From Tyzzerella sp. (GTDB taxonomy: Bacteria > Bacillota > Clostridia > Lachnospirales > Lachnospiraceae), in the NCBI GenBank assembly GCA_017416155.1, contig JAFQDE010000021.1, forward strand, positions 1-64,000: a DNA stretch of 64,000 bases. Direction: 5' to 3'. The notes beneath the pieces were generated by a model. That model was not told the origin of the DNA and ran no database searches. It worked only from the letters and a program-made list of their open reading frames with translations. Within the stretch, counting starts at the first letter, position 1. The number at the start of each line of letters is the position of its first letter. The position numbers were made by a program, and so were the translations under genes. Positions 1 to 64,000 of the stretch are shown one piece after another.

Positions 1-825
1 GATGCGACAGGAAATGAGATTACAAGCACATCCCATGTAGCCAATATGAATTCCTTCCGTTATCGGGGATATTATTACGATGCCGAGACGGGATTCTATT
101 ATGTATCCAGCCGTTATTATGATCCTGAGATTGGGCGGTTTATAAATGCGGATGGTGAGATATCTGGAGTTGGTGGAGATGTTTTAGGATATAATCTCTT
201 TGCTTACTGTCAAAATAATCCGATAAATATGTGTGACCCCGATGGGAATTGGCCAAAATGGGCTACAAAAGTGGCTGTAGGTGTTGGCGTGGTATTATGT
301 GTTGCGGCAGTTACAGTGTTGACATGTGGCGTTGGCACTGCAACATTAGCTGGTGCTGTTGCAGTAGGAGCTGCCAAAGGTACTTTGATTGGAGCGGCAG
401 CAGGAGTAGCAATAGGTGCAGGAGTAGGATATAAAAAAACAAAGACACTAAAGGGAACTGCCGAAGGAGCTGCTATAGGGTTTGGAATAGGAGCCACAGT
501 AGGAGCAGTTATTGGAGGAGGTGTTTCAGGTGCAAAATTTGGTACATTTTCTTCAAAAGCAAGTTTGACGCAGCATTATGATAAACATGGAAGTGAATTT
601 AAAGGAATATATGATAACGCAAAAGAATATGCTGAAGGTGCAAAATATGTTATAAAAAATGGAACATACATACCAGAAAAAAATGCGTATGTAAGATTCT
701 TGGGTTCAAAAGGAAAAGCAAATTATGCATTTGTAGGGATGAAATCTGGCGGAAGAGTTTCGACATTTCATGTGAGAAGTGTTAGTGCAATGGTTAAAGA
801 TGGAATTACGTTATTTGTGAAATAA
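1..825 (+). CDS. Rhs repeat protein, C-terminal part with toxin tip CT1 (5' end outside window)
   Basis: The reading frame is open from base 1, so this is the end of a larger rhs gene that starts upstream. It contains the Rhs repeat-associated core (AETGFYYVSSRYYDPEIGRF and an AYCQNNPINMCDPDG motif), which closes the Rhs shell in this family. A glycine/alanine-rich hydrophobic stretch follows, then a tip of about 85 residues beginning near the LTQHYDKHGSEF motif. That tip is the presumed toxin. Its aromatic and basic pattern reminds me of BECR-fold RNase toxins, but I cannot assign the family. The core DNA site at 84-98 marks the start of the exchangeable part. The next gene, 11 bp downstream, is the likely immunity gene. 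Confidence 0.88.
   Translation, partial: DATGNEITSTSHVANMNSFRYRGYYYDAETGFYYVSSRYYDPEIGRFINADGEISGVGGDVLGYNLFAYCQNNPINMCDPDGNWPKWATKVAVGVGVVLCVAAVTVLTCGVGTATLAGAVAVGAAKGTLIGAAAGVAIGAGVGYKKTKTLKGTAEGAAIGFGIGATVGAVIGGGVSGAKFGTFSSKASLTQHYDKHGSEFKGIYDNAKEYAEGAKYVIKNGTYIPEKNAYVRFLGSKGKANYAFVGMKSGGRVSTFHVRSVSAMVKDGITLFVK
84..98 (+). other. Rhs cassette core site 1
   Basis: CGAGACGGGATTCTA, encoding part of the conserved AETGFY motif. The 12-base CGAGACGGGATT recurs at four further places, always in the same orientation and reading frame and always at the first base of a toxin-tip cassette, while the DNA to its left differs between copies. Here the left flank is the expressed rhs gene. It is a candidate crossover site. 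Confidence 0.65.
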
Positions 826-836
826 AGGGAGAAATT

Positions 837-1199
837 ATGCATGTAGAAAAAATAATTACATTTAATAAACATGACCAAGAAGCAGATTTACTTATTTCTG
901 ATGGGGTTAATAAAGTTTTGTGTTATGCCTATCCTACTAACGATGTGCAAATTAATCAGGAAATAAACAGTGTGTATGGGTTTGATTGTGCAGATATAGA
1001 AAGGGCAAACGAAAACAAGTATGTAATAGCTAAACGTCAGGATTATTATGCTTATTCGTTGACGGGTAAGGTTATATCTAAAAATGTTAGTCTTGTTCGA
1101 GTAGGAGAATTAGAAATATATTTAGATGAACCAATACCTAATGATATTCAGGAAAATGAATTTATAATTTTTAATGTAACAAGATTGGATTTACAGTAA
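837..1199 (+). CDS. Putative immunity protein for CT1
   Basis: A 120-residue soluble protein, rich in acidic residues, with no signal peptide or membrane segment. It starts 11 bp after the Rhs stop and has a clear ribosome site (AGGGAG). I do not recognise the fold. The immunity role is inferred from position alone: in Rhs and other polymorphic toxin systems the gene directly after the toxin tip encodes the cognate inhibitor. Confidence 0.6.
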   Translation: MHVEKIITFNKHDQEADLLISDGVNKVLCYAYPTNDVQINQEINSVYGFDCADIERANENKYVIAKRQDYYAYSLTGKVISKNVSLVRVGELEIYLDEPIPNDIQENEFIIFNVTRLDLQ

Positions 1200-1294
1200 A
1201 AAGTCATGTTTCATATCAGTTTTTAATTGAGTTGAAAATTTGTTTAAAGTCCTAATGATTTTTGGAGGATATTAGTAAAAGAAGGTTGATAGCA

Positions 1295-1485
1295 AGGTTT
1301 CAGGATTTTTCCTGATAAGTGCCTTTGGGCTATCCAAAGGCGTTGCTTGCTAGTATAGTGTATTCGCTTTGACAACAAATACACTCTGCAAAGTTTAAAA
1401 TTGGGCTTCGATTTATGCCTTTCAAGTGAGGAAACAGATAAGAGTGAATGCTCTGTATCTGTTTTTCTCACGTAAGGAGGCATGT
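1295..1485 (+). promoter_or_regulatory. Repeated structured leader, copy 1
   Basis: About 190 bases before the small gene and recombinase, closely repeated at 6463-6652. It can form three stem-loops: 1300-1315 (TCAGGA/TCCTGA), 1321-1341 (GCCTTTGG/CCAAAGGC) and a long one at 1426-1471 (GTGAG, AAACAGAT and AGAG pairing with CTCT, ATCTGTTT and CTCAC). The last ends three bases before the AAGGAGG ribosome site, so it could control expression by attenuation or by hiding the ribosome site. This role is inferred from conservation and structure. Confidence 0.5.
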
Positions 1486-1680
1486 ATGAAAAAAGTTAAA
1501 TTAGATGTTACAGAGAAGTTTATTGGTGCACGCGACTTGGAAGATATTCTTATATCAGCCTTTCAAACCGAGTTGTCTGTGTTGAAAAATGACGAAATAT
1601 CCGTTATAATGAAACCAACCAAACAGTCTCAGGATTCATTTTGTTCCGGAAAGGAATTAGGAAATGGAACAAATGAATAA
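1486..1680 (+). CDS. Small protein preceding serine recombinase, copy 1
   Basis: A 64-residue protein beginning MKKVKLDVTEKF. I place the start at 1486 because AAGGAGG lies at 1474-1480 and because the second copy (6653) starts at the same residue; a longer reading frame upstream is not supported. Its last 17 bases overlap the recombinase start, so the two are probably translationally coupled. The family is unknown to me. A role as an accessory or directionality factor of the recombinase is possible but is only a guess from position. Confidence 0.7.
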   Translation: MKKVKLDVTEKFIGARDLEDILISAFQTELSVLKNDEISVIMKPTKQSQDSFCSGKELGNGTNE

Positions 1681-3283
1681 TGAGCAGACAATTTATAATG
1701 CAGCATTGTACTGTAGACTAAGTAAGGATGATGAGCAGGCAGGAGAAAGTGTCAGTATTGGAACGCAGAAAATAATCTTGGAGAAGTTCTGCAAGGAGAA
1801 TGGATTTTCTGTACGCGATGTTTACGTGGATGATGGATATTCGGGTTTGAATTTTGACAGACCGGATTTCCAACGTATGATTGGTGACATTGAGGATGGC
1901 AAGATTAATCTTGTAATCACAAAAGATCTTAGTAGATTTGGCAGGGATTATATTCAGACAGGATATTATACAGAAGTATATTTTGTACAGAAATCTGTCA
2001 GATATATTGCTGTAAACGATGGTATTGATACCAACCGAGATGATAATGATATTGCGCCATTTAAGAACATTTTAAATGATATGTATGCAAAGGATTTGTC
2101 ACGTAAGGTCAAAACAGCAAAACGCCAAAGAGCGTATCAAGGCATGTATATCAGTTCTCAGACACCATACGGATATCGAATTGATCCATTGGATAAGAAT
2201 CATTTGGTGCCGGATGAAGAAGTTGCACATGTTGTCAAAGAAATATTTCAACTTGCACTTGCAGGAAAAGGTTTACTTCAGATTAGTAGAACTTTGACTA
2301 AACAGCGGATTCTAACACCTGGTGCATACAAGGCAACAAAAGGTGATACCCGTTTCGAAAGGTATATGAAGGACAAGGATTCTCTTTTCGGCTGGTGTTA
2401 TCAAACCATTCGAGCGATTCTAAGAGACAGGGTTTATGTCGGAGATATGGTGAATCATAAATATGAGATTGCCAATTATAAAACAAAGAAACGAGTTCCT
2501 ATACCAGCCGAAAAACAAATTGTTGTGACTGATACGCATGAACCATTGGTGAGCAGAGAGGATTTCGAAAGAGTTCAGCAACTTGTTGCTTTAAGGCACA
2601 GACCCAAAAAGCACAATTATGAGAACATTTTTAATAAACTTACTTTCTGTGCCGAGTGTGGTAAACGTATGACAATGATGATGAAGCCTTTAAAGGATGG
2701 TTTGCATCCTATGATAAGGTGTACCAATCATTTTGCTAAGCCGGAAGAATGTAGACACTATCATTATATTTATTATGATGATTTGTATGCTGAGGTTTTA
2801 AAACGAATTCAACATTTAACAAAACAGGTTGAAAGCGGAGAACTACTGAAACAACTACAAAAACAGAATCAAGCACATAAGAATCTAAAAAAGCTGAAAG
2901 AAGAGCAAAACAAAATTCATCGTCGTTTACAGATGTTGAAGAAGATTATCCGAAAACTGTATGAGGACTTTGCAAGCGAACTGTTGGATTCGGAAAGTTA
3001 TCATGAATTACTTGCAGAGTACACAAAAGAGCAGAAGCAGCTGACAACACGATTATCTTCCATTGATGTAGAATTAAACAAGCAGAATGATTATGAAGCT
3101 GATGTACAGAAATTAAAAGAAGTGTTGGATGAATATCTGACAATGGAACATTTAACAGAAACATTGGTCAATCAGTTGATTGAACGAATTGAGATTGGTC
3201 ATCCGGTAAAAGTGGATGGAGTAAGACAACAGGAGATAACTATTGTTTATCGCTTTGTTGGAAGAGTAGAAGAAGTAGATTGA
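1664..3283 (+). CDS. Large serine recombinase
   Basis: A 539-residue site-specific recombinase with the usual layout of the large serine family. The N-terminal resolvase domain carries the catalytic serine S20 in YCRLSKDD and the TKDLSRFGRD motif; the recombinase domain follows (about 165-300), then a zinc ribbon (about 325-365, CAEC...C...C), and a long coiled coil (about 375-455). This family cuts both strands through a serine-DNA link and integrates, excises or inverts DNA between short att sites. It lies inside an array of rhs toxin tips bordered by one repeated core sequence, which makes those cores its likely substrates. It appears intact. The alternative is that it is an unrelated mobile element that happens to sit here. 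Confidence 0.92.
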   Translation: MEQMNNEQTIYNAALYCRLSKDDEQAGESVSIGTQKIILEKFCKENGFSVRDVYVDDGYSGLNFDRPDFQRMIGDIEDGKINLVITKDLSRFGRDYIQTGYYTEVYFVQKSVRYIAVNDGIDTNRDDNDIAPFKNILNDMYAKDLSRKVKTAKRQRAYQGMYISSQTPYGYRIDPLDKNHLVPDEEVAHVVKEIFQLALAGKGLLQISRTLTKQRILTPGAYKATKGDTRFERYMKDKDSLFGWCYQTIRAILRDRVYVGDMVNHKYEIANYKTKKRVPIPAEKQIVVTDTHEPLVSREDFERVQQLVALRHRPKKHNYENIFNKLTFCAECGKRMTMMMKPLKDGLHPMIRCTNHFAKPEECRHYHYIYYDDLYAEVLKRIQHLTKQVESGELLKQLQKQNQAHKNLKKLKEEQNKIHRRLQMLKKIIRKLYEDFASELLDSESYHELLAEYTKEQKQLTTRLSSIDVELNKQNDYEADVQKLKEVLDEYLTMEHLTETLVNQLIERIEIGHPVKVDGVRQQEITIVYRFVGRVEEVD

Positions 3284-3327
3284 ATTAGGAATCAAAGTGA
3301 GAATAACAGCCGAGCAACCGATGATGG

Positions 3328-3353
3328 TTGCCGGGTACATATATAAGTCCGGC
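3328..3353 (+). repeat. Left flank type A before core site 2
   Basis: The bases before core site 2, including GGGTACATATATAAGTCCGG, recur almost unchanged before core site 4 (8520-8546) but not before sites 1, 3 or 5. A small hairpin (GCAACC-gatgat-GGTTGC, 3314-3331) lies at its left edge. It is probably the outer half of a recombinase recognition site. Confidence 0.55.
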
Positions 3354-3368
3354 CGAGACGGGATTCTA
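3354..3368 (+). other. Rhs cassette core site 2
   Basis: Identical to core site 1 over CGAGACGGGATTCTA. It stands between the recombinase gene with its type A flank and the CT2 cassette. The frame of the cassette after the core matches that of the expressed rhs gene, so recombination between sites 1 and 2 would fuse CT2 to rhs in frame. Confidence 0.65.
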
Positions 3369-4047
3369 CCTAACAGGTACAAGGTACTTTGACCCAGAAG
3401 TAGGAAGATTCATTTCGATGGACACAATAGTAGTCTTAACAGCTACACCAATGGGATTGACAGATAAAAATCTATATGCATATTGTGATAATAACCCAAT
3501 TGTAAGAGTGGACCGTAGTGGACAGTTTTGGGAATCAGCTTTTGATGTTATTTCATTAGGGGCAAGTATTGTTGAAGTCTGTGTAAATCCTACTGATATC
3601 TGGGCTTGGGCTGGCCTTGTAGGAGATGCTGTTGATTTGGTACCTTTTGTGACAGGAGTTGGTGAAGTTACAAGAACTGTAAAAACAACTGTAAAAGTTA
3701 CCGATAAGGCGACGGATGTTCTTGATACTGCAAAAACCTTATATAAAACAGCTGATTCAACTAGTGATATACGAAAGGCTTCCGGTTCATATGAAATTTT
3801 ATACAGCAGTGGAAAGAACTATATAGGTAAAGGTAGCTTTAATAGAGCAATAAACTCTGCGAAGGCTCATGCAGAAAGTATGGATGATATTTTATCCATA
3901 AGATGGAAATCTGCACCATCATCCTATGATGCTTTTATTGATGAATATCTTATGCAGAAAAGGTTTGGTGGAGTGTTACGAAGTAGTCCGGAATTACCTA
4001 CATATAATATAATTTGGAGTCCAGGAAGGAATTTTTATGGTAGATAA
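3354..4047 (+). CDS. Silent Rhs C-terminal cassette CT2, GIY-YIG-like nuclease tip
   Basis: An orphan Rhs tip. It opens in the core motif (AETGFYLTGTRYFDPEVGRF), has the YAYCDNNPIVRVDRSG core end, a hydrophobic linker, then a C-terminal domain of about 90 residues with YEILYSSGKNYIGKG, a later E in DEYLMQKRFGG and an N in PTYNIIWSPG. That order of motifs fits a GIY-YIG (URI) endonuclease fold, which I infer with moderate confidence. No ribosome site precedes it and a TTG at 3328 is the only nearby start, so it is probably silent until joined to rhs. Its stop overlaps the next gene by 11 bases. Confidence 0.65.
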
Positions 4048-5047
4048 AATACATGAAATTGTTGATTATAAAGCATTGGCAGATCATTATGTAATTCGAG
4101 AAGGTTATGTTTTTTTAGCTTTAACCTATCCATATAATGTGTTTGATGCAATTTTAATTAGACATCCGCAAAATGCAACATGCCATTCGCCTATTTTGCC
4201 ATATCCTACAAGGAATTTAGCTGAGCATATGGCACTTGTAAATGAGTTCAAACTAGAAAAAGCGGTGATTATTGCTAGAGATATTGAGTTTATTGAAACG
4301 TGTCCATCTTTAAAACATATAAAGATTATTCCAAGTGAAGATGCGGAAAACAGTTTTGATTATTCTCCTCTATATAATATGCCGGAAATTAAGAGTTTGT
4401 GGTGTAAAACTATTTATGGTAAAAATGACCAGTTATCTACAACCATTGATTATTCAAAAGTAAAAGGCATAGAGAGTTTTGGGGTTTATAATCCCGGACA
4501 TTTAAATTATAAGAATGTAAAAACGACCAAAAGCTTGGTTTTGTCTGATTATAGAGAGCATAATTTACTTAATGCATTTTCAAGTTTGGAATTAGATACA
4601 CTTTCTCTAATTCAATGTACAGTGAAATCTTTAGAAGGAATACAGACATCACAAAATATGCAATGTCTGTATCTATATTACAACAGAGCATTACAAGATA
4701 TTAGTGCATTGCTAAGAGTAAAAAAAACACTTCGGGCACTACGTATTGAAAACTGCCCAAAGATTGAAGATTTTTCTGTGTTAGGTGAATTAGAAAATTT
4801 GGAACTTTTGGAACTTTCTGGCAATAACGAATTACCTAGTTTAAATTTCCTCAAAACAATGAGAAAACTTAAGACTTTTATCTTTAGTATGAATGTAATG
4901 GACGGGGATTTATCCCCATGTGTAGATTTGTCTTATGTTTATAATCAAAAAAATAGAAAGCATTATAATCTCAAAGAAAAGGATCTTCCAAAAGGTCAGT
5001 ATGTGCATGGAAATGAAACAATTGAAGAATGGCGACGATTAGAGTGA
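4037..5047 (+). CDS. Leucine-rich-repeat-like immunity protein for CT2
   Basis: A 336-residue soluble protein overlapping the end of CT2 by 11 bases, with its own ribosome site (AGGAAGG). The middle and C-terminal parts (about 150-310) show irregular repeats of the LxxLxLxxC/N type (for example LEGIQTSQNMQCLYLYYN and LENLELLELSGNN), typical of leucine-rich repeats. Its role as the CT2 inhibitor is inferred from the overlap and order. It is large for an immunity protein. Confidence 0.65.
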   Translation: MVDKIHEIVDYKALADHYVIREGYVFLALTYPYNVFDAILIRHPQNATCHSPILPYPTRNLAEHMALVNEFKLEKAVIIARDIEFIETCPSLKHIKIIPSEDAENSFDYSPLYNMPEIKSLWCKTIYGKNDQLSTTIDYSKVKGIESFGVYNPGHLNYKNVKTTKSLVLSDYREHNLLNAFSSLELDTLSLIQCTVKSLEGIQTSQNMQCLYLYYNRALQDISALLRVKKTLRALRIENCPKIEDFSVLGELENLELLELSGNNELPSLNFLKTMRKLKTFIFSMNVMDGDLSPCVDLSYVYNQKNRKHYNLKEKDLPKGQYVHGNETIEEWRRLE

Positions 5048-5128
5048 CCGTCATTTCATGTTTGCTTTTAATTATCTTTGTTATCTATTATTAAATAATT
5101 AAGTTGTCAATGCTGTGGAGTGTGATGT

Positions 5129-5143
5129 CGAGACGGGATTCTA
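5129..5143 (+). other. Rhs cassette core site 3
   Basis: A third exact copy of CGAGACGGGATTCTA. The left flank (5104-5128, GTCAATGCTGTGGAGTGTGA) is of type B, shared with core site 5. The right side is almost identical to the right side of site 1 for well over 100 bases. Confidence 0.65.
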
Positions 5144-5888
5144 TTATGTATCCAGCCGTTATTATGATCCTGAGATTGGGCGGTTTATAAATGCTGATGG
5201 TGAGATATCTGGAGTTGGTGGAGAAATTTTAGGTTACAATCTTTTTGCTTACTGCCAAAATAATCCTGTAAACATGTGTGACCCAGATGGAAATTGGCCA
5301 AAATGGGCTACAAAAATAGCAATAGGAGTTGGTGCAGTTTTAGTTGGAGCAGCAATTGTTGCTGCGACAGCTGCAACAGGAGGCGCGGCAGCAGCTTTTG
5401 CGAGTGCTACCGTAACAGGATTAAAAGCAGCCGCAGTATCTGGAGTGATTGGAGCTGTTGTTAGTGGAACTAAAGAAGCTGTGAAACAATACAAATCAAA
5501 AGGAAATTTAAAAAACTCAAGCAAAGACATCTTGAACGAAGCAATAAATGGTTTCGCTAATGGGGTTATGACTGGTGGAATTATGAGTGGTGGTTCTCAG
5601 GCAATTAGTGGAGCATTTAAAGTTGCTGCAAACTTAGGTGTTCCGACAGGACGAAATGGGGGAGTGGCAATAAGTGAACATATACGAGCCTTATCTCCAA
5701 ATCATATTAATGGATTTGAAAGCGGAGGAACAATCTTGAAAATAGGTAGTAAATATAAAAATGTTAGATTTGATGTTGGTGTTCAAAGCTTGTTCCATAT
5801 GAATGTTCAAATTTCAAAAACATTAAATCGCCATATTCCAATAGGAATTTTTGGTTCAGGGCTTATTGGAGGTGGTATGAATGATTAG
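5129..5888 (+). CDS. Silent Rhs C-terminal cassette CT3, unknown tip
   Basis: An orphan Rhs tip whose first 60 or so residues match the expressed rhs end (ETGFYYVSSRYYDPEIGRF, AYCQNNPVNMCDPDGNWPKW). An alanine/glycine-rich segment follows. The last 80 or so residues (GGVAISEHIRALSPNHINGF onward) form a different, unassigned domain ending in an isoleucine/glycine-rich tail. Only a GTG at 5115, without a ribosome site, could start it on its own, so it is likely a silent cassette. Its stop overlaps the next start by 8 bases. Confidence 0.65.
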
Positions 5889-6375
5889 ATTATCAAATTT
5901 CTGTTTTAAAACATGGTTTCAAATAAGTGCAAAAAATGTGAGATGTAGTTATGAGAATTTGAAGAAGTTGACAAACTTGTTCACGTCCGAACATATAGTG
6001 CTCATTGCCGATGACATAAAAATTGATTCGTCACTTTTTGAATTCCTAAAAAACAATAATTTGGAATATGTGTTTTTAAGACAATATATTCGGAATGTTG
6101 AAGTTGCAGTTAAAGTTCCTATTGACTTTGCAAATTACGTTTTAAAAGAAATTATTAGTAATAATCCAGAAAACATTTTTGTCTTTGATTTAAAAGAGAA
6201 TGAAAAATGGAAAGACAAATTACAATGTACCAAGGAAACAATAGTTAGTAGGGGTAATGCAAATATATTTGTCACCATTGCATGTGACAAAAATTCGATT
6301 TTGCTGATTGCCAATAAGGATGGGTACGATTTTAAAACGGTGTACAGTTATCTAAAAACCAATCTACATGATTAG
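5881..6375 (+). CDS. Putative immunity protein for CT3
   Basis: A 164-residue soluble protein starting inside the end of CT3, with GGAGGTGG just upstream. I see no signal peptide or membrane segment and do not recognise the family. Immunity function is inferred from the overlap with the toxin tip. Confidence 0.55.
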   Translation: MIRLSNFCFKTWFQISAKNVRCSYENLKKLTNLFTSEHIVLIADDIKIDSSLFEFLKNNNLEYVFLRQYIRNVEVAVKVPIDFANYVLKEIISNNPENIFVFDLKENEKWKDKLQCTKETIVSRGNANIFVTIACDKNSILLIANKDGYDFKTVYSYLKTNLHD

Positions 6376-6462
6376 ATTGAGTCAGTGTTACAAATGACAA
6401 TAAAATTAGTAGAGCAGATGAAAATAAAAATTTTAATGTGCTTATATCAATAATTTCAAAAA

Positions 6463-6652
6463 AGGTTTCAGGATTTTTCCTGATAAGTGCCTTTGGGCTA
6501 TCCAAAGGCGTTGCTTGCTAGTATAGTGTATTAATTTTAACTACAAATACATTTTATAAAGTTCAAAATAAGGTTTCGATTTATGCCTTTCAAGTGAGGA
6601 AACAGATAAGAGCAATGCTCTATATCTGTTTTTCTCACATAAGGAGGCATTT
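6463..6652 (+). promoter_or_regulatory. Repeated structured leader, copy 2
   Basis: The second copy of the leader at 1295-1485. The first two hairpins are unchanged. The third keeps its stems although the loop differs (AGAG-caatg-CTCT here against a TGAATG loop in copy 1). The bases between the conserved blocks vary. Stem conservation with loop change supports an RNA role. Confidence 0.5.
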
Positions 6653-6847
6653 ATGAAAAAAGTGAAATTAGTTGTTGCAGAGAAATTTGTTGGTAAGAGA
6701 GACTTGGAAGATGTCCTTTTATCAGCATTTCAAACCGAGTTGTCTGTGTTGAAAAATGACGAAATATCCGTTATAATTAAATCAACCAAACAGTCTCAGG
6801 ATTCATTTTGTTCCGGAAAGGAACTAGGGAATGGAACAAATGAATAA
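6653..6847 (+). CDS. Small protein preceding serine recombinase, copy 2
   Basis: 64 residues, close to the product of 1486-1680, with several substitutions in the first half and an almost unchanged second half. The ribosome site is AAGGAGG. It overlaps the start of the broken recombinase gene by 17 bases. Intact despite the decay of its partner. Confidence 0.65.
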   Translation: MKKVKLVVAEKFVGKRDLEDVLLSAFQTELSVLKNDEISVIIKSTKQSQDSFCSGKELGNGTNE

Positions 6848-7475
6848 TGAGCAGACAATTTATAATGCAGCATTGTACTGTAGACTAAGTAAGGATGATG
6901 AGCAGGCAGGAGAAAGTGTCAGTATTGAAACGCAGAAAATAATCTTGGAGAAGTTCTGCAAGGAGAATGGTTTTTCTGTACGCGATGTTTACGTGGATGA
7001 TGGATATTCGGGTTTGAATTTTGACAGACCAGATTTCCAGCGTATGATTGGTGATATTGAGGATGGTAAGATTAATCTTGTCATTACAAAAGACCTTAGT
7101 AGATTTGGCAGGGATTATATTCAGACAGGATATTATACAGAAGTGTACTTTGTACAGAAATCTGTCAGATATATTGCTGTAAACGATGGTATCGATACCA
7201 ATCGTGACGATAATGATATTGCACCATTTAAGAACATTTTAAATGATATGTATGCAAAAGATTTGTCACGCAAGGTCAAAACAGCAAAACGTCAGAGAGC
7301 ATATCAAGGCATGTATATCAGTTCTCAGACACCATACGGATATCGAATTGATCCCTTGGGCTTCTCTTTTCGGCTGGTGTGTTCTTATATCGAACGACAA
7401 ACAAATTGTTGTGACTGATACGCGTGAACCAACGGTAAACAGTGGAAATTTTGAGAGAGACTACAGCAACAACAA
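6831..7475 (+). pseudogene. Decayed large serine recombinase
   Basis: Nearly identical to the first 176 residues of the recombinase at 1664-3283, including the catalytic serine, then broken. A deletion of about 185 bp after the IDPL codons shifts the frame and leads to a stop at 7418. A second deletion of about 96 bp follows, and fragments matching the region around IVVTDTHEP of the intact gene continue to about 7475. The zinc ribbon and coiled coil are gone. The remaining catalytic domain could not bind DNA normally. Confidence 0.88.
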
Positions 7476-7510
7476 CGGTTTTATCTGTTTAATAATGAGG
7501 AGAAACAGAC

Positions 7511-8509
7511 ATGATGAATCATTCAGAATTAGTGATGTATACAACTTCAGATGGACTTACAAGGATAGATGTTACATTTGAAAACGAAACAGTATGGTTA
7601 TCTATTGAACAGATGGCAGAGTTGTTTCAAAGAGACAAATCAACTATTTCGAGACATATCAAAAAAATTTATGAAGAAGGCGAATTAATAAGAATTTCAA
7701 CTGTTGCAAATTTTGCAACAGTTCAAATTGAAGGTAATAGAGAAGTCGAACGAAATATTGAATATTACAATTTGGATGTAATTATTTCGGTGGGTTATCG
7801 CGTAAAAAGTCAACGAGGTGTTCAGTTTAGAATATGGGCAACTAACATATTAAAAGAATATATAAGAAAAGGGTTTGCTATTGATGATGAACGTTTAAAG
7901 GGGAATGGTGGAGGTAATTATTGGAAAGAATTGCTTGACCGCATTAGAGATATTCGTTCCTCTGAAAAAGTACTTTATCGTCAAGTTTTAGATTTATATG
8001 CAACCAGTGTCGATTATAACCCGCATAGTGAAGAGTCTGTCAAATTCTTTAAAATAGTACAGAACAAATTACATTATGCTGCTCACGGACATACGGCTGC
8101 AGAAGTAATTTACCAGAGGGCAGATGCGGAGAAACCATTTATGGGTTTGACTTCTTTTTTGGGCGAGTTTCCTACACAAAAGGACATTACTATTGCTAAA
8201 AATTATCTTAAGGAAGACGAACTCAAAATTTTAAATAATCTTGTATCAGGGTATTTTGATTTGGCCGAGATTAGTGCTATAGAGCATAAACCAATGTATA
8301 TGGAAGATTATGTGAATCAATTAGATATGGTTCTATCCTCTGGCAATAGAAAGTTATTGCTGGATGCAGGAAATATAAGTCATAAACAAGCAATCGATAA
8401 GGCTAAAAGTGAATATAAAAAATATCAAGAGAATACCATTACACCTGTCGAGCAGGCATATCTTGACAATATAAAAGAAGTTGTAAAAGCACAAAAAAAT
8501 AATAGTTAA
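7511..8509 (+). CDS. RhuM-family protein 1
   Basis: A 332-residue member of the virulence-RhuM family. The N-terminal part (about 20-110) has the VTFENETVWLSIEQMAELFQ and YYNLDVIISVGYRV motifs that mark the family and resembles a DNA-binding domain. The C-terminal part is largely helical with a HGHTAAEVI motif. A ribosome site (GAGGAGAAA) precedes the start. It sits where the 3' end of a recombinase gene was lost. The cellular role of this family is not settled. Its coding sequence carries a perfect palindrome at 7699-7723. Confidence 0.85.
   Translation: MMNHSELVMYTTSDGLTRIDVTFENETVWLSIEQMAELFQRDKSTISRHIKKIYEEGELIRISTVANFATVQIEGNREVERNIEYYNLDVIISVGYRVKSQRGVQFRIWATNILKEYIRKGFAIDDERLKGNGGGNYWKELLDRIRDIRSSEKVLYRQVLDLYATSVDYNPHSEESVKFFKIVQNKLHYAAHGHTAAEVIYQRADAEKPFMGLTSFLGEFPTQKDITIAKNYLKEDELKILNNLVSGYFDLAEISAIEHKPMYMEDYVNQLDMVLSSGNRKLLLDAGNISHKQAIDKAKSEYKKYQENTITPVEQAYLDNIKEVVKAQKNNS
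7699..7723. repeat. Perfect 12-bp-arm palindrome inside rhuM 1
   Basis: Arms AACTGTTGCAAA and TTTGCAACAGTT around a single central base. It encodes the T-V-A-N-F-A-T-V stretch. The second rhuM gene has a palindrome of different sequence at the matching position. Confidence 0.8.
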
Positions 8510-8546
8510 GAAAGTTGCGGTTGCTGGGTACATATATAAGTCCGGC

Positions 8547-8561
8547 CGAGACGGGATTCTA
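8547..8561 (+). other. Rhs cassette core site 4
   Basis: A fourth exact copy of CGAGACGGGATTCTA, preceded by the type A flank (8520-8546) like site 2, and followed like site 2 by CTAACAGGTACAAGGTA. Confidence 0.65.
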
Positions 8562-9276
8562 TCTAACAGGTACAAGGTATTATGATCCGGAAATTGGTAG
8601 ATTTATAAATGCAGATGGATATGTTTCAACAGGACAGGGTGTCTTAGGAAACAACATGTTTGCTTACTGTGGCAATAATCCTATTAATCGTAAAGACCCT
8701 AGTGGACAGGGATGGATTACGGCGTTAATTATTGCGGTAGTATGTGCTGTGACCTTAACAGGAAGTTCCGCCAAACCTGCCAAACCATTACCATATAAGT
8801 CAGCAGATGATGCAGCAAAAGCATTTGTGGAATCAGTTTATGATTCGAGTAGATATATTAGGCATGAATATGGGACAGAGATATATTCAAAGACAATTAA
8901 TGGAACAACAACATATGATTATAATACTCCACGTGCAGGTACTCCACATTCAGTAGGTATAGGAGCATCAACACCTGCGGGTACAAGTTTTGTAGCATAT
9001 GCTCATACACATCCAAATTCAAATAGTTTTTCATCAAAAGATAAAAAGGTCGCGAATGACCTGAAGATTAATGCATATGTTGTGGGACCAAATCTTGAGC
9101 TACAAAGATATAATTGGCTTACAGGAATTTCATGTAATCTTGGTGTAATAACGCCTAATATACTTACTCAATCAGAAAAATCCGCATTGGTTTCACAATT
9201 TAGGATTTCGTGGGATTCTCATATTATAGAGGGATGCGATTTCGGTTGTCATACTATGAAGTGGCCTACAAATTAG
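8547..9276 (+). CDS. Silent Rhs C-terminal cassette CT4, JAMM-like metallopeptidase tip
   Basis: An orphan Rhs tip with the core (AETGFYLTGTRYYDPEIGRF), a short hydrophobic linker, and a C-terminal domain of about 150 residues. This domain has AYAHTHP followed by SSKD, the His-x-His-Pro...Ser-x-x-Asp pattern of JAB/JAMM metal-dependent peptidases; an upstream glutamate (EYGTEIYS) would complete the site. It looks like the DUF4329 group found in Rhs tips. The only nearby start, TTG at 8515, has no ribosome site, so the cassette is probably silent. Confidence 0.65.
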
Positions 9277-9288
9277 GGGGTGGACGAT

Positions 9289-9696
9289 TTGAAAAAAATT
9301 CTTTTGTTACTAATTATGTTACTTATATTAATTACTAGTTGCAATAAACAACAATCAGATACGGAGGAAGATTTTTCTATGAATTTAGAGTTTAAGAGAG
9401 GTATATTTTATAATAAAAATTGGGATGAAAAGGCAGGAACTTATCAGCAAGATGTAATACCAGATGAGCATACAGCGATTAAAGTAGCTATTCAAATTTT
9501 CAATGGAATGAAAAAGAATTCAAAAATGGAAAAATATGTTCCGCAATCTGTTTTTTATGATGAAAATGATGAAATTTGGATTGTTTCCTTTTGGGAAGAA
9601 AAGGAAGTTGATGAAATGTTAACGGTTGGCGATGATTGTAGTATTGCAATGAAAAGAAAAGATGGACAAGTTTTACGAATATGGTTTGGTGAATAA
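9289..9696 (+). CDS. Lipoprotein, probable NTF2-fold immunity protein for CT4
   Basis: I prefer the TTG start at 9289, since GGGGTGG lies just upstream and a GTG at 9280 would overlap it. The N-terminus is a lipoprotein signal (KKILLLLIMLLILITSC) with the cysteine as the lipidation site. The mature part has a DEHTAIKVA motif, an IWIVSFWEE strand and a C-terminal DGQVLRIW strand, resembling NTF2-fold immunity proteins. It follows CT4 by 12 bases. An exported, membrane-anchored inhibitor would act outside the cytoplasm, unusual for an Rhs partner. Confidence 0.6.
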   Translation: MKKILLLLIMLLILITSCNKQQSDTEEDFSMNLEFKRGIFYNKNWDEKAGTYQQDVIPDEHTAIKVAIQIFNGMKKNSKMEKYVPQSVFYDENDEIWIVSFWEEKEVDEMLTVGDDCSIAMKRKDGQVLRIWFGE

Positions 9697-9875
9697 TCTA
9701 TAGAATATTTCAAAAAAATGCTAACATAAGCATCAGAGATATATTAAGATGATACATGGTATGATAGTGTAATTTTTAAAATTACTATGTTGCCTACTCA
9801 ACTTTGACTAAATAGATTACTGGCATCTTATATATTGAGCTACAATCATATTGTCAATGCTGAGGAGTATGATGC

Positions 9876-9887
9876 CGAGACGGGATT
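9876..9887 (+). other. Rhs cassette core site 5
   Basis: The last copy of CGAGACGGGATT. The left flank matches that of site 3 (type B), while the right side departs after these 12 bases (TAA in place of CTA). It marks the end of the cassette array. Confidence 0.6.
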
Positions 9888-9971
9888 TAATTATCCAAGG
9901 TGAAAAAGAATGAAAGCAGAGGACGGTTTTCAACGAGACTATATATGGTTTTTGGCCGTTAATGATATGAC

Positions 9972-9996
9972 AACTATTGCAAATTTTGCAACAGTT
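9972..9996. repeat. Palindrome copy in rhuM remnant
   Basis: The same palindrome as 7699-7723 with one mismatch (base 9976). Homology to rhuM 1 begins at about the left edge of this palindrome and continues to its right. Confidence 0.6.
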
Positions 9997-10044
9997 CAAA
10001 TTTTAGGTGACAGAAAAAGATAAAACATTATGGAGTGATAATAA

Positions 10045-11157
10045 ATGAATCAAAACAATCAAGAAAAAACTTTTCAAATACGCAACAGCACAGTAGATTT
10101 TCTTGTTTTTACAAAACAGAATTCTGAAGATGGGATTGAAGTTCGAATACAAGATGAAACAGTTTGGTTAACACAAGAGGGGATTTCAAAACTATTTGAT
10201 AAGGGTAGAACAACCATTACAGAGCATTTAAAAAATATTTTTGAAGAAGGAGAACTTGAAGAAAATTCAGTATGTCGGAAATTCCGACATACTGCTTCTG
10301 ATAACAAGAATTATAGTACTAAATATTATAATTTAGATGCAATTATTTCTGTTGGATATCGTGTAAATTCCGTTCGAGCAACTCAATTTCGTCAATGGGC
10401 AACAAAAGTACTAAGAACATACACCATTCAGGGATATGTTTTAGACAAAAAGCGATTGGAAAATGGACAAATTTTCGATGAAGAGTATTTTGAACATCTA
10501 TTAGATGAAATTCGTGAAATACGTGCAAGTGAACGAAAATTTTATCAGAAAATCACAGATATTTATTCTACGGCAGTGGATTATTCAAAGGATGCCAAAA
10601 CAACAAAGGATTTTTTTGCAACAGTGCAAAACAAACTACATTTTGCAATTCATGGTCATACTGCAGCGGAAATCATTGTGGAAAGAGCAAACCACAAAAA
10701 AGAGTATATGGGTTTGACAACATGGAAAAATGCACCAGATGGCAAAATTGTTAAGTCTGATGTAAGTGTTGCAAAAAACTATTTATCTTCTTTTGAAATA
10801 AAAGATTTAAATCATTTTGTATCTATGTATTTAGATTATGCAGAACGTCAAGCGAGAAAGCGAATTCCAATGACAATGGAAGATTGGGCGAGAAAGCTAG
10901 ATGTATTTTTAAAACTTAATGATGAAATTATCCTACAGGGGCATGGAAAAGTCACAGCAGAAATAGCAAAAGTTTTTGCCGAAAGCGAATTTGAAAAATA
11001 TAGAACAATTCAGGACAAACACTACCAAAGTGATTTTGATAAATTATTGCTAGAAACTGACACACCATTACTAGATGAAATCGAAGCAATCACACAAGCA
11101 GAGGAAGAGATAACCAATAACAAATTAATCTCTCACGAAGACATCAACTGGAATTAA
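10045..11157 (+). CDS. RhuM-family protein 2
   Basis: A 370-residue RhuM-family protein with the same motifs as the first (ETVWLTQEGISKLF, YYNLDAIISVGYRV, HGHTAAEIIVERA) and a longer C-terminus. Overall sequence is well diverged from rhuM 1, so these are not recent duplicates. It closes the island and is followed by a strong stem-loop. A perfect 13-bp-arm palindrome lies within its coding region at 10268-10294. Confidence 0.85.
   Translation: MNQNNQEKTFQIRNSTVDFLVFTKQNSEDGIEVRIQDETVWLTQEGISKLFDKGRTTITEHLKNIFEEGELEENSVCRKFRHTASDNKNYSTKYYNLDAIISVGYRVNSVRATQFRQWATKVLRTYTIQGYVLDKKRLENGQIFDEEYFEHLLDEIREIRASERKFYQKITDIYSTAVDYSKDAKTTKDFFATVQNKLHFAIHGHTAAEIIVERANHKKEYMGLTTWKNAPDGKIVKSDVSVAKNYLSSFEIKDLNHFVSMYLDYAERQARKRIPMTMEDWARKLDVFLKLNDEIILQGHGKVTAEIAKVFAESEFEKYRTIQDKHYQSDFDKLLLETDTPLLDEIEAITQAEEEITNNKLISHEDINWN
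10268..10294. repeat. Perfect 13-bp-arm palindrome inside rhuM 2
   Basis: Arms CAGTATGTCGGAA and TTCCGACATACTG around a single base. It encodes S-V-C-R-K-F-R-H-T and occupies the position of the unrelated palindrome in rhuM 1. Confidence 0.8.
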
Positions 11158-11165
11158 ACACCCCC

Positions 11166-11207
11166 GCCACACATATATTTCTATAAAAGTATATGTGTGG
11201 CATTTTT
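11166..11207 (+). terminator. Strong stem-loop with T run after rhuM 2
   Basis: GCCACACATATA pairs with TATATGTGTGGC and is followed by ATTTTT. It fits an intrinsic terminator for the island. The T run touches the ATG of the next gene. Confidence 0.75.
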
Positions 11208-11486
11208 ATGGACAAAAAGAATCTCAAATCCCGCATCACAGATGCCGCCGGCATGCCCAAGGATGTCATTCTCGGCGTTCCCATCATAAGCGTGATCGGT
11301 CAGAACGAGGCATGCATCGAGAATTACCGAGGCATCCTCGAGTACACCGACAAACTCATCCGCATACAGACCAAACTCGGTAAAATTCATGTAACTGGGA
11401 GAAGCCTTACGATTGAACACTACAACAACGATGAGATGAAAATTACAGGCCACATTACGATGATTGAATTTCATGAGGGAGGTTAG
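11208..11486 (+). CDS. yqfC: Sporulation protein YqfC
   Basis: A 92-residue protein of the YqfC family (GVPIISVIGQNEACIENYRG, then ILEYTDKLIRIQTKLG and a C-terminal IEFHEG), in its usual place before yqfD. It takes part in forespore or mother-cell development in spore formers; the precise role is unclear. I chose ATG 11208; an in-frame ATG at 11193 lies within the terminator stem. Neither has a visible ribosome site, which is odd. It ends two bases before the next start. Confidence 0.85.
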   Translation: MDKKNLKSRITDAAGMPKDVILGVPIISVIGQNEACIENYRGILEYTDKLIRIQTKLGKIHVTGRSLTIEHYNNDEMKITGHITMIEFHEGG

Positions 11487-11488
11487 CC

Positions 11489-12709
11489 GTGCTTATTTCA
11501 TTGCTTCGATATATACAAGGTTACCTAAAGATACGCGTTACTGGTTATTCGCCGGAACGCTTTTTAAATTTGTGCAAGAATAAAAAGATTGCTGTCTGGG
11601 GACTGGCATCTGGACATAATGCTTATGATATGTATATCAAAGTATCAGGGTTTCGCAAGTTAAAACCCATCTTGCGTAAAACGCAGACAAAAGTATCCAT
11701 CTTAGAGCGCTATGGACTACCTTTCTTTTTTCATCATTATCGAAAAAGAAACCTGTTTTTTGCTGGAATTTTCATCTGCCTTATCATCATTTACAGTATG
11801 ACGTTTTTTATCTGGAACATTGATTTAGAAGGAAACCAGACAATCACAGATAATGTATTGATGGAATATCTGGCATCGGAAAAGATATATCACGGCATGG
11901 CAAAGCGAGACGTGGACTGCGAACAGATTGTAAAGGATATTCGGAAGCAATTCGACGAGATTATCTGGGTCTCTGCATCATTGGATGGCACACGTCTTTT
12001 TATTCATGTAAAAGAAAATGCCGATACGTTTGTTCCGGCTGAGGAAGAGGCCGAACCGAGTGACATCATTGCAGATAAGGCGGGTACTGTTGTTGAGATG
12101 ATTACAAGGAACGGTGTGCCGCAAGTTACTGTTGGCAGTGAAGTCGCACAGGGCGACGTTCTGGTATCGGGAACAGTCGATGTCCTAAATGATGCGAAGG
12201 AAGTGGTATCGCACAATTATGTGACAGCAGACGCCGATATTACGCTGCAGACAGTGGTTACTTATGAAGATTATATTGAAAAAATATATGAGCAGAAGAA
12301 ATATACAGATAAAAAAAGGACGTTGTTTTATTTGAAATTCGGGAAACGTACAGTTCGGTTTGGTGTTCAGAAGAACAAATTTAAAAACAAAGACCAGAAG
12401 ACAATAGAGAAGCAACTTCGTATTGGAGAGAATTTTTATCTGCCAATTTATGCAGGCAATCAAAAAATATATGAGTATGAATTAGAGTCCTTGGAATACA
12501 CCAAGGAAGAATTGGAAACCTTATTAAAGAAAAAATTTGAGCAATATTGTAAAGAGTTAGAAGAAATGAACAGCGTCATTCTGGAGAAAAACTTTGAAAT
12601 TGTGCACAATAAAAAGGGTGCAAAGGCTATCGCAACATTAACTCTTCTTGAATCCGCAGGTATCAGTAGGAAAATCGTTGATTTCTTGCAAACGCCTATG
12701 ATAGAATAA
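11489..12709 (+). CDS. yqfD: Sporulation protein YqfD
   Basis: A 406-residue YqfD/SpoIV-like protein with a GTG start behind GAGGGAGGT. The N-terminal part is cytoplasmic, one membrane segment lies near residues 88-110 (FFAGIFICLIIIYSMTFFIW), and a large outer part of alternating strands follows. It belongs to the sporulation set and follows yqfC directly, so the two are co-transcribed. Confidence 0.9.
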   Translation: MLISLLRYIQGYLKIRVTGYSPERFLNLCKNKKIAVWGLASGHNAYDMYIKVSGFRKLKPILRKTQTKVSILERYGLPFFFHHYRKRNLFFAGIFICLIIIYSMTFFIWNIDLEGNQTITDNVLMEYLASEKIYHGMAKRDVDCEQIVKDIRKQFDEIIWVSASLDGTRLFIHVKENADTFVPAEEEAEPSDIIADKAGTVVEMITRNGVPQVTVGSEVAQGDVLVSGTVDVLNDAKEVVSHNYVTADADITLQTVVTYEDYIEKIYEQKKYTDKKRTLFYLKFGKRTVRFGVQKNKFKNKDQKTIEKQLRIGENFYLPIYAGNQKIYEYELESLEYTKEELETLLKKKFEQYCKELEEMNSVILEKNFEIVHNKKGAKAIATLTLLESAGISRKIVDFLQTPMIE

Positions 12710-12747
12710 AAGAGATTATGAGATAACAGAGAGGATCGATACATTTC

Positions 12748-13749
12748 ATGAGTATTTTAGAAGAACATATCGAGATTCCCGCAGAGCACGAAAGTAATAT
12801 ATTTGGTCAGTTCGATGCTTATGCGAAGAAAATAGAGCGTACACTTCACGTCACCCTGATTGCAAGGGACGGGGACGTGAAGATTCTCGGCGAGGCACTT
12901 CGCGTCAATCAGGCAAAACGTGTGCTTGAGCAATTAACTGCCCTGTCAAAAAGAGGAAACAGCATTACAGAGCAAAATGTGGACTATGCGATTTCCCTTG
13001 TTTTTGAAGACAATGAAAAAGAACTGGTTGAGATAGATAAAGACATTATCTGCCATACGCTTCAAGGTAAACCAATCAAACCGAAAACAGTAGGACAGAA
13101 GAAATATGTTGATTCCATAAGAAAGCAGATGATTACCTTTGGTCTCGGCCCTGCCGGAACCGGTAAGACTTATCTTGCGATGGCGATGGCGATTACTGCA
13201 TTTAAGAATAATGAGGTTGGAAGAATCATTTTGACAAGACCTGCCATTGAAGCAGGTGAGAAACTAGGTTTCCTTCCTGGTGATTTGCAGAGCAAGATTG
13301 ACCCGTATCTTCGTCCTCTTTATGACGCCCTGTATCAGATTATGGGAGCGGAAAGCTTTATTAAAAATTCAGAAAAAGGACTCATTGAAGTAGCACCGCT
13401 TGCATACATGAGAGGGCGCACTTTGGATAATGCGTTTATCATCTTAGACGAGGCACAGAACACGACTCCGGCGCAGATGAAGATGTTCCTGACACGTATC
13501 GGTTTTGGTTCTAAGGTGGTTATCACAGGTGATGCTACCCAGAAAGACCTTCCGTCCGGAATGATTTCAGGATTAGATGTAGCGACAAAGGTTGTGAAAA
13601 ACATTGAAGATATTTCTGTTTGTAATCTGACAAGCAAGGATGTTGTAAGACATCCGCTTGTACAAAAGATCGTAAAAGCTTACGAAGAATATGAGCAAAA
13701 GGCAGAGCAGAAAAAAGCACGTACAAATGACAGGAGAAAGAAATCATGA
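12748..13749 (+). CDS. phoH: PhoH-like ATPase
   Basis: A 333-residue PhoH family ATPase. An N-terminal KH-like segment (about 1-100) is followed by the ATPase domain with Walker A GPAGTGKT (134-141) and a Walker B region (AFIILDEAQN). PhoH proteins are linked to RNA metabolism and sit next to ybeY in many genomes, as here. Its stop overlaps the ybeY start (ATGA). Confidence 0.93.
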   Translation: MSILEEHIEIPAEHESNIFGQFDAYAKKIERTLHVTLIARDGDVKILGEALRVNQAKRVLEQLTALSKRGNSITEQNVDYAISLVFEDNEKELVEIDKDIICHTLQGKPIKPKTVGQKKYVDSIRKQMITFGLGPAGTGKTYLAMAMAITAFKNNEVGRIILTRPAIEAGEKLGFLPGDLQSKIDPYLRPLYDALYQIMGAESFIKNSEKGLIEVAPLAYMRGRTLDNAFIILDEAQNTTPAQMKMFLTRIGFGSKVVITGDATQKDLPSGMISGLDVATKVVKNIEDISVCNLTSKDVVRHPLVQKIVKAYEEYEQKAEQKKARTNDRRKKS

Positions 13750-14240
13750 CATTATTCTTTGAAGAAGAAGGCGAACTCCGATTAGATTTACCTTGTGAGG
13801 AACTTGCTACAAAAGTGATAGAGGCGGCACTTGATTACGAGGACTGCCCATATGAAGTGGAAGTGAATCTTTTGCTTACCATGAATGATGAAATTCAGGA
13901 GATGAATCAAAACTTCCGCCAGATTGACAGAGCAACAGATGTGCTTTCATTTCCGATGATTGATTATGAAGAAGCAGGAAACTTTGATTTTTTGGAAGAT
14001 GTGATGGATGTATTTCATCCGGAATCCGGCGAACTGATGCTTGGAGATATTGTGATTTCCAAGGAGAAAGTCATTTCGCAGGCAGAAGAATACGGTCATT
14101 CTGTGGAACGAGAGTATGCATTTTTGATTGCACATAGTATGTTGCATTTGTTTGGTTATGACCACATGGAAGATGATGAGCGCATCGTTATGGAAGCGAA
14201 GCAGAAAGAGATATTGGAGCAATTACAGATTTTAAGATAG
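13746..14240 (+). CDS. ybeY: Endoribonuclease YbeY
   Basis: A 164-residue metal-dependent RNase for rRNA maturation and ribosome quality control. The zinc site is seen as H130, H134 and H140 in HSMLHLFGYDH. The conserved DRATDVLSFP block lies at 61-70. Start overlaps the phoH stop, so translation is coupled. An undecaprenol or diacylglycerol kinase gene, often next in this cluster, is absent here. Confidence 0.95.
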   Translation: MTLFFEEEGELRLDLPCEELATKVIEAALDYEDCPYEVEVNLLLTMNDEIQEMNQNFRQIDRATDVLSFPMIDYEEAGNFDFLEDVMDVFHPESGELMLGDIVISKEKVISQAEEYGHSVEREYAFLIAHSMLHLFGYDHMEDDERIVMEAKQKEILEQLQILR

Positions 14241-14250
14241 AGGTTAGGTT

Positions 14251-15918
14251 ATGAACGGGGAACAAAAGAAAAACAACAGCAGTTTTCTCGTGCAGGGAGC
14301 AATATTAGCGGCTGCAGGAATCATTACAAGGCTGATTGGAATTGCATATCGTATACCGGTGAATAACATCCTTGGCGATGAGGGACAAGGGTTCTATGGT
14401 TGCGCCTATTCCATCTACAATATTGCGCTGTTACTTACGTCCTACAGCTTGCCGCTTGCCGTTTCAAAATTGGTTTCAGCAAGAATTGCAAAGGGCGAGC
14501 ATAAGAATGCCATGCGCATTTTTAAATCAGCGCTCTTGTTTGCACTTCTAGTCGGTACGTTAGTCGGCGTTATTGTATTTGTCTTCTCAGATTTTATTGC
14601 AGGCAATATTATGTCGCTTCGTCTGAGTGCTTATGCACTTCGCGTGTTGGCTCCTGGGTTATTAATAGTTGCGGTCATGGGCGTTGTCCGGGGATTCTTT
14701 CAGGGCATGGGAACGATGGTTCCGACAGCACTTTCTCAGATACTGGAGCAGATAGTCAATGCGATTGTCAGCATCATTGGAGCAAGCTATCTTCTGCAAA
14801 TGGGTAAGAAGGCGATAGAATCAAAGAACGAGCCATCACTTCCGTTTGCTTACGGGGCTGCGGGTGGTACACTTGGAACCGTATCCGGTGCACTTTTTGG
14901 ACTAATCTTTTTAGTCGTTTTATTAAAGCTGTTTTATCCGAAACTGCAAAAGCGCATGCTTCGTGATGCAGCACACAGAGTAGAACCTTACAGAGAGATT
15001 TATACGGTGTTATTACTTACAATTGCACCTGTTATTTTAAGCACTGCAATCTACAACATCAATGATACCATCGATCAAGGAATCTTCAGCAACGTTGTGA
15101 TTTCTCAAGGGTATACAGAAAAGAGAGCAGCTGAGCTTCTCGGCATGTTTACGGGTAAATACAATACCTTAATCCATATTCCGCTTGCCGTGGCAAACTC
15201 GCTTGGAGCGTCATTAATTCCAAGCATTACAGGGGCAGTGGCAACCGGAGACCGCAAAGCAATTCATTCAAAGATACAGTTGGTTATCCGCTTTGCTATG
15301 TTGATTGCAATTCCGAGCTGCATTGCATTTATGGCGATTCCGAATCAAATATTGTCCTTACTCTATGTGGGAAATGTTGATATTCCGGCGAAACTTCTTC
15401 GCATCGGTGCTATTACGGTTGTATTCTATTGTTTATCTACTGTGACAAATTCGATTTTGCAGGGACTCAACCACATGTCCACACCGGTAAAACATGGTGC
15501 AATCTCGCTTGGAGTACACTTGGTTGCAGTTGTGATTATGCTCGTAGGTTTCAAATGGAATATTTATTCATTAGTTGTAGGTAACATCGTATTCTCGCTG
15601 TGTATGTGCATTCTGAATGGAAGAGCACTTCGCAGATATTCGAAATATCGCCAGGAAGTCAAGAAGACATTCTTGCTTCCGTTTGGTGCTGCCGCAGTTA
15701 TGGGTATTGTGCTTGTGATTGTGTATTTTGCGACAGCTATTGTTATTCCAAAGAAACTGGCGACAGTTCTTGGTATTTTTATTGCAATCTGTGTATATGC
15801 AGTCTGCCTGCTTAAGTTTGGTGCATTGACTACAGACGAGATTGTTGCATTGCCGAAGGGCAGAACACTTCTAAGACTGTTTCAAAGACTTCGTCTGATT
15901 CGCGTAGAAACTGAATAA
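14251..15918 (+). CDS. MOP-superfamily flippase (SpoVB/MurJ-like)
   Basis: A 555-residue integral membrane protein with about 14 hydrophobic segments. The N-terminal motif FLVQGAILAAAGIITRLIG...RIPVNNILGDEGQGFYGCAY is typical of the polysaccharide-export branch that holds SpoVB and YtgP/MurJ. These flip lipid-linked precursors such as lipid II across the membrane. Which substrate this one uses cannot be told from sequence. It follows ybeY by 10 bases. Confidence 0.88.
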   Translation: MNGEQKKNNSSFLVQGAILAAAGIITRLIGIAYRIPVNNILGDEGQGFYGCAYSIYNIALLLTSYSLPLAVSKLVSARIAKGEHKNAMRIFKSALLFALLVGTLVGVIVFVFSDFIAGNIMSLRLSAYALRVLAPGLLIVAVMGVVRGFFQGMGTMVPTALSQILEQIVNAIVSIIGASYLLQMGKKAIESKNEPSLPFAYGAAGGTLGTVSGALFGLIFLVVLLKLFYPKLQKRMLRDAAHRVEPYREIYTVLLLTIAPVILSTAIYNINDTIDQGIFSNVVISQGYTEKRAAELLGMFTGKYNTLIHIPLAVANSLGASLIPSITGAVATGDRKAIHSKIQLVIRFAMLIAIPSCIAFMAIPNQILSLLYVGNVDIPAKLLRIGAITVVFYCLSTVTNSILQGLNHMSTPVKHGAISLGVHLVAVVIMLVGFKWNIYSLVVGNIVFSLCMCILNGRALRRYSKYRQEVKKTFLLPFGAAAVMGIVLVIVYFATAIVIPKKLATVLGIFIAICVYAVCLLKFGALTTDEIVALPKGRTLLRLFQRLRLIRVETE

Positions 15919-15964
15919 ATATTGAAAAATAAACCAATACTGTATGAAAAAAGGAGTTGCCTTT

Positions 15965-16297
15965 ATGAATAAAAAATATGGTATTGGTTTTTTGATTGCA
16001 TTTATTGCTTTAATCGGATTGTTTTTTCTTGCTTATCGCATTAGTTATAACAGGGCTTTGGAAAAACAAGAGAATGAAGAAAAACAAATGGTTCAAAACG
16101 AAGTGGAAATATGTTACTATATCAAAGAGGCGGATGGATATGTGATTGTCTATGATTCAGATGGTAAGACACCTTATGAATACACATCCATTTTGGTGGA
16201 AGATTTGCCGGAGCATGTGCAAAAGCAATTAAAAAATGGAATTAAATTCACTTCTCTGACACAGGTTTATGGATTTTTAGAGAATTATTCCAGTTAA
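15965..16297 (+). CDS. Small membrane-anchored protein, BofC-like C-terminal region
   Basis: A 110-residue protein with one N-terminal membrane segment (YGIGFLIAFIALIGLFFLAY) and a soluble outer part (EVEICYYIKEADGYVIVYD...LPEHVQKQLKNGI). The second part resembles the C-terminal domain of BofC, a sporulation control protein. I chose ATG 15965 because AAGGAG lies 8 bases upstream; an ATG at 15944 overlaps no ribosome site. The family assignment is tentative. Confidence 0.65.
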   Translation: MNKKYGIGFLIAFIALIGLFFLAYRISYNRALEKQENEEKQMVQNEVEICYYIKEADGYVIVYDSDGKTPYEYTSILVEDLPEHVQKQLKNGIKFTSLTQVYGFLENYSS

Positions 16298-16303
16298 AAT
16301 GTG

Positions 16304-16332
16304 TGGACGAACGAGCAGTTATGGTGTAAGAT
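16304..16332 (+). promoter_or_regulatory. Possible promoter for the DUF896 gene
   Basis: TGGACG (16304-16309) and TAAGAT (16327-16332) with 17 bases between them, about 30 bases upstream of the start. Only a fair match to the sigma-A consensus. Confidence 0.35.
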
Positions 16333-16362
16333 AAGATGAGATTTGAGGAAGGACGAAAGAAA

Positions 16363-16584
16363 ATGACAGACGAAAAGATCAATAGAATCAATGAGTTATA
16401 TAACAAAGCAAAAAAAGAAGGTTTGACTGAGGAAGAAAAAACAGAACAACAGGCACTTCGCAAGCAGTTTATCGCGGATTTCAGAAACAATCTTCGCGGT
16501 CAACTTGACAATATTTCTATCAAAGAAGCGGATGGAAGTATCACAAACTTAGGAGAAAAACATGGAATCAAAGAAGGACATTAG
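16363..16584 (+). CDS. DUF896 family protein
   Basis: A 73-residue protein of the DUF896 (YnzC/YozE-like) family: EKINRINELYNKAKKEGLT followed by EEEKTEQQALRKQFIADFR. Start at 16363 behind AGGAAGGA; the upstream ATG 16336 is less likely. Function of the family is not known. It overlaps the next gene by 23 bases. Confidence 0.85.
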   Translation: MTDEKINRINELYNKAKKEGLTEEEKTEQQALRKQFIADFRNNLRGQLDNISIKEADGSITNLGEKHGIKEGH

Positions 16585-17128
16585 AAAATGTGCCCTTGCG
16601 AAACGTAATTGTATATCGAAACAAGAATGGGAGGAGAAGAGCCGTCTGATTTGTGAAAAGGTGGTGACTCATCCTTTCTTTTTGGATTCTGATGTGATCT
16701 ATTGCTATGTGGATTACCGGAATGAAGTATGTACTCGAGGGATTATTGAGACTGCATGGAAACAGAGCAAGAAAGTGGCTGTTCCAAAAGTAGAAGGGGA
16801 ATACATGAACTTTTACTATATACAGTCATTTACAGATTTAGAGGAAGGCTACCGAGGTATATTAGAGCCTTGGAAGGAACACCTTGCAGATGTTGAAGAA
16901 AATGCTTTGGTTATTATGCCGGGAGCGGCGTTTGATATAACGTGCAATCGCATTGGTTATGGAAAAGGATACTATGACAAGTATCTGCATGTGCACCCGA
17001 ACTACAAGACACTTGCCCTTGCATTTGAATTTCAGATGGTAGAACATATACCTTCAGGAGAGTACGATATTTGCCCGAATATGATTATTACAGAGGAGAA
17101 TACTTATGAGCGACAACTTACCAAATGA
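16562..17128 (+). CDS. 5-formyltetrahydrofolate cyclo-ligase
   Basis: A 188-residue enzyme of the MTHFS/YgfA family, converting 5-formyl-THF to 5,10-methenyl-THF with ATP. The key MPGAAFD...NRIGYGKGYYDKYL block is present at about 119-141. It starts inside the DUF896 gene and its own end overlaps the DUF4250 gene by 23 bases, so these three form one tight transcription unit. Confidence 0.92.
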   Translation: MESKKDIRKCALAKRNCISKQEWEEKSRLICEKVVTHPFFLDSDVIYCYVDYRNEVCTRGIIETAWKQSKKVAVPKVEGEYMNFYYIQSFTDLEEGYRGILEPWKEHLADVEENALVIMPGAAFDITCNRIGYGKGYYDKYLHVHPNYKTLALAFEFQMVEHIPSGEYDICPNMIITEENTYERQLTK

Positions 17129-17288
17129 CCCAATTCTCTTACTTAGTGTTGTTAATATGAAATTGAGAGATTTTTATAAAGATTTGGATACACTTTGTCA
17201 GGAAATGTCAGTTGACAAATCGAAATTAATTGATAAACTTGCAGACATTGACTATGAGTATGATGCTAAAACAAATCAGTTTGTTTAG
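17106..17288 (+). CDS. DUF4250 domain protein
   Basis: A 60-residue protein with the family pattern LPNDPILLLSVVNMKLRDFY near its start and an IDYEYDAKTNQFV end. Function unknown. Start lies inside the preceding gene. Confidence 0.8.
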   Translation: MSDNLPNDPILLLSVVNMKLRDFYKDLDTLCQEMSVDKSKLIDKLADIDYEYDAKTNQFV

Positions 17289-17302
17289 AAAGGAACTTTT
17301 GA

Positions 17303-18754
17303 ATGAAAGATTTAAAAAAATACATAGATAGTATGGATATTACAAAAGAAGCGCCTATAACTGATCCAGAACGCCAATATTATTACATAAAAAAGGCAAG
17401 GGAATATGTAAAAGCAGCTTCTATAGAGGCAGGACGTCCATTGACTTTCTGTGTGACAACTTTTGGGTGTCAGATGAATGCGCGTGATTCCGAAAAACTA
17501 GTTGGTGTATTAGAGCAGATTGGTTACCAGGAAGAGGTTGATGAAGATAAGGCAGATTTTGTTATTTACAACACCTGTACTGTGCGTGAAAACGCAAATA
17601 TGCGCGTTTACGGACGCCTTGGTCAGTTAAAGCATGCAAAGAAAATGAACCCGCATATGATGATTGGCCTTTGTGGATGTATGATGCAAGAGCCTCATGT
17701 TGTGGAAAAACTCAAAAAAAGTTATCGTTTTGTGGATATCATCTTCGGAACACATAATATTTATAAATTTGCTGAGTTAATTGCCACACGTTACGAATCA
17801 CAGCGTATGGTAATTGATATTTGGAAAGACACGGATAAGATTGTTGAGGACCTTCCGAGCGAGAGAAAGTTTTCATTTAAATCCGGCGTTAATATTATGT
17901 TTGGCTGTAATAATTTCTGTAGTTACTGTATTGTTCCTTATGTGCGTGGACGTGAGAGAAGCCGTAATCCAAAGGATATTATCCGTGAGATTGAAACACT
18001 TGTTGCAGACGGTGTTGTAGAAGTTATGCTTCTTGGTCAAAATGTTAACTCCTACGGAAAGAATCTGGAAGAGCCGATGACATTTGCGCAGCTTCTCACA
18101 GAGATTGAGAAGATAGATGGCTTAGAGCGTATTCGTTTTATGACCTCTCACCCGAAGGATTTATCGGATGAACTTATTGAAGTGATGAAAAACTCCAAGA
18201 AGATTTGTAAGCATCTTCACCTTCCGGTGCAATCGGGAAGCACGGAGATTCTAAAGAAAATGAATCGCAGATATACCAAGGAACAGTATTTGGAATTAGT
18301 AGATAAAATTAAAGCGGCAGTACCGGATATTTCACTCACCACAGACATTATTGTCGGATTCCCAGGTGAGACAGAAGAGGACTTCTTAGAGACGATGGAT
18401 GTAGTGAAAAAGGTTCGTTATGACAGTGCATTTACCTTCATCTACTCGAAGAGAACTGGAACACCTGCTGCCATCATGGAGAATCAGATTCCGGAGGCTG
18501 TGGTAAAGGATCGTTTTGACAGACTTCTGAAAGAAGTTCAGGATATTTCCGCCGAAGTGTGCAGCGTTCATGAGGAAACGGTACAATCGGTGCTTGTGGA
18601 ATCTATAAATGACCATGATGATACGCTTGTCACAGGTCGCATGAGTAATAATCTGCTTGTGCATTTCAAAGGTGATGAAAGTCTGATTGGAAAAATCGTA
18701 GATGTTAAACTTTCAGAATGCAAAGGCTTCTATTATCTCGGTGAAATGCAGTAA
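17303..18754 (+). CDS. miaB: tRNA-2-methylthio-N6-dimethylallyladenosine synthase MiaB
   Basis: A 483-residue radical SAM methylthiotransferase that modifies A37 of tRNAs. The N-terminal UPF0004 domain has C56, C92 and C126 for the auxiliary cluster. The radical SAM CxxxCxxC is C202, C206 and C209. A TRAM domain ends the protein. It works after MiaA, whose gene is at 23938, on the same tRNAs. Confidence 0.96.
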   Translation: MKDLKKYIDSMDITKEAPITDPERQYYYIKKAREYVKAASIEAGRPLTFCVTTFGCQMNARDSEKLVGVLEQIGYQEEVDEDKADFVIYNTCTVRENANMRVYGRLGQLKHAKKMNPHMMIGLCGCMMQEPHVVEKLKKSYRFVDIIFGTHNIYKFAELIATRYESQRMVIDIWKDTDKIVEDLPSERKFSFKSGVNIMFGCNNFCSYCIVPYVRGRERSRNPKDIIREIETLVADGVVEVMLLGQNVNSYGKNLEEPMTFAQLLTEIEKIDGLERIRFMTSHPKDLSDELIEVMKNSKKICKHLHLPVQSGSTEILKKMNRRYTKEQYLELVDKIKAAVPDISLTTDIIVGFPGETEEDFLETMDVVKKVRYDSAFTFIYSKRTGTPAAIMENQIPEAVVKDRFDRLLKEVQDISAEVCSVHEETVQSVLVESINDHDDTLVTGRMSNNLLVHFKGDESLIGKIVDVKLSECKGFYYLGEMQ

Positions 18755-18777
18755 ATTCCATAGATAAATTAAGAAAT

Positions 18778-18816
18778 AACGTCCAAACTATGTAGTAAAT
18801 GCATAGGGAGGACGTT
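18778..18816 (+). promoter_or_regulatory. Hairpin covering the ribosome site of the next gene
   Basis: AACGTCC (18778-18784) pairs with GGACGTT (18810-18816), with an inner CTATG/CATAG stem. The right arm overlaps the ribosome site and ends four bases before the ATG at 18820. It could act as the miaB terminator (T run TTTT follows) or hide the ribosome site. Confidence 0.5.
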
Positions 18817-18819
18817 TTT

Positions 18820-19242
18820 ATGTTTTATAAAAGAGTTTTGGAATATGGATTTTTATGGTTAATCGGAGGAATTCTTTACTATTCGTTTGAAATGATTTTT
18901 CGTGGTTTTTCTCACTGGAGTATGTTTGTACTTGGAGGCATTTGCATGGTGTTCTTTGCATGGCAGGGCAGAAGTGAGCATTTTAGTAAACCATTGTGGA
19001 TGCAAGTACTTCGATGCACAATCTTTGTCACAGCCTGTGAATTTATTACCGGACTGATTGTGAATAAATGGCTAAATCTGGCAGTGTGGGATTACAGCGA
19101 TCAGCCGTTTCATCTATTCGGACAAATCTGTCTTCCGTTTGCTGTCATATTTTCAGGACTCTGTGCGGCGGGAATCCTTCTGGACGGATACCTTCTGCAC
19201 TGGATTTTCAAGGAAGAAAAACCTGCATTTAGAGTGTTGTAA
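18820..19242 (+). CDS. Small membrane protein, CmpB/type IV ABC permease-like
   Basis: A 140-residue protein with four predicted membrane segments and the LNLAVWDYSDQPFHLFGQICLPF motif typical of the family named as putative ABC-transporter type IV (PF06541). Start at 18820 follows GGGAGG. No ATPase partner lies nearby and the true function is unknown. Confidence 0.75.
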   Translation: MFYKRVLEYGFLWLIGGILYYSFEMIFRGFSHWSMFVLGGICMVFFAWQGRSEHFSKPLWMQVLRCTIFVTACEFITGLIVNKWLNLAVWDYSDQPFHLFGQICLPFAVIFSGLCAAGILLDGYLLHWIFKEEKPAFRVL

Positions 19243-19256
19243 ATACAAGAAAACAT

Positions 19257-19285
19257 TTGAATTTTGCTTGAATTTACGATATAAT
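19257..19285 (+). promoter_or_regulatory. Promoter of mutS-mutL
   Basis: TTGAAT (19257-19262), 17 bases, TATAAT (19280-19285), about 40 bases before the mutS start. A very good vegetative promoter. Confidence 0.75.
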
Positions 19286-19324
19286 TTACTCTGTATGATT
19301 ATGTGAAAACAAAGGAGAAATGTC

Positions 19325-21970
19325 GTGGCAGAATTAACACCGATGATGCAACAATATATGGAGACAAAAGAACAGTATAAAGACTGTATCTTATTTTATA
19401 GATTAGGCGATTTTTACGAGATGTTCTTTGACGATGCCCTCACAGTTACCAGAGAACTTGATATTACGTTGACCGGTAAAAGCTGTGGATTAGAGGAGCG
19501 TGCACCGATGTGTGGAGTTCCTTACCATTCTGTAGAGGGTTACCTGAATCGCTTGGTGCAAAAGGGCTATAAAGTTGCTATTTGTGAACAGGTGGAAGAC
19601 CCAAAACTTGCAAAAGGCATCGTGAAACGTGAAGTTGTCCGTATTGTAACGCCGGGAACCAATCTTAACATGCAGGCGTTGGATGAGAGCAAGAATAATT
19701 TCATCATGTGCATCGTTTACATAGGTGACCATTTTGGCATGTCCGTATCAGATGTCACTACAGGTGATTATTTTGTTACGGAATTAGACAATGAACGCAA
19801 ACTCATGGATGAGATTGCAAAGTTTGCTCCTTCGGAAATTATTTGTAACGAACCACTTTATGTGAGTGGTATTGATATTGATGACTTGAAAAACCGTCTA
19901 GGAATTGCAATCTATGCTTTGGATTCCTGGTATTTTGATGATGCAATGTGCGAGAAAGCACTAAAGGAACATTTTAAGGTATCAACATTAGAAGGGCTTG
20001 GCCTTTCTGAATTTAACTGTGGAATGATTGGCGCAGGAGCTTTGCTTCAGTATCTTTACGAGACACAGAAAAATTCCCTTGCACATTTATCGCATATCAG
20101 TTGCTACACAACAGGAAAATACATGCTTCTTGACAGTTCCTCAAGAAGAAATCTAGAACTTTGCGAGACATTGCGCGAGAAACAAAAAAGGGGTTCTTTG
20201 TTATGGGTGCTTGATAAGACAAAGACTGCCATGGGTGCCCGTATGCTTCGAAGTTTTGTGGAACAACCGTTGATTAACAAAGATGAGATTATAAAGAGAC
20301 TGGATGCAGTCAGTGAATTAAAAGATAATGCAATATGCCGTGAGGAGATTCGTGAATATCTGACACCGGTTTATGACTTAGAACGTTTAATCAGTAAGGT
20401 GACATATCAATCGGCAAATCCGAGAGATATGATTGCATTCAGAAGTTCACTTGAAATGCTTCCGCATATCAAATGTATTCTTGGAGATTTGTCTGCACCA
20501 CTCCTTACGGAAATGCATGACAATCTGGATACATTAGAAGAACTCTGTTCACTTATTCAGGTTTCCATTCAAGATGAACCGCCTCTTGCAATGAAAGAGG
20601 GCGGTATCATTAAGGAAGGCTACAACGAGATGGTAGACCAGCTTCGCAACGCAAAGACAGAAGGTAAGACCTGGCTTGCTGAGGTGGAAGCAGAAGAACG
20701 CGAAAAAACGGGTATTAAAAACTTACGTATTAAATACAACAAAGTGTTTGGATACTATCTGGAAGTGACAAATTCTTATAAAGATTTGGTTCCGGATTAC
20801 TATACGAGAAAACAGACATTGGCAAATGCAGAGCGCTATATTACACCTCGACTGAAAGAATTAGAAGATATGATTCTCGGTGCTGAGGACAAGTTGTATG
20901 CATTGGAATATGAACTATACTGTGAAGTTCGCGAAAAGATTGCGTCTGAATTATTACGCATTCAGAAAACAGCAAAGGCAATTGCACAGATTGATGTTCT
21001 GGCATCTCTTGCAGTGGTAGCAGAGCGTGGCAACTTTGTAAGACCAAACATCAATGAAAAAGGAATTATCGATATTAAAAACGGACGGCATCCGGTGGTG
21101 GAAAAGATGATTCCTAATGATATGTTCATTGCAAATGATACGTATCTGGATGATAAGAAAAATCGAGTGTCGATTATCACCGGACCCAATATGGCAGGCA
21201 AATCAACCTATATGCGTCAGACAGCACTTATTGTGTTACTTGCACAGATTGGTTCGTTTGTACCGGCTGAGAGCGCGAATATCGGCATTGTAGACCGTAT
21301 TTTCACTCGTGTGGGTGCATCGGATGATCTTGCTTCCGGACAGAGTACTTTTATGGTGGAAATGACAGAGGTTGCGAATATTCTACGCAATGCAACCAAT
21401 AAAAGTCTCTTAATCCTAGATGAGATTGGTCGTGGAACCAGTACGTTTGACGGACTTAGTATTGCATGGGCTGTTGTTGAACACATCAGCAACAAACGCT
21501 TATTAGGAGCAAAGACGTTGTTCGCAACACATTATCATGAACTAACTGAGTTAGAAGGCAAAATAGAAGGAGTCAACAACTATTGTATAGCCGTAAAAGA
21601 AAAAGGTGACGACATTGTGTTCCTACGTAAGATTGTAAAGGGTGGTGCCGACAAGAGTTACGGTATTCAGGTAGCAAAACTTGCCGGAGTACCGGAGTCT
21701 GTCATCATAAGAGCAAAAGAGATTGTAAATGAGCTTGTGGATGCAGATATTTCAACAAGAATTCGTGATATTTCCGTACAGACCACAGAGCCTGTTAAGA
21801 AGATAAAGCGATACGACGAAGTAGATTTGGCACAGATGTCGCTCTTTGACACCGTGAAAGATGATGACGTGTTAACCGAATTACAAGAAATTGATGTCAG
21901 TAATCTGACACCGATGGATGCATTGAATACCATTTATCGTCTGCAAAACAAACTGAAAAACAGATGGTAA
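19325..21970 (+). CDS. mutS: DNA mismatch repair protein MutS
   Basis: An 881-residue MutS. The mismatch-reading F-x-E is present as FYEM near residue 30 (GDFYEMFFDDA). The connector, core and clamp domains follow, and the ATPase carries GPNMAGKST near residue 620, the DEIGRGTST block, and a helix-turn-helix for dimer contact. GTG start behind AAAGGAG. The C-terminal PMDALNTIYRLQNKL is the tetramer motif. It detects mismatches and recruits MutL, encoded 16 bases downstream. Confidence 0.97.
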   Translation: MAELTPMMQQYMETKEQYKDCILFYRLGDFYEMFFDDALTVTRELDITLTGKSCGLEERAPMCGVPYHSVEGYLNRLVQKGYKVAICEQVEDPKLAKGIVKREVVRIVTPGTNLNMQALDESKNNFIMCIVYIGDHFGMSVSDVTTGDYFVTELDNERKLMDEIAKFAPSEIICNEPLYVSGIDIDDLKNRLGIAIYALDSWYFDDAMCEKALKEHFKVSTLEGLGLSEFNCGMIGAGALLQYLYETQKNSLAHLSHISCYTTGKYMLLDSSSRRNLELCETLREKQKRGSLLWVLDKTKTAMGARMLRSFVEQPLINKDEIIKRLDAVSELKDNAICREEIREYLTPVYDLERLISKVTYQSANPRDMIAFRSSLEMLPHIKCILGDLSAPLLTEMHDNLDTLEELCSLIQVSIQDEPPLAMKEGGIIKEGYNEMVDQLRNAKTEGKTWLAEVEAEEREKTGIKNLRIKYNKVFGYYLEVTNSYKDLVPDYYTRKQTLANAERYITPRLKELEDMILGAEDKLYALEYELYCEVREKIASELLRIQKTAKAIAQIDVLASLAVVAERGNFVRPNINEKGIIDIKNGRHPVVEKMIPNDMFIANDTYLDDKKNRVSIITGPNMAGKSTYMRQTALIVLLAQIGSFVPAESANIGIVDRIFTRVGASDDLASGQSTFMVEMTEVANILRNATNKSLLILDEIGRGTSTFDGLSIAWAVVEHISNKRLLGAKTLFATHYHELTELEGKIEGVNNYCIAVKEKGDDIVFLRKIVKGGADKSYGIQVAKLAGVPESVIIRAKEIVNELVDADISTRIRDISVQTTEPVKKIKRYDEVDLAQMSLFDTVKDDDVLTELQEIDVSNLTPMDALNTIYRLQNKLKNRW

Positions 21971-21986
21971 TATTTAAAGGAGTATT

Positions 21987-23930
21987 ATGGCAAATATTCA
22001 AGTATTAGACCAGATAACAATTGATAAAATAGCTGCAGGAGAAGTGATTGAAAGACCAGCCTCCATTGTGAAGGAATTAGTAGAAAATGCAATTGACGCC
22101 GGAGCGACTGCTGTAACTGTAGAGATTAAGGACGGCGGTATATCCTTCATCCGCATCACAGACAATGGTTGCGGTATTCCAAGAGAGGAAGTGGCTTTAG
22201 CATTCCTTCGTCATTCTACGAGTAAGATTCGCACGGTAGAAGATTTGACAACTGTTGCATCTCTTGGCTTCCGTGGTGAGGCGCTTTCCAGTATTGCAGC
22301 AATTGCGCAGGTAGAGTTAATCACCAAAACAAAAGATGCGCTTCTCGGAACGCGTTATGTAATAGAGGGCGGCGTAGAAAAGAAAATAGAAGATGCGGGG
22401 GCAAAGGATGGCTCTACTTTCTTGATTCACAACATATTTTTCAACACACCTGCAAGAAGAAAGTTTCTAAAAACTGCAATGACTGAAGCAAGCCATGTCA
22501 ATGAACTGATGATTCGTTTGGCACTTTCTCATCCGGAGGTTTCGTTTGAATTTATTATAAATAATCAATCGAAGTTACATACACCAGGGAACGGAAAACT
22601 TAAAGATGTGATTTATCAGCTTTTTGGCCGTGAAGTTGCCATGAATCTTTTGGAGATTGACGAGGCCTTTGCAGGCATTAAGATCACAGGGTACGTTGGA
22701 AAGCCATTGATTTCGAGAGGTAATCGTAATTACGAGAATTACTATATCAATGGTCGCTATGTAAAGAGTAATATCATCGCAAAAGCCATTGAAGATGCTT
22801 ATAAAGATTTTACCATGCAGCACAAATATCCGTTTACCGTCTTACATTTTGTGATGGATGGCAATGATTTAGATGTAAACGTGCATCCAACAAAAATGGA
22901 GCTACGTTTTTCCAGACAGCAGGATGTCTATAACTTTGTATATCAGGCCATTAAAAATGCACTCAGTGAACAAGAATTGATTCCGCGCGTGGAAGTACCT
23001 GAGGCTAGAATGTCAGAGGTAAAAACGCCGGCGGTAATACAAAACGTTGCAAAGGCGGAGCATGTGGTGACAACACCGGTAAGGCCGCAAATGTCGGAAC
23101 AGTCTGTAAAATTGCAAGAAAAGAATCTGGATTACTTCATGAAAAAGATGCAGGAGCGTGTGACATCATACCACAGTCAGATGTCTCAGGCAGAAGTGAA
23201 AGATGTTCGTGAGGTGCATCGCGAGAAAGAGCAGGCCGACCGTATTCGTGAAGCTGTAAATTATAATAAACCGACTGTTTTCGAACAACCAAAGATGCAC
23301 GAAGAACAATTGGACTTATTCAAAGAAAAATTATTAAGCAAAGAGTCAATTATAGAACACAAGATTATAGGACAAGTATTCGATACCTACTGGCTCGTGG
23401 AATTTAACGAGCAGTTATATATTATCGACCAGCATGCTGCACATGAGCGCGTATTGTATGAGAAGACCTTACAAGGAATGAAAGAGCGCGACTATACATC
23501 ACAGTATTTAAGTCCACCGATTATTCTGAACCTGTCGATGCAAGAGGAAGAAGTCTTAAAAGAGCACATGGATACTTTTGCCGGCATCGGATTCGAAATA
23601 GAACCTTTTGGCGAAGCATCTTATGCGGTGCGCGCAATTCCTGACAACCTGTTTGGAATTGCAAAAAAAGAGTTACTTATTGAGATGCTTGACAGCCTTG
23701 TGGAAGGTATTCATTCATCCGTAGCACCGGATATGATTGCAGAAAGGGTGGCATCTATGTCTTGTAAAGCGGCAGTAAAGGGTAATTCCAGATTGTCTTC
23801 TGCTGAGGTAGAAGTCTTAATAGGTGAACTTCTGCAACTGGACAATCCATATCACTGCCCACATGGAAGACCTACAATTATTGCCATGACAAAACGCGAA
23901 TTAGAGAAAAAATTCAAAAGAATTGTTTAG
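21987..23930 (+). CDS. mutL: DNA mismatch repair protein MutL
   Basis: A 647-residue GHKL ATPase. N-terminal motifs are ELVENAIDAGA, DNGCGI and GFRGEALSS. The C-terminal domain contains the nicking endonuclease motif DQHAAHERVLYEK (about residue 482), as expected in bacteria lacking MutH, plus the SCKAAVK and HCPHGRPT motifs. Transcribed with mutS and followed by miaA, a common order in Firmicutes. Confidence 0.97.
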   Translation: MANIQVLDQITIDKIAAGEVIERPASIVKELVENAIDAGATAVTVEIKDGGISFIRITDNGCGIPREEVALAFLRHSTSKIRTVEDLTTVASLGFRGEALSSIAAIAQVELITKTKDALLGTRYVIEGGVEKKIEDAGAKDGSTFLIHNIFFNTPARRKFLKTAMTEASHVNELMIRLALSHPEVSFEFIINNQSKLHTPGNGKLKDVIYQLFGREVAMNLLEIDEAFAGIKITGYVGKPLISRGNRNYENYYINGRYVKSNIIAKAIEDAYKDFTMQHKYPFTVLHFVMDGNDLDVNVHPTKMELRFSRQQDVYNFVYQAIKNALSEQELIPRVEVPEARMSEVKTPAVIQNVAKAEHVVTTPVRPQMSEQSVKLQEKNLDYFMKKMQERVTSYHSQMSQAEVKDVREVHREKEQADRIREAVNYNKPTVFEQPKMHEEQLDLFKEKLLSKESIIEHKIIGQVFDTYWLVEFNEQLYIIDQHAAHERVLYEKTLQGMKERDYTSQYLSPPIILNLSMQEEEVLKEHMDTFAGIGFEIEPFGEASYAVRAIPDNLFGIAKKELLIEMLDSLVEGIHSSVAPDMIAERVASMSCKAAVKGNSRLSSAEVEVLIGELLQLDNPYHCPHGRPTIIAMTKRELEKKFKRIV

Positions 23931-23937
23931 GAGAACT

Positions 23938-24888
23938 ATGAAACGACCACTTATTATTTTGACAGGACCAACAGCAGTTGGAAAGACAAAGGCCTCCATC
24001 GGACTTGCCAAAGCCTTAAACGGCGAGATTATTTCGGCAGATTCGATGCAGGTGTATAAATACATGGATATTGGTTCTGCCAAGATTCGTCCGGTGGAAA
24101 TGCAGGGTGTGAAGCATTATCTGATTGATGAATTGGAGCCGGATGAGGAATTTCATGTTGTAAGATTTCAGCAGATGGCAAAAGAAGCCATGGAAGAAAT
24201 TTATGTGAAAGGTAAGATCCCGATCGTTGTTGGAGGAACCGGTTTCTATATACAAGCACTTCTTTATGATATTGACTTTACAGAGAGCAATGAAGACAAT
24301 ACCTATCGTCAGGAACTGGAACAACTGGCAAATGAAAAAGGAGCAGAACATTTGCACGACATGCTTCGCGAGGTAGATCCTGTCTCCGCGAATACCATTC
24401 ATGCAAACAACGTAAAACGTGTTATTCGTGCACTGGAATTCTTTCGGCAGACAGGTCAAAAGATTTCTGAACACAACGAAAAGGAACGTGTAAAAGAATC
24501 ACCATATGATTTCTGCTATTTTGTATTAAATGACGACAGAGAGAAGCTTTATAATCGAATCAATCTTCGTATCGACCAGATGTTGGAAGAAGGATTGGTT
24601 GGAGAGGTACAGTCCTTGAAGGATAAAGGCTATACAAGAGATATGGTATCCATGCAGGGATTAGGCTATAAAGAAATCTTAGATTATCTGAATGGCGAAT
24701 GTACACTTGAGGATGCCATTTATATCCTAAAGCGCGATACAAGACATTTTGCAAAACGTCAGCTTACATGGTTCCGCAGGGAACGTGATGTGATATGGGT
24801 AGACAAACCATCTTACAATTATGACGAAGATAAAATATTAGAAGCAATGCTTAAAAGCATTCGGGAAAGGACAGATATTTCATGTTAG
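23938..24888 (+). CDS. miaA: tRNA dimethylallyltransferase MiaA
   Basis: A 316-residue enzyme adding the dimethylallyl group to A37 of tRNAs. The P-loop GPTAVGKT is at 10-17, and DSMQVY and VGGTGFY motifs follow. I chose ATG 23938 with GGAGA upstream over a start 15 bases earlier that overlaps mutL. Its product is the substrate of MiaB. Confidence 0.96.
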   Translation: MKRPLIILTGPTAVGKTKASIGLAKALNGEIISADSMQVYKYMDIGSAKIRPVEMQGVKHYLIDELEPDEEFHVVRFQQMAKEAMEEIYVKGKIPIVVGGTGFYIQALLYDIDFTESNEDNTYRQELEQLANEKGAEHLHDMLREVDPVSANTIHANNVKRVIRALEFFRQTGQKISEHNEKERVKESPYDFCYFVLNDDREKLYNRINLRIDQMLEEGLVGEVQSLKDKGYTRDMVSMQGLGYKEILDYLNGECTLEDAIYILKRDTRHFAKRQLTWFRRERDVIWVDKPSYNYDEDKILEAMLKSIRERTDISC

Positions 24889-26171
24889 ATACAACATCTA
24901 TGTACAACAATCTTGGAATTTCAGAAGAAGTATATGAGTATGGCAAGAAAATAGAACAGACATTATTAGAGCGTTTTGCTGAGATTGACCGCGTTGCAGA
25001 GTACAATCAATTAAAAGTACTTCATGCAATGCAGGAATGTCGTGTAAATGAAGGCTGTTTTCACTATGCGAGTGGTTATGGATACAATGACAGAGGAAGA
25101 GATGTATTAGAGGAAGTCTATGCGAAGACCTTCCATACAGAAGCAGCTCTTGTAAGACCACAGATTACCTGTGGCACACATGCTTTGGCCTTAGCACTTA
25201 GCGCGAATTTAAGGCCGGGAGATGAGCTTTTATCACCGGCAGGCAAGCCTTATGACACGTTAGAAGAAGTGATTGGAATCCGCAAGTCAAAAGGTTCGCT
25301 TGCAGAGTATGGTATCTCATACAGACAGGTGGATCTGTTAGAAGACGGAACTTTTGACTACGAAAACATTAGAAAGGCAGTCAATGAGAAAACTAAGCTT
25401 GTGACGATTCAGCGCTCCAAAGGATATCAGACACGTCCGAGTTTCTCAGTCAAACAGATTGGCGAACTGATTGCTTTCGTAAAAGAAATCAAACCGGAAG
25501 TGATTGTTATGGTAGACAATTGCTATGGCGAATTTGTAGAGACAATTGAGCCTAGTGATGTCGGCGCAGACATGATTGTTGGATCCTTGATTAAGAATCC
25601 GGGAGGCGGATTGGCTCCGATTGGAGGTTATATTGCCGGAACAGAAGAGTGTGTTGAAAACTGTGCTTATCGCTTAACTTCGCCAGGGTTAGGCAAAGAA
25701 GTAGGGGCTTCACTTGGTGTGATGCAGTCATTTTTTCAAGGCTTCTTCCTTGCTCCGACAGTTGTTGCTGGAGCTCTAAAAGGCGCAATATTCGCAGCTA
25801 ACATTTATGAAAGATTAGGATTTCCTGTAATTCCAAATGGAGTTGAAAGTCGACATGATATTATTCAAGCAGTCACACTTGGCTCGCCGGAAAGAGTCAT
25901 TGCATTCTGTAAAGGTATTCAGGCGGCTGCACCGGTTGATAGTTATGTTTCACCGGAACCATGGGCAATGCCGGGTTATGATAGTGATGTTATTATGGCA
26001 GCAGGTGCATTTGTACAGGGTTCATCCATTGAACTTAGTGCAGATGGTCCAATCAAGCCACCTTATGCAGTATATTTCCAAGGTGGACTTACCTGGGCTC
26101 ACGCAAAGCTCGGTATCTTGCGTTCTTTAGAAGAACTGGTGCGAAGAGGACTTGTGATTTTACCGGAATAA
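24882..26171 (+). CDS. PLP enzyme of the YnbB (methionine gamma-lyase-like) family
   Basis: A 429-residue pyridoxal-phosphate protein of the group often named aluminium resistance protein. The likely PLP-lysine loop is VGSLIKNPGGG (near 232); VMVDNCYGEF carries the aspartate that contacts the pyridine ring. The start overlaps the miaA stop by 7 bases. The true substrate in these organisms is unknown. Confidence 0.88.
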   Translation: MLDTTSMYNNLGISEEVYEYGKKIEQTLLERFAEIDRVAEYNQLKVLHAMQECRVNEGCFHYASGYGYNDRGRDVLEEVYAKTFHTEAALVRPQITCGTHALALALSANLRPGDELLSPAGKPYDTLEEVIGIRKSKGSLAEYGISYRQVDLLEDGTFDYENIRKAVNEKTKLVTIQRSKGYQTRPSFSVKQIGELIAFVKEIKPEVIVMVDNCYGEFVETIEPSDVGADMIVGSLIKNPGGGLAPIGGYIAGTEECVENCAYRLTSPGLGKEVGASLGVMQSFFQGFFLAPTVVAGALKGAIFAANIYERLGFPVIPNGVESRHDIIQAVTLGSPERVIAFCKGIQAAAPVDSYVSPEPWAMPGYDSDVIMAAGAFVQGSSIELSADGPIKPPYAVYFQGGLTWAHAKLGILRSLEELVRRGLVILPE

Positions 26172-26184
26172 AAGAGGTTAAACT

Positions 26185-27414
26185 ATGAAAAACAGAGAAG
26201 TCATTATCGTTGGCGGAGGTGCTTCCGGTCTTGTAGCTGCCATATCAGCAGCAAGAGAAGGGGCAAATGTTACCATTATCGAACAGAAAGACCAATTGGG
26301 CAAAAAGATTTTGTCTACCGGAAACGGAAGGTGTAATTTAACAAATGAATATATGGATATTAGTTGTTTTCGCGGTGATGACACATCTATTGTGCAGGAA
26401 GTGCTTAATCGCTTTGGTTATTCGGAAACCGTTAATTTTTTTGAAGAATTAGGAGTTGTCCTGAAAGAACGACAGGGATATATTTATCCAATCTCTGATC
26501 AGGCAACAACGATTTTAGAAGTGCTTTGCATGGAGATTGAACGCTTACCGGTTGAAGTGTTATTAAGTCAAACTGTAAATAAGATTGTTCATGATAAAGA
26601 AAAATTCAGTGTACACACAACTGAAAAGATTATTTGCGGTGATGCAGTGATTCTTGCAACAGGAGGAAAAGCAGCCTCTGTACTTGGCTCAGATGGCAGT
26701 GGATACACTCTTGCAAAAGTATTTGGACATCATTTGTCACCAGTTGTTCCGGCACTTGTACAATTAAAAGGAAAAGGCAACTTTTATAAGCAGATTAGCG
26801 GTGCGCGTACACAGGCAAGGGTTACTTTATATGTGAATGATGAATATGTTGCAGAAGATATCGGAGAATTACAACTAACAAACTACGGAATCTCCGGCAT
26901 ACCGGTATTCCAGATAAGTCGTTATGCTGCGAAAGCTCTCTATAAGAACAAATCAGTTAGTGTAGAGGTGGATTTTATGCCGACGATGTCTGATAATGAA
27001 TTCCGTAATTTTTTACAGGTACGTTTAGACAAACATGGATACAAGCAGGCGGAAGATTTTCTTCTAGGCATGTTTCATAAGAAATTAATTGGCTTGTTTT
27101 TGAAAGCCGCTGCAATTAATAACAACAGTATAATACAAGATGTACCACTCGGGAAACTTGATAAGCTTGTAACAGTATGCAAACATTTTAAAATTGAGAT
27201 ATTAGGAACTAATGATTTTGAACAGGCACAAGTGTGTGCCGGAGGCATTTATACAACTGAAATCAATCCACAGACGATGGAATCCGTCTATGAAGACGGC
27301 CTGTATCTGACAGGTGAACTTTTGGATGTTGACGGAATCTGTGGTGGCTATAACCTGCAGTGGGCGTGGGCTACCGGATACATTGCAGGCAAACACGCGG
27401 CGAAAGGAAATTAA
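26185..27414 (+). CDS. HI0933-like flavoprotein
   Basis: A 409-residue NAD(P)/FAD-dependent oxidoreductase. The N-terminal dinucleotide site is VGGGASGLVAAISAAREGA, and the STGNGRCNLTN motif is the marker of the HI0933/YhiN group. The C-terminus has GGYNLQWAWATGYIAG. Function is uncertain. The next gene also encodes a flavoprotein. Confidence 0.9.
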   Translation: MKNREVIIVGGGASGLVAAISAAREGANVTIIEQKDQLGKKILSTGNGRCNLTNEYMDISCFRGDDTSIVQEVLNRFGYSETVNFFEELGVVLKERQGYIYPISDQATTILEVLCMEIERLPVEVLLSQTVNKIVHDKEKFSVHTTEKIICGDAVILATGGKAASVLGSDGSGYTLAKVFGHHLSPVVPALVQLKGKGNFYKQISGARTQARVTLYVNDEYVAEDIGELQLTNYGISGIPVFQISRYAAKALYKNKSVSVEVDFMPTMSDNEFRNFLQVRLDKHGYKQAEDFLLGMFHKKLIGLFLKAAAINNNSIIQDVPLGKLDKLVTVCKHFKIEILGTNDFEQAQVCAGGIYTTEINPQTMESVYEDGLYLTGELLDVDGICGGYNLQWAWATGYIAGKHAAKGN

Positions 27415-27415
27415 C

Positions 27416-29020
27416 ATGATTCGAATCGGTCAACTGAAACTACAACCGAATCACAGTGAAAAAGAACTGCTTCAAAAAATCGCGAAGACACTTCACATTT
27501 CTGAAAATGAGATTGTAAATCTTCAGATAAAGAAGCAGTCTATTGATGCGCGTAAAAAGCCGGATTTGAAATATGTTTATACCATAGATGTGACAGTCCA
27601 AAACGAAGCCCATGTGATAAAAAAACAAAAAGAAAATACCGTTTCTATTGTTAAGGAGTCACCATATATCTTCCAAACCTTGGGACAAAACAACATAAAA
27701 CACCGGCCAGTCATTGTTGGAAGCGGCCCAGCTGGAATGTTTTGTTCATATCTTCTTGCGCAGCATGGTTATTGCCCGATTATATTCGAGCGTGGAGCAT
27801 CCGTGGAAGAGCGAACCAAAGATGTTGAAGAATTTTGGAATAGTGGAAAGTTAAAACTTAATTCCAATGTTCAGTTCGGTGAAGGTGGAGCAGGAACTTT
27901 TTCTGATGGGAAATTAAACACGTTGGTAAAAGACCCGGTAGGACGAAATAGAAAAGTTTTAGAAATATTTGTTGAAAACGGAGCACCTGAAGAAATCTTA
28001 TATATGAATAAACCACATATCGGCACAGACATTTTAGTAAATGTTGTTCGCAATATGCGCGAGAAAATCATTACATGGGGTGGGGAGGTACATTTCCACA
28101 GTCAATTAACAGACTTAGAAGTGCTAAATGGTGAACTGCAAACTATCACGATTATGTCAAACAATCAGAAAACATTATATCCAGTTGAAACACTTGTGTT
28201 GGCAATCGGCCACAGTGCAAGAGATACGTTTTCAATGCTGTATGATAAGAAACTGCCTCTTAAAGCTAAATCATTTGCAGTAGGTGTACGCGTAGAACAC
28301 AAGCAACGAACCATTAATGATTCACAGTATGGCAAGAATAATCCATATCATTTACCAACTGCTGCATATAAAGTGACTGCAAATTTGGAAAATGGAAGAG
28401 GCGTATATTCCTTCTGTATGTGCCCGGGTGGCTATGTAGTAAATGCATCATCGGAGGAAGGATGTCTTGCAGTCAATGGAATGAGCTACCATGCGCGTGA
28501 TGGAGAAAATGCGAACAGTGCCATTATTGTTACGGTTACACCTGAGGATTACGGAAGTGTGCATCCATTGGCCGGAGTACAGTTTCAACGCGAATTAGAA
28601 AAACGAGCTTATAAAATAGGCCAAGGTGCAGTTCCGGTACAATGCTTTGGAGACTTTTGTAAAAACGAGCCGACGAAAGAACTTGGAGCAATCACACCAC
28701 AAATCAAAGGAGCATATGTTTTGGCAAATGTGCGTGAAATATTTCCGGATAATCTTGCTGAATCACTGGAACTTGGCATAAAATCGTTCGACAGGCAGAT
28801 TCAAGGTTTTGCAAATGCTGACACTATTCTTTCAGGTGTGGAAAGTCGTACATCTTCACCGATTCGCGTTGAAAGAAATGACATGCTTCAAATTGAAAAC
28901 ACAGGAATATATCCATGCGGAGAGGGTGCAGGCTATGCAGGCGGAATCACTTCAGCAGCCATGGATGGTATAAAAGTAGCGGAAATGATTGCGCAAAAAT
29001 ATGCACCGTTTGACAGATAA
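27416..29020 (+). CDS. FAD-dependent dehydrogenase (COG2509 type)
   Basis: A 534-residue flavoprotein. About 85 N-terminal residues with a small alpha/beta domain precede the FAD site VGSGPAGMFCSYLLAQ, and the end carries GEGAGYAGGITSAAMDG. I place the start at 27416, two bases after the previous stop, since a longer frame would run through the preceding gene. The physiological substrate is unknown. Confidence 0.88.
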   Translation: MIRIGQLKLQPNHSEKELLQKIAKTLHISENEIVNLQIKKQSIDARKKPDLKYVYTIDVTVQNEAHVIKKQKENTVSIVKESPYIFQTLGQNNIKHRPVIVGSGPAGMFCSYLLAQHGYCPIIFERGASVEERTKDVEEFWNSGKLKLNSNVQFGEGGAGTFSDGKLNTLVKDPVGRNRKVLEIFVENGAPEEILYMNKPHIGTDILVNVVRNMREKIITWGGEVHFHSQLTDLEVLNGELQTITIMSNNQKTLYPVETLVLAIGHSARDTFSMLYDKKLPLKAKSFAVGVRVEHKQRTINDSQYGKNNPYHLPTAAYKVTANLENGRGVYSFCMCPGGYVVNASSEEGCLAVNGMSYHARDGENANSAIIVTVTPEDYGSVHPLAGVQFQRELEKRAYKIGQGAVPVQCFGDFCKNEPTKELGAITPQIKGAYVLANVREIFPDNLAESLELGIKSFDRQIQGFANADTILSGVESRTSSPIRVERNDMLQIENTGIYPCGEGAGYAGGITSAAMDGIKVAEMIAQKYAPFDR

Positions 29021-29125
29021 TTACAAATGTTCTTCAGAAAAAATTTAATATGCTGACTCTATACACGAATTTCAAATTATGATAGAATAAATAGAGTTTT
29101 GGGAAAAGAAATAGGAGGAGTACAT

Positions 29126-29386
29126 ATGAAAAGAGCAGGTTCAAAAAGTCCATGGATTTTATTGGTTTTAATGCTTGCAGGCATTGTGCTGGGTGGTTTT
29201 ATCGGAACACTTACACAGGATTCGTCTGCACTTAGCTGGTTAAACTATGGTCAGTCTTTCGGACTTGACAGCCCGATTGTTCTGAATCTCGGTATTATGA
29301 TTATTACATTCGGATTATCAATTAAGATTACAATTGCGAGTATTCTCGGTTTAATACTTGCTGCAATTATTTATCGCTTTATTTAA
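29126..29386 (+). CDS. DUF4321 membrane protein
   Basis: An 86-residue protein with two membrane segments (WILLVLMLAGIVLGGFIG and a C-terminal hydrophobic half), as in DUF4321. Start at 29126 behind AGGAGGAG. Found before radC and mreB in related genomes; role unknown. Confidence 0.8.
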   Translation: MKRAGSKSPWILLVLMLAGIVLGGFIGTLTQDSSALSWLNYGQSFGLDSPIVLNLGIMIITFGLSIKITIASILGLILAAIIYRFI

Positions 29387-29414
29387 GTATAAGGAGAGTC
29401 TAGGTACATACTAG

Positions 29415-30095
29415 ATGATACAAGAAAAATACAAAGATGAACTTCCCTACGAAAAATGTTTGGCGCAGGGAGCTGATTTCTTGTCAAACACAGAACTTTT
29501 AGCAGTTCTTCTGCGCACAGGTACGAAGGGAAGCAATGTACTAGAATTAGCAGATTATATTTTGAGTTCTTCCTGTGGTGACAGCGGAATATTGAATATC
29601 CACAACTGTACATTAGAGAAATTAAAATCTATTCGCGGAATCGGAAATGTGAAGGCAGTTCAAATTCTCTGCCTCTCCGAATTAGCAAAACGACTTGCAA
29701 AAGCAACCGCAAAAGAAGGGCTCATCTTTTCTCTTCCATCTACAATTGCAAATTATTACATGGAAGAGATGCGACATCAGAAGCAGGAACACATGAAGCT
29801 TCTGATGCTGAATTCGAAATCAAAGTTACTTGGAGAAAAAGATGTTTCCAAGGGGACCGTAAATGCGTCCCTGGTTTCTCCACGTGAATTATTTATAGAA
29901 GCATTGGAAAAACAGGCTGTGGCCATTATACTCATACACAATCATCCGAGTGGCGATACAACTCCAAGCGAAAACGATATTTTGCTCACAAAGAGAGTGC
30001 AGGAAGCAGGCAAATTGATTGGTATTGAATTATTAGACCACATTATTATTGGAAATAATTGTTATATGAGTTTTGCAGAGGCAGAATTATTATAA
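29415..30095 (+). CDS. radC: RadC/YsxA JAMM-domain protein
   Basis: A 226-residue RadC family protein. A helix-hairpin-helix-like N-terminus (LKSIRGIGNVKAVQ) precedes the metal motif HNHPSGDTTPSEND. The exact role is unresolved despite the name. The nearest ribosome site (AGGAGAG) is about 18 bases upstream of the ATG, a long gap. Placed before mreB, as in Bacillus. Confidence 0.93.
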   Translation: MIQEKYKDELPYEKCLAQGADFLSNTELLAVLLRTGTKGSNVLELADYILSSSCGDSGILNIHNCTLEKLKSIRGIGNVKAVQILCLSELAKRLAKATAKEGLIFSLPSTIANYYMEEMRHQKQEHMKLLMLNSKSKLLGEKDVSKGTVNASLVSPRELFIEALEKQAVAIILIHNHPSGDTTPSENDILLTKRVQEAGKLIGIELLDHIIIGNNCYMSFAEAELL

Positions 30096-30113
30096 CAATT
30101 GAAAGGATAAAAG

Positions 30114-31136
30114 ATGTTTGGTAACGTATACGGACTTGATCTCGGTACATATGAGATTAAAGTTTATGATAAAAAACAAGATATGCTCTGGAAAGAGAAA
30201 AATGTCATTGCAATTGCGAATGAAAAGACCATTTTTTCCGTTGGAGATGATGCTTATGCAATGTTTGAAAAATCACCTCTCAATGTTGAGGTCATTTTTC
30301 CAATGAAAGAAGGCGTTATTTCTCATTTCTATAATATGCAGTATCTGTTAGAAAACTTAATAAAAAAAGAACGTCACTTTGCGCGTGGTTCTAAATATAT
30401 TGTTGCAGTTCCAACAGATGTAACAGAAGTGGAAAAACGAGCATTCTATGATTTGGTTGTTCATTCTTCCGCAAGAGCAAAGGAAGTTCGCATTGTAGAA
30501 AGAGGAATTGCTGATGCAATCGGATTAGGATTAGATGTACAGCAGTCACCAGGGCTTTTTGTTGTGAATCTCGGAGCTGAGACAACAGAACTTTCTATAT
30601 TGGCATATGGTGGTGTGGTTCTAAATAAAATGCTCAAATTCGGCAGTGTTTCTTTAGACCATGCAATTATTAACTCTGTCAGATATAACCAAGAATTCTT
30701 AATTGGACATTTGACAGCGGAGCAACTTCGAATGACATTTGGACTACAGTCAAATCCCGAGTCAGACTCTCTCTCTGTTGCAGGGCGTAACCTGCTCACA
30801 CGAATACCGGAGCAGAAGAGTATTCCGATGAGCTTGGTTCATGCCGCAATGAAGGGTTTAATGAAACATTGTGCACATGAAATACATGCGCTTTTAGAGA
30901 GAACACCTCCGGAAGTACATCGTAACATAAAAAAAGACGGGATATATCTGACAGGTGGTTTGGCGAATCTAAAAGGAATTGATTCTTTTATCGAAAACTC
31001 TCTCGGAATCAAAGTACACATTACTGCTGAACCGGAGTTCTGCGCCGCAAATGGTTTAAAGAAGATTATCGGTTCAAAAGAGCTGATGAAGATTACATAC
31101 TCAATGTTAGATGAAAATTATAGGTGGATGAGATAA
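30114..31136 (+). CDS. mreB: Rod-shape protein MreB
   Basis: A 340-residue actin-like ATPase with the phosphate motif GLDLGTYEIKVYD, the NLGAETTELSIL motif and the C-terminal GIYLTGGLANLKGID adenosine motif. MreB filaments steer lateral wall synthesis by the PBP2-RodA pair, both encoded downstream. First gene of the shape operon. Confidence 0.95.
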   Translation: MFGNVYGLDLGTYEIKVYDKKQDMLWKEKNVIAIANEKTIFSVGDDAYAMFEKSPLNVEVIFPMKEGVISHFYNMQYLLENLIKKERHFARGSKYIVAVPTDVTEVEKRAFYDLVVHSSARAKEVRIVERGIADAIGLGLDVQQSPGLFVVNLGAETTELSILAYGGVVLNKMLKFGSVSLDHAIINSVRYNQEFLIGHLTAEQLRMTFGLQSNPESDSLSVAGRNLLTRIPEQKSIPMSLVHAAMKGLMKHCAHEIHALLERTPPEVHRNIKKDGIYLTGGLANLKGIDSFIENSLGIKVHITAEPEFCAANGLKKIIGSKELMKITYSMLDENYRWMR

Positions 31137-31137
31137 T

Positions 31138-31995
31138 ATGCGTAAGAAAAATCAATCTTCATTTTCAAGTAAATATTGGCTCCTGATTCTGTCCGTCGTA
31201 TGTATAGTATTGATGGGATTATCACTGGTTACAGACAAAGTAAACGGACCACTTCGCGCTGTAGCTAATTACACAATTGTACCAATGCAGAAAGGTATTA
31301 ATACAGTCGGCGTATGGATGAGTGATCTTACAAAGAATCTGGACACGCTGAAAGAATTACAGGCTGAGAATGATGCTTTAAAATCAGAAATTAACGATTT
31401 GTCGATGAAAATTAATTTATTACAGTTGGATAAGGAAGAGCTCACTCGCTTGCGAGAGTTGTATCAATTGGATGAGTATTACTCCGATTATGAGATGATT
31501 GGAGCACGTGTTACATCCAATGATTCCGGTAATTGGTTCCGTTCGTTTGTAATTGATAAAGGTAAAAATGATGGGATAAAAGTAGATATGAATGTCTTAG
31601 CACAAGGTGGTCTGGTCGGTATTGTAACTGAGGTTGGTCCAAACTGGGCAAGAGTTCGTTCCATTATAGATGATGCAAGCAATGTAAGTGCACTTGTACT
31701 AGCTACTTCAGACACTTGTATTGTCAATGGTGATTTGACTTTAATGCAGGATGGAAAGATTCGATTTGAACAATTGCCAAACAACAATACGGAAATTAAA
31801 TCCGGGGAGCCGATTGTAACTTCCCATATTAGTAACAAATATGTACAGGGAATTTTGATTGGATATATCAATGAGATACATGTAGATGCAAACAATCTGA
31901 CTCGTTCCGGATATATTATTCCGGCAGTTGATTTTCAACATCTCCAGGAAGTACTCATTATCACTTCAACGAAGGCTGATTTATTGGAGGAATGA
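31138..31995 (+). CDS. mreC: Rod-shape protein MreC
   Basis: A 285-residue protein with one N-terminal membrane segment (about 14-33), a coiled coil (about 70-105) and the outer beta domain (GARVTSNDSGNWFRSFVIDKG). It joins MreB to PBP2 outside the membrane. It starts one base after the mreB stop. Confidence 0.94.
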   Translation: MRKKNQSSFSSKYWLLILSVVCIVLMGLSLVTDKVNGPLRAVANYTIVPMQKGINTVGVWMSDLTKNLDTLKELQAENDALKSEINDLSMKINLLQLDKEELTRLRELYQLDEYYSDYEMIGARVTSNDSGNWFRSFVIDKGKNDGIKVDMNVLAQGGLVGIVTEVGPNWARVRSIIDDASNVSALVLATSDTCIVNGDLTLMQDGKIRFEQLPNNNTEIKSGEPIVTSHISNKYVQGILIGYINEIHVDANNLTRSGYIIPAVDFQHLQEVLIITSTKADLLEE

Positions 31996-31997
31996 TT

Positions 31998-32516
31998 TTG
32001 AAAAGAAAGATAGTTACATTTGCGATAATATTAGTATGTTTCCTTTTTGAATGTACAGTATTTCAAGGGCTTGCACTTGGCGGTGTAACCCCAAACCTTC
32101 TGATTGTTGTAACGTCATCTTTTGGCTTTATGCGTGGCAAAAAAGAAGGAATGTTGGTCGGCTTTGTTTCCGGCTTGTTAGTAGATATCATGTTCAGTGA
32201 CTTGATTGGTTTTTATACTCTGATTTATATGGTGCTTGGTTATGTGAATGGATTCTTTCGAAAAATATTTTATGATGATGACATCAAATTGCCACTGATT
32301 TTGATAGCTGCAAGTGACTTCATTTATGGAAATATTGTGTGTGTTTTCATGTTTATCATGAGAAGTAAGTTTCATTATTTTTACTATCTCAAGAGTGTCA
32401 TTATCCCAGAATTAATATATACCATTCTTGTGACCATTATTTTATATCAGACTATTTTGTTAATTAACAAGAAACTGGAAGCAGAAGAAAAAAGGAGTGC
32501 AAGTAAATTTGTTTAA
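31998..32516 (+). CDS. mreD: Rod-shape protein MreD
   Basis: A 172-residue membrane protein with about five segments. I favour TTG 31998, 7 bases after GGAGG, over the ATG at 31992, which nearly touches that site. Completes the MreBCD complex. Confidence 0.88.
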   Translation: MKRKIVTFAIILVCFLFECTVFQGLALGGVTPNLLIVVTSSFGFMRGKKEGMLVGFVSGLLVDIMFSDLIGFYTLIYMVLGYVNGFFRKIFYDDDIKLPLILIAASDFIYGNIVCVFMFIMRSKFHYFYYLKSVIIPELIYTILVTIILYQTILLINKKLEAEEKRSASKFV

Positions 32517-35388
32517 TAATATAAAAGAATTTATTGTAAGTATTTTCAAATCAAGACTTGTTGTGCTAATTGCATTCTTCAGTCTGTTATCCCTGGTTGT
32601 TTTACACAAACTCTTTGTTCTTCAGATTGTAAATGGAGAGGATTATCTTGAAAACTACACACTTTCTATTAGTAAAACAATCGTTACAACCGGAACAAGA
32701 GGAAACATCTATGACCGGAACGGAAAAGTTCTGGCTACAAACCGTCTTGCCTACTCGGTACAGATTGAAGATAACGGTTCTTACAATGATGCAAAGCAGA
32801 AAAACAAACTCATTAATGAAACCATTAATACAACGATTGATTTAATCGAAGCAAATGGTGATAAAATCAACAGTGATTTTGGTATTATCTTTGATAAAAA
32901 CAAATATCAGTTTCAATATGCCGAAGGCAACAAACGCTTACGCTTTTTGGCAGATATTTATGGATTTAAAACGATAGATAAGCTAAAAGAAAAAAAGCTC
33001 GACACCTCTTCGACGCAGGATGTTATGAAATTTTTGTGTGCAAACAAACGGGAAGACGGCAGTTATGGTTTTGGTATTGACACAAACAAATACAGTCCGG
33101 AGCGCGTACTTCAGATTGTGATTGTTCGCTATCATATGAGGTTGAATGGTTTTCAAAGATATATTGCAACAACGATAGCGTCAGATGTAAGTGCTGCCAC
33201 AGTTGCTGCAATTAAAGAAAACATGAGTAACCTGCAAGGAGTCAGCATCGGTGAAGAATCTTTGCGAGTATACCCTGACAGCGAATATTTTGCGTCTATC
33301 CTCGGATATACAGGAAAAATTTCACAAGATGAATATGATGCAATGCCAAAAAAACAGCAGGAAAAATATACACTGACTGACATTGTTGGAAAGTCCGGCA
33401 TTGAGCAAGTGATGGATGAGTACCTTCAAGGTACGAAAGGCAAAAAAATAGTATATGTGAATGATGTTGGTAAAGTATTAGATTCAAAAATAATTACCGA
33501 GCCGGAAGCCGGCAATGATGTATATTTGACACTAGATAAAGACTTACAGATTACTGCATACAAATTAATTGAAGAAAAACTATCCGGAATTATATTAAGA
33601 AAGTTAAGTAATATTTTGGATTATACCCGTAATCCAAATGGGGAATCAAAAGATGTGATTATTCCAATCGGGGATGTCTATTATGCTTTTATTGGAAATC
33701 AGATTCTCGATACGGATCATTTTGCAGAAGAAGATGCTTCTTCAACGGAAAAGACTGTGTACTCTCGTTTTACAGCGAGACAGGAGAGTTCGATTTCAAA
33801 GATTGTATCTTATATGCAGTCGGCGACTTCTCCGGCATACAAAAAATTGCCAAAAGAACAACAGGCATATATGAATTACATTGCAACGGGTCTTTTGATT
33901 GACAAAGAGATTCTTGTTAAATCTAAAATTGATACAAGCGATGCAACTTACAAGGCGTGGAAAAACGAAACGATTAATCTGTATGAATATCTCAACCATG
34001 CCATAGCACAGAATTGGATTGATTCCTCTGTTATTCAAAAATATATCAAAACAGACAGTAAATACTCTGATTCCAATGAATTGTATCAAGGCATCATTGC
34101 ATATATTTCTGATTATCTAAAAACAGATTTTGAGTTTGAAAAACTCGTTTACCGTTATATGATTAAAGATGGAACAATCTCAGGTAATATGATTTGTATT
34201 TTATTATATGACCAAGGTATCTTGGAATATGACCAAAAAATGTACAATCAGTTATTAAGCGGATATAGTGCTTATGCTTTTATGTACTCTAAGATTGAAT
34301 CATTGGAAATTAAGCCTGGACAACTTGGAGTTGAACCTTCCACAGGTTCTATGGTTATGACAGAAACCGGTACAGGAAGAACATTAGTCTGTGCTTCTTA
34401 TCCGGGATACGATAATAATCGACTTGCAAACACAATGGATGTAGCATATTACAATCAAGTATATGCTAATTCATCTTTGCCTTTTTATAATAAAGCAACA
34501 CAGGAATTGACGGCACCTGGTTCTACTTTCAAACCATTAAGTGCCATTACAGGTTTGTCAGAAGGTGTTATAAACGGTGGTTCCATCATTGGTTGTCGTG
34601 GTCCATATAAGAACATCACACCAAATCCTAAGTGTTGGGTTTATCCGGGCGGACATGGAAGTCTAAATGTAGTTGGCGGAATTGCAAACTCCTGCAACAA
34701 CTTTTTCTATGAAGTTGGTTTTAGACTTGGTTTATCATCGAATGGAAATTATAACTCCAATGTAGGTACAGATAAGATTAGAAAATATGCAGAAATGTTT
34801 GGACTTGACAAAACTTCCGGATTAGAAATTGCAGAAAGATCTCCAAATATCAGTGATGAGGACGCTGTGCGCTCTGCAATTGGACAAGGTACTCACGTGT
34901 ACTCTACAAGTCAAATTGCAAGATATATCACAGGTGTTGCCAATAAAGGAACCGTCTATGATTTAACTTTGTTGTATAAGGTTACCAATAAAGATGGTGA
35001 TTTGATTGTAGAGTATGAACCAAAAGTTTACAATCAGGTGACAGAGGTCAGTGAATCAACCTTCAATCTTGTACATGATGGAATGAAGGCTATGGTTGCT
35101 AAAGATGCTCGTTTCCAAGTTCTCAGGAATGCCGGTATATCACTTGCCGGAAAGACAGGAACAGCGCAGCAGAGCAAAACTCATGCAGACCACGTTCTTT
35201 TCGTTGGTTTTGCCCCAAGTGATAATCCCGAGATAACCGTTGCAACACGAATTGCAAATGGATACAGTTCCGGATACACGGCAGAGCTCGGAAGAGACAT
35301 TGTTCGCAAATATTTTGGAATTGCTACGGATGCAGAACTTCTGAAAAACGGAGCAGGAACACTAGGAACCGAAACACATGGAGATTAA
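32509..35388 (+). CDS. mrdA: Penicillin-binding protein 2 (elongation transpeptidase)
   Basis: About 959 residues. One N-terminal membrane anchor, the GTRGNIYDRNGKVLA dimerisation motif, then a long middle part and the transpeptidase with STFK near residue 670, SCN (GIANSCNNFF) and KTG (LAGKTGTAQ). It cross-links wall peptides during elongation with RodA. It is longer than usual PBP2 because of extra sequence (about 350-600) before the catalytic domain. I favour TTG 32509; a GTG at 32497 overlaps the ribosome site. Confidence 0.92.
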   Translation: MFNNIKEFIVSIFKSRLVVLIAFFSLLSLVVLHKLFVLQIVNGEDYLENYTLSISKTIVTTGTRGNIYDRNGKVLATNRLAYSVQIEDNGSYNDAKQKNKLINETINTTIDLIEANGDKINSDFGIIFDKNKYQFQYAEGNKRLRFLADIYGFKTIDKLKEKKLDTSSTQDVMKFLCANKREDGSYGFGIDTNKYSPERVLQIVIVRYHMRLNGFQRYIATTIASDVSAATVAAIKENMSNLQGVSIGEESLRVYPDSEYFASILGYTGKISQDEYDAMPKKQQEKYTLTDIVGKSGIEQVMDEYLQGTKGKKIVYVNDVGKVLDSKIITEPEAGNDVYLTLDKDLQITAYKLIEEKLSGIILRKLSNILDYTRNPNGESKDVIIPIGDVYYAFIGNQILDTDHFAEEDASSTEKTVYSRFTARQESSISKIVSYMQSATSPAYKKLPKEQQAYMNYIATGLLIDKEILVKSKIDTSDATYKAWKNETINLYEYLNHAIAQNWIDSSVIQKYIKTDSKYSDSNELYQGIIAYISDYLKTDFEFEKLVYRYMIKDGTISGNMICILLYDQGILEYDQKMYNQLLSGYSAYAFMYSKIESLEIKPGQLGVEPSTGSMVMTETGTGRTLVCASYPGYDNNRLANTMDVAYYNQVYANSSLPFYNKATQELTAPGSTFKPLSAITGLSEGVINGGSIIGCRGPYKNITPNPKCWVYPGGHGSLNVVGGIANSCNNFFYEVGFRLGLSSNGNYNSNVGTDKIRKYAEMFGLDKTSGLEIAERSPNISDEDAVRSAIGQGTHVYSTSQIARYITGVANKGTVYDLTLLYKVTNKDGDLIVEYEPKVYNQVTEVSESTFNLVHDGMKAMVAKDARFQVLRNAGISLAGKTGTAQQSKTHADHVLFVGFAPSDNPEITVATRIANGYSSGYTAELGRDIVRKYFGIATDAELLKNGAGTLGTETHGD

Positions 35389-35447
35389 AACACAAAAGAT
35401 ACGCCAAAATACCCACAGGGAAAATCAAAACAAAGGAGGATTATGAC

Positions 35448-36230
35448 ATGGGTGAAGTGATTGTAATCACATCAGGAAAAGGTGGCGTAGGCAAGACCAC
35501 AACAACAGCTAATATTGGAGTAGGACTTGCAAGATTAAGTAAAAAGGTAGTGGTAATTGATACGGATTTAGGGCTTCGTAATCTTGATGTAGTCATGGGA
35601 CTGGAAAATCGTATTGTTTACAATCTTGTAGACGTGATAGAAGGAAATTGTCGCATGAAACAAGCTCTTATCAAAGACAAACGCTACGAAAATTTGTATT
35701 TACTGCCATCTGCACAGACAAAAGATAAAACTGCCGTTTCTCCGGGACAGGTCAGAAAACTTACAGATGAACTTGCAGAAGAATTTGATTATATTTTACT
35801 AGATTGTCCTGCCGGTATAGAGCAGGGCTTTCAAAACGCGATTGCAGGTGCACAGCGTGCCATTGTTGTAACAACACCTGAAGTTTCTGCAATTCGTGAT
35901 GCGGACCGTATTATTGGATTATTAGAAAAAAACAACATTAAAAAAGTAGAACTTGTCATTAACCGTATCCGTATGGCAATGGTAAAACGCGGCGACATGA
36001 TGTCAGTTGAGGATGTGGCAGAGATTTTGGCTGTTCCTCTATTAGGAGTTGTTCCTGATGATGAACAAATAGTTGTTGCAACCAACCAAGGCGAACCGGT
36101 TATTGGTACAGATTCACTCTCTGGGGAAGCGTTCCTCAATATTTGCAAACGAATCATGGGAGAAGAAGTACCTTTCTTGAATCTCGATACACGTACAGGT
36201 TTCTTTGGAAAACTGTTTAAACGTAGATAA
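35448..36230 (+). CDS. minD: Septum-site protein MinD
   Basis: A 260-residue ATPase with the deviant Walker motif KGGVGKTTT and a C-terminal amphipathic helix (FFGKLFKRR) for membrane binding. It restricts division to mid-cell together with MinE, encoded next. AAAGGAGG precedes the start. Confidence 0.96.
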   Translation: MGEVIVITSGKGGVGKTTTTANIGVGLARLSKKVVVIDTDLGLRNLDVVMGLENRIVYNLVDVIEGNCRMKQALIKDKRYENLYLLPSAQTKDKTAVSPGQVRKLTDELAEEFDYILLDCPAGIEQGFQNAIAGAQRAIVVTTPEVSAIRDADRIIGLLEKNNIKKVELVINRIRMAMVKRGDMMSVEDVAEILAVPLLGVVPDDEQIVVATNQGEPVIGTDSLSGEAFLNICKRIMGEEVPFLNLDTRTGFFGKLFKRR

Positions 36231-36253
36231 AGAGAGTTGGGAGGGTTGGACAC

Positions 36254-36457
36254 ATGAAATCTGTTTCTATTGCAAAAAATAGGCTAAAGACGCTGCTTGT
36301 TTCAGACCGCGTCAACTGTACACCCGATACATTTGAAAAAATAAAAACGGAATTATTTAAGACAATATCAAAATATGTCGAAGTAATACCGGAGGAATTT
36401 GACGTTAAGATGACGCATTCCTATATTTACATAAAACTTACAGGAGAAGATTCGTGA
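36254..36457 (+). CDS. minE: Cell division topological factor MinE
   Basis: A 67-residue protein, shorter than the 88 of E. coli. The N-terminal MinD-contact segment is short (RLKTLLVSDRVNCTPD) and the dimer domain follows. Position after minD and size support the call. Its stop overlaps the rodA start. Confidence 0.85.
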   Translation: MKSVSIAKNRLKTLLVSDRVNCTPDTFEKIKTELFKTISKYVEVIPEEFDVKMTHSYIYIKLTGEDS

Positions 36458-37566
36458 AATTCTTAAAGAAATATGAATTAAAACACTTTAATTTTACACT
36501 TGTTATCGCAGTTCTCTTACTGTCCGTAATCGGTATATTAGCAGTAGGAAGTGCTTTGCCGTCTGCTCAAACCAAACAGATTTTAGGTGTGGTTTTAGGT
36601 GTGGTTGCAATGCTCGTCATATCCGTGATTGACTTTGAGTGGGTGCTTAATTTTTATTGGGTCATCTATATTGTAAACATTTTACTTTTGCTCTGCGTTA
36701 AATTTTTCGGAGTAAATTACAATGGTGCACAGCGATGGATCGACCTCAAATTCACGACCTTTCAACCTTCAGATTTGACAAAAATATGTCTGATTCTGTT
36801 TTTTGCAAAATTCTTTATGAATCACGAAAACAGAATCAATGAACCAAGAACAATTATCAAGAGTATTCTCTTGGTTGCACCATCCTTATATTTAATTGTC
36901 ACACAGCCGAATCTATCCAATACACTTTGTATAGCAGCAGTTTTTTGTGTGTTAATTTTCCTTGCCGGATTGAATTATAAATTTATTTTAACCGCACTTG
37001 CAATTGCCATCCCTTCACTGATTATTTTCCTGACGGTGGCTGTTATGCCAAACCAACCATTTTTAGAGGACTATCAGCAGGAACGTATTCTAGCATGGCT
37101 ATATCCAGAAGAATATTCTTCTGACACAGGATATCAACAACAAAATTCTATTATGGCCATTGGTTCCGGACAATTGAGTGGAAAAGGACTTAACAATAAC
37201 ACAACCACTTCCGTAAAAAATGGTAACTTTTTATTAGAAGCTGAGACCGACTTTATCTTTGCAATCATTGGTGAGGAATTAGGGTTTGTCGGATGTTGTA
37301 TTGTTGTATTTTTGTTATTGTTAATTATTATTCAATGTATTATAATTGGTATAAGGTCGCAAAATTTAGCAGGACAGATTATCGGTGGCGGAATGGCAGC
37401 CTTAATTGGTTTTCAAAGTTTCATTAATATGGGAGTTGCAACAGGAATTTTACCGAATACCGGATTGTCACTACCGTTTGTCAGTTCCGGTTTAACATCT
37501 ATCGTATGTTTTTATATGGGAATTGGTTTTGTACTCAATGTAAGCTTGCAACCGAAAAAATACTAA
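36454..37566 (+). CDS. rodA: SEDS glycosyltransferase RodA
   Basis: A 370-residue membrane protein with about ten segments; motifs YNGAQRWIDLKFTTFQPSDLTK, EERILAWL-like (QQERILAWLYPE) and FVSSGLTS are those of FtsW/RodA/SpoVE. It polymerises lipid II during elongation with the PBP2 above. GTG start overlapping the minE stop. Confidence 0.92.
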   Translation: MKFLKKYELKHFNFTLVIAVLLLSVIGILAVGSALPSAQTKQILGVVLGVVAMLVISVIDFEWVLNFYWVIYIVNILLLLCVKFFGVNYNGAQRWIDLKFTTFQPSDLTKICLILFFAKFFMNHENRINEPRTIIKSILLVAPSLYLIVTQPNLSNTLCIAAVFCVLIFLAGLNYKFILTALAIAIPSLIIFLTVAVMPNQPFLEDYQQERILAWLYPEEYSSDTGYQQQNSIMAIGSGQLSGKGLNNNTTTSVKNGNFLLEAETDFIFAIIGEELGFVGCCIVVFLLLLIIIQCIIIGIRSQNLAGQIIGGGMAALIGFQSFINMGVATGILPNTGLSLPFVSSGLTSIVCFYMGIGFVLNVSLQPKKY

Positions 37567-37581
37567 AAGGAGTATCATGGA

Positions 37582-37977
37582 ATGAATATTGGTTTAATCG
37601 CACACGACTCAAAAAAAACACTCATGCAAAACTTTTGTATCGCGTACAAGGGTATCTTGTCTAAACATAACTTATATGCAACAGGAACAACAGGAAGATT
37701 AATTGAAGAAGTAACCAATTTATCCATTCATAAATATTTAGCAGGGCCGCTTGGCGGAACAGAACAACTTGGAAGTCAGATTGCACAAAATGATATTGAT
37801 GCACTTATTTTCTTGCGTGATCCAATGGAACCAAAACCACATGAACCAAATGTGAATGATGTGGTGCGCCTTTGTGATGTTTATAACATTCCGATTGCAA
37901 CTAATTTGGCGACTGCTGAATTGATTGTTCTTGCACTTGACAGAGGAGATTTAGATTGGCGTGAAATGTATAGATAA
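37582..37977 (+). CDS. mgsA: Methylglyoxal synthase
   Basis: 131 residues converting dihydroxyacetone phosphate to methylglyoxal and phosphate. GPLGGTEQLGSQIA and the catalytic aspartate region FLRDPMEPKPHEPN are present. Often follows minDE-rodA in clostridia. Its end overlaps the next gene by 17 bases. Confidence 0.95.
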   Translation: MNIGLIAHDSKKTLMQNFCIAYKGILSKHNLYATGTTGRLIEEVTNLSIHKYLAGPLGGTEQLGSQIAQNDIDALIFLRDPMEPKPHEPNVNDVVRLCDVYNIPIATNLATAELIVLALDRGDLDWREMYR

Positions 37978-38965
37978 AAAGCGTAGAAGACGCAGAAACA
38001 GAAAAAAAGAACTTCGAATTCGCCTGGTTTGTACAGTCGTATTCCTGTTGTTTGGGCTTTGTGTAGTCCTTTATCTAACAACAGCGCACAAGCGTTTAAG
38101 TAAATACGAGTCTATCACTTATCATACATCTGTGTATCAGGCCTCATTGTTTGCAAAAGATTTTTGTGTGGCAAGTGAGGATGTGGATTTTGAAGATTTT
38201 TATAGAAATGACAAATTTCATGGAGCATTGCTATTTGATATAGAAAAGCAGGAAGTGATATATTCAGAGAGTGTCAATGAGAGATTATATCCTGCAAGCA
38301 CAACTAAGATTATGACTGCTTATCTAGCATTAAAATATGGAAATATGAATGACTATGTCACAGTAAGTAAAAACGCAGTGAATGTTCCTTCTGATTCTTC
38401 AACCGCTCATCTTCAAAAAGGTGATATCTTATCACTGAAAGATCTATTATATGCACTTATGCTTCCTTCCGGAAATGACAGTGCAGTAGCAATCGCCGAA
38501 CATATTTCAGGGAGTTCAGAAGCGTTCGTAGAACTAATGAACGAAGAAGCACTTGCCTTGGGGGCTACCAATACACATTTTGTGAATCCTCATGGCTATC
38601 AAGACAAAGAACATTATACAACCGCTTATGATTTATATTTAATTTTTAAAGAATGTATCAAGGATGAATTATTCCTACAGATTATTGCTTCTAAAAGTTA
38701 TGACGCTGTTATCAGACAGTCAAATGGTACGACAAGAACCGTCACATGGCCTCAGTCAAATCAATTTATCAGCGGTGGGAGAGAAATTCCTAAAGATGTT
38801 ACGCTCATTGGTGGGAAAACAGGCAATACATTTGATGCGGGTTCCTGCATTTTATTATATGGACATGATTCACAACAATCACCATTTATTACGATTATGA
38901 TGGGGGCTACATCTCGAAGAAATCTGTATGATAATATGACATCTTTATTAAGAGCAATAAAATAA
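37961..38965 (+). CDS. D-alanyl-D-alanine carboxypeptidase
   Basis: A 334-residue class C low-mass PBP (peptidase S11). One membrane segment (about 23-43) after a very basic N-terminus (KKRRRRRNRKK), then YPASTTKIMTAY with the SxxK, LPSGNDSAVA with SxN, and GGKTGNT. It trims stem peptides of peptidoglycan outside the cell. Confidence 0.92.
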   Translation: MKCIDKKRRRRRNRKKELRIRLVCTVVFLLFGLCVVLYLTTAHKRLSKYESITYHTSVYQASLFAKDFCVASEDVDFEDFYRNDKFHGALLFDIEKQEVIYSESVNERLYPASTTKIMTAYLALKYGNMNDYVTVSKNAVNVPSDSSTAHLQKGDILSLKDLLYALMLPSGNDSAVAIAEHISGSSEAFVELMNEEALALGATNTHFVNPHGYQDKEHYTTAYDLYLIFKECIKDELFLQIIASKSYDAVIRQSNGTTRTVTWPQSNQFISGGREIPKDVTLIGGKTGNTFDAGSCILLYGHDSQQSPFITIMMGATSRRNLYDNMTSLLRAIK

Positions 38966-38995
38966 AAAAGGGTTCTGCAAGAAGAACCCTTTTTT
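38964..38995. terminator. Bidirectional terminator
   Basis: AAAAAAGGGTTCT pairs with AGAACCCTTTTTT. It serves the + operon ending at 38965 and the - gene ending at 39006. Confidence 0.9.
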
Positions 38996-39005
38996 CATAT
39001 ATCTA

Positions 39006-39209
39006 CTAATCTCTTTGGTCATTGATGCGACCGTAAAATGTAATTAAATACAAGCCGCATAATCCTACGAGAATATAGACGATTCGGGAAAGTAAGGTCA
39101 TGTTTCCGAACAGAAAAGCCACGAGGTCAAAACGGAAGACACCAATTAGTAACCAGTTAAGTGCACCAATAATGACGAGTGTAAGGCTAATGTTATCAAA
39201 CATTTTCAT
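39006..39209 (-). CDS. DUF378 membrane protein
   Basis: A 67-residue protein with two membrane segments (LVIIGALNWLLIGVFRFDLV and RIVYILVGLCGLYLIT). The start 39209 follows AAGGAGG on this strand. Function of DUF378 is unknown. Confidence 0.85.
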   Translation of the reverse strand: MKMFDNISLTLVIIGALNWLLIGVFRFDLVAFLFGNMTLLSRIVYILVGLCGLYLITFYGRINDQRD

Positions 39210-39273
39210 ATATGTTTCCTCCTTGTTTCTGGTATCTACAAGGATAGTATTGTCAAGAAAGAGAATTTTATTC

Positions 39274-40218
39274 ATGGAAGAGAAGATTTTATATAATAAA
39301 TATTCTGATTATTTAAAAGAAAAATATGGCCAAAAGGTATATAAGCTTCCGATTAATTTGCCAATCACATGTCCGAATCGAATAAATGGAAGTGGTTGTA
39401 GCTTTTGTGCGGAGGTCGGAACAGGTTTTGAAGCAATGAATGCATCAGCATCTGTTAAAGAACAAATATTAAAAACTAAAACGTTAATCGCATCCAAATA
39501 CAAGGCACAGAAATATATTGCGTATTTTCAAAATTATACCAATACATTCATGCCACTCGAACAATTCAAAAAGTATATGTTTGAGGCAGTATCTGAACCG
39601 GATATTGTAGAAATATCCATATCCACGCGTCCAGACTGTATTCGCACAGAGTATTTGGATGTATTGTTGGATATTTACCAGACATATCATATAAACATCA
39701 ATATTGAATTAGGACTTCAAACAGCCAATTATCATACACTGGATAAGATTGATCGCGGTCATGGACTTGCAGAATATCTTGATGCCGTTATGCAGATTAA
39801 GAAATATCCATTTACAATCTGTACACACATTATATTAAACCTACCTTGGGATAATATGCGTGATTCCATTGAAACTGCAAGAATCATGTCTGCTGTTAAA
39901 ATTGATATTATTAAACTTCATTCTCTTTATATTGCTAAAAATACAAAGTTGTCGAAGCAGTATAAAGATGGTACAATTAATATATGTTCAAAAGAAGAAT
40001 ATATCGAACGTGTTATTGCATTTTTAACGCACCTTTCGCCGGATATTATTGTAGAGCGTCTGTTTAGCCGTATTCCGGAGGATGATGCTGATTTTTCTAA
40101 TTGGAATACAAGCTGGTGGAAGCTCCAGGACGAATTGGTAAATAAAATGCAAGAACAAGATGACTACCAAGGGAAAAATTTTAATTATTTAAATGGGAGT
40201 GCGTTGAATAAACTATGA
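39274..40218 (+). CDS. Radical SAM protein (TIGR01212/YhcC type)
   Basis: A 314-residue radical SAM enzyme with CPNRINGSGCSFC for the cluster (the CxxC spacing of this subgroup), followed by FQNYTNTFMP. I chose 39274 since earlier in-frame ATGs lie opposite the DUF378 gene. The reaction is not established for the family, which is thought to act on tRNA. Overlaps the next gene by 4 bases. Confidence 0.88.
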   Translation: MEEKILYNKYSDYLKEKYGQKVYKLPINLPITCPNRINGSGCSFCAEVGTGFEAMNASASVKEQILKTKTLIASKYKAQKYIAYFQNYTNTFMPLEQFKKYMFEAVSEPDIVEISISTRPDCIRTEYLDVLLDIYQTYHININIELGLQTANYHTLDKIDRGHGLAEYLDAVMQIKKYPFTICTHIILNLPWDNMRDSIETARIMSAVKIDIIKLHSLYIAKNTKLSKQYKDGTINICSKEEYIERVIAFLTHLSPDIIVERLFSRIPEDDADFSNWNTSWWKLQDELVNKMQEQDDYQGKNFNYLNGSALNKL

Positions 40219-41603
40219 CAGCTACGAATCAAGAAGACAATATTGTTAAATACCGAAAAAGAAAACCTATAAATATCGGACTTGTCATTTTTGGAATTAT
40301 CTTTGTATATCTGATCGCAACAATTATTATGTATCTTACAGCTCCGCGTATTACGGTGTATGAAGTGCGCCAAGGATCTATTCTCAAAGATAATGCGTAT
40401 ACCGGACTGGCAATTCGCGAAGAACGTGTGGTTCTTACAGATGCTTCCGGATATGTAAACTATTTTGCAGAGGATGCAAGTAAGGTACGTGTTGGTACAA
40501 AGGTATATACTCTCTCTAACGAGAAGTTAGTTCTTGAAGATGAATCCTCGGATATGGAAGTTCGTTTGACGGATGAGGAACGTGCTTCGTTACTTCGCAG
40601 AATTCAAGAATATAATAATCAATTTCAAGAAAATGATTTTGCCTCTACGTATCAGTTGAAAAATGAATTACAAGGTTCTTTGAATAAAATAACAAGCAAC
40701 AGTAAGTCAGACCAATTAGAATCTCTTTTGTCATCCGAAAATGATATGGGAATTGCTGTTAAAACATCTGCAAAAGATGGCGTGCTTGTCTATTCGATGG
40801 ACGAATTGGAAGGCTTGACACTAGACACTGTAACTTTAGAGCATTTGCGCAAAAGTAATTATAAAAAAACAGAATTCATCAACAACACGCACGTTGATAC
40901 CGGTGAACCGGTTTATAAACTTGTAACAAATGATAAGTGGCAGCTTCTTGTTGAAATCAATGCTGAGACGAAGGCGGCACTTTCAGAGAAAAAATCTGTA
41001 AAAGTAAACTTTAAAAAAGATAATCAAGAAACACGTGCCGACATTTCTTTCCTCGAAGGGATGGAGACGCCGGTACTATGCCTGAGTTTTGATAATTCCA
41101 TGATTCGCTATGTCTCTGACAGGTATCTTGATATTGAACTTATTTTGGAAGATGAAACGGGATTAAAGATTCCTAAATCAGCAGAGACATCAAAGGAATT
41201 TTATGTTGTGCCAAATACATTCCTGACTCTGGGAGGCGACAGCAGTAATGATGGTGTTATGAGACAACGTTCGGATTCAAAAGGCAATAAGATTACCGAA
41301 TTCTTACAAGTGACCGTATACTATGAAGAAAATGAAATGATTTATTTGGATCCAAATGAATTCAATGAGGACGATGTCCTTCTCAAACCAGACTCTTCAG
41401 AAATCTATCCTTTACAAGAGAAACGTTCGCTTAAAGGTGTCTACAGTATTAATAAAGGATATGCGGTATTCAAGCAAATTAAAATATTATGTGAAAGTGA
41501 TGACTATTACATCATAGAAGAGGGTAATAGTTTTGGTCTTTCCAACTATGACCATATTGCATTAGACAGTCAAAATATTAAGGAAAATGATGTAGTCTTT
41601 TAA
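40215..41603 (+). CDS. HlyD-like membrane-anchored protein of the sepF cluster
   Basis: A 462-residue protein with one N-terminal membrane segment (about 24-45, LVIFGIIFVYLIATIIMYL) and an outer part resembling a HlyD/biotinyl-lipoyl hairpin (GLAIREERVVLTDASGYVNYF...VRVGTKVYTL). Found ahead of ylmE-sepF in many clostridia, so a role in envelope or division is likely, but unproven. Confidence 0.75.
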   Translation: MTATNQEDNIVKYRKRKPINIGLVIFGIIFVYLIATIIMYLTAPRITVYEVRQGSILKDNAYTGLAIREERVVLTDASGYVNYFAEDASKVRVGTKVYTLSNEKLVLEDESSDMEVRLTDEERASLLRRIQEYNNQFQENDFASTYQLKNELQGSLNKITSNSKSDQLESLLSSENDMGIAVKTSAKDGVLVYSMDELEGLTLDTVTLEHLRKSNYKKTEFINNTHVDTGEPVYKLVTNDKWQLLVEINAETKAALSEKKSVKVNFKKDNQETRADISFLEGMETPVLCLSFDNSMIRYVSDRYLDIELILEDETGLKIPKSAETSKEFYVVPNTFLTLGGDSSNDGVMRQRSDSKGNKITEFLQVTVYYEENEMIYLDPNEFNEDDVLLKPDSSEIYPLQEKRSLKGVYSINKGYAVFKQIKILCESDDYYIIEEGNSFGLSNYDHIALDSQNIKENDVVF

Positions 41604-41613
41604 GGAGGACAGA

Positions 41614-42306
41614 ATGCTGACAGAAAATCTACAAGAAGTGGAACAGAAAATACAGAACGCATGTAAGAAATCAAACCGAGCAAGAGAGGAGATTACTCTG
41701 ATTGCTGTGAGTAAGACCAAGCCAGTATCGATGTTACAGGAAGTATATCATCTGGGATGTAGGGATTTTGGAGAAAATAAGGTACAAGAATTATCAGAAA
41801 AGCACCCACAAATGCCAGATGATATTCGCTGGCATCTAATTGGACACCTGCAGACGAATAAAGTCAAACAAGTGATAGATAAAGCAACGCTGATTCATTC
41901 TGTTGATTCTGTTCATTTGGCAACAGTAATTGAAAAAGAAGCTGCAAAAAAAGATATCACTGTTGATATTCTTATTGAAGTAAACATCGCAGAAGAGGAG
42001 AGCAAGTTTGGTTTTAAAGAAGAGGAAGTTCTTTCTGCTGTTGAGACAATCGCCACATTTTCTCATGTACGCATAAAAGGTCTGATGACTATTGCACCTT
42101 TTGTCGAAAATCCGGAGGAAAATCGCAGTGTTTTTGCACGTTTACAGAAATTATCTGTTGACATAAGAAGTAAAAACATTGATAATGTTAGTGTCGATAT
42201 TCTTTCAATGGGAATGACCAATGATTACCAAGTTGCAATTGAAGAAGGGGCTACGATGATACGTGTTGGAACAGGTATCTTTGGTGCGAGAGAATATCAT
42301 ATTTAA
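41614..42306 (+). CDS. PLP homeostasis protein YggS/YlmE
   Basis: A 230-residue PLP-binding alanine-racemase-like barrel. The lysine for PLP is in LIAVSKTKP (near 36), and FGENKVQEL and WHLIGHLQTNK follow. It buffers cellular PLP. Lies before sepF as in Bacillus. Confidence 0.94.
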   Translation: MLTENLQEVEQKIQNACKKSNRAREEITLIAVSKTKPVSMLQEVYHLGCRDFGENKVQELSEKHPQMPDDIRWHLIGHLQTNKVKQVIDKATLIHSVDSVHLATVIEKEAAKKDITVDILIEVNIAEEESKFGFKEEEVLSAVETIATFSHVRIKGLMTIAPFVENPEENRSVFARLQKLSVDIRSKNIDNVSVDILSMGMTNDYQVAIEEGATMIRVGTGIFGAREYHI

Positions 42307-42328
42307 TAGGGAGAACAGGAGTGTAAAT

Positions 42329-42853
42329 ATGAGTGTATTAGATAAGTTTTTATCCATTATGAAATTAGATGACGAAGATGATTATGAAGATGATTTCTTC
42401 GGTGATGATGAGGAATTTGAGGAGACTCCAAAAAAGAGTTTCTTTAAGAAAAACAAAAAATCAGATTATGATGATGAAGACGAAGATGATTATTATAATG
42501 ATCGCAAAGGAACAACTGCAAGCAACAAGGTAACACCAATGCGTCAGCCTGCAAGAAGAGCAAGCATGGAAGTGTGTGTTATTAAACCAACAGTTGTAGA
42601 TGATGCGAGAGAAATTACAGAGACTTTACTCAGCGGACGTACAGTTATTTTGAATCTGGAAGGTCTTGATCTTGAGATTGCACAGAGAATTATTGATTTC
42701 ACATCAGGAGCTACTTTTGCAATCAACGGTAATTTGCAGAAGATCTCAAATTACATATTCCTTGTGACACCGACAAATGTTGATATTTCCGGTGATTTAC
42801 AGGATTTGCTGGGTACTTCTTTTGATGTGCCGACTATCAAAACAAGATATTAG
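42329..42853 (+). CDS. sepF: Cell division protein SepF
   Basis: A 174-residue SepF. The N-terminal membrane-binding helix (MSVLDKFLSIMKL), an acidic, low-complexity linker and the folded C-terminal domain (VCVIKPTVVDDAREI...LVTPTNVDISGD) are seen. It links FtsZ to the membrane. Start 42329 follows AGGAG; a start 66 bases earlier would overlap ylmE. Confidence 0.95.
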   Translation: MSVLDKFLSIMKLDDEDDYEDDFFGDDEEFEETPKKSFFKKNKKSDYDDEDEDDYYNDRKGTTASNKVTPMRQPARRASMEVCVIKPTVVDDAREITETLLSGRTVILNLEGLDLEIAQRIIDFTSGATFAINGNLQKISNYIFLVTPTNVDISGDLQDLLGTSFDVPTIKTRY

Positions 42854-42862
42854 GAATGTTTT

Positions 42863-43618
42863 ATGCAAAAAGAAGAATTAATGTTACAAAAAAGATTGAT
42901 CGAGCTTTCTAAGCTTGCTTATCAACGTGGCATTGTTACCTATTCAGATTTTTTGAATCTCAATGAACTGAATATTCTTCATACAACACCAAAATCGGAA
43001 TTCTTTTCGTGTTATGAAACGTTTGGTGGATATGAATTCTCAGAGCGTCAGATGGCTGTATTTCTACCTGATGCTCTTTGTTATGAAAAGAATTATCCGA
43101 TTTCTGTATTAAAAATCGAACCATTACAAAAAAAGTTTTCGGAAAAGTTATCGCATCGCGATTATCTTGGTTCCATTTTGAATCTCGGAATTGAGCGATG
43201 TAAACTCGGCGATATTCTGGTGGAAGAGGACTACGCATTGCTTTTTGCTCACAAATCTATGGAGCAATTCTTGTTGGAGGAGTTGACTCGCATTCGTCAC
43301 ACATCTGTAATGGTAAGCGTGGAAGAAATGCAGGATGTTTCTTACAAACCTGAAGTAAAAGAAATCAACGGTACTGTTTCTTCATTGCGTCTTGACAGTC
43401 TTCTTGCGCTGGCATTTGCTTCCTCGCGGAGTAAATTAGTTGCCTATATAGAAGCAGGGAAAGTATTTGTAAACGGTAAGTTGATTACCTCTAATGGATA
43501 CCAAATGAAAGAAAATGACATTGTATCCGTAAGAGGTTTGGGACGTTTTCAATATGTTGAGACACTATCACAAACGAAAAAAGGTCGCTACTATGTAACG
43601 ATACATTTATATATATAA
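42863..43618 (+). CDS. S4-domain RNA-binding protein YlmH
   Basis: A 251-residue protein with an N-terminal YlmH domain and a C-terminal S4 domain (LRLDSLLALAFASSRSKLVAY...GKVFVNGK). It has been linked to division and to rescue of stalled ribosomes. Always close to sepF in this group. Confidence 0.92.
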   Translation: MQKEELMLQKRLIELSKLAYQRGIVTYSDFLNLNELNILHTTPKSEFFSCYETFGGYEFSERQMAVFLPDALCYEKNYPISVLKIEPLQKKFSEKLSHRDYLGSILNLGIERCKLGDILVEEDYALLFAHKSMEQFLLEELTRIRHTSVMVSVEEMQDVSYKPEVKEINGTVSSLRLDSLLALAFASSRSKLVAYIEAGKVFVNGKLITSNGYQMKENDIVSVRGLGRFQYVETLSQTKKGRYYVTIHLYI

Positions 43619-43634
43619 AAGGAGTATTTGTGCC

Positions 43635-44147
43635 ATGATTTATTTCATCGGATTAATTGCTGTAATTTTAGGTGTCGCATTAGACCAATATACCAAATAT
43701 CTCGCAGTCAATCATTTGCAGAATAACCCAATCTCAATCATTGAAGATGTATTTGAATTGCGTTACTTGGAAAATCGAGGTGCTGCATTCGGTATGTTTC
43801 AAAATCGACAGACATTCTTTTTGATTATTACAATTATCACATTATGTTTGATTGGATATCTATATTACCGCCTGCCAAAGACAAAACATTTTTTGTGGCT
43901 TCGTGTCTGTCTGATATCTATAACAGCAGGTGCAATCGGAAATATGATTGATAGAATACGTCTTAAATATGTTGTGGATTTTCTGTATTTTGAACTCATA
44001 GATTTCCCGATTTTTAACGTGGCAGATATTTTTGCATCTGTTGCGACCTGTGGACTTATCGTATTGCTGTTATTCTATTACAAAGAAGAAGATGTTGATA
44101 TGGTATTTCAATTACTGACTCCTAAACGTAAGAAAATGGAAGAGTAG
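43635..44147 (+). CDS. lspA: Lipoprotein signal peptidase LspA
   Basis: 170 residues, four membrane segments. Catalytic aspartates lie in the GNMIDRIR and FNVADIF motifs. It removes signal peptides from lipoproteins such as the product of 9289-9696. Confidence 0.95.
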   Translation: MIYFIGLIAVILGVALDQYTKYLAVNHLQNNPISIIEDVFELRYLENRGAAFGMFQNRQTFFLIITIITLCLIGYLYYRLPKTKHFLWLRVCLISITAGAIGNMIDRIRLKYVVDFLYFELIDFPIFNVADIFASVATCGLIVLLLFYYKEEDVDMVFQLLTPKRKKMEE

Positions 44148-44159
44148 GTGATTATCAAT

Positions 44160-45083
44160 ATGTCATTACAGTTTGTCATAGAGGATGAACAGAGTGGGGA
44201 ACGCATTGACAAATACTTGTCTGATGTTCTACCAGATTTATCTAGATCCTATATTCAAAAATTAATCAAAGATGGTCAAGTAACAGTCAATCAAAAAATA
44301 ATAAAAGCAAACTACAAAGTAAACGCAGGAGACCTGTTAGAACTAGAAGAGCCGGAATTAAAAGAACCGGATATTGTTGCGGAAGATATTCCTCTTGATA
44401 TTTTATATGAAGATGCTGATTTGCTTGTAGTTAATAAACCTAAAGGCATGGTTGTTCATCCTTCCGCAGGTCATTATTCCGGTACACTTGTCAATGCTTT
44501 GATGTACTACTGCAAGGATGATTTGTCCGGCATTAACGGTGTTATGCGACCGGGTATTGTTCATCGCATCGATATGGATACTACCGGTTCTCTTTTAGTG
44601 TGTAAAAATGATTTTGCTCATAACGATATTGCAGAACAGTTAAAAGTACATTCCATCACACGCGTATATCATGCGATTGTACATGGTGTTTTAAAGGATG
44701 ATGAGGGAACCATAGATGCTCCGATTGGACGTCATCCGGTAGACCGCAAGAAAATGAGTATCAATTACAAGAATGGAAAAGAGGCTGTTACACATTATAA
44801 AGTGTTGCAGCGTTTCCATAATTATACTTATATAGAATGTCGTTTGGAAACAGGACGTACTCACCAGATTCGTGTGCATATGGCAAACGTTGGACATCCA
44901 CTTCTCGGTGATGTGGTATATGGTCCTGCTAAGTCGTCTGCAAAACTGCAAGGTCAGACACTTCACGCGAAAATAATTGGAATTCAGCATCCAAGAACTG
45001 GGGAATATTTAGAAGTCGATGCTCCATTGCCAGAGTATTTTGTGAATTTACTTAAAAAATTAGAAAATAATATACATTTGTAA
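44160..45083 (+). CDS. rluD: RluD-family rRNA pseudouridine synthase
   Basis: 307 residues: S4 domain (ERIDKYLSDVLPDLSRSYIQKLI) then the catalytic domain with the aspartate in HRIDMDTTGSLL. Start 44160 chosen over a GTG 12 bases earlier because AGGTG lies at the right distance. Follows lspA as in Bacillus. Confidence 0.93.
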   Translation: MSLQFVIEDEQSGERIDKYLSDVLPDLSRSYIQKLIKDGQVTVNQKIIKANYKVNAGDLLELEEPELKEPDIVAEDIPLDILYEDADLLVVNKPKGMVVHPSAGHYSGTLVNALMYYCKDDLSGINGVMRPGIVHRIDMDTTGSLLVCKNDFAHNDIAEQLKVHSITRVYHAIVHGVLKDDEGTIDAPIGRHPVDRKKMSINYKNGKEAVTHYKVLQRFHNYTYIECRLETGRTHQIRVHMANVGHPLLGDVVYGPAKSSAKLQGQTLHAKIIGIQHPRTGEYLEVDAPLPEYFVNLLKKLENNIHL

Positions 45084-45145
45084 GTATTTATTGTATAATA
45101 TTCACAAAGCAATGAGCATTGCTAAAAACAAGGAGCGTGAACAAG

Positions 45146-45790
45146 ATGGCAGAAAACAAAACAATTATAACCATAGGCAGACAGTATGGTAGTGGCGGAC
45201 ATGAAATCGGTGCAACGCTTGCACATGATTTAGATGTGAAATTATATGATAAAGAGATGTTGAAACGCGCGGCAAAAGAGAGCGGTCTCTGTGAAGAACT
45301 TTTCGAGACACACGACGAAAAACCAACGAACAGCTTTTTATATTCTTTGATTATGGATACATATTCTCTGGGATATTCCTCCAGTTCATTTGCTGACATG
45401 CCAATTAATCACAAAGTTTTTTTGGCACAATTTGATACGATTAAAAAGATTGCTGATGAAGGCCCTTGTGTCATGGTTGGACGTTGCGCTGACTATGCAT
45501 TGGAAAGCTATGATAATGTTGTTAATGTATTCATCTATGCTGATATGGAGGCTCGCATCCGCCGTGTTGCTCGTATCTATGATTTGACTGATGCAAAAGC
45601 GAAAGATATTATTGTCAAGACAGATAAGAAACGTGCAAGCTATTACAACTATTATACAAACAAAACATGGGGTGATGCAAAGAGTTATGACTTGTGCCTG
45701 AACAGCGCCAAACTCGGCATTGGTGGAACGGCAAAGGCAATCATGGATTATGTGAACCTTAAGAATAAAATTGAAAAGCCTAGATTATAA
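45146..45790 (+). CDS. Cytidylate-kinase-like protein
   Basis: 214 residues of the cytidylate-kinase-like family (PF13189 type): TIGRQYGSGGHEIGATLA is a P-loop variant, and VMVGRCADY and the lid segment ARIRRVARIYDL follow. Start at 45146 behind AAGGAG. Its true substrate is unknown; a separate Cmk would be expected elsewhere. Confidence 0.85.
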   Translation: MAENKTIITIGRQYGSGGHEIGATLAHDLDVKLYDKEMLKRAAKESGLCEELFETHDEKPTNSFLYSLIMDTYSLGYSSSSFADMPINHKVFLAQFDTIKKIADEGPCVMVGRCADYALESYDNVVNVFIYADMEARIRRVARIYDLTDAKAKDIIVKTDKKRASYYNYYTNKTWGDAKSYDLCLNSAKLGIGGTAKAIMDYVNLKNKIEKPRL

Positions 45791-45804
45791 ATGATATAAC
45801 TAAG

Positions 45805-45840
45805 AAAGGTGTCGGAATCATAATATCCGACACCTTCTTT
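45805..45840. terminator. Bidirectional terminator
   Basis: AAGGTGTCGGA pairs with TCCGACACCTT and is followed by CTTTT. It separates the + gene ending at 45790 from the - gene ending at 45840. Confidence 0.88.
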
Positions 45841-46574
45841 TATTTTCCTGTTATAATTCGCTCCGGCCAACCAGAGATATTTCCATTCAAAATAGCTGTA
45901 AACATTCGATTTCTTGCTCCTGGATGTTCCTGATTCAGTTGTTTTACTAAATCCTTTGCATATTCACGCTTTGTAAATCCATCAATCGGACAGCGACTTT
46001 TTGCAACCGGAAGATTGTATTTATGCTGGAATCCAATAACATCCATTTCATCTACATACATCATTGGACGAATGACTGTCAAATCCATACGATCTAAATA
46101 TGTCTTTGGTGAGAATGAATGAAAGCGTCCTTCGAAAATCAGAGAGAGTAGCATAGTCTCAATAATGTCATCCTTATGATGCGCGTAGGCAACTTTATTG
46201 CATCCCATTTCCTTCACAGCATCGTTAAGTGCTCCTTTACGCATTTTAGCACAGAGTGAACATGGATTACTTTCTTTTCGTTCCTCAAACAAAATATGTG
46301 CGATTTCAGTCTTTACTACAGTATATGGAACTTCTAATTCCTCGCAGAGGGCTCTCAGAGGCTCTGTATCGAACTTTTCATACCCGAGGTCGACTGTTAT
46401 TGCACTGAGCTCAAATTTCTTCGGATAAAAGCGTTTTAGACCATGTAGGGCATAGAGCAGTGTGAGACTGTCTTTTCCGCCGGAGATTCCCACAGCAATA
46501 TGGTCACCATCTTCAATCATCTGATAATCATCGACAGCTTTTCTTGTATAACTGAGAAGTTGTTGTAATTTCAT
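45840..46574 (-). CDS. TtcA-like tRNA thiolation/PP-loop ATPase
   Basis: 244 residues with the PP-loop SGGKDSLTLLYAL (31-43) and the paired cysteines NPCSLCAKMRKGAL; a third cysteine is in SRCPIDGFTKRE. This pattern fits the TtcA/TtuA group, which thiolates tRNA through an iron-sulfur cluster. Exact tRNA position not determinable. Confidence 0.88.
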   Translation of the reverse strand: MKLQQLLSYTRKAVDDYQMIEDGDHIAVGISGGKDSLTLLYALHGLKRFYPKKFELSAITVDLGYEKFDTEPLRALCEELEVPYTVVKTEIAHILFEERKESNPCSLCAKMRKGALNDAVKEMGCNKVAYAHHKDDIIETMLLSLIFEGRFHSFSPKTYLDRMDLTVIRPMMYVDEMDVIGFQHKYNLPVAKSRCPIDGFTKREYAKDLVKQLNQEHPGARNRMFTAILNGNISGWPERIITGK

Positions 46575-46623
46575 CTATGTAAATCCTTTCTGACTTATTT
46601 CCTCTGCTTATAGTATCGTATTT

Positions 46624-46639
46624 CTTGTAAAATTACAAG
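46624..46639. promoter_or_regulatory. Palindrome next to MFS promoter
   Basis: CTTGTAA-AA-TTACAAG, directly before the -35 of the MFS gene and in the gap between divergent genes. It may be an operator. Confidence 0.4.
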
Positions 46640-46668
46640 TTGAGTCCATTAGTTTCCTATGATAAAAT
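46640..46668 (+). promoter_or_regulatory. Promoter of the MFS gene
   Basis: TTGAGT (46640-46645), 17 bases, TAAAAT (46663-46668), 26 bases before the start codon. Confidence 0.55.
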
Positions 46669-46694
46669 AGAAAAAAATCCTAAGGAGTTTACCA

Positions 46695-47996
46695 ATGAAT
46701 AAGACGAAATTATCTTCAAAATTCTGGGTTGCTCTTACTATATTCAGTTTGGTGGGACAAGTTGCCTGGGTTGTTGAAAATATGTATTTTAATGTATTTA
46801 TTTATAAGATGTTCAACGCAAGTGCGGAAGATATCTCTATGATGGTATCGGCAAGTGCAATCTCTGCCACTGTGACAACAATATTAATTGGGGCATTGTC
46901 AGATAAGATTGGAAAAAGAAAACTGTTTATATGCAGTGGTTACATATTATGGGGAATTTCTATCTGGAGTTTTTCGCTGATACGTGTAGATGTGATTGAG
47001 AAATTGTTTCCAATGACTGTATCTACAACAACGATAGGTGTTTCTCTTGTAATTATTATGGATTGTGTGATGACATTCTTCGGTTCTGCTGCAAATGATG
47101 CATGTTTTAATGCGTGGCTTACGGATGTGACGGACGACACCAATAGGGGAGCGGCAGAAGGTATTAATTCTATGATGCCACTTGTGGCTATTTTAGTTGT
47201 GTTTGGCGGCTTTATGGGCTTTGATTTGAACAAGCCGGAGAGTTGGACAACAATATATTCCATAATCGGTATTATTGTGTTTGTTCTTGGTATTTTAGCA
47301 ATCTTTCTTGTTAAAGACACACCTATAGATACATCGCAGAATCAGAATTACTGGGGAAATATCTTTTACGGATTTCGTCCTAATGTCATTAAAAAAAATA
47401 AGCTTTATTATATTATTTTAGTTGCATTTGCAACCTTCTGTATTTCTATACAGATATTTATGCCATATCTGATTCTATATTATAACGTATCCCTTGGAAT
47501 GGATAACTATGTACTAATCATGGCGCCTGCAGTCATTGTTGCAGCAATTGTTACTGCATTCTACGGACGAGTTTATGACCGATTTGGATTTAAAGTCGCA
47601 ATTATGCCTGCAATCGGTGTATTGATGATTGGTTATATTTTGTTATATCTATTCAAAATGACTGCTTTTGTATTTGTTGGTTCCTTGTTTATGATGAGTG
47701 GTTACCTGATGGGAATGGCAATTTTTGGCGCCATGCTGCGTGATTACACACCGCAAAATCGCGCAGGAATGTTTCAAGGTCTTCGAATTGTCGGGCAAGT
47801 ACTCGTTCCGGGAATCGTAGGTCCGTGGATTGGTGCTCTGGTTTTGAAAAATGCAAAGACAATCCTGAATGATGACGGAACAGCTTCGTTTATCCCAAAT
47901 GCAAATATATTTTTAGCTGCACTCATTGCAGCATGCTTTATATGGCTTGTTTTGGCTATTATTTTTAAACTAACAAATAAGGCTAAGGAGGATTAG
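46695..47996 (+). CDS. MFS transporter
   Basis: 433 residues with 12 predicted membrane segments and the loop motif [11 protein letters not shown] between segments 2 and 3. The [15 protein letters not shown] block recalls sugar/cation symporter relatives. Substrate cannot be told. Preceded by its own promoter and followed 7 bases later by dtd. Confidence 0.85.
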
Positions 47997-48003
47997 GATA
48001 AAC

Positions 48004-48456
48004 ATGAAATTTGTAATACAGCGCGTTTTAGAGGCTTCTGTGAGTGTTGATAGTGAAGTGATTGGACAAATCGATAAAGGATATATGGTTCTAATTGGTG
48101 TCGGACAAAATGACACGAAAGAAATTGCAGATAAGATGGTCAAAAAAATGGTCGGTCTTCGCATCTTCGAAGATGAAAATGGAAAGACCAACCTGTCATT
48201 ATCAGATGTAAATGGGCAAATGCTATTAATTTCGCAATTTACATTGTACGCAAACTGTAAAAAAGGAAATCGACCAAGTTTTATCGAGTCAGGTGCTCCA
48301 GATATGGCAGAAGAGATGTATGAATACATCATTGCCAAATGCAAAGAAAGTGTTCCTGTTGTAGAAAAAGGAAGCTTCGGTGCAGATATGAAGGTTTCGC
48401 TTGTGAATGACGGACCATTTACAATTGTGTTAGACTCAGAACAATTATTCTCTTAA
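48004..48456 (+). CDS. dtd: D-aminoacyl-tRNA deacylase
   Basis: 150 residues. It removes D-amino acids from tRNA. The [17 protein letters not shown] motif carries the conserved SQxT, and [18 protein letters not shown]-like end ([18 protein letters not shown]) is present. Its 3' end overlaps the opposing xer gene by 12 bases. Confidence 0.95.
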
Positions 48457-49506
48457 TTTTACTGCAGATGCGGCCTGTCTGCGACGATCTTCATCGATTG
48501 CAGCGTAATGTTTACGGGTGGTATTGACATCTTTGTGGCCTAATACATCGGCTACGAGGTAAATATCACCTGTTTCTTTATATAGATTTGTTCCATAAGT
48601 ACTGCGAAGCTTATGAGGCGTAATTTTCTTATTCGGGGTAACCTGGCGTGCATATTTCTTCACCATATTTTCAACTGCCTGGACACCCATGCGCTTTCTC
48701 TGTGTTGAGAGAAACAGTGCATTTTCATGGGATGGAAGAGGAGTGGCCGCTGCTCTGGTTGTCTCCAAATAATTTTCTAATGCGTCTCTGACTTCATCGC
48801 CAAAATATACAACCATTTCGTTGCCACCTTTTCGAGTAACTTTAATTCCATTATTTTTAAAGTCCACATCGTTAATATCTAAACCGACACATTCTGAAAC
48901 ACGAATACCCGTTCCTAATAATAGGGTCAAAATTGCAAGATCACGTGTTCGAGTTTTATCGTAATAAACCCTTTTTTGACCGGTTAATTGATGACCACAA
49001 TCCTCAACATAATCCAAAAGCATGGCAACTTCATCCACATCCAAGCGAATGATTGCCTTGTCATGAATCTTTGGTTTGTCGACAAAAACAGATGGATTTT
49101 GAGAAATATGTTTGTGTTTATATAGGTATCTATATAAACTACATAATGCAGAAAACTTACGCGCGCGCCCACGTTCAGTATTAGTTACTTGTTTATCATG
49201 CTGCGAGATATATACTTTCAAATATTCAAGATATTCTTCGAGGTCGCCTGATTCGATACATTCAAATTCTTCTAAGGTAAATTGTGCTGTATTATAATTG
49301 CGAAATCTTGGATTACTTTCAATTAAATAATTAAAAAATACACGCAAATCATAGGCGTACGAAATTCTGGTTTTAGAGGATGTAGAAGGTTCAATAACAC
49401 GAAAATAATCACGTACGAACACCGGAAGCGTATAGAGAATCTCACGCAAACGCAGAGTATTGTCTATGTAAAGTTGTTCGTAGTAGGTTTTAATATCTTT
49501 AGCCAT
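48445..49506 (-). CDS. Tyrosine recombinase, XerS-like
   Basis: 353 residues, with an N-terminal core-binding domain and a catalytic domain showing R202, K226, H298, R301, H324 and the nucleophile Y334. Its length and the [26 protein letters not shown] and VTRKGG blocks resemble XerS, the single Xer recombinase of streptococci that resolves chromosome dimers and lies beside its dif site. Lies between dtd and the prophage, outside the prophage repeat. It could also serve as the phage integrase. Confidence 0.85.
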
Positions 49507-49547
49507 GAGAGTGGCTCCTTTCGATAATTTGCGTACTTTATATTGAT

Positions 49548-49576
49548 ATTATACCATATATGGTTATTTTTGTCTA
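49548..49576 (-). promoter_or_regulatory. Promoter of the xer gene
   Basis: On the - strand TAGACA (49571-49576), 17 bases, TATAAT (49548-49553). It covers the stop codon of rep and includes the CCATATATGG palindrome in its spacer. Confidence 0.6.
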
Positions 49577-50409
49577 CATCTTTTGGAAAAATCGGTGTTT
49601 GTCGTATAGATTGGTATCTCTATATATGTCACGTCTGCGAACTCCGAAAAACACTCTTTCGACCAATTCTCATTGATTCCATACTTTTCCTTTAATTGTT
49701 CATAAGACATCTCAATATATAAATCTTCTACAATTGGTAAATCCACATTACGTGAACACCAATATCTTTTATGACCTTTCGTTACTGCACACAATTTCTT
49801 TGATGTATATTTCCCTATATAAGAAACTGCACGTTCTACAGACTCTATTTTAGTTGCTGTAGTCCAACCTAATCTATACTTGCCGACATTGTACACTTTA
49901 CGACCTTTTTTGTCATATAAACCACTGTCAACAAATACCATATCTTCTACATTTGTAAACAATCCATGGAAGTGCCAACGACCACTAGTTGGGTGTTCTT
50001 CCGGCACAACTATATATTTCATATTTGGACATATTTTCCTCATGTTATTCAACCACAAAGACAACTTTTTTGTAGTCTCTGCATAGTCATACGAATCAAC
50101 CTTTTCAGGATTGAATGTTAATGTAAAGAACCATTCCCAATTGTTACTCCTTGCAATATCATATATTTTATTCTTGGTACGTCTAACAGACCTTTCGAGA
50201 TTCTCCTCATCATTTCCCATATTGTGACCGATAACCATTTCATCATCAAACGGATTGTATATGAGTTTTCTATTCTGAGGTACTATCTCTCCCGTTTCCC
50301 AATTTACTTTTCTATTATCCTCTATCTCGCTCTCTCTACTTCGTAGGGGTTCCGAAAAGATTTGTATTTGTTCAGTGTTAAGAAACTTTTTTATCCTAAC
50401 ATTGAACAT
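49564..50409 (-). CDS. HUH rolling-circle replication protein
   Basis: 281 residues. The rolling-circle motifs are in order: FTLTF (95-99), the metal-binding HFH (146-148) in GRWHFHGLF, and the catalytic tyrosine region SYIGKYTSKK (Y197, Y201). It nicks the phage origin to start replication. The last nine codons lie left of the att repeat; in the excised circle the frame would end instead in about seven codons derived from 55175-55199. Confidence 0.88.
   Translation of the reverse strand: MFNVRIKKFLNTEQIQIFSEPLRSRESEIEDNRKVNWETGEIVPQNRKLIYNPFDDEMVIGHNMGNDEENLERSVRRTKNKIYDIARSNNWEWFFTLTFNPEKVDSYDYAETTKKLSLWLNNMRKICPNMKYIVVPEEHPTSGRWHFHGLFTNVEDMVFVDSGLYDKKGRKVYNVGKYRLGWTTATKIESVERAVSYIGKYTSKKLCAVTKGHKRYWCSRNVDLPIVEDLYIEMSYEQLKEKYGINENWSKECFSEFADVTYIEIPIYTTNTDFSKRCRQK
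49592..49611 (+). repeat. Left copy of prophage direct repeat (att)
   Basis: TCGGTGTTTGTCGTATAGAT, identical to 55200-55219. The two copies bound the phage genes 5,608 bp apart. The left copy lies inside the 3' end of rep. Confidence 0.8.
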
Positions 50410-50430
50410 ATTTTTACTCTCTCTTTCTGA

Positions 50431-50459
50431 AAAATACTGTTAAGTGTCCCTATTGTCAA
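50431..50459 (-). promoter_or_regulatory. Promoter of rep inside a stem-loop
   Basis: On the - strand TTGACA (50454-50459), 17 bases, TATTTT (50431-50436). The -35 lies in the loop of an inverted repeat (GTGTCCCTAT 50444-50453 and ATAGGGACAC 50464-50473). Confidence 0.6.
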
Positions 50460-50473
50460 GTATATAGGGACAC

Positions 50474-50675
50474 ACGTTTCATGCGGCCATGCAGAACCAA
50501 CGCGCACCGTTGCGCTGTAGGCGCGTGCGCTTTTGGATCTTCACGGCAGCATTCCACTTCTTTCGGGTAATCAAGAGGAACAAGCCGAACTGCGTTCGAT
50601 TGTCCTCTCTCTGCGATTCTAATCGCGTTCTATCCTCGTCAAGGGTAAATGAACGCATACGCGCCCTTGACAAAC
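50474..50675. other. GC-rich intergenic region, candidate origin or packaging signal
   Basis: About 200 bases, clearly richer in G and C than the rest of the prophage, between rep and the Zot gene. It holds nested inverted repeats (GCGCAC/GTGCGC, 50502-50530, with GCGC/GCGC inside) and TCAAGGG/CCCTTGA (50639-50670). Filamentous phages keep their origins and packaging hairpin in such a gap. Open frames on both strands have no family likeness and are probably chance. Confidence 0.5.
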
Positions 50676-51392
50676 CTAGAATCGCGTAGAATCCTTTTCA
50701 CGCTTTACAGATGCTAAAATCTCCTTAGTAGCAACTACAAACTTCAATTTGCTTAAATCCAAGTGCGCTTTTTGGGGTTGATATTCCCACATATCCAAAG
50801 GCAATGAACTTCTCTTACCTAATACACCTAATTCAAACGAATCAAAGTATCTATAATATGGTTTACGATACACAATAAGAATATTACGAACAAATAACTT
50901 TTCTATGAAGTTACAGAACCGATACCCCATGATAAGCTCACCAGTATATTCCGATATCGCAATATTACGATAAATACGCCTAGACACAGTGAATTGTCTT
51001 AAAAATGGTACAACAGACCTTGTCATATACCACAAATCTTGTGTTAATGCACGAATCTTCGTATCGACCTTATCATACGCTTGCGTAGCGTAGATGATAT
51101 CCACGCCCGCATGCCTATGTAAAGTCAAAAAGTCCCTAATACCTATCGGAAACTTTTTAAAATCTCTATTATCCGCGTCAAGCATTAATTCATCTAACAA
51201 TATCAAAGAATCTTCTATCATGTATTTATCTAAGTCTTGGAAGTTAATTTTATAACAACCCGAGCACTCAAAATTAGTAAACACTCTTCGATATTTGCTT
51301 TTATTCATTTTTATTTTTCTATTTTCACGAACAGCAAACCGAGTAAGTAAGGAAGTCTTTCCCACACCCGGAACACCAAAATAACACGTTAT
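50676..51392 (-). CDS. Zot/pI-like assembly ATPase
   Basis: 238 residues. Walker A GVPGVGKT (7-14), Walker B SLILLDELML, and the HRHAGVDIIYATQ segment typical of the Zot family. In filamentous phages this protein drives virion assembly and export at the inner membrane. I chose start 51392 behind AAGGGG. A membrane segment, usual in pI, is not obvious. Confidence 0.88.
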   Translation of the reverse strand: MTCYFGVPGVGKTSLLTRFAVRENRKIKMNKSKYRRVFTNFECSGCYKINFQDLDKYMIEDSLILLDELMLDADNRDFKKFPIGIRDFLTLHRHAGVDIIYATQAYDKVDTKIRALTQDLWYMTRSVVPFLRQFTVSRRIYRNIAISEYTGELIMGYRFCNFIEKLFVRNILIVYRKPYYRYFDSFELGVLGKRSSLPLDMWEYQPQKAHLDLSKLKFVVATKEILASVKREKDSTRF

Positions 51393-51420
51393 CATTAAAT
51401 ATTTTTCCCCTTTCTGAACA

Positions 51421-51457
51421 AACGCCGGAGGCGGCAAACATGCTCGCTTCCGGCGTT
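51421..51457 (-). terminator. Stem-loop between coat-like gene and Zot gene
   Basis: AACGCCGGA pairs with TCCGGCGTT, with an inner GCG/CGC stem. The tail (TGTTC) is only partly T-rich, so it may be a leaky terminator, as known after gene VIII of Ff phages. Confidence 0.5.
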
Positions 51458-51480
51458 GCTTTGTTCATGTTATTAGAGAA

Positions 51481-51663
51481 CTACGCGCCCCAAATGATTC
51501 CACGTACCACCCTAATTCCCAGCATGATTGCACTGATTGAAATACCTATGGCAAACAACGGTCCTAACTCAGAAAGTTGACCAGCTTCACCAACAATCGC
51601 ATCTAACACAGTACCAATCCAACCGATTACTGTAGTGATTCCACTCGTTACATGTGTTAACAT
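51481..51663 (-). CDS. Major coat-like small membrane protein
   Basis: 60 residues: a short polar N-terminus, amphipathic first half, and a hydrophobic helix (PLFAIGISISAIMLGIRVV) near a basic end. Size, layout and position before the Zot gene fit the major coat protein of an inovirus. AAAGGAG gives strong initiation. Confidence 0.65.
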   Translation of the reverse strand: MLTHVTSGITTVIGWIGTVLDAIVGEAGQLSELGPLFAIGISISAIMLGIRVVRGIIWGA

Positions 51664-51701
51664 AGCATTTTCTCCTTTCCCCTTATTAATTACTTATATT
51701 G

Positions 51702-51866
51702 TCAACGCCAAAAATGGCGAAAGACACGATACAACAAATCTACAAAAGTTACAGTTAATACAATAATCAACGAACCACAGATATAATAAATTAACTGTTG
51801 TTCTGTATTGGAATAACTAGACGAATCCCAAGCATGGTCTATAATAGACCGAATTAAATCATACAC
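51702..51866 (-). CDS. Small phage membrane protein
   Basis: 54 residues from a GTG start at 51866, with AAGGGGGA upstream. One membrane helix (IYYICGSLIIVLTVTFVDLLY) and a basic tail. Probably a minor virion or assembly protein. Confidence 0.55.
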   Translation of the reverse strand: MYDLIRSIIDHAWDSSSYSNTEQQLIYYICGSLIIVLTVTFVDLLYRVFRHFWR

Positions 51867-52002
51867 TCTTCTTTCCCCCTTTAACAATGTATCTCAAAAT
51901 ACACGGAACAGACGCGACAAACATCAAACACATAAGCGGAGTTAATACATAAGCCCACATAGGCGACATAGTCGCTAATAATGGCACAATATGATTCATC
52001 AT
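51859..52002 (-). CDS. Small phage membrane protein
   Basis: 47 residues beginning MMNHIVPLLATMSPMWAYVL; mostly hydrophobic, with a basic end (KGGKKSV). Start overlaps the previous stop (ATGA) and its end overlaps the next start by 8 bases. Coupled translation supports it as real. Confidence 0.5.
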   Translation of the reverse strand: MMNHIVPLLATMSPMWAYVLTPLMCLMFVASVPCILRYIVKGGKKSV

Positions 52003-52076
52003 TTTTTATCATCCCCCATTCGTATGTATATAAGTGCTAACAAAACTGTTGTAACAATATAAAATATATTAGCCAT
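51999..52076 (-). CDS. 25-residue phage membrane peptide
   Basis: MANIFYIVTTVLLALIYIRM plus GDDKK: a single hydrophobic helix with a charged end, preceded by GGAGAAAGG. The size resembles the tiny pVII/pIX tip proteins of Ff phages. Supported by spacing and overlaps only. Confidence 0.45.
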   Translation of the reverse strand: MANIFYIVTTVLLALIYIRMGDDKK

Positions 52077-52086
52077 AACCTTTCTC

Positions 52087-52332
52087 CTATTTTTCTGCAT
52101 TTGATACACCGAGTTGCTCATCATTTTTTGAATTACGTTTTGTAGTGTCACTATCACCAATCGCACGACCACCCAACAAAGGTTTAAGTAAAAACCGATA
52201 AATTGTATAAACACAAAACGCTCCAAATATCCAAGACCAAGCACCGAAGTAATCAAACAGTATTTTCGCAATTTCAAAGACCTTCAGAAGCGTAGGCACA
52301 ATAATTTGATTCATACATTCCGAAACTGTCAT
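52087..52332 (-). CDS. Phage membrane protein, 81 residues
   Basis: One hydrophobic region (WSWIFGAFCVYTIYRFLLKPLL) after an N-terminal amphipathic part, then a polar tail. It starts three bases after the preceding stop. Family not recognised. Confidence 0.55.
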   Translation of the reverse strand: MTVSECMNQIIVPTLLKVFEIAKILFDYFGAWSWIFGAFCVYTIYRFLLKPLLGGRAIGDSDTTKRNSKNDEQLGVSNAEK

Positions 52333-52335
52333 ATG

Positions 52336-52569
52336 CTATCCTTCCCTTCCTAAAATCTTGTAAATAACTACTACACTAAATGCGCCAATAATCAATACAA
52401 CTACCGTACTAGGCAACCAACCCACAAATAAATCCGGCAATTTCAAAACAAACGCGCCACATATTTTTACTACAAACACAATATCTTGAATCAACGATAT
52501 TACGAAATCAACAAGTGACATAATCACATTGCCTATACTCTTAAAGAAATCAACCAAAGTCTGCAACAT
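52336..52569 (-). CDS. Phage membrane protein, 77 residues
   Basis: Two or three hydrophobic segments (MSLVDFVISLIQDIVFVVKI, and LPSTVVVLIIGAFSVVVIY near the end). By size and place after the adsorption-like gene it may match pVI of Ff phages. Confidence 0.55.
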   Translation of the reverse strand: MLQTLVDFFKSIGNVIMSLVDFVISLIQDIVFVVKICGAFVLKLPDLFVGWLPSTVVVLIIGAFSVVVIYKILGREG

Positions 52570-52575
52570 AAAACA

Positions 52576-53649
52576 TTACCTCTTCCCAAACAACACATAA
52601 GCAATAATCGCAACTGTAACAACTATAAGTAACATCTGCAATATATACTCATTTTCCGTAATATTAAGCAATACCGCGCCGTATTCATTAGCCGATGTCA
52701 TATCTAGATTAGAATCAATAGAATCACTCATATCATCAACATCAGGCTTTTCAGTTTTACTATCTTCTACAAGTCCACCAATCTCGTCTGACTTGTCAGT
52801 AGTCTCTGATTCAAATTGCTCTGATTCCGTTTTTTCCTCCTCAGACGGATTGAAAAATTCTTGAATAGAATCCCATATACGTTCTAGCCATGACGTTTGT
52901 TTTTTCTGCTCATTCAATATTTCATCTGCCTTATCATATATTTTTTCCAATTCAGACTTTATGGAATCCAATTCAGAATCAACAGAACGCAAATAACTAA
53001 TAACCGAAGACAATTGATTCTCCACACCATCAACAGAATTTAAAATACTACCAACAGCCGTAAGAATAGACTGTTCCGTTGTACCATTGCGAGTCAAAAC
53101 ATCAATAACTTGACCTAACAAAACAGAACTAGCGTCTGAAGAAAAAAACAAAGAAAAATTCAATGTATTAGAAAAACCCTCAACAAAACCATTACCACCA
53201 CAGCGCCAACCACGTAATGTATAACCAAGATTAGCAAAATTATAAACATACGTTTCAGATGATAGATTAACAATAACGAAATTATACAGACCAGAAGGGT
53301 TAATCATATTCAAAGAGTAAAAACCTGTTGATGAACCACTAGAAGAAGGAAAAAATTCTAATTTTCCATTATCAACACGAACACGCATTAACAAAGGAGT
53401 AGAATCTGCATTATAGTAACCTTCCAAAGACCAAAAAAAAGTCATAACTCTAAAAGCACCGCTACTATTGGAAAAAACAACAGAAACATAACCTTGCGTT
53501 GAAGAAATAGCAGGCTCAGGATATTCCAAATAAAAATCATTATCACTAGCCAAAGAATCAAAAGAGGTTGAGAAGATACCACCAACCAAGATAACAAACA
53601 CACTCATTACCGCTACTATCTGTTTTTCGTATTTTTTCAACCTCTCCAT
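52576..53649 (-). CDS. Adsorption-like secreted phage protein
   Basis: 357 residues. A signal peptide (about 1-36, core VAVMSVFVILVGGIFST), a beta-rich serine/asparagine-rich middle, a coiled coil (about 215-255, VISYLRSVDSELDSIKSELE), an acidic stretch and a C-terminal membrane anchor ending in VLFGKR. This is the plan of pIII-type receptor proteins of filamentous phages. No direct sequence family seen. Confidence 0.65.
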   Translation of the reverse strand: MERLKKYEKQIVAVMSVFVILVGGIFSTSFDSLASDNDFYLEYPEPAISSTQGYVSVVFSNSSGAFRVMTFFWSLEGYYNADSTPLLMRVRVDNGKLEFFPSSSGSSTGFYSLNMINPSGLYNFVIVNLSSETYVYNFANLGYTLRGWRCGGNGFVEGFSNTLNFSLFFSSDASSVLLGQVIDVLTRNGTTEQSILTAVGSILNSVDGVENQLSSVISYLRSVDSELDSIKSELEKIYDKADEILNEQKKQTSWLERIWDSIQEFFNPSEEEKTESEQFESETTDKSDEIGGLVEDSKTEKPDVDDMSDSIDSNLDMTSANEYGAVLLNITENEYILQMLLIVVTVAIIAYVLFGKR

Positions 53650-53685
53650 TTCTCAAAACCTCACCTTGCTATAATTTAACTATCC

Positions 53686-53844
53686 CTATTTATTAAGAAC
53701 CGGAACATCAGCCAAGATGATTTTTTGTTCATCACTCATGAAAAGTTTAAGCACATATCCGTTATCGAACACAATACACAATTGTTCATACGGATTACCA
53801 GCCTTAGACGTTCTCACCACTTTGTAAACATCCTTTACACCCAT
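53686..53844 (-). CDS. Small phage protein, 52 residues
   Basis: A soluble beta-rich protein (MGVKDVYKVVRTSKAGNPYE, then VFDNGYVLKLFM) behind GAGGAG. Its size and place before the virion genes would fit a single-strand DNA-binding protein like pV, but no motif proves it. Overlaps the gene at 53804-54034. Confidence 0.5.
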   Translation of the reverse strand: MGVKDVYKVVRTSKAGNPYEQLCIVFDNGYVLKLFMSDEQKIILADVPVLNK

Positions 53845-54034
53845 TTTCTGCAATCTCCTCTCTTAAGTTTTTATTTTGCATACTTTCTATGTACGCTTCC
53901 ACAGTGCAATATGCACTGTAACTACCTTTTGCTTGAATATAAACACTACTAGGATATTTATACTCTCTCATTACGTCTGAACTTATTTTCTTTTGAATCT
54001 GCACCAAGTGGAGCAAGTAATCTAAATCACTCAT
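53804..54034 (-). CDS. Small phage protein, 76 residues
   Basis: Soluble, with charged helices at both ends. ATG at 54034 follows AAAGGGG. Not recognised. Part of the chain of short early genes. Confidence 0.5.
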   Translation of the reverse strand: MSDLDYLLHLVQIQKKISSDVMREYKYPSSVYIQAKGSYSAYCTVEAYIESMQNKNLREEIAENGCKGCLQSGENV

Positions 54035-54036
54035 AA

Positions 54037-54186
54037 TCAAAAATCCCCTTTCAAAGAAACCTCAATACTCCAATTCTTATCAGGAAACTTACGCTCCAAC
54101 ATTATAAGTGCGTCAGAACAAGAAAAAATGCAATTAAACGACCAATATAATTCACCATCGCAAATAATAAGCCAACTAACACTCAT
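54037..54186 (-). CDS. Small phage protein, 49 residues
   Basis: Begins MSVSWLIICDGELYWSFNCI and ends NWSIEVSLKGDF. Start lies 11 bases inside the preceding gene. Family unknown. Confidence 0.4.
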   Translation of the reverse strand: MSVSWLIICDGELYWSFNCIFSCSDALIMLERKFPDKNWSIEVSLKGDF

Positions 54187-54319
54187 GCTTCACTTCACCG
54201 CCTTTACTCTTTATCCACTTTTCAAACTGTTCTTTGTGTTCTCCAACAAAGGCAAGCGCAAAAGCTATTCTTTGTGCCTGAGTAAGTGAACCTCTAATCT
54301 TATTAATCTGCTTTTTCAC
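54176..54319 (-). CDS. Small phage protein, 47 residues
   Basis: GTG start. A basic helical N-terminus (MKKQINKIRGSLTQAQRIAF) and a charged C-terminus. Overlaps genes on both sides, which supports translation. Family unknown. Confidence 0.4.
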   Translation of the reverse strand: MKKQINKIRGSLTQAQRIAFALAFVGEHKEQFEKWIKSKGGEVKHEC

Positions 54320-54440
54320 TTATCTCACGCTCCCTATCCTTAATTTGTTTCCGGAGTTTTCTAATGTCTTTTGTATCTAATACAATCCAATAAACCAGGA
54401 CAACAACTACTCCAATTAATACATAAGTTAACGTATTCAT
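54303..54440 (-). CDS. Small phage membrane protein, 45 residues
   Basis: One membrane helix (LTYVLIGVVVVLVYWIVL) and a highly charged helical tail. Start 54440 behind GAGGAGAG; the longer frame to 54584 lacks a ribosome site. First gene of the - strand phage operon. Confidence 0.5.
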   Translation of the reverse strand: MNTLTYVLIGVVVVLVYWIVLDTKDIRKLRKQIKDREREISEKAD

Positions 54441-54611
54441 TTTTTTCTCTCCTCTCTTACTCTCTCTATCAGAACTCCACTCGCCGAGAGAGTATTTGAC
54501 GAGTGTGTTCTGTTTACCGGAAGAATCAGACAGCCTACTTTCCTCTTCCAAATTCGGCTTTACGTTGCACATATGGACTGTCACGCGCGCACCCTCATTC
54601 GGGATTAGTAT

Positions 54612-54640
54612 TTGACGAACTTCTCCGTTAATGCTACAAT
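54612..54640 (+). promoter_or_regulatory. Promoter of the phage regulator
   Basis: TTGACG (54612-54617), 17 bases, TACAAT (54635-54640), about 130 bases before the regulator start. The four operator palindromes lie downstream of it. Confidence 0.6.
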
Positions 54641-54660
54641 GTTTCTGTCACGAATCAATG

Positions 54661-54740
54661 TAGATATCTAATACTTTATTTATTAGACACCTAATATATA
54701 ACACATTAGATATCTAATTGTCAATACTAGATATCTAATT
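54661..54740. promoter_or_regulatory. Four palindromic operators
   Basis: TAGATATCTA at 54661-54670, ATTAGACACCTAAT at 54682-54695, ATTAGATATCTAAT at 54705-54718 and TAGATATCTA at 54728-54737, with spacings of about 20 bases. They lie between the divergent phage promoters and are the likely sites of the small regulator. Confidence 0.7.
54696..54724 (-). promoter_or_regulatory. Promoter of the - strand phage operon
   Basis: On the - strand TTGACA (54719-54724), 17 bases, TTATAT (54696-54701). The spacer contains one entire operator (54705-54718), so binding there would block the polymerase. Confidence 0.65.
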
Positions 54741-54768
54741 TTTTATATTTTTTTCAAGGAGTTACAAA

Positions 54769-54954
54769 ATGAGTACATACGACCTTTACAAAAACAAATC
54801 GTATAATCTAAGATTACCAAATGAATTACGAATAAAATTCGAGATAATAGCCAAAAGACAAGGCTACAAGAAAACATCACATGCATACAAAGAAGTAATA
54901 GAAAACTACGTAAAAGCATACGAACTACAATACGGAGAAATCAAACTAGATTAG
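54769..54954 (+). CDS. Small regulator, ribbon-helix-helix-like
   Basis: 61 residues: a short strand (YNLRLP) followed by two helices (NELRIKFEIIAKRQG and TSHAYKEVIENYVKAYE), the plan of Arc/CopG-type proteins. AAGGAG upstream. It is the only + strand gene in the prophage and is preceded by four operators, so it is probably the prophage repressor. Confidence 0.65.
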   Translation: MSTYDLYKNKSYNLRLPNELRIKFEIIAKRQGYKKTSHAYKEVIENYVKAYELQYGEIKLD

Positions 54955-55199
54955 CAACACTTTAGCAGAGTAAAGCATCTGCAGATGCTTTAGTGTAGTA
55001 AAGCGTAATTGTTTGTGACACACGGACATCTATATTCGCTACGCCGACAAACAATTATTTGCACCGCAGATATCTATAGTCAAAGAAAAAGAGTAGCAAT
55101 CATGCTACTCTTCTTATAATCTGACGTTCGATTCGAGAAATCACCATTGCCAATCGGATACAAAAGGTAATTTTCTCTCATCTCACTCGGTACAAACTT
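54955..55199. other. Non-coding right end of prophage with inverted repeats
   Basis: No gene. It holds a perfect 22-base palindrome (arms TAAAGCATCTG/CAGATGCTTTA, 54971-54992), an inverted repeat TAATTGTTTGT (55006-55016)/ACAAACAATTA (55047-55057), a terminator (55088-55116), and an ACAAAC that pairs with GTTTGT of the att repeat across seven bases. Confidence 0.55.
55088..55116 (+). terminator. Terminator after phage regulator
   Basis: AAGAGTAGC pairs with GCTACTCTT, followed by CTTAT. It ends the + transcript of the regulator before the chromosome resumes. Confidence 0.65.
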
Positions 55200-55219
55200 T
55201 CGGTGTTTGTCGTATAGAT
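55200..55219 (+). repeat. Right copy of prophage direct repeat (att)
   Basis: Identical to 49592-49611. Host sequence, beginning with the yneA-like terminator, resumes right after it. Confidence 0.8.
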
Positions 55220-55233
55220 GTATCTGTAATAAA

Positions 55234-55273
55234 AAGGCTGCTACGAAGACTCTTCGCTTCTATAACAGCCTAT
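55234..55273 (-). terminator. Terminator of the yneA-like gene
   Basis: On the - strand AGGCTG pairs with CAGCCT, with an inner GAAG/CTTC stem, followed by TTTTTATT. Confidence 0.75.
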
Positions 55274-55298
55274 TAGGGAGAGCTACTCTCACGGATTC

Positions 55299-55661
55299 TT
55301 AGCGAATCTCTGTGTCGTAATATGCAACTACAAGGTGTTGTCCTTCATGAATCGTCTTTGAAGTTAATCCATTTAACTGAATCAATTCATCTATGTATTC
55401 CTGAATATCTTCATATTCATCAGTGCGATATTCCTGCGCAATGCTCCAAAGAGAATCGCCTTGTTCAATCGTGATGCTCTTATAATACTTATGTTGCGGT
55501 ATATCTGTTGCCGGATCCTTTGCTGATGAAAAAATGCTTCCACATACAATACTTCCAACTGTAACTACAAACAATGTGGCCAATAATATAACCATTCTTC
55601 GTTTTGCAAGTTGTCTTCTCTTTTTCATTTCTGATCTTTCTTTTCTCTCTTGTACTGTCAT
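55299..55661 (-). CDS. LysM protein, YneA-like SOS division inhibitor
   Basis: 120 residues: a basic N-terminus, one membrane segment (about 25-47) and a LysM domain (about 63-115, ITIEQGDSLWSIAQEY). The arrangement, divergent from lexA with shared LexA boxes, is that of yneA, which halts division during the SOS response in Bacillus. Function inferred from context and domain plan. Confidence 0.75.
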   Translation of the reverse strand: MTVQERKERSEMKKRRQLAKRRMVILLATLFVVTVGSIVCGSIFSSAKDPATDIPQHKYYKSITIEQGDSLWSIAQEYRTDEYEDIQEYIDELIQLNGLTSKTIHEGQHLVVAYYDTEIR

Positions 55662-55696
55662 AATTATTTATCCCCTTAAACGATAATCTTTAAAAT

Positions 55697-55798
55697 CGAA
55701 CATGTTTTCCGAACAATTGTTCTGTTTGTATTTTTAATTTAACATACGAACAAATGTTTGTCAACAAAAATCGAACATATTTTCTAAACATTTGTTTG
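55697..55798. promoter_or_regulatory. Five LexA boxes between yneA-like gene and lexA
   Basis: CGAACATGTTTTC (55697), CGAACAATTGTTCTG (55710, a perfect GAAC-N4-GTTC), CGAACAAATGTTTG (55747), CGAACATATTTTC (55772) and TAAACATTTGTTTG (55785). They fit the Gram-positive LexA consensus and would bring both genes under SOS control. Confidence 0.85.
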
Positions 55799-55859
55799 CT
55801 TTTTTGTTTTTTCTGTGTTACTATACTTATAGAGATAATATTTTAGGAGGTCATATACG

Positions 55860-56474
55860 ATGGCACAAGGTAAAATCAGCAAAAAACAGATGGAAATTTT
55901 AGAATACATAAAATCAGAACTCTTGAGAATTGGATATCCACCGGCTGTACGTGAGATTTGTGAAGCGGTGAATCTTCGCTCCACTTCTTCCGTTCATGCA
56001 CATTTGGAATCCTTAGAAAAGAATGGATATATCAGACGTGACCCAACAAAGCCACGTGCAATTGAGATTATTGACGATACATTTAATTTAACAAGACGTG
56101 AGATGGTAAATGTTCCTATGGTTGGACAAGTTGCTGCGGGAGAACCAATACTTGCAGAACAAAATATTACAAACTACTTCCCTATTCCGATGGAATTCAT
56201 GCCGAACAACGATACATTCATGTTGACTGTAAGAGGTGAAAGCATGGTGAATGTCGGTATCTATGATGGAGATTATGTATTGGTAGAAAAACGTCAGACC
56301 GCTTCTAACGGGGAGATTGTTGTTGCACTTGTAGATGACAGCGCTACTGTTAAAACTTTCTACAAAGAAGAAGGCTACTATCGTCTCCAACCGGAAAACG
56401 ATAACATGGATCCAATTATTGTAATGAATTGTGAAATTCTTGGTAAGGTAATTGGTGTATTTAGATTTCTTTAA
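55860..56474 (+). CDS. lexA: LexA repressor
   Basis: 204 residues. Winged helix-turn-helix (1-65), cleavage bond A93-G94 (GQVAAGEPI), catalytic S128 (RGESMV) and K165 (SATVKTF). It represses SOS genes and cleaves itself when RecA is activated. RBS TAGGAGG. Confidence 0.96.
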   Translation: MAQGKISKKQMEILEYIKSELLRIGYPPAVREICEAVNLRSTSSVHAHLESLEKNGYIRRDPTKPRAIEIIDDTFNLTRREMVNVPMVGQVAAGEPILAEQNITNYFPIPMEFMPNNDTFMLTVRGESMVNVGIYDGDYVLVEKRQTASNGEIVVALVDDSATVKTFYKEEGYYRLQPENDNMDPIIVMNCEILGKVIGVFRFL

Positions 56475-56488
56475 GCATGACAAACCAG

Positions 56489-56525
56489 AAAAGCAGGATG
56501 CCTATGTAAGCGTCCTGCTTTATTT
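56489..56525. terminator. Terminator between lexA and rsfS
   Basis: AAAGCAGGA pairs with TCCTGCTTT, then ATTTT. T-rich on both sides, so it may work for both converging genes. Confidence 0.8.
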
Positions 56526-56875
56526 TATATATTCTCTGCATCAATATATTTTCCGTCTCTCCAGATTCTTTCCAAATCATAGAACAAACGATTCTCTTTA
56601 TCAAATACATGCACAATGATATTTCCGAAATCAAGAAGCACCCAGCTTCCGAGGCCATAACCTTCTCTTTGTTTTGGCTCGAATCCTTCTTTACTAAGTT
56701 TATCTTCCACGTTTTCAACCAATGCTCTCACTTGGCTGTCATTGGAACCATTTGCAATAATAAAATAATCTGCAAGAACTGAAATTCCTGAGATGTCAAT
56801 TACTTTAATATCTTCGCCCATTTTTTCGTCTAAAGCTTCATAAGCGAGTTTTGCCATTTTCTTTGATTGTTCCAT
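56525..56875 (-). CDS. rsfS: Ribosomal silencing factor RsfS
   Basis: 116 residues binding ribosomal protein L14 to stop subunit joining when nutrients are low. DISGISVLADYFIIANGSNDSQVRAL and EGYGLGSWVLLDFGNIIVHVF are the family blocks. Last gene of the obgE unit. Confidence 0.94.
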   Translation of the reverse strand: MEQSKKMAKLAYEALDEKMGEDIKVIDISGISVLADYFIIANGSNDSQVRALVENVEDKLSKEGFEPKQREGYGLGSWVLLDFGNIIVHVFDKENRLFYDLERIWRDGKYIDAENI

Positions 56876-56892
56876 ATATGTTCTCCTTCTGT

Positions 56893-57474
56893 CTATTTGT
56901 TCATTTCATTTTTATAAAACAGATATGTTTCTTCTGTCTTCGGATCAATAACAGCGTTCTTTTGCTTCAAATATGCCAAAGTAGACTCTAATATTACGTA
57001 AAGACATTCATCTATATCTTCGAACGCCATACGTCGTATTTCGTCCAAATTCGGCGCCTCGAAGCGATTAGGCTCCATGTAATCAGCCACATAGACAATC
57101 TTGTCTAAAAGAGTCATATTTGGTCGACCTGTAGTATGATAAACAATTGCATCCGTTATATACGAATCTGAAATACCATATTCTTTTTCTGCCAAACATG
57201 CGCCTACCTTTGCATGGAGTAATTCCGGACACTTACGTTCCGCTTCTGATATTGATATACGAAATGCCTGCGCTAAGGACTGAAGTGCACTTTCCGGAAA
57301 TCCTTTTGCACAATCATGTAAGAGTCCCGCAAACAATGCAGAATACATATCTTCGTGATATCTCATCGCCAGTGCACCTGCCATATACATCACACCTAAT
57401 GTATGTTCATAACGTTTTGGTTTTAAAACCTGTTGTATTTTTGCTTTTATTTGCTCTAATTTAATCTGATTCAT
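56893..57474 (-). CDS. yqeK: HD-domain hydrolase YqeK
   Basis: 193 residues with the HD pattern RYEHTLGV...AGLLHDCAKG and YHTTGRPNM. Family members split diadenosine tetraphosphate symmetrically. Located between nadD and rsfS as in Bacillus. Confidence 0.93.
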   Translation of the reverse strand: MNQIKLEQIKAKIQQVLKPKRYEHTLGVMYMAGALAMRYHEDMYSALFAGLLHDCAKGFPESALQSLAQAFRISISEAERKCPELLHAKVGACLAEKEYGISDSYITDAIVYHTTGRPNMTLLDKIVYVADYMEPNRFEAPNLDEIRRMAFEDIDECLYVILESTLAYLKQKNAVIDPKTEETYLFYKNEMNK

Positions 57475-57475
57475 G

Positions 57476-58084
57476 TTATTCTACCCCATACAACTGATTT
57501 TCTAAGATATATTCATAGACACTGATCGGCATCATATTAGTGATTTTTTCATGTGCTTTCAATTTTTCACGAATCTCACTGGATGAAATATCAACGTTCG
57601 GTGTGTTAAGAAGTCTGATATCTGCTTCAAACTTTTGATTGAGATAAGCAATCTTCTCTTCCATTTCTTTCTTGTTTTTACCATCACGATATGCCGCCAG
57701 AATAATACAGGTTTTCAAAAGTCTATCCGGACATTTCCATCTATCGATACTGAATAGGGAATCCGCACCAATGATAAAATAAAATTCATGCTCCGGATAA
57801 ATTTCTTTAAAATGCTCCATCGTAAGATATGAGTAGTTTACTTCTTTGTTATCTACTTCATATAATTGTAAGACAAAATCTTTCTCATTAGAAATAGCTC
57901 TTTTCACCATCTCTACTCTGTGTGTTGTCTGAGATTCAATCATATCGCTCGACTTATGCGGCGGTGTCCCGTTTGGCATAAACCATATCTCGTCTAATGC
58001 AAATAAATCTCTGGCGAAACGCCCCAGCATCAGATGCCCGCTGTGAATCGGGTCAAATGTGCCTCCCATAATTCCGATTTTCAT
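57476..58084 (-). CDS. nadD: Nicotinate-nucleotide adenylyltransferase
   Basis: 202 residues. GGTFDPIHSGH (7-17) is the nucleotidyl-transfer motif, and the SSSEIREKL block near the end completes the site. Makes deamido-NAD for NAD synthesis. Confidence 0.95.
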   Translation of the reverse strand: MKIGIMGGTFDPIHSGHLMLGRFARDLFALDEIWFMPNGTPPHKSSDMIESQTTHRVEMVKRAISNEKDFVLQLYEVDNKEVNYSYLTMEHFKEIYPEHEFYFIIGADSLFSIDRWKCPDRLLKTCIILAAYRDGKNKKEMEEKIAYLNQKFEADIRLLNTPNVDISSSEIREKLKAHEKITNMMPISVYEYILENQLYGVE

Positions 58085-58103
58085 AGAATCACCTCAGATT
58101 ATA

Positions 58104-58394
58104 TTATGGCAATACAATCTTCTTTTTTTCATCTTTCCCTTCTTTATAAAGGGTGATTTTCTTACCTACAACTTGTACAACCTGTGAACGAGTGCGCTCT
58201 GCAAGAATTGCCGCAAGCTCTTTTGGGTCATCCATACAGTTTTGTAGCACACTGATTTTAATCAGTTCACGTGCCTCCAATGCCTCATTGATTGCAGATG
58301 TAAATTCCGGTGTCAAACTTGATTTTCCAATCTGAAAAATTGGGTCCATTGTCATCGCCAAGCTTCTTAAATATGCTCTCTGTTTTGAAGTCAT
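58104..58394 (-). CDS. yhbY: RNA-binding protein YhbY
   Basis: 96 residues, CRM domain (QRAYLRSLAMTMDPIFQIGK). Associates with ribosomal precursors. Start 58394 follows GAGGAG; a start 15 bases earlier is less likely. Confidence 0.9.
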   Translation of the reverse strand: MTSKQRAYLRSLAMTMDPIFQIGKSSLTPEFTSAINEALEARELIKISVLQNCMDDPKELAAILAERTRSQVVQVVGKKITLYKEGKDEKKKIVLP

Positions 58395-58409
58395 AATGTT
58401 TCTCCTCAT

Positions 58410-59702
<1,293 letters not shown>

Positions 59703-59712
59703 CTACTTTTTT

Positions 59713-59741
59713 AGTATATCCATAGTATATATAAATTTCAA
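59713..59741 (-). promoter_or_regulatory. Promoter of obgE
   Basis: On the - strand TTGAAA (59736-59741), 17 bases, TATACT (59713-59718). Gives obgE-yhbY-nadD-yqeK-rsfS a start independent of the ribosomal protein genes. Confidence 0.65.
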
Positions 59742-59742
59742 A

Positions 59743-59780
59743 CAAAAAACAAGGCTTCAAACCAATCGATTTGAAGCCTA
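59743..59780 (-). terminator. Terminator after rpmA
   Basis: On the - strand AGGCTTCAAA pairs with TTTGAAGCCT, followed by TGTTTTTTG. Confidence 0.85.
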
Positions 59781-59794
59781 TTTTGCATTTCTGA

Positions 59795-60079
59795 TTACTC
59801 AGCCACTGGATAGATAGAAACTTGTTTCTTATCTCTTCCTTTTCTTTCGAATCTTACAACACCGTCAACTAATGCAAACAATGTATCATCACCACCACGT
59901 CCTACGTTGATACCTGGGTGAATCTTTGTTCCACGTTGTCTGTAAAGAATGTTTCCAGCTTTTACAAATTGTCCGTCAGCTCTTTTCGCACCTAATCTCT
60001 TAGATTCTGAGTCTCTACCGTTCTTTGTAGAACCAACTCCCTTTTTATGAGCGAAAAATTGAAGGTTTAAATTCATCAT
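59795..60079 (-). CDS. rpmA: 50S ribosomal protein L27
   Basis: 94 residues. Begins [18 protein letters not shown], with the N-terminal extension of Firmicutes that must be cut before AHKKG by Prp. Start behind GAGGAGGTG. Confidence 0.97.
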
Positions 60080-60083
60080 GGTG

Positions 60084-60413
60084 TTACACCTCCTCAAATA
60101 ATAAATCGATATATTCTGCATAATTTTCGTCGTCAACCATTGTCTGTAATCCCAAGACCATGGTGTCGAGCAATAATGAGGTCTCTTTTGTTGGTTTATC
60201 AATTCTGTATTCAATAAAACCAATCTCTTCATCCGTCTCTAAGGAAACATCGGCATCGGTAAATGTCTCAATTGCATTCATCGTGTTAATTGTCAGAATG
60301 GAAATTGCAGCACATACAATGTCTTCGCCTTCCTCAGCATAACCGGCATGTCCGAGTGCTTTGAAACCTACACATTCATTTTTTACGTTTTTGTAAATGG
60401 TTACCTTAGTCAT
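60084..60413 (-). CDS. prp: Ribosomal-processing cysteine protease Prp
   Basis: 109 residues. The catalytic pair is seen as histidine in [11 protein letters not shown] and cysteine in DIVCAAIS. It removes the N-terminal extension of L27. Encoded between L21 and L27, the usual place. Confidence 0.94.
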
Positions 60414-60422
60414 GACATCTGA

Positions 60423-60731
60423 TTAAGCGTTGATTTTTTCAATCTTAACTGCTGTGTACTGTTGTCTGTGACCGTTTTTCTTATGGTATCCAGTTTTTCT
60501 CTTATACTTGTAAACGATAACTTTTTTAGCTTTTCCGTCACCAATTACAGAAGCTGTAACTGTTGCGCCTGCTACTGTTGGGTTACCAACTTTTAATTCA
60601 GCATCGCTTACTGCAAGTACTTGGTCAAATGTATAAGTCTCTCCGGCTTCTACACCAAGTTTCTCTACTCTAATGATATCGCCTTCGGCTACTTTGTACT
60701 GTTTACCACCTGTTGCTATAATTGCGTACAT
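60423..60731 (-). CDS. rplU: 50S ribosomal protein L21
   Basis: 102 residues: [18 protein letters not shown] start and [14 protein letters not shown] end. First gene of the operon, behind AGGAGGTG and a leader of about 95 bases. Confidence 0.97.
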
Positions 60732-60836
60732 ATGGCACCTCCTATTATCATTACTCGCCAGTTGTGGTGTTATAAGTTACTATGTAATCATAAAAACCTA
60801 TAAACTTGCAAACCTCACTGTGCGGCATACTCAAAC

Positions 60837-60865
60837 ATTTTAGCACACACAGTGAGGTTCGTCAA
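60837..60865 (-). promoter_or_regulatory. Promoter of rplU-prp-rpmA
   Basis: On the - strand TTGACG (60860-60865), 17 bases, TAAAAT (60837-60842). One arm of an inverted repeat (60848-60859) fills most of the spacer; the other (60811-60822) lies just past the expected start of transcription. Confidence 0.7.
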
Positions 60866-60872
60866 CCCCTTT

Positions 60873-62489
60873 TTAATAATATCTTTTTACAGTATATAAC
60901 CTTGTTTTAGAATCCCAAGTCTCATAAAAATCGACATCTTGAATAAGCGTATCATGCTTTTCGCTGAGTGCATGAATCATCTTTCCATTACCAAGATACA
61001 GGGCCACATGACGTACTGTTTTACTTCCCTTGCCATATGTATAGCACAAGATGTCTCCCGGTCGCCATGAAGCACGGTCTGTCAAGCTGATTGTCTTACC
61101 ACCTCTACCCTGATCTGCAGCCGATTTCGGAATATTGACACCGTAATAATTCTTCATAACCCATTGTGTAAATCCACTGCAATCCCAACCTCTAGGACTA
61201 GTTCCGCCACCCACATAAGGCACTCCCTGATATTGCATCAAACTTGATAGATTACCGGAAACAATCGCAGAATAGTTCGTAACGATTACTACTTCTTTCA
61301 CAAAATTTGTAGAAAAGCTACCGTAAATCTTTTTGTCTTTGTACATACAATATGCTCGAACTCTGTAGGAAGCTTCTTCATCTTTCGATAGCCCCGAATC
61401 AATCCATGTAAGTGTATCCGGATTCTCGATTTGAGCAACAAGTTTATTGTTTTTATACACTTCATATCCTAGTACACCGCTCACTTTTTTCCAGGTAAGT
61501 GTCACTTTCGTTTCTTTGTCAGAAACAGTTCCCCGAAGACTCACTTTTTCAGGTGTTGTCTTGCCAGAAACAACCTCTGAAGCATCACCATAAAAAATCT
61601 CTTCGTCTGTCTTCTGGCAAACTTTTATATAATAGTAAAATGTTTTGCCACATTCACAAGAACTATCTGAATATGACATGGTCATTCCGTCTGAAATCTC
61701 TGCAAGAAGTGTATATTCTCCGTCAATTTTATCACTTCGGTACACTTGATAACCATCTGCACCGTCAACTATTGCCCATTCCACACGTAGCGTGTTATGA
61801 GATACGTTCTTGACATTTGTGATTTTAGGATCCTCCAGTGGCGTATATATCTTAATTGTTTCCGAAGGTTCGCCAAAGATAAATCCATCGTCCACTTGTT
61901 TGTATGTCATTACACGATAAAGATATACTTCATTTGAAGCAATATCTATATCTGTATAGACGAGCGCTTTACCGCTTTTAAAATCTTTAATAGGCATATA
62001 ACTATTGCCATTATCTTTGCTCTTGCATAACAAATATCCATCTGCCCCATGCACTTCTTCCAATATTAAATCTGTAAATGTCCGAGTTGCATTCGTAATC
62101 TGTGGCTTTGGACTTTTTTTCGGGCGTATGGTAAAGGCATCTTCAATCACTATCGTTTCCTGATAACCATCTAAAGACACTTCAACCTTAACTTGTCCGA
62201 CCTCTATATTATCAATATACTTGACAATCTTAAAATCTTCTTTGTACATGACAATTCGATTTCCTGACTTGTCAGCAAATATAATTCGATGAATATCATT
62301 TTCCACTGGTTTTCCGGTATAGTCACAAAATTCTTTATCTATTTCACAATAGACAACTTTTAACTCTTCGGATGCAATTGGTAGCATCTGCGCTCTGATT
62401 TCATTGGAAACAATTAATGCACAGACAGCAAATATCATGATGGTAATTGCAAGAATTACTTTGAATTTTTCCTTGATATATGCTTTCAT
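60873..62489 (-). CDS. Secreted NlpC/P60 cell-wall hydrolase with FnIII-like repeats
   Basis: 538 residues. An N-terminal membrane segment or signal (about 9-29), then about 3 fibronectin-III-like domains (repeated YLYRVMTY / YYYIKVC / ASYRVRAY strands), and a C-terminal NlpC/P60 domain with catalytic C in WDCSGF, H in VRHVALYLGNG and a last H in MIHA. Likely cuts peptide stems of peptidoglycan outside the cell. Confidence 0.9.
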   Translation of the reverse strand: MKAYIKEKFKVILAITIMIFAVCALIVSNEIRAQMLPIASEELKVVYCEIDKEFCDYTGKPVENDIHRIIFADKSGNRIVMYKEDFKIVKYIDNIEVGQVKVEVSLDGYQETIVIEDAFTIRPKKSPKPQITNATRTFTDLILEEVHGADGYLLCKSKDNGNSYMPIKDFKSGKALVYTDIDIASNEVYLYRVMTYKQVDDGFIFGEPSETIKIYTPLEDPKITNVKNVSHNTLRVEWAIVDGADGYQVYRSDKIDGEYTLLAEISDGMTMSYSDSSCECGKTFYYYIKVCQKTDEEIFYGDASEVVSGKTTPEKVSLRGTVSDKETKVTLTWKKVSGVLGYEVYKNNKLVAQIENPDTLTWIDSGLSKDEEASYRVRAYCMYKDKKIYGSFSTNFVKEVVIVTNYSAIVSGNLSSLMQYQGVPYVGGGTSPRGWDCSGFTQWVMKNYYGVNIPKSAADQGRGGKTISLTDRASWRPGDILCYTYGKGSKTVRHVALYLGNGKMIHALSEKHDTLIQDVDFYETWDSKTRLYTVKRYY

Positions 62490-62503
62490 ATAATTCCTCT
62501 TTA

Positions 62504-63823
62504 TTATAATCTTGTTGTAACAAAAATATCATAGAGTGCACGAATTGCATTCTCGAAGTCATGATTACGTACACCTACTACAATGTTAAGTTCGCTAGAA
62601 CCCTGGTCAATCATTTTTACATTGACATGAGCATGTGCAAGCGCAGAGAATACACGGCCTGATGTGCCACGTTTTGCACGCATACCACGACCAACAATTG
62701 CAATCAATGAAAGGTCAGATTCTAAATCAATAGAATCCGGTTGTACTGCTTGGTGGATTCCTGCGATCACTTCCTGTTCTTTCTCCTCAAATTCTGATTG
62801 ATGAACAAACACTGTCATCGTGTCGATACCGGATGGCATATGTTCAATAGAAATGCCATTATCTTCAAACACCTGAAGAACTTTACGACAGAAACCAACT
62901 TCTGAGTTCATCATTGCTTTTTCAATTGTAATGGAAGCAAAACCTTGTTTGCCTGCGATACCTGTAATCGTATATTTTGGATGTCTGCAGGTTGCTTCTA
63001 CAATTAATGTACCTTTATCCTCCGGTGCATTCGTATTACGGATGTTGATTGGGATGCCCTCTTTACGAATTGGGAAGATTGCATCTTCGTGAAGTACAGT
63101 TGCTCCCATATAAGAAAGCTCACGAAGTTCTTTATATGTAATTGCCTCAATTGTCTTCGGATTGTTAATAATTCTAGGATCCGCAATCATGAAGCCTGAC
63201 ACATCTGTCCAGTTCTCATATACATCTACTTTTGCAGCTTTTGCAACAATGGAACCTGTAAGGTCCGAACCACCTCTTGAAAATGTCTTGATACTTCCAT
63301 CTGGCATTGCTCCGTAGAATCCCGGGATTACGGCTCTTTCAATCTTTTCTAATTTAGCAGAAAGGACTTCATTGGTTCTAACATCATCAAAACGACCTTC
63401 CTCATCAAAGAAAATAACTTCAGCGGCATCGATAAACTCATAGCCAAGATAATTTGCCATGATAATACCATTCAAATATTCTCCTCTGGAAGCGGCATAA
63501 TCACTACCTGCTTTATTTTTGAAATTCTCATAAATCACTTCAAATTCTTTATCCAAAGACAAATCCAACTTAAGGCCGGTAATAATCTCGTTATATCTCG
63601 TTTGAATACCGTCTAAAAGGTCCGCAAAATCATTTCCCTTTTCAGCAACAGCATAACATCCGTATAGCATGTCTGTCACCTTTGTATCTCCTGAAAAACG
63701 TTTTCCTGGTGCAGATGGCACAACATATTTTCTGGATTCCTCTGCGCGAATAATAGCGCCTACTTTTTCAAACTGCTCTGCACTTGCAAGAGAGCTTCCA
63801 CCAAATTTAACTACTTTCTTCAT
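62504..63823 (-). CDS. lysC: Aspartate kinase
   Basis: 439 residues. The KFGGSSLASAEQ start is the nucleotide site, FSRGGSDLTGS follows, and two ACT domains at the end (about 300-439) allow feedback control. First step of the lysine/threonine/methionine pathway. Start 63823 is two bases after the stop of the upstream gene, whose end supplies the GGAGG. Confidence 0.93.
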   Translation of the reverse strand: MKKVVKFGGSSLASAEQFEKVGAIIRAEESRKYVVPSAPGKRFSGDTKVTDMLYGCYAVAEKGNDFADLLDGIQTRYNEIITGLKLDLSLDKEFEVIYENFKNKAGSDYAASRGEYLNGIIMANYLGYEFIDAAEVIFFDEEGRFDDVRTNEVLSAKLEKIERAVIPGFYGAMPDGSIKTFSRGGSDLTGSIVAKAAKVDVYENWTDVSGFMIADPRIINNPKTIEAITYKELRELSYMGATVLHEDAIFPIRKEGIPINIRNTNAPEDKGTLIVEATCRHPKYTITGIAGKQGFASITIEKAMMNSEVGFCRKVLQVFEDNGISIEHMPSGIDTMTVFVHQSEFEEKEQEVIAGIHQAVQPDSIDLESDLSLIAIVGRGMRAKRGTSGRVFSALAHAHVNVKMIDQGSSELNIVVGVRNHDFENAIRALYDIFVTTRL

Positions 63824-63825
63824 TC

Positions 63826-64000
63826 CTATTCCTCCCAAGCCGTAACAATCTCATGTAATGGCTTACGTACTTTCTTTCGAGTCACTTCTACTAACTGAAG
63901 TTTCGTAACATCTACAAGAGATGTCACTATTGGATCTTTCTGCAATTCTTGACGAAACACAGAAAGTAACTCATCCATATATTCTTCTTTTGATAAATTG
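63826..64000 (-). CDS. C-terminus of an RNase E/G family protein (partial)
   Basis: The last 57 codons of a gene that enters from the right edge. The segment TSLVDVTKLQLVEVTRKKVR is the typical C-terminal block of RNase G (CafA/Rng). The stop lies 2 bases from the aspartate kinase start. Confidence 0.75.
   Translation of the reverse strand, partial: NLSKEEYMDELLSVFRQELQKDPIVTSLVDVTKLQLVEVTRKKVRKPLHEIVTAWEE

Follow-up and report, generated by a model that had tools for sequence, protein, structure and literature searches.

Rhs toxin-tip cassettes very probably integrated by a large serine recombinase at the ETG codons of an rhs gene in Tyzzerella sp.

The movement of toxin tips between delivery genes has so far been explained by homologous recombination and by inference from cassettes. 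For the orphan rhs-CT/rhsI pairs of Salmonella, the available part of the report attributes exchange to duplication together with homologous recombination (Koskiniemi 2014, PMC3967940). The available sections on polymorphic toxin cassettes name recombinases (XerC/D) solely as neighbours of polyimmunity loci (Zhang 2012, PMC3482391). The locus described here resembles the orphan rhs-CT/rhsI arrays in its plan: rhs is followed by start-less tips, each with an immunity gene, and a stored tip could move to the delivery gene. It differs from them in its serine recombinase and in junctions fixed at GA, one half-site being non-coding. No description of serine-recombinase tip cassettes at a fixed Rhs site was found in the open literature searched.

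The window, a 64-kb stretch of Tyzzerella sp. DNA, starts within rhs, and the 5' part of that gene is therefore outside the view. The array at its left end very probably consists of site-specific toxin-tip cassettes integrated by a large serine recombinase at the ETG codons of rhs. Its features are as follows.

1..84, + strand: 3' end of the rhs delivery part, frame open from base 1 to the window edge; proposed left half of attB/attL
84..95, + strand: core 1, exact copy; proposed crossover GA at 85-86
85..825, + strand: tip 1, fused in frame to rhs
837..1199, + strand: presumed immunity gene 1, by position; purine-rich ribosome site, no family match
1294..1485, + strand: conserved leader of the recombinase module; contains two short inverted repeats, judged by eye; no Rfam match
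1486..1680, + strand: small ORF of 64 aa, overlapping the REC1 start
1664..3283, + strand: REC1, whole large serine recombinase, 539 aa
3333..3354, + strand: first P half-site, 22 bp; left end of displaced tip 2
3354..3365, + strand: core 2, exact copy; GA at 3355-3356
3355..4047, + strand: tip 2, displaced, start signals absent
4037..5047, + strand: presumed immunity gene 2, leucine-rich repeats (PF12799); purine-rich ribosome site
5104..5129, + strand: first Q left end (about 26 bp), its cassette lacking a recombinase; common to 9851-9876, little shared further left
5129..5140, + strand: core 3, exact copy; GA at 5130-5131
5130..5888, + strand: tip 3, displaced, start signals absent
5881..6375, + strand: presumed immunity gene 3; purine-rich ribosome site, no family match
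6653..6847, + strand: second copy of the small ORF, in the second recombinase module
6831..7418, + strand: REC2, truncated recombinase, 99% identical to REC1 residues 1-177
8526..8547, + strand: second P half-site, identical to the first
8547..8558, + strand: core 4, exact copy; GA at 8548-8549
8548..9276, + strand: tip 4, displaced, start signals absent; DUF4329 / JAB-like, PF14220 above and PF14464 below the cut-off
9280..9696, + strand: presumed immunity gene 4; ribosome site doubtful, no family match
9851..9876, + strand: second Q left end, matching the first
9876..9887, + strand: core 5, exact copy; stub, no tip behind

In order, rhs is joined to tip 1, which is followed by immunity gene 1, the serine recombinase and a P flank joined to tip 2. 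Then come immunity gene 2 and a Q flank joined to tip 3, then immunity gene 3, the broken recombinase and a P flank joined to tip 4, and finally immunity gene 4 and a Q flank joined to the stub.

The five exact copies of the core CGAGACGGGATT reported in the earlier note, at 84, 3354, 5129, 8547 and 9876, are confirmed as direct repeats on the + strand. The inverted-site arrangement of shufflons and invertases is absent. Chance alone predicts about 0.01 exact copies over the two strands of 64 kb (128000/4^12). When as many as two mismatches are allowed, 7 copies are seen against 2.36 expected. Outside the window, the assembly has a single exact copy, on contig 3. It sits in a tRNA-like T-arm (by eye) and was rejected as a further site. 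The first 95 bases of the window occur nowhere else in the assembly, and no Rfam family matches positions 1-12000.

The earlier note placed a core at the start of each tip in the rhs frame. This holds for cores 1-4, which open four Rhs-type tips (TIGR03696 above the cut-off in all four; a TIGR03696 match at 31-246 marks the 3' end of rhs), but core 5 opens only the stub. The left flanks, described there as different between copies, fall into three classes: rhs coding (core 1), P (cores 2 and 4, GGGTACATATATAAGTCCGGCC) and Q (cores 3 and 5, TTGTCAATGCTGnGGAGTnTGATGyC). Thus the classes differ, but cores 2 and 4 are alike, as are cores 3 and 5. The invariance of the core is local to the window. 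Relatives vary within the 12 bp (for example GAGACAGG and GAAACNNN), and the most widely kept part is GA, with which 95 of 122 cores begin and the other 27 do not.

For tips 2-4, the absence of start signals is confirmed. Each has an in-frame stop, beginning 30-45 nt upstream, and no Shine-Dalgarno-like motif is present ahead of their possible starts. A ribosome site for the immunity gene behind each of these tips, as claimed before, is seen for genes 2 and 3, as it is for gene 1, and is doubtful for gene 4. The toxin role of the tips is presumed from architecture and the immunity role from position. In a Pfam scan of 24 tips (4 from the window and 20 from relatives), tip 4 alone passes the cut-off, by DUF4329. 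Below the cut-off are GIY-YIG in L048, a 5'-3' exonuclease fold in L043, Gly-zipper and prePAAR (L numbers denote loci of relatives). Against solved structures, the four tips of the window match the edge of the Rhs/Tc core and a few weak entries, probably by chance.

The large serine recombinase noticed earlier is REC1, and REC2 is an additional, truncated one. REC1 contains Resolvase PF00239, Recombinase PF07508, Zn_ribbon_recom PF13408 and DUF4368 PF14287, all above the cut-off. It has YCRLS at residue 16 and DLSRFGRD at 88, which we take to be the motifs with the catalytic serine and arginines. The two recombinase modules are 93.5% identical (1294-2192 versus 6462-7359). ORFs like that of 64 aa precede the recombinase in the second module and in L043 and L044 (by eye); as a guess, this ORF could be a directionality factor. 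Viral contigs contain recombinases at only 34-40% identity and no exact half-site.

The cassette unit is proposed to be a Rhs tip, its immunity gene, in most cases the serine recombinase, and a left half-site. In the circular form, attP would consist of P, a non-coding left half some 22 bp long, linked via GA to the first codons of the cassette's own tip. attB would be the ETG codons of a resident rhs, that is, the rhs coding left half, then GA, then the old tip. The recombinase would integrate the cassette in frame at the GA of the Glu codon. One product would be rhs joined at GA to the new tip, in frame and expressed. The other would be P joined at GA to the old tip, start-less and silent, with the old immunity gene retained downstream. 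Repeated integration at the rhs junction would stack cassettes, and later loss of the recombinase would leave cassettes with a left half-site only. We infer this reaction and its circle, as well as the directionality, the toxin and immunity activities and the ecological use. No recombination event, empty site, circle or junction variant is seen among the assemblies compared (one genome per species).

The link between recombinase and Rhs extends beyond the window. Of 80 recombinases placed in a tree, 24 form one clade (SH-aLRT 99), and 20 of these have a Rhs core nearby. At the 56 loci of recombinases outside the clade (905 kb in total), there is none. The cores were called with a profile built from ten core segments, since a first regular expression found only 4 of 19 linked loci and would have understated the link. 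Most of the loci come from metagenome assemblies. The P-end pattern matches 2 of 397 genomes of the family, that of the window and G238, which appears to be the L043 genome; the lineage of the window is thus rare. With REC1 as a query, 2 of 299 genomes of the phylum pass E 1e-125; with the L054 recombinase, 8 of 296 genomes of its class pass E 1e-120. Matches of these searches repeat known loci (G479 and G1053 are the L048 and L052 genomes again, while G768 and G993 match L055 and L062), and for this reason orphan tips of Bacilli were used as an independent set.

The pattern search in Bacilli (up to 2 mismatches) found 14 sites in 6 of 198 genomes, and the reversed pattern none. All 14 sites open a Rhs tip. 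These orphan tips have in common a 22-bp block before GA, with mean information of 1.57 bits at -22..-1 versus 0.33 at -50..-23. The 22-bp motif was first noticed in orphan tips located by the Rhs profile alone. Relics of one recombinase type lie upstream of 3 of the 14.

The left end covaries with the recombinase (Mantel r=0.561, p=0.0001) in 15 pairs hand-picked for a left end close downstream of the recombinase (27-184 nt apart), while in the same 15 pairs the tip half does not (r=-0.005, p=0.51). After removal of two near-duplicates, the left-end correlation is r=0.472 (p=0.0006, n=13). Left out of the pairs were L048-REC1, L049, L050, L058, L059, L062, L063, L065 and REC2, on the grounds of opposite orientation, insertion, a rhs-like left half, truncation or contig end. 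The left end of L049 is unlike that of L048 despite a near-identical recombinase, apparently by deletion. Cores with the same tip have their first mismatch at -1, the base before GA, in 57 of 68 pairs. Cores with the same left end never differ before +2 (29 of 29 pairs), which is partly forced by coding because GA lies in a conserved Glu codon. The pairs of this comparison are not independent of one another.

It is very improbable that homologous recombination between conserved Rhs cores built the array with the recombinase as a bystander. This is the mechanism proposed for the Salmonella orphans in the part of that report available (PMC3967940), and L048, L050, L056 and L170 hold cores with repeated rhs coding left halves, in L050 at all four cores, which fits homologous exchange. 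Such exchange probably also occurs in addition. However, P-type left halves are non-coding, with few rhs-like bases, and yet meet the tips at GA; the left end follows the recombinase and not the tip; and the outgroup recombinases lack the Rhs link. The clade link, the coupling of left end but not tip to the recombinase, and the confinement of junctions to GA provide good support, on sequence grounds, for a dedicated serine recombinase.

The earlier note proposed such a recombinase at a fixed ETG site. The comparisons among relatives favor this, but the 12-mer itself is not the site. A site appears to combine a left part of about 22 bp, the GA dinucleotide and, to its right, the coding half from Rhs. 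In an A118-type integrase, the solved attP half-site is 25 bp in the portion of the structural paper available (PMC3783163), close to the 22 bp here. An exact 5-bp shift between attP and attB motifs, as in A118, was dropped; the shift here is 4 bp by eye. Only 12 of 36 cores at recombinase loci carry the mirror hexamer that a right half-site should have; among other Rhs loci the count is 2 of 49. A GGNTAC-like hexamer is missing from four or five of 13 left ends.

Single insertions illustrate the proposed products. In L054, a 2168-aa rhs ORF runs through the core and is followed by an immunity gene, the recombinase, P joined to a core, a displaced tip and its immunity gene. The plan of L047 is the same, and L044 and L055 are tandem arrays. 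The recombinase modules of L054, L056 and L062 (the last cut by a contig end) are 93-95% identical. L054 and L056 have identical 26-bp left ends with different displaced tips behind, and the expressed tips of L054 and L062 have no DNA match beyond the Rhs core.

These loci also bear on whether the recombinases are mobile elements that prefer rhs ETG codons, the tips being passengers without a role in swapping. L054 and L056 share only the recombinase module, from immunity-gene end to core, while tips and immunity genes on both sides differ. The clade members L045, L046, L052 and L061 have no Rhs core in the flanks available, although L045 and L046 have little flank. In the complete genome of L057, the only Rhs core belongs to the displaced tip, and an rhs gene that could serve as integration target is absent. 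Against this, the sequence downstream of an insertion encodes a further tip, followed by a gene of its own, and long rhs ORFs carry the upstream tip as an in-frame fusion (L047 and L048, which both run to a contig edge, L054, L062, L063 and L169). The passenger role is thus improbable, and an element preferring this landing site may be the ancestor of the system and not a competing account of it.

Returning to integration of cassettes by the recombinase, a stored tip would be restored if core 1 recombined with a P-type core and the DNA between them were excised. The earlier suggestion that core 1 may cross over with any later core is revised: the expected partners are the P-type cores 2 and 4. 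The Q-type cores 3 and 5 look like the end of a cassette that may belong to another recombinase. A standing repertoire, in which the tip changes within a population through routine excision by the recombinase of the DNA between core 1 and a later core, is rather unlikely. In favor of such a programmed switch, all cores are direct, the downstream tip-immunity pairs are intact, the two P half-sites are identical and REC1 is whole. However, each such excision loses the intervening pairs unless the circle reintegrates, and the Q-type cores differ in sequence from P. Excision by serine integrases needs a directionality factor, as stated in the available part of PMC3783163, and the only candidate is the small ORF of the window, L043 and L044. 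The picture is one of cassettes captured successively, not of a store freely shuffled at any core.

On balance we lean towards an undescribed class of mobile element with a half-coding integration site. The C-terminal domain of a host protein would form the edge of the element, and entry would occur via one dinucleotide inside a codon. Each arrival would re-arm the delivery gene in frame and archive the former weapon with its antidote. Several recombinase lineages in Bacillota and Mycoplasmatota would each have their own half-site of about 22 bp. Such an enzyme, acting at a site that is defined, would open tip exchange in Gram-positive bacteria to direct tests. It would account for the retention of old immunity as the weapon changes, and would be a natural case of site-specific recombination swapping a protein domain in frame.

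Among known recombinases, those of the TnpX/TndX type and of SPbeta (YokA/SprA) are similar to REC1 in domain make-up and are its best matches among solved sequences, TnpX being the top and SPbeta YokA the other. TnpX and TndX cross over at GA. SPbeta interrupts the host gene spsM, according to the available text of PMC4191935. That gene is restored on excision, whereas the insertion here leaves an open chimeric gene with a changed C-terminal part. In the rAID clusters of Bacteroidales, a recombinase also lies beside immunity-gene arrays with conserved intergenic motifs, as described in the available part of PMC12247911. That recombinase is a predicted tyrosine recombinase and the immunity genes are orphans, tips or fusion to a delivery gene being unmentioned in the same part, while a serine recombinase and tips are present here.

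Shufflons and phage tail-fibre inversion also use a site-specific recombinase to alter the C-terminus of a delivery or surface protein. These systems invert at inverted sites, whereas the repeats here are direct and the model is integration and excision. In integrons, promoter-less cassettes are stacked downstream of a fixed integration point. They use a tyrosine integrase and attC hairpins without in-frame fusion to a host protein, in contrast to the serine-type recombinase of the present array.

The 12-mer CGAGACGGGATT is present at positions 84, 3354, 5129, 8547, and 9876 (cores 1–5), all on the + strand, as an earlier note on this DNA had listed. One further copy is seen in the same assembly, inside the T-arm of what looks like a tRNA (L001, contig 3), a reminder that the 12-mer alone is not specific. 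The tips behind cores 1–4 are of the Rhs type, and all four match TIGR03696 above the cut-off. No tip is opened behind core 5; the earlier claim that each core starts a toxin tip holds for cores 1–4 only. The left flanks were said to differ between copies. They are of three kinds, but two of these are shared. Core 1 follows the coding end of rhs. Cores 2 and 4 follow the P end, GGGTACATATATAAGTCCGGCC, each behind a recombinase or remains of one, and cores 3 and 5 follow the Q end, TTGTCAATGCTGnGGAGTnTGATGyC, behind recombinase-less cassettes. The displaced tips 2–4 indeed lack start signals: an in-frame stop lies 30–45 nt upstream, and no ribosome site was found ahead of them. The window opens at the contig start, and the rhs body lies outside it. 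The Rhs core match (85–246) extends about 54 residues past the proposed crossover dinucleotide GA, so each cassette includes the terminal piece of the Rhs shell in addition to the toxin domain.

Large serine recombinases of the window
1664–3283: REC1, whole; Resolvase, Recombinase, zinc ribbon, and DUF4368 domains
6831–7418: REC2, truncated; N-terminal remnant, 99% identical

Among solved sequences, REC1 is matched best by TnpX and by YokA, the recombinase of SPbeta. A 64-aa ORF overlaps the start of both REC1 and REC2. Ahead of each module (1294–1480 and 6462–6650) lies a conserved leader in which two short inverted repeats were recognized by eye; Rfam gave no match in positions 1–12,000 of the window. 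In the related locus L043, a repeated leader (2933–3019 and 4846–4933) is also seen at a place without a following recombinase. The window contains two RhuM-like genes. The one at 10,045–11,157, directly after core 5, matches PF13310 strongly. The one at 7511–8509, between the broken recombinase and a P end, looks related by eye and has no useful NCBIfam match.

The left end, that is, the sequence directly before GA, follows the recombinase, whereas the tip does not. Fifteen recombinase copies with a left end 27–184 nt downstream were chosen by hand, leaving out REC2, L049, L050, L058, L059, L062, L063, L065, and REC1 of L048 on the grounds of opposite orientation, interruption, truncation, contig end, or an rhs-like left half. 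Among these 15, the identity of the 26-nt left end tracks recombinase identity (Mantel r = 0.561, p = 0.0001), and the first 26 nt of the tip show no correlation with it (r = −0.005, p = 0.51). After removal of two near-duplicates, r is 0.472 (p = 0.0006) for the 22-nt left end (13 pairs). The recombinase modules of L054, L056, and L062 are 93–95% identical. L054 and L056 share an identical left end, behind which the displaced tips differ. Between L054 and L062, the expressed tips show no DNA match past the Rhs core.

The link to Rhs extends over a recombinase clade. Relatives were taken as the best 80 of 148 encoding stretches, in 79 loci, from a scan of one genome per species. The Rhs-core profile detects cores in 19 of the 23 loci with 44–76% recombinase identity and in none of the remaining 56 (905 kb in total). 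In the tree of 80 sequences (79 relatives and REC1), a 24-member clade (SH-aLRT 99) contains all 20 Rhs-linked rows, with L065 counted as linked on a partial core at a contig edge, and four members without an Rhs core in the flank examined (L045, L046, L052, and L061). Fisher's p is about 3e-15 with kinship ignored. The linked carriers are labeled Lachnospiraceae, Oscillospiraceae, Erysipelotrichaceae, Peptoniphilaceae, Anaeroplasmataceae, and others.

An independent set came from 60 Bacilli genomes, chosen without regard to recombinases and searched with an Rhs profile. Matches were found in 17, with cores starting at ETG, and GGGTTCGTTTTACAAGGATGTC lies directly before GA in several of the cores examined. 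With up to two mismatches allowed, a search of 198 genomes gave 14 sites for this pattern, spread over 6 genomes, and no site when the pattern was reversed. An Rhs tip is opened at all 14 sites, and remains of one recombinase type lie ahead of three. Mean information per base is 1.57 bits at −22 to −1 and 0.33 bits at −50 to −23; since the search pattern itself fixes the interior of the block, it is the fall at −23 that is informative.

The crossover point was examined with 122 distinct cores, 27 of which do not begin with GA. Of 68 pairs with a common tip and unlike left flanks, 57 show their first difference at the base preceding GA. None of 29 pairs with the left 22 bases in common and unlike tips differs before +2. 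The two limits leave GA as the junction, bearing in mind that Glu is conserved at this codon, that the pairs are not independent, and that some compare two rhs-type left halves. A hexamer mirroring the left motif, [GT]TA[TA]CC at +17 to +22, is seen in 12 of the 36 cores at recombinase loci. Among 49 from other Rhs loci, 2 have it, and both belong to G768, which is the genome of L055 (Fisher p = 0.0006). As a right half-site motif it is suggestive only. The tip edge is coding sequence and, under the proposed model, would also serve as half of the att site.

A single insertion is seen in L054. Its 2168-aa rhs ORF passes through the core into the tip, followed by an immunity-like gene, the recombinase, the left end, GA, a displaced tip, and that tip's own gene. 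L047 is organized in the same way, its rhs ORF being open at the contig edge. Tandem arrays of recombinase|tip-gene-recombinase are found in L044 and L055, and the recombinase is in the opposite orientation in L049 and in one of the two modules of L048. Genome G465 has two arrays with the same two left-end kinds; the first (L169 and L053) contains two recombinases, and the second (L168) has no recombinase match. Two large ORFs in L053 (4759–9353), restriction-modification-like by eye, lie inside the cassette array between an immunity gene and a recombinase. L057, from a complete Mycoplasmatota genome, is an exception: the sole Rhs core of that genome is the displaced tip behind the recombinase. 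This could be a remnant, or else an element that lacks its target. The recombinase of L058 is 97% identical to that of L057; in L058 an opposite-strand transposase-like ORF (2319–3566), absent from L057, parts the recombinase from the left end.

These sequence comparisons fit a model in which a circle, [tip-immunity-recombinase-left half], integrates into rhs at its ETG codon. Integration would place the new tip in frame on rhs and leave the old tip silent beside its own immunity gene. Excising the DNA between core 1 and a P-type core would restore a stored tip. According to PMC3783163, the attP half-site of a related integrase is 25 bp, and serine integrases require a directionality factor for excision. 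Among the open-access papers listed when Rhs, WapA, or polymorphic toxins were searched for jointly with site-specific recombination, serine recombinases, or resolvases, none describes such a system, and none contained a serine recombinase or integrase term where that term was counted; subscription papers were mostly outside this scope. Zhang 2012 (PMC3482391) and Koskiniemi 2014 (PMC3967940) describe toxin cassettes and homologous exchange.
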